45,354 nt of DNA, from contig CATAMV010000057.1 in the NCBI GenBank assembly GCA_949487855.1, positions 1-45,354 on the forward strand, written 5' to 3'. Both the position numbers and the translations under genes were made by a program. This DNA is from Bacteroidota bacterium. GTDB lineage: Bacteria; Bacteroidota; Bacteroidia; Flavobacteriales; Flavobacteriaceae. Shown here one piece after another: positions 1 through 45,354 of this stretch. Position 1 is the stretch's first letter; each line of letters opens with the position of its first letter. Under the pieces are notes generated by a model that made no database searches, was not told the origin of the DNA, and worked only from the letters and a program-made list of their open reading frames with translations.

Positions 1-53
1 CGTGAAGCACTAGATCCTAAGTCTAGCGTGTCTACCAATTTCACCACACCCGC
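1..53 (-). tRNA. tRNA-Leu (TAG), 5' part only
   Basis: On the minus strand the first 53 bases read as the 5' part of a leucine tRNA: acceptor strand GCGGGTG, a D arm with GGTAGACACGC, and an anticodon stem CTAGA/TCTAG enclosing the loop CTTAGGA, so the anticodon is TAG. The variable arm, T arm and 3' acceptor strand lie beyond the left edge of the window. A related broken copy lies just upstream at 91-140. Confidence 0.85.
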
Positions 54-90
54 TTGTCTATTAGACGATGTGAACTTGCTTGTGTTTTAT

Positions 91-140
91 CAGCGTGCCT
101 GCCTGTCGGCAGACAGGTCAACCAATTTAACCACACCCGC
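91..140 (-). pseudogene. tRNA-Leu-like 5' relic interrupted by a palindromic repeat
   Basis: On the minus strand, from position 140, 21 of 23 bases match the 5' end of the adjacent tRNA-Leu (GCGGGTGTGGTTAAATTGGT). A 20-bp imperfect palindrome (98-117) follows, and then the tRNA-like sequence CACGCTG resumes at 97. The similarity ends after that, so no anticodon arm, T arm or 3' end can be built. I infer a decayed duplicate of the neighbouring tRNA with a short palindromic element inserted in its D arm. Confidence 0.6.
98..117. repeat. 20-bp palindromic element inside the tRNA relic
   Basis: The sequence CCTGCCTGTCGGCAGACAGG folds on itself: outer CCTG/CAGG and inner CTG/CAG arms pair around the centre, with one mismatch and one G-T pair. 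It sits exactly between two blocks of tRNA-like sequence. Short GC-rich palindromes of this sort are dispersed in many flavobacterial genomes; this is from memory and needs a genome-wide count. Confidence 0.5.
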
Positions 141-328
141 AAGTGGAGCGCAAATATAAGGATGTTTAACAAATTTGTAATGCCTTTGTAGGACATAAAA
201 AATACTGTTGCAATCCTTTAAGTGATGTATTTCTTTAAAAACTAATCCTTTTACTTATTGAATAAAACAACGCTATTAACATTCAATTAATAGTAAATCC
301 TTATTTATGTAAATAAAATTTAACTAAT

Positions 329-757
329 ATGAACGAAATAGAAGTTTTTAACGGCACCCAATTGGCGCTAATTGCCAACGGAATTTACCTAGTGACTTTC
401 ACAGCACTAGTCTTTATAACATTTAGATTGATTCGGTTTCAACGAGAGAATGAAGCCAATATTTTTGGTAAAATTCTTGTGACTATTTTTGGTCTATGCT
501 CAACTTTTTATGGATACTCCGTTTTTTCATACTTAAGGAATATCCAATTAGGGCAGTCTTATAGACTTTCGGCACTAAAAGAGAGCGGAGTTGAACTATC
601 GCCATGGGCACAAAGCATCGTGGATTTTACCCAATATACAGTACAGGATGGGTTACCACTACCCTTTTCGCCTGAACCTGCTGCAATTGTGTTTGTCGTA
701 ACCTTTGCCGTCATGGTTATTGCAGGTGTTTGGCTTAACCTTTCTAAATCAGAATAA
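329..757 (+). CDS. Unknown membrane protein (3 predicted helices)
   Basis: The 142-residue product is not recognised. Hydrophobic segments at about residues 13-32, 46-68 and 118-138 suggest three transmembrane helices. Between the second and third lies a polar loop of about 50 residues (SPWAQSIVDFTQYTVQDG) that would lie on one face of the membrane. The start is ATG after an A+T-rich leader. The next gene follows after 17 bp on the same strand and also encodes a small membrane protein, so the two are probably co-transcribed, with a terminator after the second. Base composition resembles that of the neighbours. No catalytic motif is visible. Confidence 0.7.
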   Translation: MNEIEVFNGTQLALIANGIYLVTFTALVFITFRLIRFQRENEANIFGKILVTIFGLCSTFYGYSVFSYLRNIQLGQSYRLSALKESGVELSPWAQSIVDFTQYTVQDGLPLPFSPEPAAIVFVVTFAVMVIAGVWLNLSKSE

Positions 758-774
758 TTTTAAAAATCAATCTC

Positions 775-1179
775 ATGAAAATTAAAGCAATAATTAAAAT
801 TTCAATTGCACTATTGTTTTTGCAATTAGTTCCGCTACTCATAAGCTTTTTTTCGCCAGAATTTAAATTGGCCTTAATTACAGAAAGTTTTGGCAACACC
901 CCTTCTCAGGATGCAGTAAAAATGTTTGAATTATTTTCTTTGGTAGTTGGACTAATGGGGATTGGCATCTGCTTGTTGATGTACGGTGTTCTAACCTTCA
1001 CCGACTTGATGGTTTTAAGACGCCTTTCATTTTTATTCTTTATGTTGATGGGCTTTTTTGCATTACCTGACTTAATTGGTGCCATTAAAGGAAATCCAAC
1101 GGCTCCATTGCCTGTCATTATTTTAAATTTAATAATGATTGTGCTATTGCTGTACGGATCTAAAAGAGGAACTGCTTAG
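775..1179 (+). CDS. Unknown small membrane protein (4 predicted helices)
   Basis: The 134-residue product is not recognised. It has an N-terminal hydrophobic stretch (residues 7-27), which could be a signal anchor, and three further hydrophobic segments at about 50-70, 82-100 and 111-128, compatible with four membrane helices. The start is ATG, 17 bp after the stop of the preceding membrane protein gene. A clear intrinsic terminator lies about 35 bp past the stop, which suggests a two-gene unit ending here. A 70-residue minus-strand ORF inside it is a shadow. Nothing indicates an enzymatic role. Confidence 0.7.
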   Translation: MKIKAIIKISIALLFLQLVPLLISFFSPEFKLALITESFGNTPSQDAVKMFELFSLVVGLMGIGICLLMYGVLTFTDLMVLRRLSFLFFMLMGFFALPDLIGAIKGNPTAPLPVIILNLIMIVLLLYGSKRGTA

Positions 1180-1213
1180 AAAGGTTTGTTACTATCTAAC
1201 AATTATAGAAAAT

Positions 1214-1238
1214 AAAAGCTCCTTTATGGGGCTTTTTT
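1214..1238 (+). terminator. Intrinsic terminator after the two membrane protein genes
   Basis: The arms AAAAGCTCC and GGGGCTTTT pair over nine positions (one T-G wobble) around a TTTAT loop and run into a T tract. It would end the 329-1179 transcript. It also makes the ORF-track start of the next gene at 1240 unlikely. Confidence 0.75.
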
Positions 1239-1281
1239 AATGAAGAAAAACAATTTTATACCTTCGTGTAAAATTTATTCC

Positions 1282-2679
1282 ATGCAAGCATTCAGCACAT
1301 ATATAACAAAACATAAAAATCGCTTTTTAGACGAATTGTTTTCACTTATTCGGATTCCATCCATAAGTGCTGATTCTGCCTATGCGCAACACATGGAAGC
1401 TGCTGCAAAAGCAGTACAAGTAGCATTAAAAAATGTGGGCTGCACCCACACCGAATTGTGCCCCACAAAAGGATATCCCATTGTGTATGGTGAAAAAATG
1501 ATTGATTCCAAACTACCTACCGTTTTGGTTTATGGGCATTATGACGTGCAGCCACCCGACCCCTTAGACCTTTGGGAAACTCCACCCTTTGAGCCTGAAA
1601 TTCGCAAAACAGATCTCCACCCTGAGGGAGCAATTTTTGCTCGTGGTGCATGTGACGACAAAGGGCAAATGTTTATGCACATCAAAGCCATGGAGGTAAT
1701 GGATCAAAACGGGGGTCTGCCCTGCAATATCAAATTTATGATTGAAGGCGAAGAAGAAGTGGGCAGTGACAACCTAGAAGATTTTGTTCGTACCAACACC
1801 AAAAAACTTGAGAATGATGTGATTCTTATTTCAGATACGGGCATGATCGCCAATGATATTCCGTCTATCACCACCGGATTGCGTGGACTTAGCTATGTGG
1901 AAGTTGAAGTGACAGGACCTAATCGGGATTTACACTCTGGATTGTATGGTGGAGCAGTTGCCAACCCGATTAACATCTTGACACAAATGATTGCTTCCCT
2001 CCATGATGAAAACAACCACATTACCATTCCCGGTTTTTACAACAATGTAGAAATCGTAAGCGCTGCTGAACGTGCTGAAATGTCGAAAATTCCATTCGCA
2101 TTAGACGCATACAAAAATGTACTTGACATTAAAGCGGTTCATGGAGAGGAAAGCTACACCACGCTGGAACGAAAATCTATTCGTCCAACTTTGGACGTAA
2201 ACGGTATTTGGGGAGGCTATACGGGTGAAGGTGCTAAAACCGTTATTGCGAGTAAGGCATATGCTAAAATATCGATGCGATTAGTTCCGAACCAAAAATC
2301 AGAAAAAATAACGAAGCTGTTTACCGAACATTTTATGTCACTTGCTCCAAAAGGAGTGACTGTAAAAGTAACGCCGCATCACGGAGGCGAAAGCTATGTC
2401 ATGCACCCCGATGGTTTGGAATTTCAGGCAGCGTCGAAAGCTTATTTGGAAACATTTGGAAAAAAACCCCTTCCTGTTCGTGATGGTGGAAGTATTCCCA
2501 TAGTGGCACTGTTTGAAGAAACTCTTAAAAGCAAAACCGTGCTTATGGGCTTTGGTCTAGACAGCGATGCCATCCACTCCCCCAACGAACATTTTGGGGT
2601 ATTTAATTTTTTAAAAGGAATTGAAACCATACCGCATTTTTATCATCATTTTACGGCTTTGCATCAAGCAAATCAATAA
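1282..2679 (+). CDS. M20 family dipeptidase
   Basis: This is a metallopeptidase of family M20 (ArgE/DapE/carnosinase type) of 465 residues, which would hydrolyse dipeptides or related amides with two metal ions. Visible motifs are the first metal-binding block VYGHYDVQPP (residues about 82-91), GACDDKG (about 121-127) with the bridging Asp, the catalytic block EGEEEVGS (about 153-160), the lid-domain motif LHSGLYGG, and the C-terminal ligand motif DAIHSPNE. I chose the ATG at 1282 over the ORF-track start at 1240. The family begins close to the hydrophobic N-terminal helix, and 1240 lies at the end of a terminator T tract. No signal peptide is evident, so it is probably cytoplasmic. Its 3' end overlaps the convergent hemW by 29 bp. 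The substrate is unknown. Confidence 0.93.
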   Translation: MQAFSTYITKHKNRFLDELFSLIRIPSISADSAYAQHMEAAAKAVQVALKNVGCTHTELCPTKGYPIVYGEKMIDSKLPTVLVYGHYDVQPPDPLDLWETPPFEPEIRKTDLHPEGAIFARGACDDKGQMFMHIKAMEVMDQNGGLPCNIKFMIEGEEEVGSDNLEDFVRTNTKKLENDVILISDTGMIANDIPSITTGLRGLSYVEVEVTGPNRDLHSGLYGGAVANPINILTQMIASLHDENNHITIPGFYNNVEIVSAAERAEMSKIPFALDAYKNVLDIKAVHGEESYTTLERKSIRPTLDVNGIWGGYTGEGAKTVIASKAYAKISMRLVPNQKSEKITKLFTEHFMSLAPKGVTVKVTPHHGGESYVMHPDGLEFQAASKAYLETFGKKPLPVRDGGSIPIVALFEETLKSKTVLMGFGLDSDAIHSPNEHFGVFNFLKGIETIPHFYHHFTALHQANQ

Positions 2680-3793
2680 GAAATAAATCGGCTGAAATGC
2701 CGTCAGCTAAAAAAGCTCCTTTACGTGTGGTCTTTAATGAATTGGCTTCAATATGAAGTAATTTTTCATCGATAAAACGTTGCGCTTGTTGTTCCAAATG
2801 AATCCGATATTGCTTTCCTAAATCCTGTTCCATTAGACTTAATGAAACCCCCCAAGAAGCGCGTAGCCCTATCATGATGGCTTCATTAAATTTATCAACC
2901 ACACTCAATTTTTCTACTGTGTGTGGCAGTCTATCAGTTTCGATATTTTTCATGTACGCGGCATTGTTGCTCACATTCCAATATCGTTGTGCGCCATCGA
3001 AACCGTGCGCCGATGGGCCTATGCCCAAATAAGACTTTCCTCTCCAGTACGCCGTGTTATTTTTGGAATGGTATCCAGGCTTTCCAAAACTGGAAAGCTC
3101 GTAATGTTCATAGCCATTTGCTGTAAGCGTATCTACCAAGTACAAAAACTGTTCCTCAACATCATTTTCATCAAGCAAAGAGACAACCCCTTTTTTTACA
3201 AAATGTTCCAATGCTGTTTTTGGTTCTAAGGTTAAGGCATACGACGAAATATGCGGAACATCAAGCGTTAATGCAGTTTCAAGATTTCTTTTCCAATCGG
3301 AAAATGTGGTATGCGGTGTGCCAAAAAGCAAATCAATTGATACATTATCAAAAAGTTCCTGTGCCCAAATCACCGACTGAACAGCTTCTTTACCATTGTG
3401 CGCACGATTCATCAGCGTGAGCTCTGCATCTTGAAACGACTGCACGCCAATCGACAAGCGGTTAACACCTGTATTTTTTAGTGCTTTCAAGTAAGTTGGT
3501 GTTAAGTCATCAGGGTTTGCCTCCAGTGTAATTTCAGGGTATGCGATAACATCGAATTGCATTCTAATCTCAGCAATAAATTCCGAAATAACTGTTGCAG
3601 AAAGCATGGAAGGAGTGCCACCACCAAAATAGATAGTTTCCACTGGCAGTGCTGCTTCGTTTAAACGCAATCTTAATTCTTTTTTTAAGGCCTCAACCAT
3701 TTCATTTTTATAATCCCCTGATGTGGAAAAATGAAAATTACAGTAATGACATGCCTTTTTACAAAAAGGAATATGAAGATAAATACCCGACAT
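2651..3793 (-). CDS. hemW: Radical SAM heme chaperone HemW
   Basis: This is a radical SAM protein of the HemN/HemW family. The N-terminus MSGIYLHIPFCKKACHYCNF carries the Fe-S-binding CX3CX2C motif (Cys11, Cys15, Cys18). It is followed by YFGGGTPS, LEANPDD and the radical SAM barrel motifs GVQSFQDAEL and HISSYALTLEP. The length (380 residues) and the form CX3CX2C without an extra cysteine fit HemW, a heme-binding chaperone, rather than the oxygen-independent coproporphyrinogen oxidase HemN. The ORF track begins 16 codons earlier, but the family starts at MSGIYLHIPFC, and this ATG lies 2 bp after the ruvC stop. It is likely an operon with ruvC. Confidence 0.93.
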   Translation of the reverse strand: MSGIYLHIPFCKKACHYCNFHFSTSGDYKNEMVEALKKELRLRLNEAALPVETIYFGGGTPSMLSATVISEFIAEIRMQFDVIAYPEITLEANPDDLTPTYLKALKNTGVNRLSIGVQSFQDAELTLMNRAHNGKEAVQSVIWAQELFDNVSIDLLFGTPHTTFSDWKRNLETALTLDVPHISSYALTLEPKTALEHFVKKGVVSLLDENDVEEQFLYLVDTLTANGYEHYELSSFGKPGYHSKNNTAYWRGKSYLGIGPSAHGFDGAQRYWNVSNNAAYMKNIETDRLPHTVEKLSVVDKFNEAIMIGLRASWGVSLSLMEQDLGKQYRIHLEQQAQRFIDEKLLHIEANSLKTTRKGAFLADGISADLFLIDLLDAKP

Positions 3794-3795
3794 CT

Positions 3796-4347
3796 CTATT
3801 TTTTTACACGATGCTCTTGTTGCTTCACAAATGAACTCCACCCCGAGTAGCTTTTTTCGGACTGTTGAGCCGGATTAAAATAATGGCAAACAGCAGCAGC
3901 GAGTCCATCTGTAGCGTCCAAATTTTTAGGAAGAGATTTTAATCCCGTTAATTGTTGTAACATTTTGGCTACCTGTTCTTTGGAGGCATTTCCACTACCC
4001 GTTATTGCCATTTTAATTTTTCGAGGAGAGTATTCGAAAATTTGTAAATCATGAGCAATACCCGCGGCTATTGCAACACCTTGAGCTCTTCCTAATTTTA
4101 ACATCGATTGCACATTTTTTCCAAAAAATGGCGCTTCAAGTGCCATTTCGTCTGGCTTATAGGTTTCAATTAGTTCAGCAGTACGTGAGTAAATATGTCC
4201 AAGACGCACGTAATGACTTTCGTACTTACTAAGTTTTAATTCATTTAGCTGAAGACAGCTGAGTTTAGTTCCTTTCACTTCAATAATTCCAAAACCCATT
4301 ATGGTGGTTCCGGGGTCAACTCCTAGAATAATTCGCGAATCGGACAT
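3796..4347 (-). CDS. ruvC: Crossover junction endodeoxyribonuclease RuvC
   Basis: This is the Holliday junction resolvase that cuts crossed strands in recombination together with RuvAB. The 183-residue protein has the RNase H-like fold signatures: GVDPGT with Asp11, ALEAPFF with Glu71, and the C-terminal acidic pair in NLDATDGLAAA (Asp144, Asp147). All four catalytic carboxylates are therefore present. The length is normal for the family. hemW follows after 2 bp and a lipoprotein gene precedes by 15 bp, both on the same strand, so it is likely within a three-gene transcript. Confidence 0.96.
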   Translation of the reverse strand: MSDSRIILGVDPGTTIMGFGIIEVKGTKLSCLQLNELKLSKYESHYVRLGHIYSRTAELIETYKPDEMALEAPFFGKNVQSMLKLGRAQGVAIAAGIAHDLQIFEYSPRKIKMAITGSGNASKEQVAKMLQQLTGLKSLPKNLDATDGLAAAVCHYFNPAQQSEKSYSGWSSFVKQQEHRVKK

Positions 4348-4362
4348 ATGTAAAAATAGGGA

Positions 4363-4809
4363 TTAATTGCTATTGTTGATTGTAACAGGCAATTCCCAGT
4401 AAACCTCCACAGGAACTTCCAAATTTGTTTTAAAAGCAGGTTGAAACTTAGGTAGTGAAGCCACTACTTCCTCAACAGATGAAAAAACTAAAGGGGGGAT
4501 CTTATTTTTATTTAAATAGTCAAATACTGTAATTTGACCAATCGTATCTACTTTCAGCCTAACAAAGAGTGTGTCTATTAGATCTAGACTTGATATACGG
4601 TTTGAACGTAATTTATTTTGAAGTTTACCTTGAAATATATCTGTAAAACAATTCAAATTCTGGTTGATATTTTCTTTGGGACAATCTGGATATAAAGGGG
4701 GCTCGTCCATTGCTGTCCAATTTATATTTGGCGCCTGAGGTTTCACTTTTGGGGAAGTACACCCAAACGCAAGGAGTAAACTCATCAAAAAAATTTGCCA
4801 AAATTTCAT
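4363..4809 (-). CDS. Lipoprotein with TonB C-terminal-like domain
   Basis: The N-terminus MKFWQIFLMSLLLAFGC is a lipoprotein signal with the lipobox AFGC (Cys17). The C-terminal half (FVRLKVDTIGQITVF...SLPKFQPAFKTNLEVPVEVYWELPV) follows the TonB C-terminal domain pattern: a conserved strand, then a 'lp.f.Pa...g..v.v...lP' ending. Unlike true TonB it has no proline-rich spacer or N-terminal transmembrane anchor, so a TonB energy-coupling role is not supported. The assignment rests on motif resemblance only. It lies 15 bp upstream of ruvC on the same strand and diverges from the DUF456 gene. Confidence 0.7.
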   Translation of the reverse strand: MKFWQIFLMSLLLAFGCTSPKVKPQAPNINWTAMDEPPLYPDCPKENINQNLNCFTDIFQGKLQNKLRSNRISSLDLIDTLFVRLKVDTIGQITVFDYLNKNKIPPLVFSSVEEVVASLPKFQPAFKTNLEVPVEVYWELPVTINNSN

Positions 4810-4876
4810 TTTATAAAAGTAAAAAATAAAGACTTGTTATTGATTGTACCGATGAATAATTTGTATTTTTATAGTT

Positions 4877-5371
4877 ATGGATATTGTACTTTTAATTTTA
4901 GGGGCTTTACTTATAATGTTGGGTATAGCGGGCAGTTTTTTACCTATAATCCCAGGGCCATTAACGAGTTGGTTAGGATTATTATCATTACAATACACAA
5001 GTAAAATAGAGCAAGATTGGGGGTTTTTGGGGTGGACATTGGCAATTGCGATACTCATTATGATATTAGATTATTTAATTCCCATTTGGGGCACCAAAGC
5101 CTTGGGTGGTACAAAAGCAGGTGCTATTGGATCAACCATAGGCTTAGTAGTGGGACTCTTTTTCCCTCCTTTTGGGATTATTTTTGGACCTTTTGTAGGA
5201 GCTTTTGCGGGTGAACTTAGTAAAAACCCTAACCGAAAACTTGCGCTTAAGGCGGCTTTTGGTTCTTTTTTGGGGTTTCTTTCTGGGGTATTTATTAAGT
5301 TTATTGTATCGTTTATATACCTGCTATTTTTTGTTACGGCAGCCTGGAAGGGGTTTGAAAGTTGGTTTTAG
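4877..5371 (+). CDS. DUF456 family membrane protein
   Basis: The 164-residue, strongly hydrophobic protein has the layout of DUF456: an N-terminal helix ending in the motif GSFLPIIPGPLTSW, a second helix (WTLAIAILIMILDYLIPIW), then glycine-rich segments (GGTKAGAIGSTIGLVVGLFFPPFGIIFGPFVGAFAGEL) and a final helix pair. The family is widespread with no established function; the glycine-rich repeats resemble glycine-zipper membrane segments. It is transcribed away from the ruvC cluster with a 67-bp divergent spacer. The start is ATG at 4877; overlapping ORFs in the other frames are shadows. Confidence 0.88.
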   Translation: MDIVLLILGALLIMLGIAGSFLPIIPGPLTSWLGLLSLQYTSKIEQDWGFLGWTLAIAILIMILDYLIPIWGTKALGGTKAGAIGSTIGLVVGLFFPPFGIIFGPFVGAFAGELSKNPNRKLALKAAFGSFLGFLSGVFIKFIVSFIYLLFFVTAAWKGFESWF

Positions 5372-5402
5372 AACCAGAAGCAAAAAGGAAGGCGTTATTT
5401 TT

Positions 5403-5467
5403 TCAAATCACAATACTATACTTATTAAAATACGTGTACTGAAGTTGTTCTGTATCAAATCACAATA
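5403..5467. repeat. Two 13-bp direct repeats beside the cas9 remnant
   Basis: TCAAATCACAATA occurs at 5403-5415 and again at 5455-5467, 52 bp apart, in the short gap between the DUF456 gene and the Cas9 scrap. The core CAAATCACAA resembles one end of known Bacteroidota type II-C CRISPR repeats, which end in ...CAAATCACAAC when reverse-complemented (from memory). The spacing and the lack of a full-length repeat argue against a working array. Confidence 0.4.
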
Positions 5468-5505
5468 AATTTTAACTAAACAAAACAATAAAAACGGATT
5501 CTTCC

Positions 5506-5943
5506 TTAATGCATCTCTGGAACTTTTAAAAGTTTATAAAACGGGGTAATATCGCCAAGTATACTAATGGATACCTTAAACGGGTTGTGCGTAAGCCAAC
5601 CTGTTTTTTTATTACCAAAATTTAAAATTCTTATGTAATTGGGGTAGGTTTGGTCATAAACATTCAAGTCGTAAACATGCCTAAATTCGTAATACTTGCT
5701 AGAAATACGTTGTACACGGTACACATGCTCCCACAAGCTTACACCATTATTTAAGCGATGGTAAATTTCTTTATGACTCAAGCCTAAAATAAAACAGTCG
5801 TTAATATGTAGTGTGGACATAATCATACGTCCATCCAAGGGCAACTGATATGGTGACTCTTTCTTTCTTATACGCTGTACGGCCTCCCAAAATGTTACGA
5901 CATGCTCTTGAAGCTCGTTATCAATGGTTCGTCTTCCAATCAC
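5506..5943 (-). pseudogene. cas9: Cas9 (type II-C) C-terminal remnant
   Basis: The 145-residue reading frame matches only the extreme C-terminal, PAM-interacting part of Bacteroidota type II-C Cas9 proteins. The signature blocks are in order: LQEHVVTFWEAVQR, then MSTLHINDCFILGL (family form close to 'FLFSIQQNEMFILGL'), then LWEHVYRVQRIS..YYEFRH, and NPFKVSISILGDI near the end. The usual protein has about 1,400 residues. The RuvC, REC and HNH regions are absent: upstream of 5943 only about 150 bp remain before ppiD, and an in-frame TGA interrupts that stretch. The start at 5943 is GTG, so it is not a natural initiator. No cas1, cas2 or array is present. I infer a decayed remnant of a lost CRISPR-Cas locus; expression of the fragment cannot be excluded. 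Confidence 0.78.
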
Positions 5944-6075
5944 TATTGTAAATATGGGAAAGTGAGGGTAGGCTGAGTGTGAAAAAATGAATTGGCAAGT
6001 GATATATCGGTTAAAACTACGTTTTCAACCTTTGTATAGCCAAAAAAAGACGATGCTATGTAATGTGATTAAATT

Positions 6076-6090
6076 CCTACAATGAGTAGG
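6076..6090 (-). terminator. Possible weak terminator hairpin after ppiD
   Basis: CCTAC and GTAGG pair perfectly around a 5-nt loop, 8 bp past the ppiD stop on the minus strand, and are followed by an A+T-rich run without a clean T tract. The stem is short, so this is a weak call. Confidence 0.3.
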
Positions 6091-6097
6091 CTTTATG

Positions 6098-8206
6098 TTA
6101 GTAATACTGACTACGGTTGTCTGTTACCTCAAAATTATCTTTTAGCACCTCCGTAATATTCGTTTGAATGTTTTGCTTGGCAGCGTTTGAAATAGAAGCT
6201 TTGTAACCTGCATAGTTAGATAGGTCCTTTGCTGCTGTTTTGGCTTTAAGCTTTACAAGGAACACGCCTGAGTTACCTGTAATAGGCTTAGAAATAACGT
6301 CTTTTTGCATACCAAAACCAACGCCAACAACTTTAGGCTCGTTAGAAGCACCTGCTAGCATACTTGTAAAACGGTTTACCGCTTTTGCAGAACTTATCGT
6401 TTGTTCAAATTTATCCGCAATTTCTTCTAATGAATTATAATCGTCTATTTGATCGAGTAACATGGCTTGCTTTTTTTCTTTCATAGCAAGTGATGAAACC
6501 GTTGCTTTAAGCTCATCTGGGTCAGGGAGCCCAGCCGCTTTTACTTCTTTTATTTGAACAATAATATAGCCTCCTGAAGACAATGCGAATCGCTTTACAT
6601 CTGTTGCTTTACGTTCTTCTTCGAAAGCCCAACGCACTACTTGTCGCTGTGCACCCAAAATAGGTAATGATTCATCTAAAACTTTAACGTCATTAATGTT
6701 TTTGACACTATAGCTTTTCTGAGCTGCAATTTCATTGAACCCTGAAGCTTGCACATCCAATTCAAATTGTGTAGCGTCAGTAAAGACTTGGTTACTAGTG
6801 GCTTCTGAAGGAATCAATTTTTTGGATATAGTGGCTAGTTTAACCACATCTTTTTTGTCTTGCACTTCAATAATGTGAAAACCAAACTCTGTCTCTACAA
6901 CACCAAATACACCCGTGCGATTTCCAAAAACAAAATCACTGAAAGGTGCTAACATATCTTCTCTTACAAATTCTGGTAATTCTCCACCTCTTGAAGCAGA
7001 TGGCCCGTCAGAATTTTCAAGAGCTAACTGAGCAAAATCGCCACCTCTTCTAACTTTTCTTAGCAACGCGTATGCTTCCTTTTTTGCTGTTGCCTTGGAA
7101 CGAGTTACCGTTTCTGCGGCTCTTGATGCACCATTGTACGCAATTAAAATATGGCGCGCTTTGGCTTTCCCCTGTTTAAGGCGAGAAACTACACGTGATA
7201 TATTAGTAAAACCGTCATCTTCATATGGTCCAAAAACTTCTTCTAATGGCAAGTTAAATAGCGTGTTAGCGTAGTTACCTGAAAGTTCTGCCTCGGAAAC
7301 AAAAGCGTCTTGAAAAGGAACATCTGAATTTTCGTTCACAAAACTTGATATTTCGTCTGTAGCAACATCAGCAAAAGAAGGAAAAGTTTCTTCTTGTTTT
7401 GACACTTCGTTAAATTCGACACGAGTGGTAAGCAATTCTCTTAATTCGTTTTCGATAAGCACTTTATCTTCAGGGATAGCGACCTCAATAAATTGTACAT
7501 ACTGTAAGTCTCTAGATTCTTCACGCTCATAAGTGTCAGCGTTATCGGCAATGTAGCGTTCCATATCTTTATTAGAAACCGTAACTAAACTATCTGGAAT
7601 CACATTGTAAGGAATACGCACATATTCCAAATCGATTATATCATTTTGTAAGGCGTAGCTTTGCTGCCCTTCAAAGTTAGTGGTGTTTAAGCCAGCGGAA
7701 ACCATATCAACATAATTTTCAACGCGAATGTTATTTTTTATAGATGCCTCTTGAGCTTTCCACTGTTCAAACCCTTGAGGGTTGTTTTGGCTTAAGTCTA
7801 AAATAAAATCTGTGAAGCGGTTTGGGTCAAAAGATCCGTCTTCTCCCTGGAATTGTGGGTCAGCAGAAAAATTAGGGTCATTTTCAATAAACTGTTCAAT
7901 GTGGGCTTTTCCAACATATAAGCCTAATGCATCAAAAGTTTGTTCAAAAGCTTTCGCGTTGCTAGATTGATCGAATGCGAAATTTACAGCCTGCATGGTA
8001 GTCATGCGGTAGTTACGCTCAGCAAAATCCACCTGGCGGCTAAATTCATCAATCCCAACTTCTTCCTCTCCAACAATCAAAACAGGGTCTTGACTTGTGG
8101 AGGAGTTTCCGTCAAAAACTCCAGTGAAAACAAACGCCAATAGCGCCATTCCAATAATGAAGATTAAAAAAATAGAACGTTCTCTGATTTTACTTAAAAT
8201 AGCCAT
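6098..8206 (-). CDS. PpiD/SurA-type peptidyl-prolyl cis-trans isomerase
   Basis: This is a membrane-anchored periplasmic foldase of 702 residues. A short cytoplasmic N-terminus is followed by one transmembrane helix (IFLIFIIGMALLAFVFTGVF, about residues 12-31), a SurA/PpiD-like N-terminal chaperone region, and a parvulin domain at about 345-455. The parvulin domain is marked by ARHILIAY, GGDFAQLALENSDGPSASRGGELPEF and TEFGFHIIEV. A long C-terminal region follows, as in PpiD. It is predicted to assist folding of outer membrane and secreted proteins. It is the last gene of the minus-strand envelope cluster that starts at coaX, consistent with that role. The symbol ppiD is commonly used but orthology to the E. 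coli protein is loose. Confidence 0.92.
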   Translation of the reverse strand: MAILSKIRERSIFLIFIIGMALLAFVFTGVFDGNSSTSQDPVLIVGEEEVGIDEFSRQVDFAERNYRMTTMQAVNFAFDQSSNAKAFEQTFDALGLYVGKAHIEQFIENDPNFSADPQFQGEDGSFDPNRFTDFILDLSQNNPQGFEQWKAQEASIKNNIRVENYVDMVSAGLNTTNFEGQQSYALQNDIIDLEYVRIPYNVIPDSLVTVSNKDMERYIADNADTYEREESRDLQYVQFIEVAIPEDKVLIENELRELLTTRVEFNEVSKQEETFPSFADVATDEISSFVNENSDVPFQDAFVSEAELSGNYANTLFNLPLEEVFGPYEDDGFTNISRVVSRLKQGKAKARHILIAYNGASRAAETVTRSKATAKKEAYALLRKVRRGGDFAQLALENSDGPSASRGGELPEFVREDMLAPFSDFVFGNRTGVFGVVETEFGFHIIEVQDKKDVVKLATISKKLIPSEATSNQVFTDATQFELDVQASGFNEIAAQKSYSVKNINDVKVLDESLPILGAQRQVVRWAFEEERKATDVKRFALSSGGYIIVQIKEVKAAGLPDPDELKATVSSLAMKEKKQAMLLDQIDDYNSLEEIADKFEQTISSAKAVNRFTSMLAGASNEPKVVGVGFGMQKDVISKPITGNSGVFLVKLKAKTAAKDLSNYAGYKASISNAAKQNIQTNITEVLKDNFEVTDNRSQYY

Positions 8207-8262
8207 GTTGAAAAAATTTAGACTGCATGCGAAAATACAATTAAAAAGAAGAATTTAAAACG

Positions 8263-9525
8263 CTAATTAACATAGACTTTAACTAATTCTACTTTGGTGT
8301 TTGACACTTCCAACATTTCAAAGGTATAACCAGCTATGGCAACATGTTCTCCCTCTTGAGGAATGTCGGCATTATGATGAACAATGAGCCCTCCGAGAGT
8401 TTCATAGGAATCAGAATCGGGTAAGTTTAACCTAAAACTGGCGTTGATTTCATCAATTTCTAAACGTGCAGAAAAGGTAAATGAACCGTCATCATGTGCA
8501 ACTATTACATTTGAGACGGTGTCGTGCTCATCTTCAATTTCACCAAATAATTCTTCTATGATATCTTCAAGTGTCAGCATTCCTGCAGTACCACCATACT
8601 CGTCCAAAACTACAGCAATACTGCGTCTTTTTTTGACCAATAAATTAAACACATCTTGAATACGCATGGTTTCAGGTATCCACTCCACTGCTTTGACAAT
8701 GGCGTGTAATGATTTGGGGTTCTTAAACATGTCAAAGGCATGAACGTAACCAATGATATTATCCATGCCTTGCGCATATATCAAAATTTTTGAGAATCCT
8801 GTTGAGGAAAATACATGAACCAGCTCTGATGGTTTTTCATACCTATCTACTGCAACCATTTCTGCACGGGGCACCATAACCTCCCTAGCTTTAAGGTTTG
8901 TAAAGGACAGTGCATTATGGAAGAGTTTCAATTCGGCATCACGGTCATTTTGGTTTGCTGTTTCTATGTGTTCTAATACAAAATCACCCAATTCAACCTT
9001 ACTAAATGCAATAGATTCTTCTTGTTGTGGCACATTAAAAAAACGGGAAAGAACGTTATTGGAAAAGCGTAGTATTGCCCAGCTTATAGGTTTCATCAAC
9101 TGATAAAAAACAAAGGCAGGAAGCGCAAAAAAACTTAAAAATCGATTCGCGTAAATCTGAAAAAAAACCTTTGGTAAGAATTCTGCTGTAATTAGAATAA
9201 CAGCTGTAGAAATAAGGGTTTGATAAAAAATAATATGAAGTGGAAGCGATGAGGAAGCTCCATAAAGCGGGAAGAGACGGTTAACAATCAGGTCTCCTGC
9301 AAAAATACCATACACTACTAAGGAGATATTATTGCCTACTAACATGGAAACAATAAAATGTGATGGGCTTTTGGTAATGGATTTCAAAAGCGCACTATAC
9401 CCTTTATTTTGTGATTTTTGAATCTCAAGTCGGATTTTGTTAGACGACACAAAAGCGATTTCCATTCCAGAAAAAAATGCCGACAACAAAAGGCTAATAA
9501 GTAAAACCGTTACCTCAACAGACAT
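8263..9525 (-). CDS. CNNM/CorC (hemolysin-family) membrane protein
   Basis: The 420-residue protein has the three-part CNNM/CorC architecture. An N-terminal DUF21 transmembrane domain (residues 1-190) opens with LLISLLLSAFFSGMEIAFVS. A CBS-domain pair follows (about 205-330), with VMVPRAEMVAVDRYE and AVVLDEYGGTAGMLTLEDIIEELFGEIEDEHD. A C-terminal CorC/HlyC domain (about 340-420) ends the protein. Family members are linked to Mg2+ (or Na+/Mg2+) transport; the old name 'hemolysin' is misleading. The flavobacterial gliding protein GldE has the same layout, so that alternative is possible, but the neighbours here are LptC and PpiD rather than gld genes. The gene follows the 64-residue ORF after 3 bp. 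Confidence 0.92.
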   Translation of the reverse strand: MSVEVTVLLISLLLSAFFSGMEIAFVSSNKIRLEIQKSQNKGYSALLKSITKSPSHFIVSMLVGNNISLVVYGIFAGDLIVNRLFPLYGASSSLPLHIIFYQTLISTAVILITAEFLPKVFFQIYANRFLSFFALPAFVFYQLMKPISWAILRFSNNVLSRFFNVPQQEESIAFSKVELGDFVLEHIETANQNDRDAELKLFHNALSFTNLKAREVMVPRAEMVAVDRYEKPSELVHVFSSTGFSKILIYAQGMDNIIGYVHAFDMFKNPKSLHAIVKAVEWIPETMRIQDVFNLLVKKRRSIAVVLDEYGGTAGMLTLEDIIEELFGEIEDEHDTVSNVIVAHDDGSFTFSARLEIDEINASFRLNLPDSDSYETLGGLIVHHNADIPQEGEHVAIAGYTFEMLEVSNTKVELVKVYVN

Positions 9526-9528
9526 GGT

Positions 9529-9723
9529 TTAGTTTTGCTTGCGCTTTTCTAATTTCTTCCGGTAACGCCTACGGATGTAAAACATCAAAAAAGCAACAGC
9601 TGCAATCGCAATGTCGAGTGAAGTTTGTGCATCTTCAGCTCCGAAATAATAAAATGCTCTAAACAAAAACAATCCACCAAACACCAGGTAAATTATTTCA
9701 GAAATTCGGTAAAATTTTATCAT
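9529..9723 (-). CDS. Small two-helix membrane protein
   Basis: The 64-residue product has two hydrophobic segments (residues about 8-26 and 34-49) and a highly basic tail (RRRYRKKLEKRKQN), so it is probably a small inner membrane protein with its C-terminus in the cytoplasm. No family function is known to me. Its ATG overlaps the lptC stop by 4 bp and the CNNM gene begins 3 bp after its own stop. This tight packing argues that it is a genuine, translationally coupled gene. Confidence 0.75.
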   Translation of the reverse strand: MIKFYRISEIIYLVFGGLFLFRAFYYFGAEDAQTSLDIAIAAVAFLMFYIRRRYRKKLEKRKQN

Positions 9724-10274
9724 AATTCTTCTTCTACGGCAACACTTCCAATAAGTGGCCCTGTGGTTATTTTATTAAACGACCTGCTGGCATCTAACAC
9801 TTTTGCAGCAATGTCATAATCTTTGTTTTTAAAGGTAAAGCTTTCTTCTGTAAAAACCCACTCTCGATTTACATCCCAATACAATTGAGAGGTTTGCAAA
9901 TCAGCACCTTCAGGGGTTGTAATTTGTACATTACCACGCAAATCCACCAAATTGGTACTGTTATACAAAATACCGTAATCAGCTTTTACAAAAGTCTCCA
10001 TGTTGTTTTCATCGAAAAAAACAACCTCCACGCCAACAGGAAATTCGGAATAAGGAAACGGCTGATTTGTATAATCGATATTTTTAGGTGCCTTTAGAAT
10101 AGCTACCGTTTGTGCTGAATCAGTATAAACAACTCTTATGGTATCTGCCTTACCTACAGGTAACGCATCAAATTGATTGATTAGCTTGATCTGTTCGTAA
10201 TTATTTTTACATGAAAAAACAGCTATCGCCAAAAGCGAAAAAATAAATTTTTTGAACAATGCTGACTGTTGCAT
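9720..10274 (-). CDS. lptC: LPS export ABC transporter periplasmic protein LptC
   Basis: This is a 184-residue LptC-family protein, a part of the Lpt bridge that moves lipopolysaccharide from the inner to the outer membrane. The N-terminus carries a lipoprotein-type signal (FSLLAIAVFSC, Cys22) where E. coli LptC has a transmembrane anchor, which is common in Bacteroidota. The beta-jellyroll repeats are recognisable as VEVVFFDENNMETFVKADYGILYNSTNLVDLRGNVQITTPEG and DLQTSQLYWDVNREWVFTEESFTF. It sits between the TPR protein gene (1-bp gap) and the small membrane protein gene (4-bp overlap) in the envelope operon. Confidence 0.9.
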   Translation of the reverse strand: MQQSALFKKFIFSLLAIAVFSCKNNYEQIKLINQFDALPVGKADTIRVVYTDSAQTVAILKAPKNIDYTNQPFPYSEFPVGVEVVFFDENNMETFVKADYGILYNSTNLVDLRGNVQITTPEGADLQTSQLYWDVNREWVFTEESFTFKNKDYDIAAKVLDASRSFNKITTGPLIGSVAVEEEL

Positions 10275-10275
10275 T

Positions 10276-11652
10276 TTACAGTTCAGGTACAGTTACACTA
10301 TCGTTAATCCAGCAAGAAAAACGAACGGTTTGGCCGGCATTGCCCTCTGTAAAAATATCTGTTTTACTCGGTGCTCTACCTTCGTAACTGGCAGCCATTT
10401 TAAGTGCTGTTTTCTTTACTCCTCGGTCAACAGAGGCTGCACGACGAGCAGATTTAGCTGCCAACCAATAAACTGCACGTTTTTCAAACTGTGTTGTACC
10501 ACAGCTATTTGCACTAGAAGCATAAAGGTTCGCAATTAGCATGTAGGCTTTGCCCATTGAAGGTTGATTTTTCAACGCTCTTTTAGCATACGATCGCGCT
10601 TTACTTTTCAAACCTCTAGTCTTAAATTTAACCGCAATTTTATATAAAATTGCTGCTTTGCGATACTGATCTTGCTCCAATGTTAAAGACTCTTCGTAGT
10701 ATGCCAACGCACCTTTACTATCGCCAGCTTTGTCTTTTAATAATCCTAAATAATACGCAGAGTTTGCAGAAGGATTAATTCCGTGAAGGGCTTCAACGAG
10801 CTCCACAAAAAGCGGATCGTCAGAACATTCTTTGGCATCCATTCTGCTTGCAGCACGATTTAGCCAAACGCTATTGGTTTTGTTTGCTTCGAAATTTTTA
10901 CGGTATAGCGGGATTAAGTTCTCACAGCTCGATTCTTTAGAAATCATCGCATCCAAATTACCTGCATATGTAGAAAATGCCAACACATTGGTTTCGTACA
11001 CGCGCTTATTGCGTTGCTCTCTGGATGTTACAGGCTGGCCTGCGTCTTGCTTTTTTAAAATGACATCTAGTTTTCGCGCTAAATTTGTTTGCTCTAACTC
11101 AAATTTTTCAGACACCTCTTCGTATTTAGTAAATAAATCTTCAGTAGTTAAATTGCCTTCTTTGTACAAATTATACGATGTCTTAAAAAATGTGTATAAA
11201 CGCTTTGGGCTAGTGAAACTTGCTGCATCTTGTGTAAATGCTTGATTGAAAATATCAAATGCTTCTTGAGTAGTTCCCATCTTATAATCAAAAATGGCCT
11301 GTGCTTTTGAAGAGAGAATTTTTCCAACTTCACTTGTACCTCTTTTCGTAGTGGGGAAATAGGTAATCCAGTCGTCATAAAGCGAAATGAGTTCTTGCTG
11401 ATAAACAGCCTTATCATCAGTTGCATTTTTAATTTTATGGATTAAGATGCGTTCACCATATTTGAAGGTTGCCACATTTAGTTCAGGACAAATAGTTCGA
11501 ACTTCTTTCCACGGCTGATATGCCGAATCGTAGTTTTTTACTTTTGCAAACTCTGCAAAAATGGATAGGTTTCCGGGGCATGAATTTTTATCCCCTTGTG
11601 CTATGACAGTAGTGCCAAAGCATAACATCAATAAAAATAACGTATTTCTCAT
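10276..11652 (-). CDS. Tetratricopeptide-repeat exported protein
   Basis: The 458-residue protein begins with a signal peptide (MRNTLFLLMLCFGTTVIAQ) and is largely helical. TPR-like units are clear in the C-terminal half (ANSAYYLGLLKDKAGDSKGALAYYEESLTLEQ, and AILYKIAVKFKTRGLKSKARSYAKRALKNQPSMGKAYMLIANLY). It ends with a beta-type segment (GQTVRFSCWINDSVTVPEL). It is presumably periplasmic and mediates protein contacts. It lies between the outer membrane barrel gene (8-bp gap) and lptC (1-bp gap), so a role in outer membrane biogenesis is plausible but not shown by sequence. Confidence 0.85.
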   Translation of the reverse strand: MRNTLFLLMLCFGTTVIAQGDKNSCPGNLSIFAEFAKVKNYDSAYQPWKEVRTICPELNVATFKYGERILIHKIKNATDDKAVYQQELISLYDDWITYFPTTKRGTSEVGKILSSKAQAIFDYKMGTTQEAFDIFNQAFTQDAASFTSPKRLYTFFKTSYNLYKEGNLTTEDLFTKYEEVSEKFELEQTNLARKLDVILKKQDAGQPVTSREQRNKRVYETNVLAFSTYAGNLDAMISKESSCENLIPLYRKNFEANKTNSVWLNRAASRMDAKECSDDPLFVELVEALHGINPSANSAYYLGLLKDKAGDSKGALAYYEESLTLEQDQYRKAAILYKIAVKFKTRGLKSKARSYAKRALKNQPSMGKAYMLIANLYASSANSCGTTQFEKRAVYWLAAKSARRAASVDRGVKKTALKMAASYEGRAPSKTDIFTEGNAGQTVRFSCWINDSVTVPEL

Positions 11653-11660
11653 AACTTTAA

Positions 11661-12905
11661 TTAATCGTATTTTCTTTTAATAAACCAGATATCACTGAGT
11701 GAAAAGCCCAACATGATATTTGTGTAATTTTCTTTAATCAGGCCAGCATTATTTGTTCCCATTTGACCAAGTTCTACGCCAATGTTAATTTTAGATAACA
11801 CATTTACTGGCAATCCTAATCCAAAGGTTATGCCAAAGTCTTTTACGTCTTGATTATTTAATTTCAAGCCTGTGTGTTCCCAGCGTACTCCGGCTCGATA
11901 TACCACACGGCTCAAAAAGCTTGTAAAAGAATCGTATTTTGGGATGAAGAATCCGCCAGCAGAAAAACGTGAAGATGCAACAAAATTTGCATTTGTGTTT
12001 GTTTCTAACGGATTAATTAATCCTTTTGAGGTGCTTACATAAGTCAGTCCTGCAAACCAATGCTGTGGCTTTCCTATGCCAAGGCCAAGCGTAGTTTCGG
12101 CTACAAGTCTGTTTGTAGTTGTTGCCAAATTTCCCAAATCAATTTCTTTTACTATACCAATAGTCCCATTCGTGGTAATACTAGAAATGGTTCTTGTGTT
12201 ATTGCTCTGCAATGTGGCATTGGGTGCATATGTAGCTGAAAATTGGAATGCATATTTAGAAAAAATATCTTTATTGTAATGTAATCCTAAAGTATATTGA
12301 ATTCCGCTAAGCTCGGCATACGTAAATATTTGTGTGCTATTTTGAATAACCGAGGAAGTTTGCGTGTATGTCTTTTCGTTGTAACCAAAATTATAGGCAA
12401 CACTAGCACCCAAACTCAACCCTTTGTAAGGATTAAAAGCAAGGCTTAAAAAAGTACTGTTTACCCCGCCTGTTCCGCTCAGCAGATTTCTGTATTCCAA
12501 ATCGTTATTTTCTGTAGTTGTGTTAACCCTGTATCCAAGAGCAGATTTAGGCTTAAGACCAAAACTAAATGCAACGTGTTTTGTGGGCACAGTTAGCGAT
12601 AAATAATTTAAGGCAGCGGTTGATACAGCTGCGTTTGCTTGAGAAGTCTCTTGAATTGAAGATTTATAATTTGCACCCACGCGGTATTGTACATATCGAA
12701 GCTTTCCAATAGTAGCTGGATTATCGAGACTAAATTGTGTACTGTCGGCATATGTTGTTACACCACCAATAGTATTATTTTCTGCAGTTCTAGTGGAAAC
12801 AAGCTGACCTATTCCGTAATATGAATAGGGTGAGAGGGTGGCATTTTGTGCGTTTGCGTACATACCAAAAAGCACCAATAAAATAGTAAGAAAACTAACT
12901 TTCAT
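11661..12905 (-). CDS. Putative outer membrane beta-barrel protein
   Basis: A signal peptide (MKVSFLTILLVLFGMYANAQ) is followed by about 390 residues rich in alternating aromatic/polar strands (YSYYGIGQLV, VAFSFGLKPKSALGYRV, LSLGASVAYNFGYN, YAFQFSATYAP). It ends in strand-like segments (MLGFSLSDIWF), as expected for a barrel in the outer membrane. No transport family can be assigned. The repeated pattern and length resemble the FadL-like/OmpP1 barrels common in flavobacteria. Its ATG lies 11 bp inside the 3' end of coaX, so the two are translationally linked and share the envelope operon. Confidence 0.85.
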   Translation of the reverse strand: MKVSFLTILLVLFGMYANAQNATLSPYSYYGIGQLVSTRTAENNTIGGVTTYADSTQFSLDNPATIGKLRYVQYRVGANYKSSIQETSQANAAVSTAALNYLSLTVPTKHVAFSFGLKPKSALGYRVNTTTENNDLEYRNLLSGTGGVNSTFLSLAFNPYKGLSLGASVAYNFGYNEKTYTQTSSVIQNSTQIFTYAELSGIQYTLGLHYNKDIFSKYAFQFSATYAPNATLQSNNTRTISSITTNGTIGIVKEIDLGNLATTTNRLVAETTLGLGIGKPQHWFAGLTYVSTSKGLINPLETNTNANFVASSRFSAGGFFIPKYDSFTSFLSRVVYRAGVRWEHTGLKLNNQDVKDFGITFGLGLPVNVLSKINIGVELGQMGTNNAGLIKENYTNIMLGFSLSDIWFIKRKYD

Positions 12906-13638
12906 GTAATGAATTAAACATCAGTAGGCGATATAGACCTATAAGGGTTAAATCTGTGTCGGCAAATATGGTGTTTTTTATCTTTTTATTCAAAAATTTA
13001 GCGTCCCCGCCTGTTAAAATTATGGTAAAGTTGCTGCATAAATGTGAAAAAATCTCTATTTGTGCCTTTATTTCTGCAACAACTCCAGACTCTACCCCCA
13101 ATTCCATACTTGTTGAAGTGGAAATTCCAATAGGAGGTATTTTATCTGGTGGATTTAAATGCGGTAATTTATCAGTAAACAAGTGCATTGCGTGATAACG
13201 CATTGCTCTTCCGGGCGAAATGGCACCACCTATATGATGCGCATTTTCGTCCATAAAATCATAGGTAATACAACTTCCAGCATCAATTATTAAAACCGGA
13301 GTATTAGGGAATTTTGATAACGCTCCAGCCAAAGCCGCCTTGCGGTCAATACCCAAGGAGTCCAGATTTTTATAGTCTGTTGTAAAAGGGTATTTAAATG
13401 TACTGTCTATGAAAATAATTTTGGCGTAATTAGGAAGTTTGGTAACCAACCGCCTTGATTCAGATCCATCACCACCAACCAAAATCAATTCAAAAGGATT
13501 TTCGGAGCAGAACAAGCTCCATTGATCTGCTGTCCAATGCGTACAGTTGCCCGATCTTTGCAATTCATCTGACACAAAATATCCATACTTGACATGAGTA
13601 TTGCCAACATCCAATACCAAGCATCCATTTTTTTTCAT
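12895..13638 (-). CDS. coaX: Type III pantothenate kinase
   Basis: The 247-residue protein would catalyse ATP-dependent phosphorylation of pantothenate, the first step of coenzyme A synthesis. It belongs to the ASKHA-fold CoaX family. Visible motifs are the N-terminal phosphate loop DVGNTHVKYG (Asp10), the second DAGSCITYD motif (about residue 126), GGAISPG with the metal-binding region, and LTGGDAKFL near the C-terminus. The length is typical. It heads the minus-strand cluster and overlaps the outer membrane protein gene by 11 bp. It starts back to back with the tRNA-Phe promoter region. Confidence 0.95.
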   Translation of the reverse strand: MKKNGCLVLDVGNTHVKYGYFVSDELQRSGNCTHWTADQWSLFCSENPFELILVGGDGSESRRLVTKLPNYAKIIFIDSTFKYPFTTDYKNLDSLGIDRKAALAGALSKFPNTPVLIIDAGSCITYDFMDENAHHIGGAISPGRAMRYHAMHLFTDKLPHLNPPDKIPPIGISTSTSMELGVESGVVAEIKAQIEIFSHLCSNFTIILTGGDAKFLNKKIKNTIFADTDLTLIGLYRLLMFNSLHES

Positions 13639-13672
13639 AGAGTGCTAAAGTAGAAGTTTTTTTTCAAGCTAC

Positions 13673-13702
13673 TTGCCAATTGTGGGAAAGGGGCTATATT
13701 TG
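13673..13702 (+). promoter_or_regulatory. Bacteroidota-type promoter for tRNA-Phe
   Basis: TTG at 13673-13675 and TATATTTG at 13695-13702 are separated by 19 nt, matching the Bacteroidota sigma factor consensus (TTG, about 19 nt, TAnnTTTG). The predicted transcript would begin 10-15 nt before the mature tRNA. This is the best-formed promoter in the window. Confidence 0.75.
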
Positions 13703-13721
13703 TGCCTGCAATTTTTTGCAT

Positions 13722-13794
13722 GGTACCTTAGCTCAGTTGGTAGAGCAAAGGACTGAAAATCCTTGTGTCCCTGGTTCGATTCCTGGAGGTACCA
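13722..13794 (+). tRNA. tRNA-Phe (GAA)
   Basis: A complete 73-nt cloverleaf. The acceptor strands GGTACCT and AGGTACC pair over seven bases, the D arm has GCTC/GAGC, the anticodon stem AAGGA/TCCTT encloses CTGAAAA with anticodon GAA, and the T arm contains GGTTCGATTCC. The discriminator base is A. CCA is not encoded, as is usual in this phylum. A strong promoter precedes it and an intrinsic terminator follows. Confidence 0.97.
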
Positions 13795-13795
13795 C

Positions 13796-13831
13796 AAAAA
13801 ACCCTTTCGTTTCTACGAGAGGGTTTTTTTA
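13796..13831 (+). terminator. Intrinsic terminator of tRNA-Phe
   Basis: ACCCTTTCGT and ACGAGAGGGT pair over ten positions (one T-G) around a TTCT loop and run directly into seven T residues. It is a strong terminator placed immediately after the tRNA. Confidence 0.88.
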
Positions 13832-14111
13832 TATTTTTACGTAAATAGAGTGCCTATTTTTCTGAGTGTTCATATGGTATAACACAAGTTTCCCGTTTCA
13901 TAACGGCATACATCGTCGGCTAGTTTTGTGAGCACGCTGAAAACACAAAACCACGGCTTAAGGTGGGCTACTAAAAAAATACATGCCAAAGGAACAACAT
14001 CGCTACAAATTACAAATAATGCAATAGCGAATCAAACCTGAAAAGTGAAGACTTAACGCATTATTAAAACCTTTATACCAATAGGGTTTTTTATTCCCCT
14101 ATTTTAGACGT
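13832..14111. other. Non-coding stretch with an inverted-repeat element
   Basis: No plausible gene is seen here. The stretch holds GTTTTGTG at 13923-13930 and its perfect reverse complement CACAAAAC at 13944-13951, with a 13-nt loop. These are flanked by CGGCTA and CGGCTT, and further out by GGCATA and ATGCC. The nested arrangement suggests a folded element of about 90 bp, possibly a dispersed intergenic repeat. I cannot identify it further. Confidence 0.4.
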
Positions 14112-14119
14112 TATATTTG
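14112..14119 (+). promoter_or_regulatory. -7 promoter box for the GT2 gene
   Basis: TATATTTG fits TAnnTTTG and lies 37 bp before the ATG at 14156. At the expected -33 position there is TTT instead of TTG. Its position shows that the ORF-track start at 14117 lies within the promoter and cannot be the real start. Confidence 0.5.
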
Positions 14120-14155
14120 CACGAGCCAATTTGCTTACACATAAAATGCGTCTCT

Positions 14156-15670
14156 ATGTCTTTTGACTGGATAACCGTCTTAGTACCAATTTCCATATTT
14201 CTTATGGTAGTGTATGCGATATGCCTTATTCTTGTTTTTTTGTATGCGCTTAGTCAGTTGAGCTTGCTGATGAATTACATCCGTCAAAAAAGCAAGAAGA
14301 AAGCAGATGCTGTTTTTAATCTAAACAATCCCGAAGAAGTTCCTTTTGTTACCATTCAATTGCCCGTTTATAACGAGCTATATGTAATTGAGCGCTTGTT
14401 GGATTTTGTTTCTAAAATAACATATCCAAAAGAAAAATTGGAAGTTCAAGTTTTAGATGACTCTACAGATGAATCTGTAGAAATAACATCAAAAAAAATT
14501 GCATCTCTTTGCGGCGATGGCCACAACATTATTCACATACGACGCGCATCGCGGGAAGGGTTTAAAGCAGGTGCATTAAAAGAAGGATTGAAAACAGCTA
14601 AAGGCGAATTTATTGCCATTTTTGACGCAGATTTCACCCCTAAAAAAGATTGGTTGCTACAAACAATTCCTTATTTTAAAAGTGATAAAATTGGCGTAGT
14701 TCAAACACGCTGGGGGCACATTAATCGAAATTACTCTATACTTACCAAAGTGCAAGCATTTGCTCTTGATATGCACTTTACTCTAGAACAAGTAGGCCGA
14801 AATTACGGAGGGCATTTTATGAACTTTAACGGTACTGCAGGGGTTTGGCGTAAAACCTGTATCGAAGATGCTGGGAACTGGGAAGGCGATACACTAACCG
14901 AAGACTTGGACTTAAGCTATCGGGCACAACTTAAAGGTTGGAAGTTTAAGTATTTAGAAGATGTTGAAACTCCTGCAGAGCTTCCTGTGGTAATGAGTGC
15001 AATTCGATCGCAGCAATTTCGTTGGAACAAGGGTGGAGCTGAAAATTTCCAAAAAATGATTCATAAAGTGTTCCGCACACCAGATCTAGCCCTAAAAACG
15101 CGTCTTCACGCAATTATGCACTTGTTAAATAGTACCATGTTTTTGTCGGTGCTTACGCTGGCCATACTAAGTATTCCAATGCTGTATATCAAAAATGAAT
15201 ATGGACATTTTAGCTGGTTCTTTAATATCACCAGCTTGTTTATTGTAAGTACTGTAATCTTCTTTGTTTGCTATTGGTTTACCTACAAACGCCTCCATGG
15301 AGGTGGTTTTGTCAACTTTATAGAATTTAGTAAAAGCTTTGTGACGTTTTACGCTGTTGCCATGGGATTTTCGGTGCATAATTCTAAAGCTGTTTTAGAA
15401 GGACATCGTGGAAAGCGCAGCGATTTTGTGCGAACACCAAAATTTAATCTTGCTAACTTCAAAGACAACTTTAAGTCAAACAAATACATTCAAAAGAACA
15501 TCTCTAAAAACACATTGTTAGAAGCGTTTATGATGTTGTATTTTCTTTTTGGCATGACAAGTGCATTCTTTGTTGGGAATGATGGAGATTTTGGACTATT
15601 CCCTTTTCACTTATTGCTGTTTATAGGATTTGGTTTTATGGCATACAGTTCAATAAAAAACCGCATTTGA
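14156..15670 (+). CDS. Processive family 2 glycosyltransferase (cellulose-synthase-like)
   Basis: The 504-residue inner membrane protein has an N-terminal transmembrane helix (about residues 8-33) and a cytoplasmic GT-A domain (about 50-290). Four or five C-terminal helices follow. The catalytic signature is complete: VLDDSTDES (UDP-sugar binding), IFDADF (DxD), TEDLDLSYR (TED catalytic base), and QQFRW (the QxxRW product-binding motif of processive enzymes). It probably transfers sugars from a nucleotide sugar to a growing polysaccharide or lipid; the sugar cannot be deduced. I chose the ATG of MSFDW because the longer ORF start lies inside a promoter. It stands alone on the plus strand and converges on rluB. 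Confidence 0.93.
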   Translation: MSFDWITVLVPISIFLMVVYAICLILVFLYALSQLSLLMNYIRQKSKKKADAVFNLNNPEEVPFVTIQLPVYNELYVIERLLDFVSKITYPKEKLEVQVLDDSTDESVEITSKKIASLCGDGHNIIHIRRASREGFKAGALKEGLKTAKGEFIAIFDADFTPKKDWLLQTIPYFKSDKIGVVQTRWGHINRNYSILTKVQAFALDMHFTLEQVGRNYGGHFMNFNGTAGVWRKTCIEDAGNWEGDTLTEDLDLSYRAQLKGWKFKYLEDVETPAELPVVMSAIRSQQFRWNKGGAENFQKMIHKVFRTPDLALKTRLHAIMHLLNSTMFLSVLTLAILSIPMLYIKNEYGHFSWFFNITSLFIVSTVIFFVCYWFTYKRLHGGGFVNFIEFSKSFVTFYAVAMGFSVHNSKAVLEGHRGKRSDFVRTPKFNLANFKDNFKSNKYIQKNISKNTLLEAFMMLYFLFGMTSAFFVGNDGDFGLFPFHLLLFIGFGFMAYSSIKNRI

Positions 15671-15671
15671 A

Positions 15672-16412
15672 CTACAATATTTTTAGTTGCTGTACTTCGC
15701 TTTGCGATAAATGACGCCAATGTCCACGAGGTAAATCTTTCTTGGTCAGTCCAGCAAATAAAACCCTGTCAAGCGTTATAACTTCATAACCCAAGTGTTC
15801 AAAAATACGGCGTACAATACGGTTCTTTCCCGAATGAAGCGCAATGCCAACTTCTCTTTTTGAAGCTCCATGTACAAAACTCACTTCATCGGCTTTTATA
15901 GCACCATCATCTAAAGTGATACCACTTTTAATTTGTTGTAAATGTTGCCCGCTAACTGTTTTATCAAGTACAACGTGGTACAATTTTTTGACCCCAGTAC
16001 TTGGGTGTGTAAGCTTTTTTGCTAAGTCGCCATCGTTAGTAAAAAGTAACAATCCCGTAGTTGGACGATCAAGTCTTCCCACTGGCACTATGCGTGATTT
16101 TGTTGCATTTGAAATCAGATCCATGACTGTTTTGCGGGCTTTTTCGTCACGGGTGGTGGTAATAAAACCTTTAGGCTTGTTCAACAAAACGTATTCTGGT
16201 TTTTCAGCTTGGAGTCGCTGACCATCAAAATGTACTACGTCTGTGGGCTTTACTTTATAGCCAAGTTCAGTCATAACCTTATTATTAACCTTTACAGATC
16301 CCAACGTAATGTGCATATCCGCTTCGCGTCTAGAACATATCCCCGCATGGGCGATAAATTTATTTAACCGAATCCCTACTTGAGTATTTTTTGAATTTTC
16401 TTTTTTCATCAA
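15672..16412 (-). CDS. rluB: RluB/RsuA-family pseudouridine synthase
   Basis: The 246-residue protein would isomerise a uridine to pseudouridine in rRNA. An N-terminal S4 RNA-binding domain (RLNKFIAHAGICSRREADMHITLGSVKVN, about residues 18-75) precedes the catalytic domain. This has the diagnostic motif VPVGRLDRPTTGLLLFTNDG with the catalytic Asp, then KLYHVVLDK and the C-terminal GKNRIVRRIFEHLGYEV. The family is sure, but the target site (23S U2605 for RluB versus other RsuA-type sites) cannot be fixed from sequence. A second ATG follows the first directly. It ends 1 bp from the convergent GT2 gene. Confidence 0.9.
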   Translation of the reverse strand: MMKKENSKNTQVGIRLNKFIAHAGICSRREADMHITLGSVKVNNKVMTELGYKVKPTDVVHFDGQRLQAEKPEYVLLNKPKGFITTTRDEKARKTVMDLISNATKSRIVPVGRLDRPTTGLLLFTNDGDLAKKLTHPSTGVKKLYHVVLDKTVSGQHLQQIKSGITLDDGAIKADEVSFVHGASKREVGIALHSGKNRIVRRIFEHLGYEVITLDRVLFAGLTKKDLPRGHWRHLSQSEVQQLKIL

Positions 16413-16468
16413 TTTTATATTTCTCCGCTAATTGAAGACGTCCAAACGGATGTGCAAAAGTAAGAAGC

Positions 16469-17356
16469 CTAAGCGGTTAAGCGCAATAAAGGTAAACTTA
16501 TTATGCCCAACAAAATAATAAGCCGTACGAATTGAAGTAATAATCCCATATGACGCGTAGTTCGAACACGCCAAAGCAATACCCAGAGAAACAAAAGCGA
16601 AATGGCTGCAAGAATAAAATAATATCCCATGGCGTTTAGGTCAAAAAAGGCACGTAGTAATGCAACAACCAAAAGGGCACAAAAAATAAGGACACTGATC
16701 AGTTGTTTTGTCTTACGCTCCCCCCAAACTACTGGAAATGTTTTGTAATTCTGTACCATATCCCCTTTAATATTGTAAAGGTCTTTTACGAATTCTCGAA
16801 TACTTACAAGAGTGTATAAATAAGCTGCGTGTGTCAAAATTTCTATAGAAAAATTATTGAAGTAAACCGTAATAGCAAAGAATGGCAAGACCGTAAGCAA
16901 CGTGCTGGTAAGCGTTCCAAACCAAAGATCGCGCTTTAATAATGACGAATACAAAAACATGGCAACCATGTAAGATGTAAAAAACAACACCGCACGAAAG
17001 GATACATAACTCGCTACCAAAAGGGCTAAAATGGAACACGCAAAATACACTCCAAGTTTTGTTTTGGCAGAGATGTGACGCTCCAATAGTGTTTTTTCTG
17101 GGCGGTTAATAAGGTCCTTTTCTTCGTCAAAAAAGGCGTTAAAAATATAGCCGCCAGAAACACTAAATCCTGTTGCAAATACAATGAGCCAAAGATTTAA
17201 ATCCAATAGCGTAGGAACGATTTCTTTAGATGAAAAAATAAAAACAGAAGTGAGCAACTGTGCCAGCATCAAAACCGAGACATTAATGCCACGAACCAAT
17301 GAAAACAAACCTATTACTTGCAAAAATAATTTGGTAGATGATGACGCAGCGCTCAT
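16469..17356 (-). CDS. UbiA-family prenyltransferase (GGGP-geranylgeranyltransferase-like)
   Basis: The 295-residue integral membrane protein has eight or nine predicted helices. The first prenyl-diphosphate-binding motif of the UbiA family is NAFFDEEKD (Asn73, Asp77, Asp81), and the second Asp-rich stretch is in SIREFVKDLYNIKGDM. Such proteins attach a polyprenyl chain to an aromatic or glycerol acceptor. Flavobacterial members are often labelled geranylgeranylglycerol-phosphate geranylgeranyltransferase, but the acceptor is not proven. It lies 1 bp downstream of the mevalonate kinase gene, tying it to isoprenoid supply. Confidence 0.85.
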   Translation of the reverse strand: MSAASSSTKLFLQVIGLFSLVRGINVSVLMLAQLLTSVFIFSSKEIVPTLLDLNLWLIVFATGFSVSGGYIFNAFFDEEKDLINRPEKTLLERHISAKTKLGVYFACSILALLVASYVSFRAVLFFTSYMVAMFLYSSLLKRDLWFGTLTSTLLTVLPFFAITVYFNNFSIEILTHAAYLYTLVSIREFVKDLYNIKGDMVQNYKTFPVVWGERKTKQLISVLIFCALLVVALLRAFFDLNAMGYYFILAAISLLFLWVLLWRVRTTRHMGLLLQFVRLIILLGIISLPLLRLTA

Positions 17357-17357
17357 C

Positions 17358-18287
17358 TTAAAACGTATATACGACCTCTAATTTGTGGTCCGAAAGAAGT
17401 GCTTTTGCTTTTGGTAAGTCTTGAGTAAAACCAAGAATATAGCCACCTCCGCCAGAACCGCAAAGTTTTAGGTAGTACGCGTTTGTGTCTAAGCCCGTTT
17501 TCCAAAGTTTAAGAAAACGCTTTGGAATCATGGGACCAAAGTGGTCTAAAACCACAGATGATAATTTTTTTACATCTGAAAAAAGAGCCGAAATATTACC
17601 CTTTAAAAAATGTTCAATGCAACGATCGGATATGGTAATAAATTCATCTTTCATCATTTTACGAAAAGCCGGTGCTTCAAAATTGTCTAAGAAAATAGAA
17701 ACCAATGGAGCTGTTTCGCTTGTCATCCCGCTGTCTAACAAAAATACCGCTGCTTTTCCATGTTGTGATTGAGATGGAATTCCTGTGGGTTCAATATCTG
17801 ATTTGGAATGAATTAAAATCGGAAGGCTCAAAAAACTATTCAAAGGATCAAGGCCTGAGGATTTGCCGTGGAAAAAAGACTCCATTGCAGCAAAAACAGT
17901 TTTAAGCTTGATTAGTTTAGAACGCGTTAAATTTTCTAAAACTGTTATTTTTTCAATGGCATAGCGATCATAAATTGCAGCCACTAATGCACCACTACTT
18001 CCCACGCCATACCCTTGAGGGATACTACTGTCAAAATACATACCCCGATCCAAATCAGAGTTAAGTCTGTCCAATTCAAATTGCACTAAGTCCGTTTCTA
18101 AAGTTGCAAGATGTTTTGCAAATTCTATAAGTTTTTCATTGGAAGAAATAGCCTTTTCAGATGCACGATCGTCCATACGAAGTGCACCTTTAAAGTAATT
18201 GAAAGGAATGGAAAGGCCTTTAGAGTTTTTAATGATACCATACTCTCCAAAAAGCAAAATTTTAGCGTAAAAAAGTGGTCCTTTCAC
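17358..18287 (-). CDS. Mevalonate kinase (GHMP family)
   Basis: The 309-residue GHMP kinase begins GPLFYAKILLFGEYGII, the first GHMP motif. It carries the phosphate-binding loop PQGYGVGSSGALVAAIYDRY (about residues 90-109) and a C-terminal motif LCGSGGGGYILGF that closes the active site. Together with the adjacent diphosphomevalonate decarboxylase it points to phosphorylation of mevalonate in the cytoplasmic mevalonate pathway. Phosphomevalonate kinase would be a similar-looking alternative. It is the middle gene of a minus-strand unit: mvaD ends 10 bp upstream and the UbiA gene begins 1 bp downstream. Confidence 0.85.
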   Translation of the reverse strand: MKGPLFYAKILLFGEYGIIKNSKGLSIPFNYFKGALRMDDRASEKAISSNEKLIEFAKHLATLETDLVQFELDRLNSDLDRGMYFDSSIPQGYGVGSSGALVAAIYDRYAIEKITVLENLTRSKLIKLKTVFAAMESFFHGKSSGLDPLNSFLSLPILIHSKSDIEPTGIPSQSQHGKAAVFLLDSGMTSETAPLVSIFLDNFEAPAFRKMMKDEFITISDRCIEHFLKGNISALFSDVKKLSSVVLDHFGPMIPKRFLKLWKTGLDTNAYYLKLCGSGGGGYILGFTQDLPKAKALLSDHKLEVVYTF

Positions 18288-18297
18288 AGCAACAAAC

Positions 18298-19371
18298 TTA
18301 GTACTTTTTTATTCCTGAGCCAACCCTATCGTGTACGCATTGTCTATTTTGACAAAATTGAAGCAACTCTACTTCGATAAAATGATTTACTTCCTCTGCC
18401 ACATTATTTGGGTATAACACATGAACGTTGGCGCCGGCATCAAGAGTGAAACAAACCGGGATACCTGTTTCTTTTCTGAACGACCATATTTTATTAATCA
18501 CACTAAGCGTATTTGGTTGCATCAGAATAAAATAAGGGTCTGAAGTCATCATCATCGCGTGAAGGTGCAAAGCTTCTTTTTCAACTATGGAAATAAAACC
18601 GTCTAAATCTCCTTGTTGTAAAATTGGTAAGAGTTCAGCTAGATGCGTATTCGCTTGTGCAAATCGTTGATCAGCGTATGGATGCTGATGCATCAATTTG
18701 TGCCCAAGGGTGCTACTTACTTGTTTTTGTCCTTTGTCAATTAACAATATAGCATCACAAAAATCTTTAAAAACAGAGTGAATATCATTTACAGCAACTG
18801 CGAGTAAATCCGAGGCGTCAGCTAATTTAGGATGAGATCCCCATGCCATCACAGGGCCTTGTGCACTGCGACAGGCACTTCCAGAACCCAAGCGTGCTAA
18901 AAACGATATTTTATTTATTTTTTCATTTTCGGAAAGTATGGTGAGTTGTGATTCTAAATCAACCAAACAAGCCGCTAAAGCAGCCATTGAAGAAGCAGAT
19001 GATGCAATGCCACTACTATGCGGAAATGTATTTTGGGAAGTTATCTTCAGTTGGTAGTATGCTAAAAAAGGCTGATACAATAAGATATTCGCGAAAAAAG
19101 CTTCCAGTTTTGGACGGAAACTCGGCTTTTCTTCACCTTCAAAAACTATGGAAAAAAATACTTTATTAGTAGGTTTATCAAGTGGCATAAACACCACTTC
19201 GGTTAGGGTAACAGCATTGGAAAGTGTAAAACTTAGTGAGGCATTTTTTGGCAGCTGAGGTGCTGTTTTACCCCAATATTTTATCAGTGCAATGTTACTA
19301 GGTGCTTGCCATCGGGAGGTGAAAATTTCTTTTGTGGGTTGTGCATTAATTGCAACAAAACTCTCTTCCAT
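18298..19371 (-). CDS. mvaD: Diphosphomevalonate decarboxylase
   Basis: This enzyme converts mevalonate 5-diphosphate to isopentenyl diphosphate with ATP, the last step of the mevalonate pathway. Motifs are WQAPSNIALIKYWGK near the N-terminus, the GHMP loop FPHSSGIASSASSMAALAACL with the catalytic region, GSGSACRSAQGPVMAWG, and CFTLDAGANVHVLYP near the C-terminus. The length is about 357 residues. I chose the ATG at 19371. The ORF-track start at 19380 lies in a TATATTTG promoter box, so transcription would begin almost at the chosen ATG. It is the first gene of the isoprenoid unit. Confidence 0.93.
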   Translation of the reverse strand: MEESFVAINAQPTKEIFTSRWQAPSNIALIKYWGKTAPQLPKNASLSFTLSNAVTLTEVVFMPLDKPTNKVFFSIVFEGEEKPSFRPKLEAFFANILLYQPFLAYYQLKITSQNTFPHSSGIASSASSMAALAACLVDLESQLTILSENEKINKISFLARLGSGSACRSAQGPVMAWGSHPKLADASDLLAVAVNDIHSVFKDFCDAILLIDKGQKQVSSTLGHKLMHQHPYADQRFAQANTHLAELLPILQQGDLDGFISIVEKEALHLHAMMMTSDPYFILMQPNTLSVINKIWSFRKETGIPVCFTLDAGANVHVLYPNNVAEEVNHFIEVELLQFCQNRQCVHDRVGSGIKKY

Positions 19372-19377
19372 ATCTAG

Positions 19378-19385
19378 CAAATATA
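19378..19385 (-). promoter_or_regulatory. -7 promoter box for mvaD
   Basis: TATATTTG on the minus strand ends 6 nt before the mvaD ATG at 19371. The expected transcription start falls within a few bases of the start codon, so the mRNA may be nearly leaderless. No TTG is found at the ideal -33 spacing. Confidence 0.45.
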
Positions 19386-19443
19386 CAACCTATAGTTTTC
19401 TGATGCTGATGTTAGCAGCAGTTGAAACATTATTGCTGTTTTT

Positions 19444-19650
19444 TTGAAATCCTCAACCTATAAAATTTATTTTCAAAAATCTGGTGCATTTGAAATCGCA
19501 ATATTTAACATGCTAGGTAGTCAAATTAAAAGAATTGATAGCAATTTTAACAAAAACCAGATACTTTATTTAAACTTGGAAAGAGGAGTTTATTTAATAA
19601 ATATAAAAGAAAGTCAGCATTCTACAACTTACAAAATGCCTGAATATTAA
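19444..19650 (+). pseudogene. Orphan T9SS type A sorting-domain remnant
   Basis: The 68-residue frame (TTG start in the track) reads like the final part of a type IX secretion C-terminal sorting domain: FEIAIFNMLGSQIKRID (family pattern 'i.iyN.lGq.v'), then LNLERGVYLINIKESQHSTTYKM (pattern 'l..GvYlv.i....k'). No passenger protein exists upstream. The stretch where the domain normally has YPNP reads NIIAVFLKSST, preceded by an in-frame TGA. It is most simply the residue of a deleted secreted protein gene between mvaD and the nifU-like gene. It is too short and degenerate to be a functional gene. Confidence 0.6.
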
Positions 19651-19688
19651 CCACTGCTTATTATTGGAGAAAGGCTACAGCTTAACTT

Positions 19689-19922
19689 TTAAGCCTCGAC
19701 ATTCACCACTTCCTGAATTTCGGGAGCGTATTTTTTAATGGTAAGTTCGACCCCTTGCTTTAAGGTCATTTGGTTTACGGAGCAGCCTACACAAGCACCT
19801 AACAATTGTACTTTTACCGTTTGTTCTTCAACACCCAAAAGTGCAATATCGCCACCGTCAGATTTTAAGAAAGGTCTGATTTCCTCAAGGGCTTGCTCTA
19901 TTCGTTGATTTAGGTCACTCAT
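19689..19922 (-). CDS. NifU C-terminal-domain Fe-S scaffold protein
   Basis: The 77-residue protein is a stand-alone NifU C-terminal (Nfu) domain: RIEQALEEIRPFLKSDGGDIALLGVE, then the cluster-binding motif GACVGCSVNQMTLKQGVE with the CxxC pair, and a short tail. It would hold a 4Fe-4S cluster and hand it to target proteins. It follows the Mrp-type carrier gene after 3 bp, and the two Fe-S trafficking proteins are very likely co-transcribed and act together. Confidence 0.93.
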   Translation of the reverse strand: MSDLNQRIEQALEEIRPFLKSDGGDIALLGVEEQTVKVQLLGACVGCSVNQMTLKQGVELTIKKYAPEIQEVVNVEA

Positions 19923-19925
19923 AGC

Positions 19926-21068
19926 TTACTTTTTAGTAACGGCAGCACAACCCGCCATTGTTGTTATTTTAATTGCCTCAGTGGGTGGCAAATGTTCGTT
20001 ACGGGATACAACTTCTTGAACCACTTCTCTGGTCACTTTGGTTAAGGCATCGGCAACAGCTGTGTTTTCCTGCATTGACGCTGGACGCCCAATGTCCCCC
20101 GCCTCACGAATACTTTGTACCAAAGGGAGCTCACCCAAAAATGGCACATCCAAATCGGCAGCCAAATAGCGGGCACCCGCTTTTCCAAATATATAATATT
20201 TGTTATTCGGAAGCTCCTCAGGAGTAAAATACGCCATATTTTCTATAACACCCAATACAGGTACTTGAATATTTTCTTGCTGGAACATCGCAACTCCTTT
20301 TTTAGCATCTGAAAGCGCAACCGTTTGAGGTGTGCTTACCACAACCGCTCCAGTTATGGGTAACGACTGCATAATACTCAAATGTATATCCCCCGTTCCA
20401 GGTGGCAAGTCAATTAGCAAAAAGTCAAGTTCGCCCCAAGCGGCATCAAAAATCATTTGATTCAAGGCCTTTGCAGCCATAGGGCCACGCCAAATTACAG
20501 CTTGATCTGGTTTTGTGAAAAATCCAATGGATAACAATTTGACACCGAAATTTTCTACAGGAACCATCTTAGACACTCCATCGATATTTTTTGCTAACGG
20601 TTTTTCGTTTGCCACATCAAACATCAGTGGCATGGATGGCCCGTAAATATCTGCATCCAAAACGCCAACTTTAAAACCCATGTTGGCTAATGAAACAGCC
20701 AAGTTTGCCGTAACAGTAGATTTTCCAACACCACCCTTTCCAGATGCAACTGCAACAATGTTTTGAATTCCTGGAATAGGTTTTCCTTTAATGAGATTGG
20801 CATTTTGTTTTTTCGCTGGTGCGTTTACCGTAATATTTACCTTAATTTTTGCCTTTTCATATACCTCGTCATGAATGGCTTTCATTATGGAAACCTCTAC
20901 TTTTTTCTTGGCTTGTAGGGCTGGATTGGTCATGACAATATCCACCACAACCTCATCACCAAAAATATGGATGTTTTTTACCGCATTGGCTTCCATCAAA
21001 TTTTTACCCTCACCGGGCAAACTAATGGATGTCAATGCCTTTTCGATTGCGGAACGTGTAATTTTCAT
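19926..21068 (-). CDS. Mrp/ApbC family Fe-S cluster carrier ATPase
   Basis: The 380-residue protein combines an N-terminal DUF59 (MIP18-like) domain (residues 1-80) with a P-loop NTPase of the Mrp/Nbp35 family. The deviant Walker A motif is SGKGGVGKSTVTANLA (about 107-122), followed by VLDADIYGPS (switch I) and DLPPGTGDIHLS (Walker B region). Near the C-terminus comes AGCAAV; the usual CxxC of the Nbp35 group is not clear. The family carries Fe-S clusters to apoproteins in the cytoplasm. The nifU-like gene follows at once. The symbol mrp/apbC is used for such genes, but I leave it empty. Confidence 0.92.
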   Translation of the reverse strand: MKITRSAIEKALTSISLPGEGKNLMEANAVKNIHIFGDEVVVDIVMTNPALQAKKKVEVSIMKAIHDEVYEKAKIKVNITVNAPAKKQNANLIKGKPIPGIQNIVAVASGKGGVGKSTVTANLAVSLANMGFKVGVLDADIYGPSMPLMFDVANEKPLAKNIDGVSKMVPVENFGVKLLSIGFFTKPDQAVIWRGPMAAKALNQMIFDAAWGELDFLLIDLPPGTGDIHLSIMQSLPITGAVVVSTPQTVALSDAKKGVAMFQQENIQVPVLGVIENMAYFTPEELPNNKYYIFGKAGARYLAADLDVPFLGELPLVQSIREAGDIGRPASMQENTAVADALTKVTREVVQEVVSRNEHLPPTEAIKITTMAGCAAVTKK

Positions 21069-21116
21069 TTAATCTAAATAAGGATACAAATATAGGGCTT
21101 AGGACTTATATACCAC

Positions 21117-21440
21117 CTATTCGTTTGGAAGCCAGAGTGCTGTTTCAAAATCTTGAATTTGGTCATCAATAACAATATGCCCTTCAGACTCTAAAAGCTG
21201 CTGCATGGTGTTCATCCCACCAAAATGATGCTTCCCCGTGAGCACACCATTTCGGTTTACAACACGGTGGGCAGGAACGTCGCCCAAAGCATGAGCCCTG
21301 TTCATGGCATAGCCTACCGTTCTTGCACTACGCGCAGCACCCAAAAAACGAGCAATAGCTCCGTAGGTTGTTACTTTTCCGTAAGGCACTTGCCGTACCA
21401 CTTCATATACACGTTCAAAAAAATCATGCTGTTGGGACAT
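21117..21440 (-). CDS. Alkyltransferase-like (ATL) protein, MGMT family without active-site Cys
   Basis: The 107-residue protein is a stand-alone copy of the DNA-binding domain of O6-alkylguanine-DNA alkyltransferase: VYEVVRQVPYGKVTTYGAIARFLG (helix-turn-helix), ARTVGYAMNR with the Arg finger, and the active-site block. The methyl-accepting motif PCHRV is PAHRV here (Ala57), so it cannot repair DNA by alkyl transfer. Known ATL proteins bind O6-alkylguanine and recruit nucleotide excision repair, and I infer that role here. Its 5' end overlaps the 3' end of trmB by 17 bp on the same strand. Confidence 0.92.
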   Translation of the reverse strand: MSQQHDFFERVYEVVRQVPYGKVTTYGAIARFLGAARSARTVGYAMNRAHALGDVPAHRVVNRNGVLTGKHHFGGMNTMQQLLESEGHIVIDDQIQDFETALWLPNE

Positions 21441-22113
21441 CTGTAGGAAATGAGAATTTTAGATACGTTATGGGGATTTCTTGGTCCCGGTATTGCTGCT
21501 CATAAAACGTTTGAATGTCAATGACATCTTTCGGCGCGTGAACATATTGATATACATCGTGGTGTGCCATTATGGGAGTAATGCCCAAACCGTCTAAAAC
21601 ACCAAGCGTGTAGCCATGTAAAAATGCAGAATCGGTTTTTAAGTGTACAATACCTTTAGGTTTTAGTACTTGTTGGTAACGATGTAAAAAAGCAAGGTTA
21701 GTCAATCGATGATGAGTGCGTTTAAACTTATATTGCGGATCGGGGAACGTAATCCAAATTTCTGAAACTTCATTTTTAGTAAAAACGTATTCTAAAAGTT
21801 CAATTTGAGTACGGATAAAAGCTACGTTTTGTAAGCCTTCTTCCAGTGCTGTTTTTGCGCCACGCCAAAATCTTGCCCCCTTTATGTCAATGCCAATATA
21901 ATTCAAATTCGGATTTCTACGCGCAAGTCCAACGGTATATTCGCCTTTGCCGCAACCAAGCTCCAACACAATAGGGTTATTGTTATCAAAATAGGAGTTC
22001 CAGTTGCCTAAATGAGAAAATTTTGCAGAAAACAAGTCCTCGCGAGTAGGCTGAATAACATTCGCAAACGACTCGTTTTCTTTAAAGCGTTTTAATTTGT
22101 TTTTACTTCCCAA
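21424..22113 (-). CDS. trmB: tRNA (guanine-N7-)-methyltransferase TrmB
   Basis: This is a 229-residue SAM-dependent enzyme that makes m7G46 in tRNA. The Rossmann motif I is IVLELGCGKGEYTVGLA (about residues 50-66), followed by NYIGIDIKGARFWRGAKTA. The family-specific IWITFPDPQYKFKRTHHRLT contains the catalytic Asp of the 'FPDPwpKkrH' motif, and the C-terminal block has LKTDSAFLHGYTLGVL. The length is normal. It sits between the histidine kinase gene (9-bp gap) and the ATL gene (17-bp overlap). Confidence 0.95.
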   Translation of the reverse strand: MGSKNKLKRFKENESFANVIQPTREDLFSAKFSHLGNWNSYFDNNNPIVLELGCGKGEYTVGLARRNPNLNYIGIDIKGARFWRGAKTALEEGLQNVAFIRTQIELLEYVFTKNEVSEIWITFPDPQYKFKRTHHRLTNLAFLHRYQQVLKPKGIVHLKTDSAFLHGYTLGVLDGLGITPIMAHHDVYQYVHAPKDVIDIQTFYEQQYRDQEIPITYLKFSFPTDVPTA

Positions 22114-22122
22114 AACATCTAA

Positions 22123-23199
22123 TTAAGCGGTAGCTATAACTTCACCTTTATCTAGCGTAAAGGAAAATTCGGATCCTATTTCAGCTTGACTTTCTACAAA
22201 AATTTGTTCGCCATGTGCTTCAATAATGTGTTTCACAATTGCAAGCCCTAATCCAGACCCCCCCATCCTGCGGTTTCCACTTTTATCTACACGATAAAAT
22301 CGTTCGAATAGTCGAGGTAAGTGTTCTTCTTCAATTCCTTCTCCGTTATCACGGATGCGAATTATAATTTTATTCTCAAAAATTGGCTGAACACTTACCT
22401 CGGTTGTACCCTTTATTTTCCCGTACTTTATTGAATTCATAATCAAGTTTGTCAACACTTGTTGTACCCGCTCCCTATCGGCATAAACCGAAATAGGATC
22501 ATGGTATTTTCTATCAAACTCTAAATTAATACTCGATTTTGAAGCTTGCATTTCAAGCATATCAAATACACTTTGTATTAAATCAATAACGTCGAAATGA
22601 AACATTTCCAGCTCGGTATTACCTTTTTCCAAATTGGTTAATAAGTCCAAGTCTTTTACGATATAAATCAACCTTTCTACTCCTTTGCTCGCACGAGTCA
22701 AATACTTTTTATTTACATTTTTATCCTTTAAGGCCCCGTCCAGCAATGTTAGAATGTATCCTTGAACAGTGAAAAGTGGCGTTTTTAGCTCGTGTGCTAC
22801 ATTGCCCAAAAATTCACGCCTAAAAGCAGCTTGATCCTTAAGGCTGTCTATCTCGTTGTTCCGTTTGAGCGCAACCTCTTTTACATTTTTTAAAAGGGAA
22901 TCCATGTCATTGGTAATGCGAATGTCATTTAGGTCGCCTTTGAAGTTTGGCTCCAAGTCATGATACAAGTACTTTATTTTTTGATAAATATACCGTTCAA
23001 TGCGGTAGTTGAAAATTATAAAACAAACCGAAAAAATAGCTGTTACAGAAAAAATTAAGGGTACAATGTTTTCTTTGCTAAAGGGGTTCTTATCTGTATA
23101 AAAGAACAACAATAGGGCATTAAGGCATATAACAAAAACAGTTATCGAAAGAGATAAAATTAGTGAAAAGCGGTATATTTTACGTGGAGTTCTAGCCAT
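22123..23199 (-). CDS. Two-component sensor histidine kinase, PhoR-like
   Basis: The 358-residue kinase has two transmembrane helices (about residues 12-34 and 45-65) with almost no periplasmic loop between them. A short linker follows, then the HisKA domain with the phospho-acceptor FLGNVAHELKTPL (His136), and a complete HATPase domain: N box LTNLIMNSIKYG, G1 IRDNGEGIEEEHL, F box LFERFYRV, and G2 GGSGLGLAIVKHI. The short sensor region suggests it senses through the membrane or a partner, as PhoR does via the Pst transporter. The stimulus is not shown by sequence. The response regulator gene lies 1 bp upstream. Confidence 0.9.
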   Translation of the reverse strand: MARTPRKIYRFSLILSLSITVFVICLNALLLFFYTDKNPFSKENIVPLIFSVTAIFSVCFIIFNYRIERYIYQKIKYLYHDLEPNFKGDLNDIRITNDMDSLLKNVKEVALKRNNEIDSLKDQAAFRREFLGNVAHELKTPLFTVQGYILTLLDGALKDKNVNKKYLTRASKGVERLIYIVKDLDLLTNLEKGNTELEMFHFDVIDLIQSVFDMLEMQASKSSINLEFDRKYHDPISVYADRERVQQVLTNLIMNSIKYGKIKGTTEVSVQPIFENKIIIRIRDNGEGIEEEHLPRLFERFYRVDKSGNRRMGGSGLGLAIVKHIIEAHGEQIFVESQAEIGSEFSFTLDKGEVIATA

Positions 23200-23200
23200 G

Positions 23201-23884
23201 CTATACCACGTATTTGTAACCTACTCCTTTAACTGTTTTAAAGTGTTTATCACCAATTTTTTCGCGTAATTTTCTAATGTGAACATCAATAGTCCTGCCG
23301 CCTACAACAACCTCGTTACCCCAAACACGGTTTAAAATTTCTTCTCGTTCAAAAACTTTATGTGGTCTTGACGCCAACAAGAAAAGCAATTCGAACTCCT
23401 TGCGAGGCAAAACAAGCGTTTCACCTTTATAAATAATTTTATATTCTTCTCTATTGATGATTAAATCACCCGCTTCAACAATTTCATTTTTGGGATTAGC
23501 GGAACTAAATCGACGTAAAATAGCTTTGATTTTGCTGACCAAAACCTTGGGTTTAATGGGCTTGGTGATATAATCATCGGCTCCCGCTTCAAGTCCTGCT
23601 ACCTGCGAATAGTCTTCGCTTCGGGCTGTTAAAAAAACAATAGCCAAATTCGGTAAATTTGATTTTTTTCTTAACAGTTCACAGGTTTCGATTCCATCCA
23701 TTTCAGGCATCATGACATCTAGCAATACCAAATGAGGTTTCCAATCTTCAACTTTTTCTAAAGCCTCAAGACCATTTTTTGCTTTCTCAACTTGATATCC
23801 CTCAGAAGTTAAATTATAGTCTAAAATTTCTAGTATATCTGGTTCATCATCAACCAATAAAATGCGTGTGTGCTTTTTTTTCAT
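23201..23884 (-). CDS. Two-component response regulator, PhoB/OmpR type
   Basis: The 227-residue transcription factor has a receiver domain (residues 4-120) with the acidic pocket Asp12/Asp13, the phospho-acceptor Asp56 in VLLDVMMPEMDG, the T of FLTARSED and the Lys in YITKPIKP. A winged-helix OmpR/PhoB DNA-binding domain follows (about 135-227; EFELLFLLASRPHKVFEREEILNRVWG and RTIDVHIRKLREKIGD). The ORF track adds 36 unlikely residues; the ATG of MKKKHTRILLVDDEPD is the family start. It is paired with the kinase 1 bp downstream and diverges from the LuxE-like gene. Confidence 0.93.
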   Translation of the reverse strand: MKKKHTRILLVDDEPDILEILDYNLTSEGYQVEKAKNGLEALEKVEDWKPHLVLLDVMMPEMDGIETCELLRKKSNLPNLAIVFLTARSEDYSQVAGLEAGADDYITKPIKPKVLVSKIKAILRRFSSANPKNEIVEAGDLIINREEYKIIYKGETLVLPRKEFELLFLLASRPHKVFEREEILNRVWGNEVVVGGRTIDVHIRKLREKIGDKHFKTVKGVGYKYVV

Positions 23885-23971
23885 GTTTTGGTGTTCTTCC
23901 TCCAAAAATAAAAAAATACAAGTATGTTTTATGTTCTTATTTAAAAAAATCCTCAATACATTTGAACAGAG

Positions 23972-24907
23972 ATGATTTCTTTCGAAAAACAAGCGATTGC
24001 GCTTTTTGCTTATCAGTATCGTAATAACGGTGTATATCGTTCTTATTGCGACTTACTAAACCTCTGTCCATCTGATGTAAAAAAACTTTCAGATGTTCCT
24101 TTTCTACCTATTGAATTGTTCAAATCACACCGCATTAGCAGTTCAAAAAGTACTGAAATGATTTTTGAAAGTTCTGGAACAGGTGGCCCGGTTAGTCAAC
24201 ATCATGTGGCATCATTAGCAACTTATAAAAAAAGCTTCAACACGGGATTTTCGCATTTTTATGGTCCGCCTTCCGAATATCACATTTTAGCGCTATTACC
24301 AGGTTATCTTGAGCGTCCAAACGCTTCTTTAGTCTATATGTGTGATGATTTGATTCGGCAAGCAAAACACCCGCATAGTGGGTTTTATTTGGACCAATTT
24401 GAAACATTACATAAAACCCTTACTACGCTGAATCGAAACAAGCAGAAAACACTGCTTATAGGGGTTAGCTTTGCACTTTTAGACTATTGTGAGGCATATC
24501 CAAGTTCGCTGCAACACACTATTGTAATGGAAACTGGTGGCATGAAAGGAAGGCGGAAAGAACTCATTCGAGAAGAATTACACAAGCGACTCAAAAAAGG
24601 ATTTGGCGTAAACACTATCCACAGCGAATACGGCATGACCGAATTGCTGTCGCAGGCCTATTCCAAAGGAAACGGCATTTTTCAAACATCGCCAAGTATG
24701 AAGGTGTTTGTTAGAGATGTTCACGATCCAAAAAAAGTGTCTTCAACAGGCTCAGGCGGTTTGAATATCATTGATTTATCCAATAAAGATTCTTGCGCTT
24801 TTATTGCCACGCAAGATTTAGGAAGGTGCTACGAAAATGGTACGTTTGAAGTACTTGGTCGTTTTGAAGCAGCAGATGTTCGAGGCTGCTCGCTTATGAC
24901 GGCGTAA
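23972..24907 (+). CDS. LuxE/PaaK-family acyl-protein synthetase
   Basis: The 311-residue protein belongs to the ANL superfamily branch of LuxE, the acyl-protein synthetase that activates fatty acids with ATP in luminous bacteria. Visible features are [12 protein letters not shown], the phosphate-binding loop [14 protein letters not shown] (about residues 66-79), [12 protein letters not shown], the adenylate-binding [15 protein letters not shown], and a C-terminal [28 protein letters not shown]. No luxC or luxD lies near. In Bacteroidota such orphan genes are frequent and of unknown substrate. It is divergent from the response regulator and overlaps tyrS by 14 bp tail to tail. Confidence 0.85.
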
Positions 24908-26195
24908 CCACCAACAAAAAATAGTTTTTCTTACCGCGTTGTAGCAATACATAACCGTCACAAATCATATCAGTTGGAGTGATTTTTTTAGCTTCAGTTA
25001 CTTTTTCTTTGTTTACAGAAATTGAATTTTCTTTGAGTGCTCTTCTCGCCTCACCATTTGATTTTAAAAAGCCTGTAGTTTCTGAAAGTGCCTCCACTAT
25101 AGAAAGCCCTTCGCCTGCAAGTAAATCCGCTGACACTTGAGCTTGCGGTACACCATCAAATACGTCCAAAAGGGTTTGAACATCTAAGGCTTTCAGTGTT
25201 TTGGCAGTGGCTTTTCCAAATAAAATTTGGGCTGCTTGTTCTGCACGAGTTACATCGGCTGCACTGTGTACCATAGTCGTTAATTCTTGCGCTAATTTAC
25301 GCTGTAACTGGCGTTGATGTGGTACTTCACGATGCGTTTCAATTAAGTTCTGGATTTCTTCTTTAGTCAAAAATGTAAATATCTTAATGTATTTCTCGGC
25401 ATCTTCATCTGAAGCATTTAACCAATACTGATAAAACTTGTAGGGTGATGTTTTTTCACGGTCTAACCAAACATTTCCGCTTTCTGTTTTTCCAAATTTG
25501 GTACCGTCAGCTTTGGTAATCAACGGGCATGTTAACGCATACGCTTTCCCTGCTAGTTTTCTTCTAATCAATTCTGTTCCGGTGGTTATATTTCCCCACT
25601 GGTCACTTCCACCCATTTGCAGCAAACAATTGTGGTGTTGGTATAAATACAGAAAATCATATCCTTGAATAAGTTGATACGTAAATTCGGTAAACGACAT
25701 GCCTTCTTTTGCATCTGCTCCAAGACGTTTTTTAACAGAATCTTTGGCCATCATGTAGTTCACGGTAAGGTGTTTTCCAATATCACGAGTAAAATCAATC
25801 AAACTAAAGGACTTCATCCAATCGTAATTATTCACCAACACAGCACCATTTTTTTTGGTGCTATCAAAATCCAAAAATTTGGCAAGTTGATTTTCCAAGC
25901 CTGCACAATTGCGTTCTAGTGTTCTGTTGTCTAATAAGTTGCGTTCTACAGATTTTCCAGACGGATCTCCAATCATACCGGTAGCCCCACCCACAAGCGC
26001 ATATGGCTTGTGTCCATAACGTTGAAAATGCATCAAAATCATGATTTGAACCAAACTCCCAATATGTAACGAATCTGCAGTGGGATCAAATCCAATATAT
26101 CCCGCAGTCATACCCTTGGATAGCGTTTCGGAAGTTTCGGGCATAATGTCATGCACCATACCGCGCCATGTTAATTCTTCAACAAATGATACCAT
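24894..26195 (-). CDS. tyrS: Tyrosyl-tRNA synthetase
   Basis: The 433-residue class I aminoacyl-tRNA synthetase charges tRNA-Tyr. The HIGH-type motif is in [14 protein letters not shown] (about residues 34-47). [14 protein letters not shown] and the tyrosine-binding block [12 protein letters not shown]...[12 protein letters not shown] follow. The KMSKS counterpart is [13 protein letters not shown] (about 230-242), and an S4 domain ends the protein ([17 protein letters not shown]). All elements of a bacterial TyrRS are present. A good promoter lies just upstream, giving a leader of only about 10 nt. The 3' end overlaps the LuxE-like gene. Confidence 0.97.
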
Positions 26196-26209
26196 ACATA
26201 ATGTTTTAG

Positions 26210-26238
26210 CAAATATAAACCTCTACAAATGAACCCAA
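26210..26238 (-). promoter_or_regulatory. Promoter of tyrS
   Basis: On the minus strand TTG (26238-26236) and TATATTTG (26217-26210) are separated by 18 nt, fitting the Bacteroidota consensus. The -7 box ends 14 bp before the tyrS ATG. Confidence 0.65.
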
Positions 26239-26252
26239 AAGTGTATATAACA

Positions 26253-26600
26253 TTATTCTTTGATTGATGGGTTTTTCAATACATACGTAGTGTCTTGTTC
26301 TTCTAGTTTTGTCAGTTTTGCTTTAACTGATTCAAAAATCTTTGAATATAATTTAGGCTTGGATGCGTAATAGACATTGCTTTGCGCAAAGGTTATACTG
26401 TCAATTTTGTGAAAAGCATATAGCGAGTCTGTTGACACAAAATTATCCTTGGCGTAGGTTGATGATGCACTAATTAATGCCAAATCAACATGAAAGTTAA
26501 TCATTTGCTCTGAAGTCATTAGCGTGTCCGGCTTGGCAATACGATTCTGGGCACATGCTGCAAAGATCAAAAAAACAAACGTTAAAAAAACCTGTCTCAT
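26253..26600 (-). CDS. DUF4296 lipoprotein
   Basis: The 115-residue protein starts with a lipoprotein signal (MRQVFLTFVFLIFAAC, Cys16). It matches the DUF4296 pattern of Bacteroidota: LMTSEQMINFHVDLALISAS near the N-terminus, then FHKIDSITFAQSNVYYASKPKLYSKIFESVKAKLTKLEEQ. The function is unknown; the protein is small, helical and presumably anchored in the periplasm or outer membrane. Its ATG overlaps the dihydroorotase stop by 4 bp, so it is translationally coupled, and the same DUF is often found beside pyrC and DPM-like genes in flavobacteria. Confidence 0.88.
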   Translation of the reverse strand: MRQVFLTFVFLIFAACAQNRIAKPDTLMTSEQMINFHVDLALISASSTYAKDNFVSTDSLYAFHKIDSITFAQSNVYYASKPKLYSKIFESVKAKLTKLEEQDTTYVLKNPSIKE

Positions 26601-27934
26601 CTTACAAAAGTAAGTTGTTTTGCCTTTGCTGTTGACGCAAAAACACCCTGATTATACAAGATCTCACCATTTATGATAGTGTGGGTAACCGTACCCTTTA
26701 ATGTGGTACCTTCTAATGGAGACCAACCGCACTTATACAATACATTATCGCGAGTAACCGTTTGAGATTGATTCGTATCAACCAACACCAAATCGGCAAA
26801 ATATCCTTCACGAATATAACCGCGGTGTTCTATATCAAACAAGATAGCAGGGTTGTGACACATTTTTTCAACTACTTTTTCTAATGTTATTTTTCCTTGC
26901 TGCACACAATCCAACATTACAGGTAATGCATGTTGAACCATCGGACCTCCAGATGGGGCTTTGGTGTACACTTGTGATTTCTCCTCGATTGTATGTGGTG
27001 CATGATCGGTAGCTATAATATCGATACGATCATCGTTTAAAGCATTCCACAATTCGTCACGGTCATGCGCTGTTTTCACGGCAGGATTCCACTTGATATG
27101 TGTTCCTTTTTGAGCATAATCTTCATCAGAAAACCATAAATGATGAATGCAAACCTCAGCGGTAATTTGCTTTTGTGATAAGGGTAATTCGTTTGAAAAA
27201 AGAGCGGTTTCTTTAGCAGTGGATAAGTGAAACACATGAAGGCGCGCACCTGTTTCTTTGGCTAACGCTATTGCTTTTGAAGACGACAAATAACACGCTT
27301 CTTCAGAACGAATATCTGGATGGTACTCAATGGGAATATCATCACCATATTTTAATTTATATGTAGCCAAATTGTTTTTTACAGTTTGCTCATCTTCACA
27401 ATGCACAGCAATAGGTAGCTTGAATGCGGTAAATATTTCCTTTAATGTTTTGGGGTCATCTACAAGCATATTTCCTGTAGAGGAGCCCAAAAAAAGCTTT
27501 AGTGCAGGTGTTTTTTTTGGGTCAATAGCTTTGATTTGTTCTAAATTATCGTTTGTTCCACCAAACATAAATCCATAATTCACCCATGAAGTTTCTGCAG
27601 CAATGGCCAGTTTTTTGGCATAGGCATCGGCGTTAGTGGTTTGCGGATTTGTGTTTGGCATTTCAAAATAGGACGTAATACCTCCAGCAATACAAGCTTT
27701 TGATTCGGTTTCAATAGTTGCTTTGTGCGTAAGTCCGGGCTCGCGAAAATGAACTTGATCATCAATACATCCAGGCAACAAATGTTTCCCATGCGCATCT
27801 ATAACTTCCATGTCATTTGATACTGTTATCGCAGGAGCTATTGTGGATATACGTTCTCCTTCAATCAGCACGTCTAATGGTACTATATTACCTTCATTAA
27901 CAACCGCTGCACCGCGTATTAATAATTTATTCAT
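26597..27934 (-). CDS. pyrC: Dihydroorotase (class I)
   Basis: The 445-residue amidohydrolase would close carbamoyl-aspartate to dihydroorotate in pyrimidine synthesis. Recognisable features are GCIDDQVHFREPGLTHKATIETES (residues about 56-79), GGITSYFEMPNTNPQTT, the Lys region KLFLGSSTGN, the metal His in AVHCEDE and HVFHLSTA, and IIATDHAPHT with the catalytic Asp. In the first metal motif the usual HxH is QxH (Gln60-Val-His62). The DDQVHFREPG form recurs in Bacteroidota dihydroorotases as I recall them. It overlaps both neighbours by 4 bp and is clearly part of one transcript. Confidence 0.92.
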   Translation of the reverse strand: MNKLLIRGAAVVNEGNIVPLDVLIEGERISTIAPAITVSNDMEVIDAHGKHLLPGCIDDQVHFREPGLTHKATIETESKACIAGGITSYFEMPNTNPQTTNADAYAKKLAIAAETSWVNYGFMFGGTNDNLEQIKAIDPKKTPALKLFLGSSTGNMLVDDPKTLKEIFTAFKLPIAVHCEDEQTVKNNLATYKLKYGDDIPIEYHPDIRSEEACYLSSSKAIALAKETGARLHVFHLSTAKETALFSNELPLSQKQITAEVCIHHLWFSDEDYAQKGTHIKWNPAVKTAHDRDELWNALNDDRIDIIATDHAPHTIEEKSQVYTKAPSGGPMVQHALPVMLDCVQQGKITLEKVVEKMCHNPAILFDIEHRGYIREGYFADLVLVDTNQSQTVTRDNVLYKCGWSPLEGTTLKGTVTHTIINGEILYNQGVFASTAKAKQLTFVR

Positions 27935-28656
27935 TTTTTATTATTTAAAATACTCCGCCATTTCATGGCTAAAATCCCAAAAACAGCTTCAGAGATTATG
28001 GAACTATTCATCTTTGAATCTCCTTTTTTCCGGTCGGTAAAAATAATAGGGAATTCGGCAATACGAAAACCTTTTTTCCATGCCCAAAATTTAAGTGCAA
28101 TTTGAAAGGCATATCCTTTAAATCGAATATCTTCCAAATCCAATGAACGTAATACATCTGTTTGATACCCCACAAATCCTGCAGTGGGATCTGTCACAGG
28201 TAGCCCCGTAATTATTCGCACATAAAGTGAGGCGCCAACTGATAGTATGATACGTCCAAAGGGCCAATGGCGCACTCGAATTCCTTTTTTGTAGCGAGAA
28301 CCAACTACAAGATCTGCTTTATTTTGTTTCAGGGTTTCCAACATAGGCACAAGTGCCTCTGGAGGATGTGAAAAATCGGCATCCATTTCAAAAATATAGG
28401 AATACCCTTTGTCAAGCACCCATTTAAACCCATGAACATAGGCTGGGCCAAGACCTTCCTTTTTGTCGCGTATGGTAAGTTGTACTTCAGAATAACGGTT
28501 ACTCAAATCTTGTACCAGTGGGCCTGTTCCATCTGGTGAACTATCATCCACAACTAAAATATCAGTAGGTATAGGCAACGCCAAAACTGCCTCAATAATA
28601 GATTGAATATTTTGTACCTCGTTGTAGGTAGGAATAACAATTACAACTGGATTCAT
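27931..28656 (-). CDS. Polyprenol monophosphomannose synthase-like GT2
   Basis: The 241-residue family 2 glycosyltransferase resembles dolichol/polyprenol-phosphate mannosyltransferase. The N-terminal VIPTYNEVQNIQSIIEAVL and LVVDDSSPDGTG bind the nucleotide sugar, FEMDADFSHPPE is the DxD metal motif, and DPTAGFVGYQTDVL, RFKGYAFQIALKFWAW and FPIIFTDRKKGDSKM are the family-specific C-terminal blocks. No C-terminal membrane helices are present, as in the single-domain DPM1 type. The sugar is probably mannose or a related hexose but cannot be proven. It overlaps the dihydroorotase gene by 4 bp and would be the first gene of that unit. Confidence 0.9.
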   Translation of the reverse strand: MNPVVIVIPTYNEVQNIQSIIEAVLALPIPTDILVVDDSSPDGTGPLVQDLSNRYSEVQLTIRDKKEGLGPAYVHGFKWVLDKGYSYIFEMDADFSHPPEALVPMLETLKQNKADLVVGSRYKKGIRVRHWPFGRIILSVGASLYVRIITGLPVTDPTAGFVGYQTDVLRSLDLEDIRFKGYAFQIALKFWAWKKGFRIAEFPIIFTDRKKGDSKMNSSIISEAVFGILAMKWRSILNNKK

Positions 28657-28718
28657 GAACAGCTAAAATACGTATTTAAATGTGTGAGCGCACCGCTAAA
28701 AATAGATACTTTTGTTTC

Positions 28719-29360
28719 ATGTATACACTAAGAGATTTAGATTTATCGTTTTTGGGGCTCTACTTGCTTGTTACCTTAACGATGTTTGTGTTTTTAAAAT
28801 TTTTAAATCCTTCGCGCTATCAATCCATGGTGTTTTTTTGGCAACGGGCAAGTAGTCGTTCAGAATTTTATAAGCCTTTCAATGAAACCAAAGCGCTTTC
28901 TTGGGTTGGTTTTATTTTCAGAGCACTCATTTTTGGATTAATTGCAGAGATATTACGCACTAAAAACCTCAGTGCTGCAACTTTTAATACAACAACTTTG
29001 ACTTGGGCCGGAATATTTATGCTGTTTTGGATGACAAGGACTTTAGTTGAAGGGGGCTTAATGTCCACGCTTGGAATGCGAGAAGGACTCCTAAAAATCT
29101 TTTATATACGGACTATTTTTAAAGAAAAATGGGCTTTTGCTTTTGGATGTCTTATTTTGTCTCTTGTTTACGTGTCGATGTCTTCTAACATTGCACGCAT
29201 ATTGGCAATGTGCTATCTACTTGGCATAATTATAATACACTTACTATTTTTGAAATTATATTTTAGACGTAACCTTACCAAAAAAGTGTACATTATTTTG
29301 TATATTTGCGCCTCAGAAATTGGCCCCATATGGCTCTTGGTACAAACACTCAAACTTTAA
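28719..29360 (+). CDS. DUF4271 membrane protein
   Basis: The 213-residue integral membrane protein has about six hydrophobic helices (LGLYLLVTLTMFVFLKFL, FIFRALIFGLIAEILR, LTWAGIFMLFWMTRTLVE, and so on), with conserved segments FKEKWAFAFGCLIL and ILYICASEIGPIWLLVQTLKL. It matches the DUF4271 family, which in Bacteroidota lies directly upstream of hemD as here. The function is unknown. The ATG at 28719 is chosen over the longer track start because the protein begins MYTLRDLDLS, and a TACTTTTG box (28707-28714) sits just upstream. The hemD reading frame begins 31 bp before its stop. Confidence 0.87.
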   Translation: MYTLRDLDLSFLGLYLLVTLTMFVFLKFLNPSRYQSMVFFWQRASSRSEFYKPFNETKALSWVGFIFRALIFGLIAEILRTKNLSAATFNTTTLTWAGIFMLFWMTRTLVEGGLMSTLGMREGLLKIFYIRTIFKEKWAFAFGCLILSLVYVSMSSNIARILAMCYLLGIIIIHLLFLKLYFRRNLTKKVYIILYICASEIGPIWLLVQTLKL

Positions 29361-30115
29361 CGAAAATTGCAAAAGTGAAAACCATCTTGGTTTCTCAACC
29401 TGCGCCATCAGCTGAAAATTCTCCATATAATCAACTTATTGAAAGAAGAAAAGTTACCATAGATTTTCGCCCTTTCATCCATGTTGAAGGCGTTTCTTCA
29501 AGAGAAGTGCGCTTGCATAAAATTGATATTACAAAATATTCGGCTATCATATTTACGAGCCGAAATGCAGTAGATCATTTTTTCCGTATTGCAGAGGAGC
29601 TTCGATACTCGGTGCCAAGTACTTTGCGCTATTTTTGTCAATCTGAAGCTGTTGCTTACTACCTTCAAAAATATATTGTGTACCGCAAACGCAAAGTTTA
29701 TGTAGGAGCACGCACCTTAGATGAAGTACTCAAAGAGGTAATCAAATACAAAGACGAAAAATTTCTATTACCCTGTTCTGATGTTTTAAAACCAAGTATC
29801 ACCAATGCCATTGATGCTACTGGGATCACATGGACAAAAGCCGTATTTTACAAAACAGTTATTAGTGATTTATCAGATTTACGTGATGTATATTATGATA
29901 TTTTAGTGTTTTTCAGCCCCTCTGGGATTGAGTCTTTATTCCACAATTTTCCTGATTTTGAACAAAATGATACGCGAATAGCGGTGTTTGGCCCCACTAC
30001 AAAAAAGGCTGCTGAGGATAAAGGCTTACGAATAGATATTTTGGCGCCTACCCCAGAAAATCCTTCTATGACCAAAGCCCTTAGTGATTACATTGCACTA
30101 GCCAATAAGCGCTAA
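29330..30115 (+). CDS. hemD: Uroporphyrinogen-III synthase
   Basis: The protein (about 261 residues from the ATG at 29330) would cyclise hydroxymethylbilane to uroporphyrinogen III in heme synthesis. The flavobacterial form is recognisable by KTILVSQPAPSAENSPYNQL, FRPFIHVEGV, YSAIIFTSRNAVDHFF, FCQSEAVAYYLQKYIVYRKRKVYVG, KFLLPCSDVLKP and ILVFFSPSGIESLFHNFPDF. The start is uncertain. The family normally begins a few residues before VKTILVSQP, which favours the GTG at 29375, but the ATG at 29330 is the nearest conventional start and follows a TATATTTG box at 29301-29308. It overlaps the DUF4271 gene if the ATG is used. Confidence 0.9.
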   Translation: MALGTNTQTLTKIAKVKTILVSQPAPSAENSPYNQLIERRKVTIDFRPFIHVEGVSSREVRLHKIDITKYSAIIFTSRNAVDHFFRIAEELRYSVPSTLRYFCQSEAVAYYLQKYIVYRKRKVYVGARTLDEVLKEVIKYKDEKFLLPCSDVLKPSITNAIDATGITWTKAVFYKTVISDLSDLRDVYYDILVFFSPSGIESLFHNFPDFEQNDTRIAVFGPTTKKAAEDKGLRIDILAPTPENPSMTKALSDYIALANKR

Positions 30116-30493
30116 TTAGCTTCGCAAATAGCCGATTAATAGGTTTACCCAACCCAAAATCAAGAGTAACCCACCTATGGGTGTTATAGGCCCAAGTAGT
30201 TTCGACAGCCATTCAATTGACGAATAATTAAGAGACAATCCATAAATAGAGCTAGAAAACAATAGGGTTCCAATAACAAATAAAAAGGCCGTACGTTTTG
30301 CAAATGGATTTTTTTCTAGACTCAAAAAAAGCAATGCTAATCCATGAAAAAACTGGTACCGAACCCCTACTTCATACGATTGAAGTGCTTTCGCGCTTAT
30401 ATAGGCCTCCAGTAAATGGGTACCAAAGGCACCCAAAATAACGGCTGTTCCGCAAAATAATGCGCCCCAAATGCTACGTTGCTTATATCTCAT
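30116..30493 (-). CDS. DUF423 membrane protein
   Basis: The 125-residue protein has four predicted helices and the DUF423 signatures: ALFCGTAVILGAFGTHLLEAYIS at the N-terminus, YEVGVRYQFFHGLALLF in the middle, and KLLGPITPIGGLLLILGWVNLLIG at the C-terminus. The function of this widespread family is unknown. It ends directly against the convergent hemD stop with no gap. It is divergent from the Lrp-type regulator, with 54 bp between the starts. Confidence 0.92.
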   Translation of the reverse strand: MRYKQRSIWGALFCGTAVILGAFGTHLLEAYISAKALQSYEVGVRYQFFHGLALLFLSLEKNPFAKRTAFLFVIGTLLFSSSIYGLSLNYSSIEWLSKLLGPITPIGGLLLILGWVNLLIGYLRS

Positions 30494-30547
30494 TATCTAT
30501 TTTTTTTCTAAAATAGTTTACTATGTTTATACACCAAAACAAAAAGG

Positions 30548-31018
30548 TTGAAAAAAATAGAAGAACAAATTTCCCTCGATGGAATTGACAAGGCCATTTT
30601 ACGTGTACTTATGGACAACGCTAGAACTCCTGTACAAGAAATTGCACGCCAACTAGATCTTTCAGGGTCAGCAGTACATCAACGCATAAAAAAACTGGAA
30701 GATGCCAATCTTATACAAGGAAGTTATCTCAAGCTTAATCCATCTTCGCTGGGATATACCACCACTGCCTATATTGGGGTGTACTTGGATAAAGCCATGC
30801 GTAATCCAGAAGCGGTATCGCAATTGAAAAAAATTCCTGAGGTAGTAGAATGCCATTACACCACAGGTAATTGGAGTATTTTGATTAAAATTTTATGTAA
30901 AAACAATGAGCACTTAATGCAACTGCTCAATCATCAAATACAATCCATTGAAGGGGTTTCCAGGACCGAAACATTTATTTCACTGCACCAACAAATCAAC
31001 CGTCAAATTAAAATTTAG
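30548..31018 (+). CDS. Lrp/AsnC family transcriptional regulator
   Basis: The 156-residue DNA-binding protein has an N-terminal helix-turn-helix (DKAILRVLMDNARTPVQEIARQLDLSGSAVHQRIKKLEDANLI, about residues 14-57) and a C-terminal RAM ligand-binding domain (about 72-150; TTAYIGVYL, EVVECHYTTGNWSILIKI). Such regulators sense amino acids and work as dimers or octamers. The start is TTG at 30548; no ATG or GTG nearby keeps the N-terminus complete. A small palindrome ATAGT-TT-ACTAT at 30513-30524 lies in the short divergent spacer and might be its binding site. It overlaps the convergent metallopeptidase by 4 bp. Confidence 0.93.
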   Translation: MKKIEEQISLDGIDKAILRVLMDNARTPVQEIARQLDLSGSAVHQRIKKLEDANLIQGSYLKLNPSSLGYTTTAYIGVYLDKAMRNPEAVSQLKKIPEVVECHYTTGNWSILIKILCKNNEHLMQLLNHQIQSIEGVSRTETFISLHQQINRQIKI

Positions 31019-31707
31019 CGTCTAGAGCTTGCCACCCGAAGGGCAAAATAAATTAAGGTTGCCAAAGAGCCTATGGCAGCAACAACATAAGTGCGAGCAG
31101 CCCATTTAAGTGCATCTTTTGACATCGCAAATTCTTTTTGGCTAACCATGTTTTTTCGTTGTAGCCACGCCAAAGCACGGTTACTAGCATCGTATTCTAC
31201 CGGTAACGTAATGAAACTAAATAATGTTCCGAGTCCAAAAAGCACCACACCTGCCACTGCTAAGTTATACCCCATTGCAGAGCCAATCCCAAGCATAAAA
31301 CCTCCAAAAATAACATACATGGAAAACTGCGAGGCAACACTCACAACAGGAACTAATAGTGAACGAAACTGGAGCCATTCATAGCTTTGTGCGTGTTGTA
31401 CCGCATGGCCACATTCGTGAGCAGCTACAGCTGCAGCCGCTGCATTACGTTCGTGATAAACGCTTTCGCTAAGATTAACGGTTTTGTTTTTAGGATTGTA
31501 ATGATCCGTAAGTTTTCCGCGGACAGCTGTTACCTTTACGTCTCGAATACCGTGGTCAGAAAGCATTTTATCGGCAATTTCTTTCCCAGACATTTGATTA
31601 CGCAATTGCACTTTTGAGTACTGCTTAAACTTAGATTTAAGTTTATACTGAACCCACATACTGGCACCAGCAAAAACAGCAATTAGCAAATAATATTCTA
31701 CGTACAT
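31015..31707 (-). CDS. YugP-type zinc metallopeptidase, membrane-bound
   Basis: The 230-residue protein belongs to the neutral zinc metallopeptidase family typified by B. subtilis YugP. It has an N-terminal membrane helix (YYLLIAVFAGASMWVQY) and an MSGKEIADKML...VRGKLTDHYNPKNKTVNLSESVY block. The zinc motif is AAHECGHAVQHA (HExxH), followed by two or three further helices (SQFSMYVIFGGFMLGIG, LAVAGVVLFGLGTLFSFITLPVEYDAS). The natural substrate is unknown. It is transcribed alone or ahead of the SemiSWEET gene and overlaps the Lrp gene stop to stop by 4 bp. Confidence 0.92.
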   Translation of the reverse strand: MYVEYYLLIAVFAGASMWVQYKLKSKFKQYSKVQLRNQMSGKEIADKMLSDHGIRDVKVTAVRGKLTDHYNPKNKTVNLSESVYHERNAAAAAVAAHECGHAVQHAQSYEWLQFRSLLVPVVSVASQFSMYVIFGGFMLGIGSAMGYNLAVAGVVLFGLGTLFSFITLPVEYDASNRALAWLQRKNMVSQKEFAMSKDALKWAARTYVVAAIGSLATLIYFALRVASSRR

Positions 31708-31743
31708 AACTTTTCTTTTAATTTAAGCAAACAACATACCACG

Positions 31744-32001
31744 CTACTTTTTTGAGCGAACTATAAAGGTAATAATAAATATGATAATGGAAATAGAAAC
31801 GCTATTTGCCACAATTATCGATGGGCTTTGAATTAATACGCCATAAATAAGCCAACACAACGTACCTGTTCCCATCACAAGATACATGGTCATTGACAAA
31901 CCGTCAGCTGATTGGGTTTTCCAAATTTTAAATGCCTGCGGCAAAAAAGCAGAAGTGGTTAAGATGGCGGCTAAAAAACCGATGTACTCAGGGTTTGGCA
32001 T
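31744..32001 (-). CDS. SemiSWEET (PQ-loop) sugar transporter
   Basis: The 85-residue protein has three transmembrane helices and the SemiSWEET pattern: IGFLAAILTTSAFLPQAFKIWKTQSADGLSM with the PQ motif, then GTLCWLIYGVLIQSPSIIVANSVSISI with the conserved Trp and Asn of the substrate pocket. SemiSWEETs dimerise to form a facilitated sugar channel in the inner membrane. The substrate is not predictable from sequence. It lies 12 bp downstream of the ABM-fold gene on the same strand. Confidence 0.93.
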   Translation of the reverse strand: MPNPEYIGFLAAILTTSAFLPQAFKIWKTQSADGLSMTMYLVMGTGTLCWLIYGVLIQSPSIIVANSVSISIIIFIITFIVRSKK

Positions 32002-32013
32002 ATTTATGGGTTC

Positions 32014-32316
32014 TTAAATGTTATTCTCGAAAAATGTTTCGTAATGTTCAACTGTTGGAAAAGGAACATAATATTTATGCAATAATGCTTTCCATTTTTC
32101 ATTCTCTGTAGATTTTCGAAATCCAACTTCGTGACTTTCCAAATTTTCCCAGTTGACAAGGAGAATATATAGACTAGAACGTTCCATGCACTTTTGCAAC
32201 GAATGCCTTTTGTAACCAATTGCAGCACTAATGTATTGACTTGCTAGTGTAAAATCTTTTTCAAAGTCAATTTCTAATCCGTTTTTAACATCCAAAACAG
32301 CTACTTCAAGTATCAT
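32014..32316 (-). CDS. Antibiotic-biosynthesis-monooxygenase (ABM) fold protein
   Basis: The 100-residue protein fits the dimeric alpha+beta ABM/EthD-like fold: EVAVLDVKNGLEIDFEKDFTLASQYISAAIGYKRHSLQKCMERSSLYILLVNWENLESHEVGFRKSTENEKWKALLHKYYV. Members include quinol monooxygenases and heme-degrading enzymes, but many are uncharacterised. Nothing here indicates the substrate. The start is ATG. It is upstream of the SemiSWEET gene and downstream of hicB, with 39 bp between. Confidence 0.85.
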   Translation of the reverse strand: MILEVAVLDVKNGLEIDFEKDFTLASQYISAAIGYKRHSLQKCMERSSLYILLVNWENLESHEVGFRKSTENEKWKALLHKYYVPFPTVEHYETFFENNI

Positions 32317-32355
32317 ATAAATTGTAGGTTACTATTTGTTTACCAAAAATAGCTA

Positions 32356-32751
32356 TTATACTGTTTGCAAAAGTTTAATATCGGATAACTCCTGACCAAT
32401 TTGGTGAATGCCAATCAAAATTTTCTCAGTTTGCTTTTTTGATGGCTTTTTGTGACCTTGAACATACTGTGATAATAATGATGGATTCATGTCAATTTTT
32501 TTGGCAAGAAATTTTGCGTTTAATACCTTATAATATTTAAAAAACTGCTCAAAGTCTATTTCAAAGGTAATATCATTTGGTGTTACAACTATATTCTCTG
32601 CTTCAAAATAAAAGCCAACTGCTTCGTAGGTATGATTAATCAATTCTGGAACGTTTTGCCCTGTTGTGAAAATAGGGTATTGCTCCGAAAAAGCAGAGAA
32701 TCCCGTATCGGTTTTTTCAACAGTCATGATGATTTTTTTCTTTTTAGCCAT
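32356..32751 (-). CDS. hicB: HicB-family antitoxin with C-terminal HTH
   Basis: The 131-residue protein has an N-terminal HicB-like partial RNase H fold (IIMTVEKTDTGFSAFSEQYPIFTTGQNVPELINHTYEAVGFYFE, residues 7-51). The C-terminal helix-turn-helix is of XRE type (KVLNAKFLAKKIDMNPSLLSQYVQGHKKPSKKQTEKILIGIHQIG). HicB antitoxins neutralise HicA and repress the operon by binding its promoter through this domain. The gene follows hicA by 3 bp, the usual toxin-first order of hicAB. A candidate operator lies upstream of hicA. Confidence 0.9.
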   Translation of the reverse strand: MAKKKKIIMTVEKTDTGFSAFSEQYPIFTTGQNVPELINHTYEAVGFYFEAENIVVTPNDITFEIDFEQFFKYYKVLNAKFLAKKIDMNPSLLSQYVQGHKKPSKKQTEKILIGIHQIGQELSDIKLLQTV

Positions 32752-32754
32752 ATC

Positions 32755-32943
32755 TCATTTTTTAAATCCAGCAGCTTTTAAAATTTTCTTTTCAAGTCCT
32801 TTTCCCAATTCCTGACTCCCATGGTTTGGAAAAATAATAGTTCCCTTTTTTGTTTTGTGTCTCATTTTTATATGCGATCCACGCTGCGAAATAGGATACC
32901 AACCATCTTTGGTTAAGCGTCGATACATTTGGGAACATTTCAT
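32755..32943 (-). CDS. hicA: HicA-family mRNA interferase toxin
   Basis: The 62-residue protein has the double-stranded RNA-binding-like HicA fold: MKCSQMYRRLTKDGWYPISQRGSHIKMRHK with the catalytic His (His24) in GSHIKM, then the strands GTIIFPNHGSQELGKGLEKKILKAAG. The toxin cleaves mRNA and stops growth when free of HicB. The ATG at 32943 is the family start; the track adds four residues. The catalytic residue and length are intact, so the system appears functional. Confidence 0.92.
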   Translation of the reverse strand: MKCSQMYRRLTKDGWYPISQRGSHIKMRHKTKKGTIIFPNHGSQELGKGLEKKILKAAGFKK

Positions 32944-32948
32944 TTGAG

Positions 32949-32966
32949 GCAACAACTAAATGTTGC
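32949..32966 (-). promoter_or_regulatory. Inverted repeat in the hicA leader
   Basis: GCAACA and TGTTGC are perfect reverse complements with a 6-nt spacer (ACTAAA), directly before the hicA ATG. It could act as a second operator half or as an RNA hairpin hiding the start site. The arms are only 6 bp, so this is weak evidence. Confidence 0.35.
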
Positions 32967-32968
32967 TT

Positions 32969-32993
32969 CAAAAGTAAACAATTATTTACTTTT
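32969..32993 (-). promoter_or_regulatory. Candidate hicAB operator over the -7 box
   Basis: AAAAGTAAA (32970-32978) and TTTACTTTT (32985-32993) form a perfect 9-bp inverted repeat with a 6-nt spacer. On the minus strand the same bases contain TACTTTTG (32976-32969), a match to the TAnnTTTG promoter box. A dimeric repressor bound here would cover the promoter, as expected for HicB autorepression. That HicB binds here is inference. Confidence 0.55.
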
Positions 32994-33032
32994 TAGACAA
33001 TAAAAAATTGAAAAATCCTTGGCTACAAGTGA

Positions 33033-35846
33033 CTATACCACAATATTTACAATTTTATTTGGTACAACAATCACCTTTTTTGGGGCTTTCCCAGCCAAAT
33101 AGGTTTGTGTACGTTCCTCTTGCATCACAGCAGCCTCAATTTCGTCTTTACTAAGCGAAGTGGACAACGCTAACGTAAAGCGCATCTTCCCATTAAAACT
33201 AATGGGGTACGCTTTGGTGTCATCTTGCAAAAAGTCGGGGTTTGCAACAGGATAAGCAGCATTCGTTATCGAATCTTGATGCCCTAACAATGCCCAAAGT
33301 TCTTCGGAAATATGTGGTGCAAAAGGAGCTAGAAGTACCGTGAGCGGTTCTAAAATTTCTCGATTGTTGCACTTCTGACTGTTGAGCTCATTGGTGGCAA
33401 TCATAAACGCACTAACCGATGTGTTGAGTGAAAACTGTTCGATGTCTTGGGTTACTTTTTGAATCGTTTTATGCAGTGTTTTAAGCGATTCTTTTGTGGG
33501 TTTATCGTCACTTATATCAAAATCATCACCGTTGTAAAACAAGCGCCAAAACTTATTTAAAAAGTTACTCACTCCCGAAATCCCTGCTGTATTCCAAGGC
33601 TTTGCTTGCTCAATGGGGCCTAAAAACATTTCATACATACGAAGTGTATCTGCGCCATACTGCGCGCAAATGGAGTCGGGGTTTACTACGTTGTATTTGG
33701 ACTTGGACATTTTTTCAACTTCGCGGCCAACGATATATTTCCCTTCCTCCAACTCAAATGTGGCATCTGAAAAATGAGGTTGCCACTTTTTTAGCCCTTC
33801 TATATCCAATTCATTTTGAGTGGAAACTAACGATACATCTACGTGCACAGGAATCACTTTTTTGCCTCTACACAAGCCTTTGGAAAGATAGGTTTGCGTA
33901 TCGGTAATGCGATATACAAATGCACTTTCACCCAAAATCATCCCTTGATTAATTAGTTTTTTGGCAAAATTTTCCACGGGTACAAGTCCAAAATCATATA
34001 AAAAATACTGCCAAAACCTAGAATAAAGCAAATGTCCTGTGGCGTGTTCGCTTCCACCTAAATATAGATCTACTTCTTTCCAATACGCCATAGCTTCTTT
34101 GCTTGCAAAAGCATTGGTGTTATGCGCATCCATATAGCGGTTAAAATACCAAGAGCTTCCCGCCCAACCTGGCATGGTGTTCTTCTCCAAAGGAAAAACA
34201 GATTTATTATCTATTTTATCGTTGGAAACTACCTTATTTTGAACCCTGTCCCACGCCCAATCAGTAGCGTTACCAAGTGGCGGAGCGCCGTCGGCAGTAG
34301 GGAGGTATTTTGATACTTCGGGCAATTTCAACGGCAAGCTTTCGTCTGGAACAAGTTGTGGCTGACCATTTACATAATATACAGGGATCGGCTCACCCCA
34401 GTAGCGTTGACGGCTAAAAACAGCATCGCGGAGGCGGTAAGTAGTTGCACCCTCGCCCATGCCTCTTTTTCCAAGTTCTGCAATCACTTTTTGAGTAGCT
34501 TCGGGAATGGATAAGCCGTCTACAAAATCTGAATTGGCAATAATGGTATTCTCTTTTGCTGTATGCGCCGCAGCTGAAATATCGATATCTTTAAAAATAT
34601 TTTTTATGGGAAGATTAAAGTGAGAAGCAAAATCAAAATCCCGCTGATCTCCACAAGGAACTGCCATCACGGCACCCGTTCCATATCCTGCTAATACATA
34701 ATCGCCAATCCAAATAGGAATTTTTTTGTTGGTAATGGGATGAAGTGCAAAAGCCCCTGTAAACACGCCGCTGATTCGATCAACTTCACTCATACGCTCG
34801 CGTTCACTACGTTGTGCCGCTTGAGCAACATAAGCGTCAACTTCCGCTTTTTGTTCAGCAGTTGTAATTTCACTTACCCACTCATGTTCTGGAGCTAAAG
34901 TCAAAAAGGTAACACCAAAAAGTGTGTCGGGTCTTGTAGTAAATACCTCTATTTGGTGTTGACTATTTTCGATGTAAAAACGCACACTTGCACCCACAGA
35001 TTTTCCAATCCAGTTGCGCTGCATTTCTTTTAATGGCTCGGGCCAGTCGATGGATTCTAGGCCTTTGAGCAATCTATCGGCAAAAGCAGAAATACGCATG
35101 CTCCATTGCTTCATTTTTTTACGCTCCACAGGGTGTCCACCGCGCTCCGAAACGCCTTGCACTACTTCATCGTTTGCAAGCACCGTTCCCAAAGCAGGAC
35201 ACCAATTTACCTCAATTTCTGCCAAATAAGTTAAACGAAAACGAAGTAAAAATGTTTGTTTTTCTGCTTCAGTCATGTTTTGCCAATCTTCGGCCGTGCA
35301 TGTAGGTGTATCATCATCACAAACGGCTTCCAAAGCTTGCGTCCCAAAGCGTTCCAAATGTTGAATAAGTGTGTCAATAGAACGTGCTTTGTCTTGTTTG
35401 GTGTCGTACCAAGCATCAAATAAAAGGGAAAAAATCCATTGTGTCCAGCGGTAATAAGAAGGGTCTGAAGTGCGTACTTCTCTTGACCAATCAAATGAAA
35501 AACCCATTTTGTCAAGTTGTTCGCGGTAGCGTTTGATGTTGGTTTCCGTTGTTACAGCAGGATGCTGTCCTGTTTGAATGGCATATTGTTCGGCAGGAAG
35601 TCCAAACGAATCATACCCTTGAGGGTGTAATACATTAAATCCTTTGTGGCGTTTGTAGCGTGCCACAATATCACTTGCAATGTAGCCAAGTGGGTGCCCC
35701 ACGTGAAGTCCTGCTCCTGATGGATAGGGAAACATATCCAACACATAAAATTTGGGTTTATCAGACGGCTGGTCCACTTTATAGGTTTGCTGCGATGCCC
35801 AAATCGCTTGCCACTTTTCCTCAATATCTTGAAACGGATATCCCAT
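33033..35846 (-). CDS. leuS: Leucyl-tRNA synthetase
   Basis: The 937-residue class I synthetase charges tRNA-Leu. Recognisable are YVLDMFPYPSGAGLHVGHPLGY with the HIGH motif, a CP1 editing domain (TRPDTLFGVTFLTLAPEH; GTGAVMAVPCGDQRDFDFA), GSSWYFNRYMDAHN, the KMSKS motif in VEKMSKSKYNVVNPDSI, and the C-terminal tRNA-binding tail. Inserts near residues 125-185 (KARSIDTLIQHLERFGTQ...CDDDTPTCTAEDW) are characteristic of Bacteroidota LeuRS and explain the length above the usual 860. It is divergent from ftsX, with a possible -7 box TATTTTTG at 35870-35863. Confidence 0.97.
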   Translation of the reverse strand: MGYPFQDIEEKWQAIWASQQTYKVDQPSDKPKFYVLDMFPYPSGAGLHVGHPLGYIASDIVARYKRHKGFNVLHPQGYDSFGLPAEQYAIQTGQHPAVTTETNIKRYREQLDKMGFSFDWSREVRTSDPSYYRWTQWIFSLLFDAWYDTKQDKARSIDTLIQHLERFGTQALEAVCDDDTPTCTAEDWQNMTEAEKQTFLLRFRLTYLAEIEVNWCPALGTVLANDEVVQGVSERGGHPVERKKMKQWSMRISAFADRLLKGLESIDWPEPLKEMQRNWIGKSVGASVRFYIENSQHQIEVFTTRPDTLFGVTFLTLAPEHEWVSEITTAEQKAEVDAYVAQAAQRSERERMSEVDRISGVFTGAFALHPITNKKIPIWIGDYVLAGYGTGAVMAVPCGDQRDFDFASHFNLPIKNIFKDIDISAAAHTAKENTIIANSDFVDGLSIPEATQKVIAELGKRGMGEGATTYRLRDAVFSRQRYWGEPIPVYYVNGQPQLVPDESLPLKLPEVSKYLPTADGAPPLGNATDWAWDRVQNKVVSNDKIDNKSVFPLEKNTMPGWAGSSWYFNRYMDAHNTNAFASKEAMAYWKEVDLYLGGSEHATGHLLYSRFWQYFLYDFGLVPVENFAKKLINQGMILGESAFVYRITDTQTYLSKGLCRGKKVIPVHVDVSLVSTQNELDIEGLKKWQPHFSDATFELEEGKYIVGREVEKMSKSKYNVVNPDSICAQYGADTLRMYEMFLGPIEQAKPWNTAGISGVSNFLNKFWRLFYNGDDFDISDDKPTKESLKTLHKTIQKVTQDIEQFSLNTSVSAFMIATNELNSQKCNNREILEPLTVLLAPFAPHISEELWALLGHQDSITNAAYPVANPDFLQDDTKAYPISFNGKMRFTLALSTSLSKDEIEAAVMQEERTQTYLAGKAPKKVIVVPNKIVNIVV

Positions 35847-35947
35847 ACAAACAATTAAGCCACAAAAATAACATTTTAAGTACGGTCTTTGAGAAAACTA
35901 GCAAGATTGTTCCGTCATATTTTCTATTTTTATGGCTTAGAACAACT

Positions 35948-36817
35948 ATGTCTGCAACCCGCATATACAAACGACGCCTTTTTGCTTCCTACTTTTCTGT
36001 TGTTAGCAGCACCACTTTGGTGTTATTTGTATTAAGCATACTGGGTTTTGTTTTGCTAAACAGTCAATCCATTGCCAACTATTTTAAAGAACAAGTAACC
36101 ATGACTGTTTTTTTGGAAGATGAAACCAAAGAAATGGAGCGAGAGCAATTGATTACTACCATACAATTAGCCCCTTATACAAAAGCGGTGCGATTTATAT
36201 CTAAGGAAACGGCAGCCAGTGAACACAGTGCTACAATTGGTGAAGATTTTATGGATTTTTTAGGATATAATCCGCTGCAAGATGCGCTTGATATTGGACT
36301 CAAAGCTGATTTTGTTAACACTGAAGTCTTGGACAGTTTGAGCGATATAATCGAGCAAAAGCCTTTTATTTCTGAAGTGCTTTACGATCGTCCACTAATT
36401 GTGTTACTCAATCAAAACATTCAACGATTTGGATTTTGGTTTCTTGTATGCAGTGGCGTTTTTATTGGCATTGCATTACTACTTATAAATCACTCCATTA
36501 AATTATCTATTTACAGCAAGCGCCTTATCATACAAACAATGCTGTTGGTTGGCGCAAAAAAGCGTTTTATTCGACGCCCTTTCCTATGGCGTTATATGGG
36601 TATTGGCATCTTAAGTGCCCTATTTGCCTTGATAGGCTTTGCAGCAGTTCTGCGCTTTTTAGCGCAGTTGATTCCGCAAATAAACTGGTGGGAAAATCAA
36701 CTCTCTCTATTGCTTTTGACCACTGCTATTTTGGGCGGATCGATGGTTATTTGTGGTATCAGTGCCTGGTTTGCAACGCGCAAGCACCTACGTTTAACTT
36801 ATGATATTATCTACTGA
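35948..36817 (+). CDS. ftsX: Cell division protein FtsX
   Basis: The 289-residue inner membrane protein is the permease-like partner of the FtsE ATPase, which controls cell-wall hydrolases at the division site. It has a cytoplasmic N-terminus, a first helix (VSSTTLVLFVLSILGFVLLN), an extracytoplasmic domain (about residues 45-155; TMTVFLEDETKEMEREQLITTI, VRFISKETAASEH) and three further helices. The segment SIYSKRLIIQTMLLVGAKKRFIRRPFLWR is the hallmark cytoplasmic loop of FtsX. The track start lies in the leuS region; MSATRIYKRRL is the family start. DUF3098, uppP and truB genes follow closely, a conserved Bacteroidota order. Confidence 0.93.
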   Translation: MSATRIYKRRLFASYFSVVSSTTLVLFVLSILGFVLLNSQSIANYFKEQVTMTVFLEDETKEMEREQLITTIQLAPYTKAVRFISKETAASEHSATIGEDFMDFLGYNPLQDALDIGLKADFVNTEVLDSLSDIIEQKPFISEVLYDRPLIVLLNQNIQRFGFWFLVCSGVFIGIALLLINHSIKLSIYSKRLIIQTMLLVGAKKRFIRRPFLWRYMGIGILSALFALIGFAAVLRFLAQLIPQINWWENQLSLLLLTTAILGGSMVICGISAWFATRKHLRLTYDIIY

Positions 36818-36819
36818 TT

Positions 36820-37050
36820 ATGAAAAATGAAAAAGAATTTTTATTTGGGAAAAGATCCTATCAAATCATGGGTGTTGGACTTGCGCTTATTGTTTTGGGT
36901 TTTGTGCTTATGACAGGCGGCGGTAGTGATGATCCCAATGTTTTTAATCCCGCAATTTTCAGCCCATTGCGCATAAGAGTAGCACCAACGCTTGTATTGA
37001 CTGGCTTTGCCGTCCTAATCGTTGCTATTTTAGCCACCAAGAAAAAATAA
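36820..37050 (+). CDS. DUF3098 small membrane protein
   Basis: The 76-residue protein has two hydrophobic helices (YQIMGVGLALIVLGFVLMTGG and RVAPTLVLTGFAVLIVAIL) separated by the loop SDDPNVFNPAIFSPLRIR, the DUF3098 pattern. The function is unknown. It begins 2 bp after ftsX and its stop overlaps the uppP start by 1 bp. It is therefore co-translated with cell-division and cell-wall genes and may have a related role. Confidence 0.9.
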   Translation: MKNEKEFLFGKRSYQIMGVGLALIVLGFVLMTGGGSDDPNVFNPAIFSPLRIRVAPTLVLTGFAVLIVAILATKKK

Positions 37051-37844
37051 TGAGTTTTTGGGAAGCACTAGTATTGGGGATTGTTCAAGGATTAACTGAA
37101 TTTTTACCTGTTTCCTCAAGTGGACATTTGGCACTTTTTACAGCACTTCTAGGTGGAGAAACACTACCAAAAGAAAACCTCCTCTTTACTGTTTTGGTGC
37201 ATGCTGCAACAGCGATAGCCACGATTGTTGTGTTTCGAAAAGATATTACGGAACTCATTCAGGGATTTTTTCAAAAGGATAATCCAAATGCACGACATTT
37301 TATTGGGAAAATTGTACTTTCTATGCTCCCCGCAGTCGCAGTTGGGTTGTTTTATGAAGAAGAAATTACAGCGCTTTTTGGGACTAATTTGGCACTCGTT
37401 GGTGCAATGCTATGTATTACCGCTCTACTTCTTTTTTTAACTGACCTAGCCAAAACAAAAGAATGTTCTATTTCCTATACATTCGCACTACTCATTGGTT
37501 TGGCACAAGCCATAGCCATACTGCCCGGAATTTCGAGAAGTGGAGCTACCATTGCCACAGCGTTACTTATTGGGGCAACACGACCTGAAGCAGCTCGTTT
37601 TTCGTTTTTAATGGTGATTCCGCTCATATTAGGAAGTATGGCAAAAACCCTACTTGACAACGGGACATCCGTTTTTGGAACTGTTGATGCATTGCCGTTG
37701 CTCACAGGTTTTATAGCGGCTTTGATAGCTGGAATTTTGGCGTGTACATGGATGATTCGTATTGTAAAAAAAAGTAAGCTGAGCTATTTTGCAGCCTATT
37801 GTTTGGTTGTTGGAATTATCGCTTCGATTCTTGCATGGACATAA
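37050..37844 (+). CDS. uppP: Undecaprenyl-diphosphatase UppP (BacA)
   Basis: The 264-residue integral membrane phosphatase recycles undecaprenyl pyrophosphate to the monophosphate carrier for peptidoglycan and other glycans. The two catalytic segments are GIVQGLTEFLPVSSSGHLAL (with the Glu/Ser/His set) near the N-terminus and LPGISRSGATIATALLIGATRPEAARFSFLMVIP (PGxSRSG motif). About seven or eight helices are predicted. It is in the ftsX operon, overlapping the DUF3098 gene by 1 bp and truB by 10 bp. Confidence 0.96.
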   Translation: MSFWEALVLGIVQGLTEFLPVSSSGHLALFTALLGGETLPKENLLFTVLVHAATAIATIVVFRKDITELIQGFFQKDNPNARHFIGKIVLSMLPAVAVGLFYEEEITALFGTNLALVGAMLCITALLLFLTDLAKTKECSISYTFALLIGLAQAIAILPGISRSGATIATALLIGATRPEAARFSFLMVIPLILGSMAKTLLDNGTSVFGTVDALPLLTGFIAALIAGILACTWMIRIVKKSKLSYFAAYCLVVGIIASILAWT

Positions 37845-38542
37845 ATTTTTCTAAAGACACATTCCTAGAAGGACAACTTCTACTCATTGACAAACCCATT
37901 GAGTGGACATCTTTTCAATTGGTAAATAAAATTAGATGGGCAATTCGTAAAACCTACGGAATCAAAAAAATAAAAGTAGGTCATGCTGGTACTTTAGATC
38001 CGCTTGCTACAGGGTTGATGCTTATTTGTACAGGAAAAATGACCAAACAAATTGATCAATTCATGGGGATGGATAAATCCTACTCAGGAACCTTTCGCTT
38101 AGGCGCAACAACACCTTCCTACGATTTGGAAACCGCAGTGAGTAACCCAAAGCCTTTTGATCATATTTCGCATGATTTATTAGTCAAAACAAGAGATACT
38201 TTTTTGGGGAAAATTCAACAAAAACCTCCGCTGCACTCCGCAATAAAAAAAGATGGAAAACGTCTTTATACCATCGCGAGAGCAGGTGAAACCACAGAAA
38301 TACCAACGCGAGAAGTTACGATTACATCTTTTAAATTAGCACACATCAACCTTCCAGATATAGATTTTTTGGTATCCTGTAGCAAAGGAACTTATATTCG
38401 TTCTTTAGCGCACGATTTTGGACAATCGCTTAAGTGCGGAGCACACTTGGTGTCGTTACGAAGAACTGCCATTGGAAGCTACACACTCGAAGATAGCTTG
38501 ACACTTGACGCATTTTTACATAATTTAGAGGGAAAATCATAA
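37835..38542 (+). CDS. truB: tRNA pseudouridine-55 synthase TruB
   Basis: The 235-residue enzyme makes pseudouridine 55 in the T loop of tRNAs. The catalytic motif is VGHAGTLDPLATGLMLICTGKMTK (Asp in TLDPLA). LLIDKPIEWTSFQLVNKIR (motif I), DKSYSGTFRLGATTPSYDLET, and VSCSKGTYIRSLAHDFG follow. The ATG at 37835 (MDINFSKD) is used; the track's longer start lies inside uppP. It overlaps uppP by 10 bp. Its stop TAA at 38540-38542 overlaps the presumed ATA start of tag. Confidence 0.95.
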   Translation: MDINFSKDTFLEGQLLLIDKPIEWTSFQLVNKIRWAIRKTYGIKKIKVGHAGTLDPLATGLMLICTGKMTKQIDQFMGMDKSYSGTFRLGATTPSYDLETAVSNPKPFDHISHDLLVKTRDTFLGKIQQKPPLHSAIKKDGKRLYTIARAGETTEIPTREVTITSFKLAHINLPDIDFLVSCSKGTYIRSLAHDFGQSLKCGAHLVSLRRTAIGSYTLEDSLTLDAFLHNLEGKS

Positions 38543-39129
38543 GCATTGAACCTTTTCGCTGCGATTGGTGTTTGGCAAATCCTACCTATATCGCTTATCA
38601 CGATGATGAGTGGGGCGTTCCCATTTTTGACGATCACAAGCTCTTTGAAGCACTTTTACTTGAAACCTTTCAAGCGGGTTTATCCTGGTGGGCTATACTA
38701 AAAAAGCGTGAACATTTTCGGGAAGCCTTTCACGATTTTGACACATACCGTGTGGCACAATTAACAGATTATGACGTTGAAAAACTTCTTCTAAATAAAG
38801 GAATCATCCGAAATAGAGGTAAAATTACAGGGGCGATTGCAAACGCCCGTGCTTTTATTGAAATTCAAAAAGAAGTAGGCAGTTTTAGCGATTATATGTG
38901 GTCATTTACCAACGGGGCACCCATCCAAAATAGGTTTGAGCAAACCCATCAAATTCCACAAACTAATGCCTTGGCAACTCAAATGAGCAACGACCTAAAA
39001 AAAAGAGGGTTTAAATACATTGGAAAAATTACGATGTACGCCCATATGCAGGCTGTGGGTATGGTAAACGATCATGTTATCGATTGTTTTAGACACAATA
39101 AGGTAGCTGCGCTTAGTCCAAATAACTAA
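38539..39129 (+). CDS. tag: DNA-3-methyladenine glycosylase I, non-standard start
   Basis: This is a base-excision repair glycosylase removing 3-methyladenine. Motifs are YHDDEWGVPIFDDHKLFEALLLETFQAGLSWWAILKKRE, GIIRNRGKI and LKKRGFKYIGKITMYAHMQAVGMVNDHVIDC. In E. coli Tag a zinc ion is held by Cys4, His17, His175 and Cys179. Here the counterpart of Cys4 is in PFRCDWC, 13 residues before the His of YHDDEWG exactly as in E. coli. That cysteine is encoded upstream of the first conventional start (TTG at 38572). The frame is open back to a TAA at 38521 with no ATG, GTG or TTG; the natural start position holds ATA (38539-38541). Either ATA/ATT is used or the protein loses its zinc ligand. The 3' end overlaps aat by 17 bp. 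Confidence 0.88.
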   Translation: MSIEPFRCDWCLANPTYIAYHDDEWGVPIFDDHKLFEALLLETFQAGLSWWAILKKREHFREAFHDFDTYRVAQLTDYDVEKLLLNKGIIRNRGKITGAIANARAFIEIQKEVGSFSDYMWSFTNGAPIQNRFEQTHQIPQTNALATQMSNDLKKRGFKYIGKITMYAHMQAVGMVNDHVIDCFRHNKVAALSPNN

Positions 39130-39745
39130 GAAATTCTTTTCTGGAAATAGGAGCAGCACCCATACTTGCCAAATGCGCCGTAGGTACTTGACAATCAATG
39201 AGTTTATACTTATTTTTTTTTAATTCTCGCGTAAGATAAATTAGGGCGAGTTTACTGGAATTACTAGCCTTTGAAAACATACTTTCGCCACAAAATACTT
39301 CCCCAACGTCAATGCCATAAAGTCCGCCGACAAGTTCTGAACCATCCCAGACTTCAACCGAATGTGCGTGTCCTTGTTCGTGTAAAACCTCATATACTTC
39401 CATAAGTCCAGGCGTAATCCATGTACCCGTTTGTCCAAATCGTTTTACCCCTGCACACGATTTTACGACTTGATTAAAAGCTTTATTGAACGTGATTTCA
39501 TAGGGGTGTTTCCTGAGAAAACTGCGCATGCTTTTAGAAATACGCAATTGATCTGGAAAAAGTACCATTCTAGGGTCTGGACTCCACCAAATCAAAAACT
39601 CATCTTGTTCAAACCAAGGAAAAATTCCTTTTCGATAGGCAAGTAGGACACGCTCTGGGCGTAAATCACCACCCACAGCAACAATCCCCTCTTTTGTGGC
39701 CAAGTGAGGCGAAGGAAAACGTAATTCTTCCGATAAATGATACAT
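39113..39745 (-). CDS. aat: Leucyl/phenylalanyl-tRNA-protein transferase
   Basis: The 210-residue enzyme adds Leu or Phe to the N-terminus of proteins with basic N-terminal residues, marking them for ClpSAP degradation by the N-end rule. Family motifs are LAYRKGIFPWFEQDEFLIWWSPDPRMVLFP, the GTWITPGLMEVYEVLHEQGHAHSVEVWDG block, LVGGLYGIDVGEVFCGESMFSKASNSSKLALIYL and IDCQVPTAHLASMGAAPISRKEFL. The length is normal. It is convergent with tag and follows the DUF3127 gene after 8 bp on the same strand. Confidence 0.95.
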   Translation of the reverse strand: MYHLSEELRFPSPHLATKEGIVAVGGDLRPERVLLAYRKGIFPWFEQDEFLIWWSPDPRMVLFPDQLRISKSMRSFLRKHPYEITFNKAFNQVVKSCAGVKRFGQTGTWITPGLMEVYEVLHEQGHAHSVEVWDGSELVGGLYGIDVGEVFCGESMFSKASNSSKLALIYLTRELKKNKYKLIDCQVPTAHLASMGAAPISRKEFLSYLD

Positions 39746-39753
39746 ACGATTAG

Positions 39754-40116
39754 TTAGAAAGGCAGGTCATCTGGTGCTTCTTTTTCGGGAGCATCAGGCA
39801 TCGTTTCAAAGGGTGCAGCCGGCGGTGGTGGTGGTGTAGCGTCTGCTGCATCTATGCGCCATCCTTGAATAGAATTGAAGTATTTGATTTCACCTTGTGG
39901 GCTTTGCCACTCACGTCCACGAAGGTTTATACCTACTTTGACTCGTTGACCTACTGCATATGCATCAAGAAGGGAACACTTGTCTTGAACAAATTCCACA
40001 AGCAAATGTTGTTGATATTGCTCTTCAGTTGTAAGTACAACTTCACGTTTTTGAAACCCGTTTGATCCGTATTCTTTAGTTTGGTCTATTTGTTTGATTT
40101 TTCCTGTAATTTCCAT
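39754..40116 (-). CDS. DUF3127 family protein
   Basis: The 120-residue protein matches DUF3127: MEITGKIKQIDQTKEYGSNGFQKREVVLTTEEQYQQHLLVEFVQDKCSLLDAYAVGQRVKVGINLRGREWQSPQGEIKYFNSIQGWRI. The predicted OB fold is followed by a Pro-rich linker (TPPPPPAAP) and an acidic tail ending DDLPF. That tail resembles the peptide of single-stranded DNA-binding proteins that recruits partner proteins. I infer a nucleic-acid role, but it is untested. A promoter with TTG and TAAATTTG lies upstream. Confidence 0.88.
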   Translation of the reverse strand: MEITGKIKQIDQTKEYGSNGFQKREVVLTTEEQYQQHLLVEFVQDKCSLLDAYAVGQRVKVGINLRGREWQSPQGEIKYFNSIQGWRIDAADATPPPPPAAPFETMPDAPEKEAPDDLPF

Positions 40117-40138
40117 GCGCTGGTTAATGATGTTCCTA

Positions 40139-40167
40139 CAAATTTACTCAATTTACAGCGAACACAA
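40139..40167 (-). promoter_or_regulatory. Promoter of the DUF3127 gene
   Basis: On the minus strand TTG (40167-40165) and TAAATTTG (40146-40139) are separated by 18 nt. The -7 box lies 22 bp before the ATG at 40116. It fits the Bacteroidota consensus. Confidence 0.55.
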
Positions 40168-40195
40168 AGAACGAAAATACACTATATTCGTAAGC

Positions 40196-41371
40196 ATGAG
40201 TTTAAACTTCTCCTATAGAAACCAACGCAATTTCAAGATTGCGGGGTTTGCGCTCGTATTGTGTTTTGTTGGATTTACCCTTTGGAACACCAATAAACTT
40301 ATTCAACGTATTCAAGAAGATGAGCGTCTTGAGATGGAGCTTTGGGGTTTGGCACAACAAGAACTCGCATCCAGTAAAGATCTCAACAAACCTGTTAACC
40401 CATTAACATTCCAAATACTTACAGAAAAAAACACCATTCCCATGATCGTGGTTGATGGTGAAAGTAAACTCCTTTTTTCCAATAACATTAATGAACGAAA
40501 ATTGGCTCAAGATTCTGTAAATTATGTGAGGGAACTAATTAAAGAATTTAGTGCTGCTAATACACCTGTTGAAATCAGTTACAGCGACAGCTTGTACCAA
40601 AAAATGTATTACGGCAATTCTGCTCTGATTCAACAGCTACGTTATTATCCCATTGCTTTTTTTGTGATTTTAACATTATTGGGAGGTCTTTTGATTGCGT
40701 ATTATAAAAGTACGCAACAGTTGGTGGCTAACAAACTTTGGACAGGGATGGCAAAAGAAACCGCGCATCAGCTGGGAACGCCTATTTCTTCGCTTTTGGG
40801 GTGGTTAACAATTTTAGATCAGCACAAAGTAGATGAGAAGTTACTATCGCAAATTAAGAGTGATATCAAACGCTTGGAAACCATCAGTGCGCGCTTTTCA
40901 AAAATTGGCTCATTGCCTAATAAAAAGCACACAAAACTTAGTACTGTAGTGCAAGAGTTGGTTCCGTACATGCAAATTCGAATCCCCAAAGGCATTAGCC
41001 TTTGTGTAAATGAAAGTGGAGACGAATCTTTGGTTGAAATCAATTCGGAGCTAATAACTTGGGTGTTGGAAAATTTAATCAAGAATAGCATAGATGCAAT
41101 TCGTGGAGAGGGGTCAATTACTATCGATTTGGACTGGGAAAACGCTGCAAAAATCAGCATTATTGACACAGGAAATGGGATTCCAAAAAAACTTCAGAAA
41201 GTAATTTTCAATCCTGGAGTTACGACCAAAAAAAGAGGCTGGGGCCTTGGGTTATCATTGGCAAAACGCATTATTGAACAATACCACGGAGGGAAGATTA
41301 AGCTTTTAGAAAGTTCAGAAAAGGGAAGTGTTTTTATGATTCAACTGCCGCTTACACAAAAGCAGCATTGA
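40196..41371 (+). CDS. Membrane sensor histidine kinase
   Basis: The 391-residue kinase has a first transmembrane helix (FKIAGFALVLCFVGFTLW, residues 13-30), a periplasmic sensor of about 120 residues, and a second helix (YPIAFFVILTLLGGLLIAYY, about 151-170). The dimerisation/phospho-acceptor box is MAKETAHQLGTPISSLLGWL (His191), and the ATPase domain has ENLIKNSIDAI (N), IIDTGNGIPKK (G1) and KKRGWGLGLSLAKRIIEQ (G2). The H box ETAHQLGTPI is a form common in Bacteroidota. No response regulator is adjacent, so it is an orphan. The ATG of MSLNFSYRNQ is used. It overlaps the HIT gene tail to tail by 20 bp. Confidence 0.9.
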   Translation: MSLNFSYRNQRNFKIAGFALVLCFVGFTLWNTNKLIQRIQEDERLEMELWGLAQQELASSKDLNKPVNPLTFQILTEKNTIPMIVVDGESKLLFSNNINERKLAQDSVNYVRELIKEFSAANTPVEISYSDSLYQKMYYGNSALIQQLRYYPIAFFVILTLLGGLLIAYYKSTQQLVANKLWTGMAKETAHQLGTPISSLLGWLTILDQHKVDEKLLSQIKSDIKRLETISARFSKIGSLPNKKHTKLSTVVQELVPYMQIRIPKGISLCVNESGDESLVEINSELITWVLENLIKNSIDAIRGEGSITIDLDWENAAKISIIDTGNGIPKKLQKVIFNPGVTTKKRGWGLGLSLAKRIIEQYHGGKIKLLESSEKGSVFMIQLPLTQKQH

Positions 41372-41744
41372 TTTTTGCGGCAAGCGTTTTCATTTCTTCT
41401 TTTGACAAAGACGTCTTTTTTTGAAAGGTGGCTTCTGCCATTTCATTCAATGGAATTAAATGTACGTGAACATGCGGCACTTCAAGCCCAATAACCGATA
41501 GCCCAATACGCTTACACGAAACAACTTGCCTAAGCGCAGTAGCCACACGGCGACTAAACCGCATCAGATTTATGTAGGCTTCTTCATCTAAATCAAAAAG
41601 CTTGTCCGTTTCCTTTTTTGGTACACAAAGGGTGTGTCCAACTGCATTTGGATTAATGTCCAAAAAAGCAATGTGGTTCTCGTCTTCTGCAGCAATAAAG
41701 GCAGGAAGTTCACCTGAAATAATGCTACTAAAAATAGACGCCAT
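41352..41744 (-). CDS. HIT family nucleotide-binding protein
   Basis: The 130-residue protein is a histidine-triad hydrolase or transferase of the HINT branch: SIFSSIISGELPAFIAAEDENHIAFLDINPNAVGHTLCVPK at the N-terminus and the triad LEVPHVHVHLIPLNE. HINT proteins hydrolyse nucleoside phosphoramidates; the precise role is uncertain. The ATG overlaps the last base of the greA stop, so the two genes are translationally linked, a usual pairing in flavobacteria. Confidence 0.93.
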   Translation of the reverse strand: MASIFSSIISGELPAFIAAEDENHIAFLDINPNAVGHTLCVPKKETDKLFDLDEEAYINLMRFSRRVATALRQVVSCKRIGLSVIGLEVPHVHVHLIPLNEMAEATFQKKTSLSKEEMKTLAAKINAAFV

Positions 41745-42217
41745 TAGCGTTCAATGGATAAAATTTCAAACTTAAGCGTGCCGTTTGGAACGGTCACTTC
41801 AGCAATATCTCCTACGGTTTTACCTAAAAGTCCTTTACCAATGGGGGAATTAACCGAAATTTTTCCGGTTTTTAAATCGGCTTCACTTTCAGCAACCAGG
41901 TTATAATTCATTTCCATATTATTGTTCAGGTTTTTGATGCGCACTTTTGAAAGTACTAACACCTTGGAAACATCCAATTGCGACTCGTCAATCACGCGAG
42001 CACCCGACAGGGTTTCTTCAAGTTTTGAAATTTTCATTTCAAGCATGCCCTGCGCTTCTTTTGCAGCGTCGTACTCAGCATTTTCGCTCAAATCGCCTTT
42101 GTCGCGAGCCTCTGCAATAGCCTGCGAAGCACGTGGTCGTTCTACATCTTTTAGATGATTGAGTTCTTCCCGTAATTTTTTTAGCCCTTCGGCTGTGTAA
42201 TATGATACTGTACTCAT
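41744..42217 (-). CDS. greA: Transcription elongation factor GreA
   Basis: The 157-residue factor rescues backtracked RNA polymerase by stimulating cleavage of the transcript. The N-terminal coiled coil carries YYTAEGLKKLREELNHLKDVERPRASQAIAEARDKGDLSENAEYDAAKEAQGMLEMKISKLEETL with the acidic tip Asp/Glu in GDLSENAEY. The C-terminal globular domain ends with SPIGKGLLGKTVGDIAEVTVPNGTLKFEILSIE. All hallmarks are present. The leader carries a terminator-like hairpin just before the start codon, and the HIT gene follows directly. Confidence 0.97.
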   Translation of the reverse strand: MSTVSYYTAEGLKKLREELNHLKDVERPRASQAIAEARDKGDLSENAEYDAAKEAQGMLEMKISKLEETLSGARVIDESQLDVSKVLVLSKVRIKNLNNNMEMNYNLVAESEADLKTGKISVNSPIGKGLLGKTVGDIAEVTVPNGTLKFEILSIER

Positions 42218-42228
42218 GGGGTATTATT

Positions 42229-42253
42229 AAAAAATCCCTTATGTTTAAGGGAT
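42229..42253 (-). promoter_or_regulatory. Terminator-like hairpin in the greA leader
   Basis: On the minus strand ATCCCTT, a 6-nt loop and AAGGGAT (42253-42234) form a perfect 7-bp stem followed at once by a T-rich run. It lies 12-36 bp upstream of the greA ATG and just downstream of the predicted transcription start. It looks like an attenuator, or possibly a terminator producing a short leader RNA. Confidence 0.5.
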
Positions 42254-42710
42254 GAATGCAAATATACAATTTTCCTTTTTCTTGCGTTTTAAACACTTGA
42301 AATATGTTGTTTTCGTTAGTTTTTTTCTTTTGTTAAGTTGTGCCGAAAACAGCGTAGAGCGCAATCCGTATTTATTTGAAACACGATTTGACCAAAGCAT
42401 TAATTTAGCACTTCCTGCTTTTGATAACCTAAACTATCAAGGAGGGAGTTTGTATTGGGCAAATGGCGGTATCAAAGGATTGTTGTTATTTAATCTTTCT
42501 GGAACCATTATGGCGTGGGAAGCAAGTTGTCCGAACCATGCGCCAAGTAGTTGCTCTACGGTTCAAATTTCTGGAGTTACAGGCTCATGCCCATGTGAAG
42601 ACTTTCAGTACAGTTTGGCTACAGGTCAACCCCTTACGGAAGGAGCAACCTACAGCCTATTGTTTTATAAGGTGCAGCAAAATGGAACTGCGGTGCGGAT
42701 TTATAATTAA
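42252..42710 (+). CDS. Rieske-like lipoprotein lacking cluster ligands
   Basis: The 152-residue protein has a lipoprotein signal ending FFLLLSC and a domain resembling a Rieske ferredoxin: GGIKGLLLFNLSGTIMAWEASCPNHAPSSC, then VTGSCPCEDFQYSLATGQPLTEGATY. A functional Rieske centre needs CxH and CxxH. Here the first block is CPNH and the second is CPCE, so both histidine ligands are misplaced or lost and a 2Fe-2S cluster is unlikely. The ATG start at 42252 gives a long n-region; a TTG at 42297 would give the more usual MKYVVFVSFFLLLSC. It starts 35 bp from greA on the opposite strand. The function is unknown. Confidence 0.8.
   Translation: MNANIQFSFFLRFKHLKYVVFVSFFLLLSCAENSVERNPYLFETRFDQSINLALPAFDNLNYQGGSLYWANGGIKGLLLFNLSGTIMAWEASCPNHAPSSCSTVQISGVTGSCPCEDFQYSLATGQPLTEGATYSLLFYKVQQNGTAVRIYN
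42259..42266 (-). promoter_or_regulatory. -7 promoter box for greA
   Basis: TATATTTG on the minus strand matches TAnnTTTG and predicts a transcription start near 42252, about 35 nt before the greA ATG. No TTG is seen at the ideal upstream spacing. Confidence 0.5.
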
Positions 42711-42758
42711 AAGTTCTGCTAACCCTTTGTGCGTTTTAAAGTAAAATTAAATATGCAT

Positions 42759-43018
42759 GTCAGTTCGAGTGATTTGGAGTGTCGAAAATCGTACCGAGAA
42801 TTAATATAAATACCTGAGACCTATTTTTAGTTTGCCTGTTCATTTTGTCTTGAAACAAAACGAACCAAAAATTCAAGAGGATTTCAAGGAAATTTTTGCG
42901 CCTTTGTCGCAAAATCGCTGATAAATCTGTCGTTTCATGCTTTGTTTTGCCAGGCAAAACGCACTTTCACTTGATTTACAGCTATTTCTATAAAATCCTC
43001 AACGCTACAATTTTCAGA
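42759..43018. repeat. Run of hairpins resembling flavobacterial dispersed repeats
   Basis: This 308-bp gap holds no gene. It contains GTCAGTTCGAGTGATTT and its imperfect partner (42759-42802). It also has an 11-bp stem GTTCATTTTGT/ACAAAACGAAC (42838-42865, one wobble), a perfect 7-bp stem TTTTGCG/CGCAAAA (42894-42914), and a perfect 8-bp stem GTTTTGCC/GGCAAAAC with a 1-nt spacer (42944-42960). Near-identical blocks are, as I recall, scattered between genes in flavobacteria. They may help terminate the convergent transcripts. Confidence 0.55.
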
Positions 43019-45226
43019 TTAAAAACGAAGGGTAAGTCCTGCCATTACGTGGCGTCCTGCTTGCGGATAATAACCCACACCTTCTATGGTTGTAATTGCC
43101 GTTGGCGAACTCCAATCATCGTCATAAGTATAGAAATATCCATTTGAACTAAATACTTCATCTAAAACGTTGTAAACATGAACGTTTACATCTAATCGAG
43201 GTGGATTTTCGTTGTTTAAGATAACTGCCTGAAATTGTATGTCTTGTATGGTATAGCTATCCAGTTTAGAGAGTTCAGCATCTATATTCCCCATGTATTG
43301 CTCCCCAACATATTTACTCACAAGAGAAATAGACCATGTATCGCGTGAATAGGTTAACTGATCAGAAGCAATTAAAGAAGGAGAGTACGACAAATGGGTG
43401 TCACCTAAGGCTTGTAAAGCGCCATCGCGTTCAAAATATTTATCCTTATTTCGGTTTTTACTCCAAGACACATTGGCTTGCCAATTCCAATGGGGCGCAA
43501 ATGCCCAACCAGCATCTATCTCAATACCCCTTCGGAAGCTATCTCCTGAATTTTGACGAATTGGAGCCCCAACGTCGTCAAGAGCACCCGTTAGTACCAA
43601 CTGGTTTTTGTAGTCCATATAATAGAAGTTTGCATTTACATATGCCGCTTCTGTTTTCCAACGCCATCCCAATTCAAAATCATTTAATTCCTCTGGAACG
43701 GGATTGCCATTTTCGTAGTCTGTACGGTTGGGCTCTTTGTGTGCCTTGGCATAAGACGCATAAAGTTGATGTGCGGGATTGGGTTGATACACGACCCCTG
43801 CTTTAGGATTAAAAAAAGTGTGTGCATCATTAACAGAAAACGTTTCAGGTCCGGCCACTTCCCCTGCTACCGAATAATCAATCCAGCGAACTTGTGCATC
43901 GGCATAAAGATTCCAGTTGTCGTCCAAAGAAAGATCCCATTTAGTGAAAATATTGCCATCCTTTTTCTTTCCTCGGTTTTCATAAAAACGATGTTTTGGG
44001 TTTATGTTGGCAGTAGATGCCCATAATAATTCACCAAAATGTGCTCCGTTGTAGGCACTGTAATAGGCGCCTGCGCTGATTTCATGATTTTCATTAGTGA
44101 AATGATACATCAGGTTAGCCACATAAAAATCGTTATCCAACCACTTACGAACGGCATTCTCTGTTTCCGTAATCGCTTGTCCGTTAATGCTTAATGGAGG
44201 TAATTTTAGGTAGCTGTAGGAAGTGTCGCCGCTAAAGCTAACATTTTGGTCATACCATAAATCATAATATTCCTCGTAATAACCGTAACCATGGGTATAG
44301 TTTAAGCCCAAAGAGAGTCTAGCGTTATTGGACAATCGCTGTTCGATATGCAATTGTGTATGATCTTGCTTATAGTTATCTACTTGATTATCGTAATAAC
44401 CTTGCACGTTTCCTTCCTCGTCGTATTGTTCCCCAGCAGGATTATATGTTCTGTTGGATGCCAATGTGGCTGGATCAACGCCATACCACGCTTGGTAGGT
44501 GCGCTCGTGCCCCCCAAAAGTTAGTGCCTTAAATTTGGTGTTGTTTGTATTGTATGTTCCTTGAAGAAAATATCCTTTTAAGAGTGAAGAAGCACGATCA
44601 ATATAGCCGTCAGAGGTTATATTAGATAGGCGTCCACTAAACTCAAAACCACTTTCTGAAATTCCCGTGGAGAATTTTATCGTGTTTTTGAGTGTATTAA
44701 AACTACCTATGCTAGAAGCAAGTTGCGCATATGATTTTTCGGATGCTTTATCTGTTTCAAGGTTGATGCTTGCCCCAAAAGCGGCTGCGCCGTTTGTAGA
44801 TGTTCCTACACCCCGCTGCACTTGAAGGTTATCGGTAGATGAAGCAAAGTCAGATAAATTTACCCAAAAGGTTCCATGTGATTCGGCGTCGTTGTATGCA
44901 ATACCGTTTATGGTCACATTGACTCTGGTGGCATCGCTACCACGAACACGAATTCCTGTATAGCCGACTCCTGCTCCAGCATCACTTGTGGTTACCACGT
45001 TGGGTAAAAACCGCAATAGTACTGGTAAATCTTTTCCTAAGTTTTGTTTTTCCAACTCCTCTTTGGAAATATTTGTAAACGCCATAGGCGTATTCTCTTT
45101 TGCCCTTAGGGCGCTTACCGTAACCGATTCAAGTGTTACCGTATTAACTTTCAATGTATCTATGTCAGATTTAGCTTGTTGCGCCATTAGGCTTCCAGCA
45201 AGCAATAATGCAATAATAGTTTTCAT
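43019..45226 (-). CDS. TonB-dependent receptor, predicted thiamine (precursor) uptake
   Basis: The 735-residue outer membrane receptor has a signal peptide (MKTIIALLLAGSLMAQQ) and a short TonB-box-like region (TVTLESVTVSALRAKE). A plug domain follows at about residues 45-155 (PVLLRFLPNVVTTSDAGAGVGYTGIRVRGSDATRVNVTINGIAYND, VQRGVGTSTNGAAAFGASINLET). The rest is a 22-strand-type barrel ending in GRHVMAGLTLRF with the terminal Phe. The ATG at 45226 is used, since the longer track start lies inside a riboswitch. A TPP riboswitch in the leader indicates repression by thiamine diphosphate, so the ligand is predicted to be thiamine or a pyrimidine/thiazole precursor. Substrate by sequence alone is uncertain. 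Confidence 0.92.
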   Translation of the reverse strand: MKTIIALLLAGSLMAQQAKSDIDTLKVNTVTLESVTVSALRAKENTPMAFTNISKEELEKQNLGKDLPVLLRFLPNVVTTSDAGAGVGYTGIRVRGSDATRVNVTINGIAYNDAESHGTFWVNLSDFASSTDNLQVQRGVGTSTNGAAAFGASINLETDKASEKSYAQLASSIGSFNTLKNTIKFSTGISESGFEFSGRLSNITSDGYIDRASSLLKGYFLQGTYNTNNTKFKALTFGGHERTYQAWYGVDPATLASNRTYNPAGEQYDEEGNVQGYYDNQVDNYKQDHTQLHIEQRLSNNARLSLGLNYTHGYGYYEEYYDLWYDQNVSFSGDTSYSYLKLPPLSINGQAITETENAVRKWLDNDFYVANLMYHFTNENHEISAGAYYSAYNGAHFGELLWASTANINPKHRFYENRGKKKDGNIFTKWDLSLDDNWNLYADAQVRWIDYSVAGEVAGPETFSVNDAHTFFNPKAGVVYQPNPAHQLYASYAKAHKEPNRTDYENGNPVPEELNDFELGWRWKTEAAYVNANFYYMDYKNQLVLTGALDDVGAPIRQNSGDSFRRGIEIDAGWAFAPHWNWQANVSWSKNRNKDKYFERDGALQALGDTHLSYSPSLIASDQLTYSRDTWSISLVSKYVGEQYMGNIDAELSKLDSYTIQDIQFQAVILNNENPPRLDVNVHVYNVLDEVFSSNGYFYTYDDDWSSPTAITTIEGVGYYPQAGRHVMAGLTLRF

Positions 45227-45280
45227 TTGCGTATGGGCAAATAAAGGGGTATTATTTACAATGGTTTTTAGTGAAACAAA

Positions 45281-45348
45281 ATTCCTTGGCAGCATTACCT
45301 GCCCAGGTTCGATGGGTATAATCTCAGCCGTAAGGCACCCCTAGAGAT
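45281..45348 (-). promoter_or_regulatory. TPP riboswitch (THI element)
   Basis: On the minus strand the leader contains the conserved TPP aptamer blocks in order: CTAGGGGTGCC, GGCTGAGATTATACCC, GAACCTGGGCAGGTAATG, then CTGCCAAGGAA. These correspond to the invariant CUGAGA pyrimidine-sensing segment and the UAAUGC-like pyrophosphate-side segment. The aptamer ends 55 nt before the TonB receptor ATG. Binding of thiamine diphosphate should turn expression off. Bases ACCCCT at 45250-45245 can pair with AGGGGT of the aptamer (45342-45337) and may be part of the switch. Confidence 0.92.
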
Positions 45349-45354
45349 GATGCA

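Follow-up and report, generated by a model that had tools for sequence, protein, structure and literature searches.

A TPP riboswitch-linked, OMthi-type TonB-dependent receptor of Flavobacteriaceae and a proposed switch in its leader

The receptor gene and its riboswitch

The window analyzed, 45,354 nucleotides long, is one whole contig (G000:C57) of a 1.45 Mb assembly which consists of 129 contigs and is approximately 90% complete. A TonB-dependent receptor of 735 aa is encoded on the minus strand at 43019-45226. A plug domain (PF07715) and a beta-barrel domain (PF00593) were both found above cut-off in the protein (P0001) by Pfam and, together with the orthologs described below, they identify it as a predicted thiamine receptor of the OMthi type. 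The start codon was assigned to the ATG at 45226, from which the N-terminus MKTIIALLLAGSLMAQ reads, by inspection, as a signal peptide. The start at 45295 given in the open reading frame list (758 aa) was rejected, because that position falls within the aptamer and the signal peptide is read from 45226. An ORF of 152 aa, convergent with the receptor, occupies 42252-42710 on the plus strand; an ORF of approximately 137-157 aa recurs at the same position in relatives, and the version found in genome G001 has no Pfam match.

Upstream of the receptor, at 45265-45351 on the minus strand, the Rfam model of the TPP riboswitch aptamer (RF00059, positions 1-105) aligned over its full length by cmscan/cmsearch, with 42.2 bits and an E-value of 2.2e-7. 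Four THI boxes are present on the same strand at the window end: GGGGTGCC (45341-45334), CTGAGATTATACCC, GAACCTG and GGTAATG. These results confirm the TPP riboswitch that the initial annotation had recognized before the receptor. The THI element had been called almost perfect there; this holds for the boxes but not for P1 and P3, which are short, and the distance to the start codon, given as 55 nt, is in fact approximately 38 nt counted from the end of the RF00059 match and approximately 67 nt counted from GGTAATG. The contig ends 3 nt upstream of the aptamer and the assembly contains no sequence beyond 45354.

The gathering score of RF00059 is 54.3 bits, a practical curated cut-off rather than a biological feature. 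The aptamer scores below it, and for this reason a default Rfam scan of the window reported a tRNA alone and left the aptamer unlisted. A covariance-model score below threshold had been named in advance as grounds for rejecting the riboswitch; read literally, the score does fall short (42.2 against 54.3 bits), but this yardstick proved misleading and was discarded, since the orthologous receptor leaders of the genus score alike, at approximately 40-47 bits, with all core boxes intact. The core is nearly invariant in an alignment of 13 genus leaders. Among 60 relatives a match to RF00059 was obtained in 53, above cut-off in just 16, and many of the top-scoring matches lie approximately 0.7 kb before thiC. 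As the aptamers of the genus score equally low and keep their core boxes, the low score is best read as a lineage trait and a matter of model coverage, not as decay. The TPP element is real, in a short-armed form proper to the lineage; it is identified as a TPP riboswitch by its THI boxes and three-way junction, and the binding of TPP and an effect on expression are predicted.

The only TPP riboswitch match of the source genome sits on the receptor gene. The riboswitch-receptor pair was found in 12 of 16 same-genus genomes, once per genome and always with the receptor, and it is kept across the genus, the family, the order and the class Bacteroidia. Receptor orthologs are 73-94% identical within the genus and approximately 40-52% identical within the family and order; those of the genus are preceded by a TPP riboswitch wherever the leader is present. 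Homologs occur in the 80 named loci that were kept, nearly all from Flavobacteriaceae, and 79 of 119 class genomes have one at E below 1e-60. The THI core was present in 116 of the 121 loci with a leader and, by a simple pattern, in 22 of 29 more distant loci that were fetched. No relative of the receptor was found in viral contigs.

Matches of the receptor in NCBIfam and PDB were weak only and of siderophore type, and its assignment from sequence family alone was therefore abandoned. The receptor appears to belong to the OMthi (BT2390) type, an already known kind. A second receptor copy in a same-genus genome (G002:C60:1475-3087), 44-48% identical and detected as two overlapping matches with an in-frame TGA, is likely a decayed paralog. 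One record titled Klebsiella pneumoniae (L207) carries a Flavobacteriaceae-type locus, its assembly being mislabelled or contaminated.

Thiamine pathway genes and the upstream neighbourhood

ThiC and thiamine pyrophosphokinase (TPK) were absent from all 17 genus genomes and ThiE from 16 of the 17; ThiL was found above cut-off in 14. These genomes are 64-90% complete, so that single absences weigh little and consistent absence over 17 genomes does carry weight. None of PnuT, ThiC, TPK, ThiE and ThiL was found in the window's own genome; the absence of PnuT and ThiL was put down to assembly gaps, because relatives have both. The only ThiE-like gene of the genus (G012:C15:50752-51297, 207 bits) comes from a 70%-complete assembly and represents contamination or a remnant.

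Judged by gene content, the source bacterium, whose genome is small and streamlined, is apparently unable to make vitamin B1. The import of thiamine or thiamine phosphate would be necessary, since the genus is without ThiC, TPK and (in 16/17) ThiE. ThiL requires TMP and, with ThiE and TPK missing, TMP would have to be imported or made by an unrecognized thiamine kinase.

The thiamine-related substrate assigned to the receptor in the initial annotation is the best reading, with transport and the form carried as predictions. It is supported by the position of the genome's sole TPP riboswitch, by the class-wide conservation of the pair, by the auxotrophy of the genus (missing ThiC, TPK and ThiE) and by genetics: deletion of BT2390 (OMthi) raises the thiamine requirement of a biosynthesis mutant of B. 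thetaiotaomicron (PMC5613172). The same example bears out the earlier remark that riboswitch-controlled thiamine receptors are known in Bacteroidota.

It had also been remarked that no PnuT was visible in the window and that the upstream side was cut. This was found to be so: a PnuC-family permease is absent from the window and from its genome, and PnuT is missing from the window because the contig ends at the aptamer. The genes proposed for inspection beyond 45354 do not exist in the assembly, but relatives show a PnuC-family permease, a NadR-like kinase and DUF4301 there. The order in the same genus is AhcY (on the opposite strand), 4'-phosphopantetheinyl transferase, PnuC-family permease, NadR-like kinase (AAA_28), DUF4301, riboswitch and receptor, followed past the receptor by the convergent small ORF and then by GreA and HIT genes. 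One PnuC-family gene was found in 14 of 16 same-genus relatives, in 11 of them on the same contig, approximately 2.1 kb upstream of the riboswitch. The window contains GreA (41744-42217) and HIT (41352-41744) of this shared order, and its missing upstream genes are therefore very probably the same. Throughout the genus the aptamer starts 14-15 nt after the DUF4301 stop codon.

Several variants of this neighbourhood were observed. The NadR-like kinase and DUF4301 are fused in one reading frame at L046:9294-11474 (G022, 726 aa) and L156:1-1001 (G019), which is a hint of a common pathway; DUF4301 in L039 gave a weak UDPGP nucleotidyltransferase match. At L096:3688-5435 (G023) and L097:735-2492 (G027) a TPP riboswitch immediately precedes a PnuC-family gene, with an acyl-CoA-dehydrogenase-like gene next in line; this is possibly an unexplored thiamine-vitamer operon. 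At L050:5321-6597 (G033) one apparent operon comprises the riboswitch, the receptor, a protein of 235 aa for which NCBIfam gave no match, and PnuC; the NadR-like kinase is still upstream.

Two deeply separated clades emerged from a tree of 95 AAA_28 domains; clade 1 is the one adjoining PnuC or the riboswitch. Upstream sequence of 4 kb or more was available for 72 named loci, and 49 of them carry a clade-1 kinase upstream on the same strand; in six genomes without DUF4301 the stop codon of the kinase gene falls 11-32 nt ahead of the aptamer. Within the 60-genome sample every genome with this kinase also has a TPP-riboswitch receptor. Of 43 non-genus relatives, 32 possess the kinase, and it is missing from five of the six of these relatives that bear TPK (Fisher p = 0.0025) and from nine of the 16 with TPK or ThiE (p = 0.0007), both values being uncorrected for kinship. 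Clade-1 kinase, TPK and ThiE are all missing from two genomes only, one of 300 kb and one 83% complete.

From these sequence patterns we put forward the NadR-like kinase next to PnuC as a predicted thiamine kinase, though with considerable doubt, because these protein families also act on nicotinamide riboside and no decision came from the PnuC tree; the attempt to split thiamine from nicotinamide riboside permeases by this tree was given up, the root support being too weak. The PnuC and the NadR-like kinase of the relatives might instead form a nicotinamide riboside salvage pair which stands beside the receptor by chance, as their NCBIfam names (PnuC and NadR), the housekeeping genes in the same neighbourhood and the second PnuC directly under a TPP riboswitch in G023 and G027 would suggest. 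We hold this to be a serious alternative, though a doubtful one: chance would have to account for a kinase clade found only with the TPP-riboswitch receptor in 60 genomes, for its complementarity to TPK/ThiE (p = 0.0007) and for its ending 11-32 nt before the aptamer in six genomes, and a receptor-PnuC-bifunctional NadR cluster, likely the true outer-membrane nicotinamide riboside uptake system, occupies a separate locus in G017 (L099:4812-8426). The kinase bears as well on the cargo of the receptor. Import of a thiamine relative (TMP, TPP, HMP or another vitamer), in place of thiamine itself, would agree with a riboswitch that senses TPP rather than the imported form, and imported TMP would satisfy ThiL without TPK or ThiE; this seems unlikely to us, however, as thiamine is supported by the Bacteroides data and a kinase is conserved beside the PnuC-like permease. 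HMP alone would be insufficient, ThiC and ThiE being absent. With thiamine as the cargo and the NadR-like protein as thiamine kinase, the import pathway would lead from the receptor to the PnuT-like permease, to the NadR-like (AAA_28) kinase making TMP, and to ThiL making TPP.

Leader structures and the level of control

The sequence between aptamer and start codon is near-invariant in the 13 aligned genus leaders and follows a pattern common to the leaders of the family. Of 115 leaders, 110 have a -7 promoter box, TAnnTTTG (Bacteroidetes consensus: PMC7366714), 9-19 nt before the GGGG of the aptamer, where shuffled sequences would give 2; in the window itself its position falls beyond the contig end, and the box is seen in relatives. 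An intercistronic riboswitch with no promoter of its own, considered because the aptamer follows closely upon the DUF4301 stop codon, was dismissed on the evidence of this box.

Two hairpins lie in the leader of the window, both on the minus strand. The C-loop hairpin H1 (GUAAAUAA-UACCCCU-UUAUUUGC, 45237-45259) has an 8-bp stem, nearly invariant in the genus, and a C-rich loop, UACCCCU, at 45245-45251. The start-codon hairpin H2 (UUAUUUGC-CCAUAC-GCAAAUGA, 45223-45244) covers the AUG at 45226-45224. The two share an arm, the 5' arm of H2 being the 3' arm of H1, and AUUUGC is part of both. The loop is complementary over 7 bp to AGGGGUG at 45336-45342, which consists of the 5' strand of P2 and its flank in the aptamer.

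These elements recur in relatives. A C-run, CCYCT, is conserved near the leader ends: 96 of 115 leaders have it in their final 60 nt, against 8.1 expected from dinucleotide shuffles. The stem arms of H1 vary while their pairing is kept: GUAAAUAA/UUAUUUGC in the window, GAAUAA/UUAUUC in most Flavobacteriaceae, GUACAG/CUGUAC in L298, GUGAAAA/UUUUCAC in L293 and CCGACUGCA/UGCAGUUGG in G043. In swap tests, which like the shuffles keep composition and which related sequences inflate somewhat, so that the counts are inexact probabilities, native H1 arms from 41 class-wide representatives scored 13.0 against 9.8 (sd 0.4) for swapped arms, and 0 of 5000 swaps reached the native score. For H2, ending at the start codon, 0 of 2000 swaps reached the observed score, and a control pairing showed nothing. 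The complementarity of the loop to the aptamer 5' strand extends beyond the invariant GGGG, with covarying flanks: AAAGGGG/CCCCUUU, UUUGGGGU/ACCCCAAG (L306), UAAACAGGGG/CCCCUGUUUA (L299) and UACGGGGU/ACUCCGUG (G043); here too, for 39 class-wide representatives, the native score was reached by 0 of 5000 swaps. A pattern built on the Flavobacteriaceae version of H1 was run against 60 entire genomes; it matched 14 times, each time in a TPP-receptor leader, and its reversed control gave no match. A few leaders, e.g. L200, L253 and L302, are missing the C-loop element. Since H1 and H2 abut with no overlap in some other families, their mutually exclusive arrangement is, as far as the leaders indicate, not universal.

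The GGGG is needed both by the TPP-bound P2 and by the loop, so that the two pairings would be mutually exclusive. When TPP is scarce, the aptamer 5' strand AGGGGUG would pair with the loop UACCCCU, undoing P2 and holding the C-loop hairpin; with AUUUGC then less free to form the start-codon hairpin, the receptor would be translated. When TPP is plentiful, the GGGG would be locked into P2 and the C-loop freed, AUUUGC would pair with GCAAAU(G), the AUG would be buried and receptor synthesis would stop. The calculated energies are -3.8 kcal/mol for H1, -6.7 for H2 and -10.1 for the aptamer-loop duplex. Pseudoknot-free folding of the window leader left the AUG paired in the free and bound-like states alike, the aptamer-loop helix being compatible with the start hairpin. 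Simple energy folding was therefore discarded as a guide to the direction of the switch, and we infer which state opens the AUG from the expected logic of thiamine uptake, not from computation.

The structure of the leader points to translational control of the receptor. No terminator-like U-run was found in the leader after either hairpin. Of 57 TPP riboswitches examined by TaRTLEt, six were transcriptionally active, with no Bacteroides among them (PMC12121620), and start-region structure tunes initiation in F. johnsoniae (PMC6847099). By RNA-seq of B. thetaiotaomicron the OMthi mRNA level was unchanged with thiamine (PMC5613172), which fits translational control but might also reflect an absence of control under that condition. 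The proposed switch would be in keeping with translation initiation in this phylum, which does not involve Shine-Dalgarno pairing.

Termination or anti-termination of transcription, with the two hairpins as termination or processing structures, is improbable in our judgement: a U-run follows neither hairpin, and lineages that differ greatly have the second hairpin over or next to the start codon, although many TPP riboswitches do terminate transcription and the title of a 2019 preprint, as cited in PMC7366714, has Bacteroides TPP riboswitches regulate 'transcription or translation'. Going by that title, priority for translational control may rest with the preprint. We give slightly less credence still to a C-rich loop that never contacts the aptamer and acts as a protein-binding or ribosome-contacting element, its complementarity to GGGG being incidental. 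Such loops do resemble the anti-Shine-Dalgarno CCUCC and the GGGG is invariant, which leaves the core of the pairing unable to covary; its flanks, however, covary with the neighbours of the C-run (A/U, U/A, C/G and longer blocks), at a level reached by 0 of 5000 swaps.

Significance and relation to known systems

We are confident, short of certainty, that the locus is a riboswitch-controlled OMthi-type receptor of a Flavobacteriaceae bacterium which depends on external thiamine, with the leader switch and the import pathway as proposed parts of this reading. Comparison of the relatives shows a TPP aptamer, a fixed link to the receptor, a -7 box (in relatives), a C-loop hairpin with a loop able to pair with the 5' strand of the aptamer, and a start-codon hairpin. 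The finding of a receptor with a riboswitch is in itself ordinary, TPP-riboswitch thiamine receptors being already known in Bacteroidota, and the added value lies in the leader. In 2017 it was described as uncertain how TPP riboswitches act in Bacteroidetes (PMC5613172). The covarying structure reported here, present in varied lineages of the class, connects aptamer and start codon and provides exact bases to mutate. The gene content supplies a candidate, open to testing, for the thiamine kinase still missing from thiamine-dependent Flavobacteriaceae. No description of a C-loop platform or of a NadR-type thiamine kinase was found in the searched literature, which mostly did not extend to subscription journals. 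A wider proposal is made tentatively, as something rather short of probable: that thiamine-receptor riboswitches throughout class Bacteroidia share one undescribed platform, in which a C-loop hairpin catches the aptamer 5' strand and controls the hairpin at the AUG of mRNAs that have no Shine-Dalgarno site, and that in many Flavobacteriales TPK has given way to a NadR-family kinase next to PnuT, which would supply ThiL as a thiamine kinase.

The locus resembles that of OMthi BT2390 (PMC5613172) in its TonB-dependent receptor of approximately 740 aa, in the TPP aptamer of the leader and in a PnuC-family permease within the acquisition system. It differs in having neither thiamine biosynthesis genes nor TPK, and where the BT2390 system has pnuT-tnr3, the relatives studied here have the permease, the NadR-like kinase and DUF4301 upstream of the riboswitch. 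With RF00059 the aptamer shares all conserved boxes and the full model length; in contrast to the model it has short P1 and P3, a score (42.2 bits) below the gathering score and, in the leader, a second, competing partner for the GGGG strand.

E. coli thiM is a translational TPP riboswitch of Proteobacteria. Here too the translation start is probably masked in response to the ligand; the thiM type, however, has a Shine-Dalgarno/anti-Shine-Dalgarno step, which is absent here, the start codon lying in a hairpin beside the aptamer-complementary C-loop hairpin. Nicotinamide riboside uptake by PnuC and NadR is matched in the relatives by a PnuC-family permease beside a NadR-family kinase, but this protein has the kinase domain only, without the adenylyltransferase domain, and is tied to a TPP-riboswitch receptor.
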